DNA from: Paracoccaceae bacterium
GTDB lineage: Bacteria > Pseudomonadota > Alphaproteobacteria > Rhodobacterales > Rhodobacteraceae
NCBI GenBank assembly: GCA_023263735.1
Contig: JALQUQ010000195.1
Span: 1-5,394, forward strand
DNA length: 5,394 nt
Reading direction: 5' to 3'
Part shown: positions 1 to 5,394 of the stretch, in pieces
How the letters are laid out: every line of letters begins with the position of its first letter
Position numbering within the stretch: position 1 is the first letter of the stretch
Notes under the pieces: model-generated
Seen by the model: only the letters and a program-made list of their open reading frames with translations
Databases searched by the model: none
What the model was told of the DNA's origin: nothing
Program-made: the position numbers and the translations under genes

Positions 1-572
1 GTTGGGGGGTGCCGCGGTCGATCATCGTCAAGGAATATCTGCCGCTATTGCAGGCCAATCCGAATGCGGTAAGCCATTTGCAAGTGGTGGATGGCCGGGG
101 CCGTGTCGTGCCGCGCGGTTCGGTGAATTTTGCCGCCTATTCGGGGCGCAGCTTCCCCTATGGCCTGCGCCAGCCGCCGTCGGCCGGGAATGCCTTGGGT
201 AAGGTGAAATTCATGTTCCCGAACCCCTATAACATCTATCTGCATGACACGCCGGCCAAGTCGCTGTTTCAACAAGAGGTGCGGGCCTACAGCCATGGGT
301 GCATCCGTCTGGCCGATCCGATCGATTTTGCGCATGCGCTGCTTGCGGTGCAAGATGCCGACCCAGAGGGCACGTTTGACCGCTTTCTGAAGACCGGGCA
401 GGAAAGCATCGTGCCGCTGGTCACCAAGATTCCCGTGCATCTGGTGTATTTCACCGCCTTCCCCGGTGCGCGCGGACAAATGACCTATCGCCATGACATC
501 TATGGCCGGGATGCAAAGATTGCCGAGGCGCTGGCCGCCGCCGGGGTGGAGTTGGGCGGCGAACAGGGCTAA
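1..572 (+). CDS. L,D-transpeptidase, YcbB/LdtD type (5' partial)
   Basis: This is the C-terminal part of a YkuD-domain L,D-transpeptidase. The family makes 3-3 (mDAP-mDAP) cross-links in peptidoglycan, in the periplasm, using a catalytic cysteine. The reading frame is open from the first base (W-G-V-P-R-S-I-I from position 3), so the start and the N-terminal domains lie upstream of the window. The [14 protein letters not shown] stretch is typical of the start of the catalytic domain in the large YcbB/LdtD subfamily. The catalytic motif SHGCIRL is at 291-311, with the cysteine codon at 300-302; an HDTPAKSLF segment precedes it, as in LdtD. The tail VHLVYFTAF...HDIYGRD also matches the subfamily, and the TAA stop is at 570-572. 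The next gene, lpxD, starts 40 bases downstream on the same strand, so the two may be cotranscribed. Function is confident from the motif; the substrate and exact Ldt paralogue are not resolvable from a fragment. Confidence 0.93.
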
Positions 573-583
573 ACAGGGCCCCA

Positions 584-596
584 GCGGCAAAGCCGC
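584..596 (+). other. small hairpin in the ldt-lpxD gap
   Basis: GCGGC, AAA, GCCGC forms a 5-bp GC stem with a 3-nt loop just before the lpxD ribosome binding site. No U run follows, so it is unlikely to be an intrinsic terminator. It may slightly affect transcript stability or may be chance in GC-rich DNA. Confidence 0.25.
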
Positions 597-601
597 AAGA
601 C

Positions 602-606
602 GGGAG
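602..606 (+). promoter_or_regulatory. ribosome binding site of lpxD
   Basis: GGGAG lies six bases before the ATG at 613. It decides the start against the upstream in-frame ATG at 493, which lies inside the L,D-transpeptidase gene and would add 40 residues not found in LpxD proteins. Confidence 0.75.
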
Positions 607-612
607 CTTTGC

Positions 613-1695
613 ATGGCATATACTGTTGGCGAAATCGCCCGCGCCTTGGGTGCGGATTGTGCTGGTGAGATCGATATCGCGATTTCGCGGGCCAGCGAAC
701 CGGCTTTGGCCGGGCCCGAGGATTTGGCGCTGGCGATGAGCCCGGCCTATGCCGAGGGGCTGGCCAAGGGGCAGGCCGTCGCGGCCATGGTGTGGCCCGG
801 GGCCGATTGGCAAGAGCTGGGTCTGCGGGCCGCGATCTTTGCGCCGCGTGGCCGTCTGGCGATGGCGGGGCTCAGCGCCATGATGGATGCGGGGCCGCAA
901 ATCGCGCCGGGTGTGCATCCGATGTCGGTGGTTGATCCTTCGGCGGTGATTGGTGCCAATCCCGCGATTGGCCCCTTTGTCACCATCGGCGCAGGCGTCG
1001 TGATTGGCGCGAATGCCCGGATTGCCAGCCAGGTGTCGATTTCCGAAGGGGCGCAGATCGGCGCCGATGCCTTGATCTGTCAGGGCGCCCGGATCGGGGC
1101 GCGGGTGCGGATTGGCGACCGTTTCATCTGTCAGCCGGGGGCGGTGATCGGGTCGGATGGGTTTTCCTTTGTGACGCCGGAAAAATCGGGGGTCGAGGAA
1201 ATCCGCCAGACCCTTGGCCAGCGCGAAGAGATCAAGGCGCAAAGCTGGACCCGCATTCACAGCCTGGGCTCGGTTTCCATCGGTGACGATGTCGAGATTG
1301 GCGCGAATGCCTGCATCGACCGGGGCACCATCCGCGATACGACCATCGGGTCGGGCACCAAATTGGATAACCTTGTCCATATCGGCCACAATGTTCAGGT
1401 CGGCCAAGACACCTTGCTGTGCGGTCAGGTTGGCGTCGCGGGCAGCTCGAAGATTGGCAGCCGTGTTGTTCTTGCGGGGCAATGCGGGGTCAACGACAAT
1501 ATTTTCATCGCCGATGATGTGATTTGCGGCGGGGCGACCAAGGTCTTTACCAATGTGCCCGCGGGGCGCGTCATGTTGGGCTATCCGGCGGTCAAGATGG
1601 AGCAGCATATCGAAATGCAAAAGGCGCTGCGCCGTCTGCCCCGAATGGCCGCGCGTTTAACAGAACTTGAAAAAAAGTTCTCAGAACCGTCATGA
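613..1695 (+). CDS. lpxD: UDP-3-O-acylglucosamine N-acyltransferase
   Basis: LpxD transfers a 3-hydroxyacyl chain from acyl carrier protein to the 2-amino group of UDP-3-O-acyl-glucosamine, the third step of lipid A synthesis, in the cytoplasm as a homotrimer. The 360-residue product (E. coli LpxD has 341) has an N-terminal uridine-binding-type domain (about 1-100, including [22 protein letters not shown]). A left-handed beta-helix of hexapeptide repeats follows (about 105-320; many IGAN/IGSG/IGDD units), then a C-terminal helical segment ending in [13 protein letters not shown]. The motif LVHIGHN is the counterpart of the E. coli catalytic-histidine region, placing the likely catalytic base at His259. 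GSDGFSF and [12 protein letters not shown] are also family hallmarks. In many proteobacteria lpxD sits in a bamA-lpxD-fabZ-lpxA cluster; here it instead lies between a peptidoglycan transpeptidase gene and an ACP/ketosynthase pair, 49 bases upstream of the ACP gene. Identification is firm. Confidence 0.97.
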
Positions 1696-1744
1696 TTGTC
1701 TGATACCGCTTTACCCAACGCAGCATGCAACCGGGAATAGACAG

Positions 1745-2002
1745 ATGAACACGATCGGCAAACAAGTCGCGATGATCCTTTCGCTTCGCTCCGGGCTCAA
1801 CCTGTCGGATATCCGCATGGATCAGAGCCTGCGCGATCTGGGTGTTGACAGTCTGGTGTTGGTGGAAACCATTTTCGAACTGGAAGAAACCTTCGACATC
1901 GTCGTGCCGTTCAATGCGAATGAGGCTGAAAATTCCGGTCTGGAGACAGTGGGCAGCGTGATTGCCTTGGTCGAACAACTGGTGATGAAACGGGCGGCCT
2001 GA
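1745..2002 (+). CDS. specialised acyl carrier protein (NodF-like)
   Basis: This 85-residue acidic protein is a phosphopantetheine-binding acyl carrier protein. The attachment motif LGVDSL places the modified serine at Ser36, as in AcpP. A helical ACP fold is suggested by the flanking DIRMDQSLRDLG and VLVETIFELEETFDI segments. It differs clearly from housekeeping AcpP. The segment VVPFNANEAENSGLETVGSVIALVEQL looks more like the specialised NodF-type carriers that work with a partner ketosynthase. The ATG at 1745 was chosen because GGGA at 1733-1736 precedes it and the protein then has normal ACP length; earlier in-frame starts run into the lpxD end. It is followed, with one base between stop and start, by a NodE-like ketosynthase, so the two are almost certainly translated together and form a carrier-enzyme pair. 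The acyl chain carried is unknown; proximity to lpxD suggests lipid A (inference). AcpXL, the very-long-chain carrier of rhizobia, is an alternative relative but matches less well by eye. Confidence 0.9.
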   Translation: MNTIGKQVAMILSLRSGLNLSDIRMDQSLRDLGVDSLVLVETIFELEETFDIVVPFNANEAENSGLETVGSVIALVEQLVMKRAA

Positions 2003-2003
2003 G

Positions 2004-3203
2004 GTGGCGCGCCGGGTTGTGATTACCGGGGCCGGCACGGTCAATCCGCTGGGGTCCAACACGGGTGCTACCTTTGACTCGCTTGCCCGTGGGCATTGCG
2101 CCATTGGTCCACTGGACATTCCCGATGTGGATCGCCTGAAGATCAAGATCGGGGCCCAAGTCCGCGACTGGCGTCCCGAAGATCATTTTGAGGCCCGGCA
2201 CTTGCCCTTGCTGGACCGTGCGGCGCAATTCGCGCTGGTATCCGCGGCCGAGGCTTTGGCACAGGCTGGTCCCGGCATTCCGCTGGCGCAGGCGGGCTGT
2301 ATTCTGGGAACGGCGGGCGGTGGGCTCACCACCATCGATGACAATTACAAAACGGTCTATCAGGCTGGCAAGGACCGGGTGCATCCCTTGGTGGTGCCGC
2401 GTCTGATGCCCAGTGCGCCGGTCAGTCAGATCAGCCTGACGCATGGGTTGCAGGGGCCGTGCTTTACGGTTTCTTCGGCTTGTTCCAGCTCGAACCACGC
2501 CATTGGGTTGGCGTTTCAGATGGTGCGGTCGGGGATGGCTCCGGCCATGTTGGCCGGCGGGGCCGAGGCGATGTTGTGCTTTGGCGGGCTCAAGGCATGG
2601 GAGGCGCTGCGGGTGATGTCGCCCGATGGGTGCCGCCCGTTTTCGGCGGATCGCAATGGCATGGTGCAGGGCGAAGGAGCCGCCGTTTTCGTGCTCGAAG
2701 AGCGCGAGGCGGCGCTGGCCCGGGGGGCACATGTTCTGGCCGAAGTGCTTGGCTTTTCGATGACCTCGGACGCGGCCGATATCGTGCTTCCGTCGCAAGA
2801 GGGGGCCGAGCGGGTGATGCGGCTGGCGCTGCAAGATGCCGGGATCGCGCCTGACGCGATTGGCTATATCAACGCGCATGGGACCGGAACCGCCGCAAAC
2901 GACCGGATCGAGGCGGCGGCCATTCGGGGGGTCTTTGGCGACCATGGCCCCGCCGTTTCATCGACCAAATCGCAGCATGGCCATCTGATCGGGGCAACCG
3001 GCGCGGTGGAGTTGCTGGCCTGTCTGATGGCGCTGAACGGTCAGATTGCGCCCACGGCTTCGGTTCAGGACTGTGATCCCGACTGCGCGCTGGATCTGGT
3101 GGTCGGAACGGCGCGCAAGGCTGATGTGTCGGCGGTGCTGACCAATTCCTTTGCCTTTGGCGGTTTGTCGGCCTGTCTGGTTCTGGGGCCATCTGATCGC
3201 TGA
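2004..3203 (+). CDS. beta-ketoacyl-ACP synthase, NodE/FabF-like
   Basis: This 399-residue condensing enzyme of the thiolase fold (FabF, about 413 residues, is the reference) would extend an acyl chain by two carbons through Claisen condensation with malonyl-ACP, releasing CO2. The catalytic triad is complete: Cys160 in SSACSSSNHAIG, His292 in NAHGTGTAAND, and His327 in TKSQHGHLIGATG, with the conserved Lys322 five residues before it as in FabF. The C-terminal TNSFAFGG glycine motif is present. The stretch FQMVRSGMAP...LKAWEALRVMSPDGCRPFS resembles NodE-type ketosynthases more than housekeeping FabF. It starts with GTG one base after the ACP stop and has only a weak ribosome binding site, which points to translational coupling and a fixed ratio with that ACP. 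The GTG places the N-terminal sequence MARRVVITGAGTVNPLG correctly. No ketoreductase or dehydratase is beside it, so later steps would use the cell's general enzymes, or the product stays a 3-oxoacyl chain (inference). Confidence 0.94.
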   Translation: MARRVVITGAGTVNPLGSNTGATFDSLARGHCAIGPLDIPDVDRLKIKIGAQVRDWRPEDHFEARHLPLLDRAAQFALVSAAEALAQAGPGIPLAQAGCILGTAGGGLTTIDDNYKTVYQAGKDRVHPLVVPRLMPSAPVSQISLTHGLQGPCFTVSSACSSSNHAIGLAFQMVRSGMAPAMLAGGAEAMLCFGGLKAWEALRVMSPDGCRPFSADRNGMVQGEGAAVFVLEEREAALARGAHVLAEVLGFSMTSDAADIVLPSQEGAERVMRLALQDAGIAPDAIGYINAHGTGTAANDRIEAAAIRGVFGDHGPAVSSTKSQHGHLIGATGAVELLACLMALNGQIAPTASVQDCDPDCALDLVVGTARKADVSAVLTNSFAFGGLSACLVLGPSDR

Positions 3204-3224
3204 TCCCCTGCAGGCCAAAAACGA

Positions 3225-3250
3225 AAAGGCCGCCCGGAAAGGCGGCCTTT
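3225..3250. terminator. bidirectional intrinsic terminator
   Basis: AAAGGCCGCC (3225-3234), loop CGGAAA, GGCGGCCTTT (3241-3250) is a perfect 10-bp hairpin between two convergent genes. On the plus strand it lies 21 bases after the ketosynthase stop but only three Ts follow the GC part. On the minus strand, after the IalB gene, the stem is followed by TTTTCGTTTTT, so termination should be stronger in that direction. Confidence 0.85.
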
Positions 3251-3276
3251 GATGCACCTATCGTCCCGACAGGGCG

Positions 3277-3891
3277 TTATGGGTTGGTCTTGGACACTTC
3301 GTCATAGCCGGCGGTAAAGCCCTTCAACGACAGGTCCACCGAAATCCGTTCTTCGGGAAGGGCGGCAGGCACCATGCTGAGGGTGGCTTTTGCGCCTTTG
3401 CGGAACTGTTCGACCTCGGCTTTGGTAAAGCCGACGCGGGCGACACAGCCCTCTTTGTAGCAGAAGGTATAGGGGTAAAGCTTGGCCTTGCCGCCGTCGA
3501 TCGCCAGCGTCAGGTTTTCGGTCAACAACACCTCAAGCGGCACAACGATCGTGGCACCTGCGGCCGCCTCTCCGCCCTCGGGCAGATTGAACATGCTGAA
3601 TTCGGCAACCGAATTGCCATCCTTGTCCTTCAGCAGCTGATAAAGCTGGCACGAATCCGTGCCCGTTTCTGCCTTGACGCAACGCTGTTCCCACAGGTCG
3701 TTGGTCGCCTTGACATACATCGTGCCCGGCGCATTCGGGTCGGCAACTTCGGCACCCATGTTCAAATCGTTTGCGGTTGCCGCATCAGCGGGAGCCGCCG
3801 CATCCTGTGACCAAGCGGTCATGGGGACTGCCATCAAAAGGCTGACAAGGGCTGCGGATTTGGCAAGGGAAGCGATCGACGTCGTTTTCAT
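3277..3891 (-). CDS. invasion-associated locus B (IalB) family secreted protein
   Basis: The 204-residue product begins with a clear Sec signal peptide: K2, a hydrophobic core around SAALVSLLMAVPM, and a likely cut after AWS (residue 28), so it is exported to the periplasm or outer membrane. The mature part starts with a low-complexity Ala/Asp/Pro stretch. A domain of the IalB family then runs from about residue 58 to 200, with the typical W-E-Q-R-C, DSCQLYQ and PYTFCYKEGCVARVGF segments. The four cysteines in these segments could form disulfides. The family is named after a Bartonella protein needed for red-cell invasion, but it is widespread in free-living alphaproteobacteria, where its role is unknown; no virulence role should be assumed here. 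The ATG at 3891 is chosen because AGGA lies six bases upstream and the signal peptide then has normal length; in-frame ATGs at 3909 and 3918 would add 6 or 9 polar residues. It stands alone on the minus strand. Confidence 0.9.
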   Translation of the reverse strand: MKTTSIASLAKSAALVSLLMAVPMTAWSQDAAAPADAATANDLNMGAEVADPNAPGTMYVKATNDLWEQRCVKAETGTDSCQLYQLLKDKDGNSVAEFSMFNLPEGGEAAAGATIVVPLEVLLTENLTLAIDGGKAKLYPYTFCYKEGCVARVGFTKAEVEQFRKGAKATLSMVPAALPEERISVDLSLKGFTAGYDEVSKTNP

Positions 3892-3896
3892 TTTTT

Positions 3897-3900
3897 TCCT
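3897..3900 (-). promoter_or_regulatory. ribosome binding site of the IalB-family gene
   Basis: AGGA on the minus strand, followed by an A-rich spacer and then ATG at 3891. It supports this start over the in-frame ATGs further upstream. Confidence 0.65.
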
Positions 3901-3930
3901 GTGGTCCATGGTGTTCATGACACGGGCGGG

Positions 3931-3959
3931 GCCATACCATGCCCGGGCGGGCCTGTCAG
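3931..3959 (-). promoter_or_regulatory. possible sigma-70 promoter of the IalB-family gene
   Basis: On the minus strand CTGACA (3959-3954) and TATGGC (3936-3931) are separated by exactly 17 bases. The -35 matches five of six consensus bases; the -10 matches only TAT. Transcription would start near 3924, giving a leader of about 33 bases that contains the ribosome binding site. The placement fits well but the -10 is weak. Confidence 0.4.
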
Positions 3960-4047
3960 TCCCCCAATGACCCATGCCTTGGAAATGGGCGGCGAAACGC
4001 CGACGCACCTCCTGACTCAAAACAAACTAAACGCTTTCATGTAAATG

Positions 4048-4072
4048 AAAAAAGGGCCGGCAATCCGGCCCT
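4048..4072. terminator. intrinsic terminator, strong on the minus strand
   Basis: AGGGCCGG (4053-4060), loop CAAT, CCGGCCCT (4065-4072) is a perfect 8-bp hairpin. Reading the minus strand, the stem runs directly into six Us (4053-4048), a textbook terminator. Reading the plus strand it is followed by CTTCTTTTT and more Ts, so it may also work that way, although no plus-strand gene ends here. It is best explained as the end of the minus-strand small RNA at 4116-4048, and it insulates the IalB-family gene from it. Confidence 0.85.
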
Positions 4073-4116
4073 CTTCTTTTTATTTTTTTGCTCCCTGTCG
4101 GACTGGCCGACTTCAT
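4048..4116 (-). ncRNA. candidate small RNA, possible sponge (sRNA-B)
   Basis: A transcription unit of about 69 nt is framed by a good promoter (TTGACG, 17 bases, TAGCGT at 4153-4125) and a strong intrinsic terminator (4072-4048). No open reading frame of use lies within it. The predicted start is about 4116 (A) or 4114 (G). The RNA would contain a 5' hairpin (GUCGG, loop CCAGU, CCGAC; 4111-4097), then a single-stranded AGGGAG, a long A-rich linker with purine triplets of the kind Hfq binds, and the terminator hairpin with its U tail. This is the layout of a trans-acting, Hfq-type small RNA. Positions 4109-4091 are complementary to the neighbouring candidate RNA at 4235-4217 (18 of 19 pairs). 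I do not recognise a named family. Boundaries and expression are inferred. Confidence 0.6.
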
Positions 4117-4124
4117 GAGGGCAG

Positions 4125-4153
4125 ACGCTATTGCGCTTTCTGGCAGGCGTCAA
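4125..4153 (-). promoter_or_regulatory. sigma-70 type promoter of sRNA-B
   Basis: Minus-strand TTGACG (4153-4148; five of six consensus bases) and TAGCGT (4130-4125; first, second and last bases of TATAAT) are 17 bases apart. It is the best promoter in the window. It sits about 38 bases past the upstream terminator and fires towards the terminator at 4072-4048, defining a short non-coding unit. Confidence 0.6.
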
Positions 4154-4190
4154 CAGTGAAAATGCGGGTTTTTCGCAGGAAAAAAGGTGT

Positions 4191-4219
4191 AAAAAAACCG
4201 CGCCGTTTTACGGGCGCGG
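4191..4219 (-). terminator. intrinsic terminator of the upstream small RNA
   Basis: On the minus strand CCGCGCC (4219-4213), an 8-nt loop CGTAAAAC, GGCGCGG (4204-4198) is followed directly by seven Ts (4197-4191). On the plus strand the As come before the hairpin and no T run follows, so it acts on minus-strand transcripts only. No minus-strand protein gene ends here, which implies a non-coding transcript. Confidence 0.75.
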
Positions 4220-4246
4220 CCAGTCTGACAGGGAGGAAGTCCAAAC
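4191..4246 (-). ncRNA. candidate small RNA with anti-Shine-Dalgarno loop (sRNA-A)
   Basis: This is the supported 3' core of a minus-strand non-coding RNA ending at the terminator 4219-4191. The core has a hairpin at 4246-4223: GUUUG(G)AC and GUCAGAC form seven pairs (one G-U) with one bulged G, closing a 9-nt loop UUCCUCCCU. That loop contains UCCUCC, complementary to GGAGGA ribosome binding sites, as in the anti-Shine-Dalgarno loops of alphaproteobacterial small RNAs such as the cuckoo/CcsR type, though it is not the same sequence. The 5' end is not determined. A full transcript could begin near 4296 (about 105 nt), using TTGCGC and CCATAC (4330-4325 and 4307-4302, 17 apart), a weak promoter guess. 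Alternatively the core is a processed form. Likely job, if real: blocking translation of several mRNAs. Confidence 0.5.
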
Positions 4247-4279
4247 GACACAACAACTGCTGTGCCGGTATCGGAAAGT

Positions 4280-4308
4280 CTGGCACCAGAACGTTAACAA
4301 TGTATGGT
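4280..4308 (+). promoter_or_regulatory. possible promoter of the HerA-like gene
   Basis: CTGGCA (4280-4285) and TATGGT (4303-4308) are 17 bases apart, matching four of six consensus bases each. Transcription would start near 4315 and give a leader of about 49 bases. The -10 overlaps a possible minus-strand -10 (CCATAC, 4307-4302), so divergent promoters may share this region. Evidence is by eye only. Confidence 0.35.
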
Positions 4309-4353
4309 TGTTGCGTGTGACTTTGCGCAACGAAGAAACGTTTTGGTGATTTT

Positions 4354-4359
4354 GGGGGA
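4354..4359 (+). promoter_or_regulatory. ribosome binding site of the HerA-like gene
   Basis: GGGGGA lies close before the GTG at 4364 (four bases between). It favours this start over the in-frame GTG at 4346, which has no purine-rich site, and the GTG at 4379, which would cut into the N-terminus. Confidence 0.65.
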
Positions 4360-4363
4360 AAGT

Positions 4364-5394
4364 GTGACCGATCAACCGGTGATTTTTGTAGGTGGTGGGG
4401 GGGAGGGCTATGGGCAGCCCCAGACGCTTTTGCTCAAATATGGCAATCGGCATGGTCTGATCGCAGGCGCGACCGGAACGGGAAAGACGGTCACCCTGCA
4501 GATTCTGGCCGAGGGCTTTTCGGCCGCGGGGGTTCCTGTCTTTCTGTCCGACGTCAAAGGCGATCTGTCGGGCATCGGGGCCAGCGGGTCGGCCAGCCAC
4601 AAATTGCACGATCCTTTCATGAAACGGGCCGCGACCATCGGGCTTGATCTGCAATACCGGTCTTTCCCGGTCACATTCTGGGACCTTTTCGGCGAACAAG
4701 GACATCCGATTCGGGCCACCGTGGGGGAAATGGGGCCTTTGCTGCTGTCTCGCCTTCTGGAACTGTCCGAACCGCAAGAAGGCGTGTTGAACGTGGCCTT
4801 TCGCTTGGCGGACGAAGAAGAGCTTCCGCTCTTGGACATGAAAGACCTGCGCGAATTGCTGATCTATATCGGCGAGAATGCCGAACAGATTTCAACGCGC
4901 TATGGTCTGGTTTCGACCCAGTCGATTGGCGCGATCCAAAGGCGGTTGCTGGTGCTGGAAAACGAAGGCGGCGCGCGCCTGTTCGGCGAGCCGGCCCTGG
5001 ATCTGAACGATTTGTTCCTGACCGATGCCCAAGGGGCAGGGCGGGTCAATATCCTTGCCGCCGACAGGCTGATGCAATCGCCCCGGCTCTATGCCACCTT
5101 TCTGTTGTGGATGTTGTCGGAACTGTTTGAAAACCTGCCCGAGGTGGGGGACCCGGACAAGCCGAAGCTCGTCTTCTTTTTCGACGAAGCGCATCTGTTG
5201 TTTCAGGATGCGCCGCGCGCGTTGGTGCAAAAGGTCGAACAGGTGGCGCGTCTGATCCGGTCCAAGGGGGTTGGGGTCTATTTCATCACCCAAAATCCGG
5301 CGGATGTGCCCGACACCATTCTGGGCCAATTGGGCAACCGGGTGCAGCATGCCTTGCGCGCCTTCACGGCCAAAGACCAGAAAGACCTGCGGCT
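4364..5394 (+). CDS. HerA-like P-loop ATPase, DUF853/YjgR family (3' partial)
   Basis: The first 343 codons are present with no stop before the window edge; the E. coli relative YjgR is about 500 residues, so about a third is missing. Walker A is GATGTGKT (residues 35-42), preceded by [10 protein letters not shown]. The Walker B segment is [13 protein letters not shown], with the acidic pair at Asp274-Glu275. Other YjgR-like stretches are [59 protein letters not shown] and [20 protein letters not shown]. The last of these resembles sensor and arginine-finger regions of the HerA/FtsK/VirD4 ATPase class. No signal peptide or membrane segment is seen, so it should be cytoplasmic. The family is widely conserved, but its physiological role and substrate are not established; a DNA-translocating function is assumed from fold alone. 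Start GTG at 4364 is supported by the site at 4354. The family call is firm; function is not. Confidence 0.93.

Follow-up and report, generated by a model that had tools for sequence, protein, structure and literature searches.

The 5,394-nt stretch of Paracoccaceae DNA analyzed here (the window) contains a conserved predicted sRNA gene whose product, RNA2, is likely a common sponge of the adjoining RNA1, of SorX and of a third SorX-like RNA. By sequence, the gene is a conserved unit with promoter-like boxes and a foldable terminator; it is complementary to SorX-type RNAs and co-occurs with them. The most probable reading of the sequence comparison is that SorX-type anti-Shine-Dalgarno sRNAs in general are sponged by RNA2 and that its neighbor RNA1 is only one target. 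RNA1 and RNA2 form a minus-strand tandem, flanked by an IalB gene and a divergent HerA_C/DUF853 gene, with the following features:

3277–3891, minus strand: IalB-family gene, the conserved neighbor downstream (PF06776, E 4e-38).
4048–4118, minus strand: RNA2, a predicted sRNA of ~70 nt, its 5′ end placed from the −10 box.
4048–4077, minus strand: intrinsic terminator of RNA2 (fold).
4091–4109, minus strand: antisense domain of RNA2, CGGCCAGUCCGACAGGGAG, complementary to SorX-type RNAs (arm comparison, predicted binding and pattern search).
4097–4111, minus strand: 5′ hairpin of RNA2, GUCGG-CCAGU-CCGAC, 5 bp (fold and consensus fold).
4125–4153, minus strand: promoter-like boxes of RNA2, TTGACG (4153–4148) and TAGCGT (4130–4125), separated by 17 nt (conserved boxes).
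4191–4275, minus strand: RNA1, a predicted SorX-like sRNA with uncertain 5′ end.
4191–4221, minus strand: intrinsic terminator of RNA1 (fold and consensus terminator scan).
4217–4238, minus strand: anti-Shine-Dalgarno/pairing domain of RNA1, UUCCUCCCUGUCAGACUGGCCG (sequence comparison).
4364–5392, plus strand: HerA_C/DUF853 gene, the divergent conserved neighbor, cut by the window end (PF05872, E 1.5e-166).

Among the matches listed, a divergent HerA gene was found upstream at 134 of the 143 loci of sufficient length, and an IalB gene with the orientation of RNA2 downstream at 136 of 140. Elsewhere in the window, a GC-rich hairpin followed by a T run (3221–3250), likely a terminator, separates the IalB gene from a ketoacyl-synthase gene convergent with it; its weak Rfam matches (rnk_pseudo, RNAI) are below cut-off.

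The original prediction placed two minus-strand units at this locus, ending at 4191 and 4048 and each carrying one arm of a 19-nt inverted repeat. Both terminators indeed fold (4221–4191 and 4077–4048), and the arms at 4091–4109 and 4217–4235 are complementary at 18 of 19 positions, extendable to 22-nt arms at 91%. Arms of this quality at least 30 nt apart did not occur in any of 300 dinucleotide shuffles of the 472-nt intergenic region, the best score being 17, reached once. The consensus terminator scan lists the RNA1 terminator on the minus strand; at the RNA2 terminator (4053–4072) it lists a hairpin only on the plus strand.

In the predicted fold (z −4.15), RNA2 consists, from 5′ to 3′, of the 5-bp hairpin, an open AGGGAG, an A-rich linker and the terminator. 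The AGGGAG at 4096–4091 is unpaired beside the GUCGG/CCGAC hairpin, as had been proposed. Conservation is concentrated in the antisense domain, while the sequence of linker and terminator varies across the alignment. A covariance model of RNA2 (R1), to which the window sequence itself belongs, matches the window at 4048–4116 with 72 bits, and no Rfam 15 family cut-off was reached by RNA2 when the window was scanned, the only match being a weak one to DnaX (E 0.49). A coding role was rejected on the basis of the alignment by eye, in which relatives share no common reading frame and linker lengths and start codons differ. Of the separate promoters originally proposed, that of RNA2 is well supported: TTGAC-N16-18-TAnnnT is found upstream of RNA2 in 150 of 151 loci among the matches listed, with a spacing of 17 in 145 (scored as the best of spacings 16–19). 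A stricter sigma-70 scan of the window reported no promoter in the RNA1/RNA2 region.

RNA1 (fold z −3.53) comprises a 5′ hairpin, an open stretch with UUCCUCCCUGUCAGACU and the terminator, and its covariance model (R2), which likewise includes the window sequence, matches 4191–4244 with 62 bits. The anti-Shine-Dalgarno loop described initially was retained only in part, since in the fold of the 85-nt RNA1 CUCCCU is open between 5′ hairpin and terminator and closes into a loop only when a shorter RNA is folded, in a weak structure. RNA1 resembles SorX (RF02784) in the succession CCUCCCUGU...GAC...UGGCC followed by a terminator, and mmgR/suhB RNA (RF00519) in a CCUCCCU segment followed by a terminator. 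Scores in the window are below the gathering cut-offs for both SorX (20.5 bits, E 0.18, vs. 46.6) and mmgR/suhB (20.7 bits vs. 41); in the relative G021, the RNA1 place reaches 48.6 bits with the SorX model, above cut-off. RNA1 differs from SorX in location, occupying the HerA/IalB intergenic region rather than the 3′ side of an OmpR-type gene. Upstream of RNA1, a TTAAY element, which may resemble a CtrA half-site, is present in 97 of 104 RNA1-bearing vs. 12 of 43 RNA1-less loci among the matches listed; a regulator of RNA1 might bind there. In the window this element is GTTAAC (4293–4298) and falls between two promoter-like boxes directed toward the HerA gene (TGGCAC 4281–4286 and TATGGT 4303–4308, plus strand).

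BLAST of the region gave matches in 31 of 61 genomes, including the window's own. All 30 loci retrieved contain RNA2, with RNA1 adjoining in 16 and lacking in 14, the latter being 13 of the 16 members examined of the window's own genus plus G022. This frequent solitary occurrence of RNA2 speaks against the self-contained switch envisaged originally. Decayed-looking RNA1 terminators are observed in three RNA1-less loci (L004, L008, L015), and a similar remnant in L050. A pattern scan of named genomes yielded at least 120 further RNA2 loci, mostly from Rhodobacteraceae, Paracoccaceae, Rhodobacterales or genera recognized as such with some broader labels, and one contig of a viral collection. Because the pattern is the RNA2 core, near-invariance of RNA2 is built into these 121 loci; RNA1 presence and the RNA2 promoter are not. 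RNA1 adjoins RNA2 in 105 of 151 loci among the matches listed (motif search within 220 nt upstream). The viral-collection contig (L151, IMG/VR) carries RNA2 at its end (12583–12604) and looks like chromosomal DNA filed in a virus collection because an IalB gene lies downstream. The plasmid and phage collections contained no match.

Using Infernal with stricter filters for both the family-wide and the class-wide search, we found R1 matches at E ≤ 0.001 in 133 of 150 family genomes, single in 129 and double in G028, G031, G141 and G184. Two of the 133 are discounted, G119 (4.6e-4; the place was inspected and is not RNA2) and G141 (7.2e-4). By eye, six of the 17 family genomes without a match hold a diverged RNA2 downstream of RNA1 (G016, G019, G030, G062, G128 and G172). 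The class-wide draw gave matches in 16 of 241 genomes: four in the family (E 2.5e-9 or better) and 12 in other families (E 4e-5 or worse), which we take as chance. Judged from these searches, the predicted sRNA gene of RNA2 occurs family-wide, mostly in a single copy.

SorX, which has been studied as a stress sRNA in a model phototroph, reportedly has a link, by the title of the SorX paper, to a polyamine transporter and to resistance to singlet oxygen. In the window's genome SorX (70.2 bits, G000:C60) lies on the 3′ side of a gene for a response regulator (domains Response_reg and Trans_reg_C), and the R2 and Rfam SorX models detect further RNAs of the SorX type in most family genomes. These include a third SorX-like group in relatives, copies of which lie 3′ of a LysR-family gene in G007 and G017 (two loci checked); with the R2 model, no member of this group was detected in the genome of the window, which is incomplete. 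In many relatives (L212–L230) a SorX-like sRNA carries CTCCCTGTTGGACTTnGGCC preceding its terminator; in L232 and L233, the two loci checked, it is located 3′ of a LysR-family gene, and several copies score above the SorX cut-off. SorX is closely followed by a second SorX-like unit in L197 and L203 (G008 and G036) and at G010:C1:142668-142807; by sequence, SorX-type sRNAs are themselves sometimes in tandem.

RNA1, SorX and the third SorX-like RNA have in common a segment of the type CUCCCUGU-n-GAC that is complementary to the conserved domain of RNA2. Of 40 retrieved candidates for SorX or the third group, 39 contain CUCCCUGU-N1-3-GA[AC] and 33 the fuller CUCCCUGU-N1-3-GAC-N0-3-GGCC; the latter misses six of 20 SorX-set sequences, including SorX of the window's genome, which reads CUCCCUGUUGGAACUGGCC. 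Across 10 genomes the fuller pattern occurs at 25 places in nine, with none in G028, compared with two for the reversed-pattern control. Nineteen of the places are SorX-type RNAs (6 RNA1, 6 SorX or tandem copy, 7 third-group), five are RNA2 genes on the opposite strand and one (G033) was assigned to neither.

RNA2 and SorX-type RNAs also occur together. All 14 BLAST-found genomes with RNA2 alone contain a SorX match above the Rfam cut-off. All 40 family genomes drawn, by order of handle, from those with clear RNA2 matches gave a SorX-model match, 39 of them above cut-off, vs. 4 of 13 family genomes without convincing RNA2 (G032, G122, G135 and G141), none above cut-off (Fisher p 1.6e-7, phylogeny ignored); such a match can be RNA1 itself, as in G032. 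The 13 RNA2-negative genomes are the 11 remaining without R1 match plus G119 and G141, with G081 excluded for its diverged RNA2.

Binding was estimated from dimer partition functions because GC-rich terminators dominate whole-RNA duplex predictions, which were dropped as uninformative; the control consisted of 200 RNA2 sequences with shuffled 5′ domain. For the window, predicted binding of RNA2 amounts to −22.7 kcal/mol with RNA1 (0 of 200 shuffles as good) and −17.8 kcal/mol with SorX (1 of 200), and non-cognate pairing of window RNA2 with the third-group RNAs of G007 and G017 to −18.6 and −15.4 kcal/mol (0 of 200 each). Together with the 18/19 arms, the strong predicted duplex with RNA1 supports the initial view of two mutually antisense RNAs. 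The complementarity of the antisense domain to SorX and the third SorX-like sRNA elsewhere in these genomes, with somewhat weaker predicted binding (−15.4 to −18.6 kcal/mol), is a further argument against a self-contained switch. As in a QrrX-like sponge, RNA2 is complementary to the conserved pairing domain of its predicted sRNA partners.

Among the matches listed, all 105 cognate RNA1:RNA2 core duplexes are at least as strong as −29.0 kcal/mol, compared with a mean of −15.2 kcal/mol and a best value of −28.9 kcal/mol for shuffled RNA2 cores. Cognate and reassigned partners hardly differ in this set (permutation fraction 0.05 for the 105 pairs and 0.12 for 68 distinct pairs) because both arms are nearly invariant. 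With 16 divergent genomes added, cognate pairs beat reassigned ones (permutation fraction 0.001, 79 distinct pairs, phylogeny ignored), and the 16 divergent pairs by themselves give 0.0019, or 0.0099 without G062 and G081 (phylogeny ignored). Compensatory changes of the arms, looked for in relatives, are found in some and lacking in others. One or both arms have changed with complementarity kept in G078, G112, G151, G019 and G128. A paired change, CUUG in RNA1 and CAAG in RNA2, is present in L022, G112 and G151; in G078 the RNA2 stem is rebuilt and the usual mismatch becomes a pair; and in G019 and G128 the RNA2 hairpin differs, antisense pairing is kept and AGGGAG is still open in the fold. 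On the other side are uncompensated changes in L148, L009, L025, L064 and L074 and poor pairing in G081 (−16.6), G062 (−19.0) and G149 (−23.8). The sequences thus point to modest covariation between RNA1 and RNA2. The downstream RNA2 as a likely titrator of RNA1, proposed originally, gains support from the predicted duplex and some of these paired changes.

We envisage that pairing would start at the open AGGGAG of RNA2, which is predicted to pair with the open CUCCCU of a SorX-type RNA while the 5-bp hairpin of RNA2 opens, yielding a predicted duplex of ~14–19 bp that, with RNA1 as partner, would extend into the terminator stem. The duplex would hide the anti-Shine-Dalgarno segment, so that the partner would no longer repress its mRNAs, and RNase E or III would probably hasten decay of one or both RNAs. 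Such loss of function and decay upon pairing is suggested by analogy to known sponges such as QrrX (PMC9732341, in the portion accessible). Where RNA1 has been lost from the locus, RNA2 would presumably be kept for other SorX-type partners. RNA2 could have additional mRNA targets.

The complementarity equally fits a regulation in the reverse direction, with RNA2 as an effector sRNA acting on its own targets and SorX-type RNAs as redundant inhibitors; the persistence of RNA2 without RNA1 would agree with this. We nevertheless consider it unlikely, as the conserved part of RNA2 is its antisense domain, the complement pattern picks almost only SorX-type RNAs, and SorX-type matches also turned up beyond the family, in genomes that yielded no convincing RNA2; such RNAs therefore need no RNA2 target. 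Alternatively, the RNA2 hairpin and AGGGAG could be the site of an RNA-binding protein, with the complementarity to SorX-type RNAs a by-product of Shine-Dalgarno relatedness. The hairpin stem is almost invariant in the aligned set (a consequence of the search itself for loci found by pattern), but the complementarity spans the loop and GGCC, past the Shine-Dalgarno motif, antisense pairing stays in G019 and G128 where the hairpin differs, and RNA2 co-occurs with SorX-type RNAs, which makes this explanation quite improbable. The chance that both arms, which lie on the same strand 107 nt apart, merely form a long hairpin in one read-through transcript appears minute given the strong terminator between them, the conserved promoter-like boxes belonging to RNA2 and the many loci with RNA2 but without RNA1.

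The original prediction had also drawn a comparison with StsR of Rhodobacter. In Rhodobacter sphaeroides, which belongs to the same family, this orphan sRNA acts on another sRNA (accessible text of PMC8307010, PMC8625941 and PMC11354728). There, StsR is reported as RpoHI/HII-dependent and as targeting UpsM from the dcw leader. RNA2 has boxes that look sigma-70-like (TTGAC/TAnnnT), and its candidacy as an UpsM binder was not supported: with UpsM located by position upstream of mraZ, predicted pairing in three of three genomes did not go beyond 30 shuffles (−7.2, −7.0 and −5.1 vs. shuffled means of −7.6, −6.8 and −4.7), and for RNA1 no notable pairing with this region was predicted in the three genomes either. 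From these models RNA2 does not look StsR-like, a distinction drawn from UpsM pairing and promoter boxes rather than from the StsR sequence. Orthology with StsR is therefore very unlikely, and only the analogy stands.

A parallel to RNA2 as a common sponge is QrrX of Vibrio cholerae, the sponge of Qrr1–4, in which one dedicated sRNA is directed against the conserved pairing domain of several related RNAs and both pairing sequences and promoter region are conserved (PMC9732341, accessible portion). The host group is different, and the likeness is one of arrangement, not of compared sequence. QrrX adjoins the regulator gene qrrT and was demonstrated by RIL-seq and mutants (same portion of PMC9732341), whereas RNA2 adjoins one of its predicted targets and is itself predicted. 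In relation to SorX, RNA2 is complementary to the family and not a member of it. The literature searched on sponges in Rhodobacter and Alphaproteobacteria, with supplements and most subscription papers outside its scope, contained no RNA2-like RNA. A published sRNA list may already include RNA2 without naming it; for Ruegeria pomeroyi (PMC4809877) and for Paracoccus denitrificans (PMC5107571), the list entries in the parts accessible were not mappable to the locus. The P. denitrificans list includes "Intergenic 134", an abundant 84-nt sRNA described there as conserved across Rhodobacteraceae, which could be one of the RNAs of this analysis (PMC5107571, accessible part).

We incline, by a little, to the view that RNA2 founds a new family-wide RNA family, as the master antagonist of an anti-Shine-Dalgarno sRNA superfamily comprising RNA1, SorX and the LysR-linked copy; the tandem locus would let the sponge and one target be set together. 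If true, most genomes of the family would possess an antagonist of SorX and SorX paralogs, a control layer unreported in the literature searched, and the constancy of so short an RNA would be explained. The idea of an sRNA controlling sRNAs would then be testable with a few point mutations.
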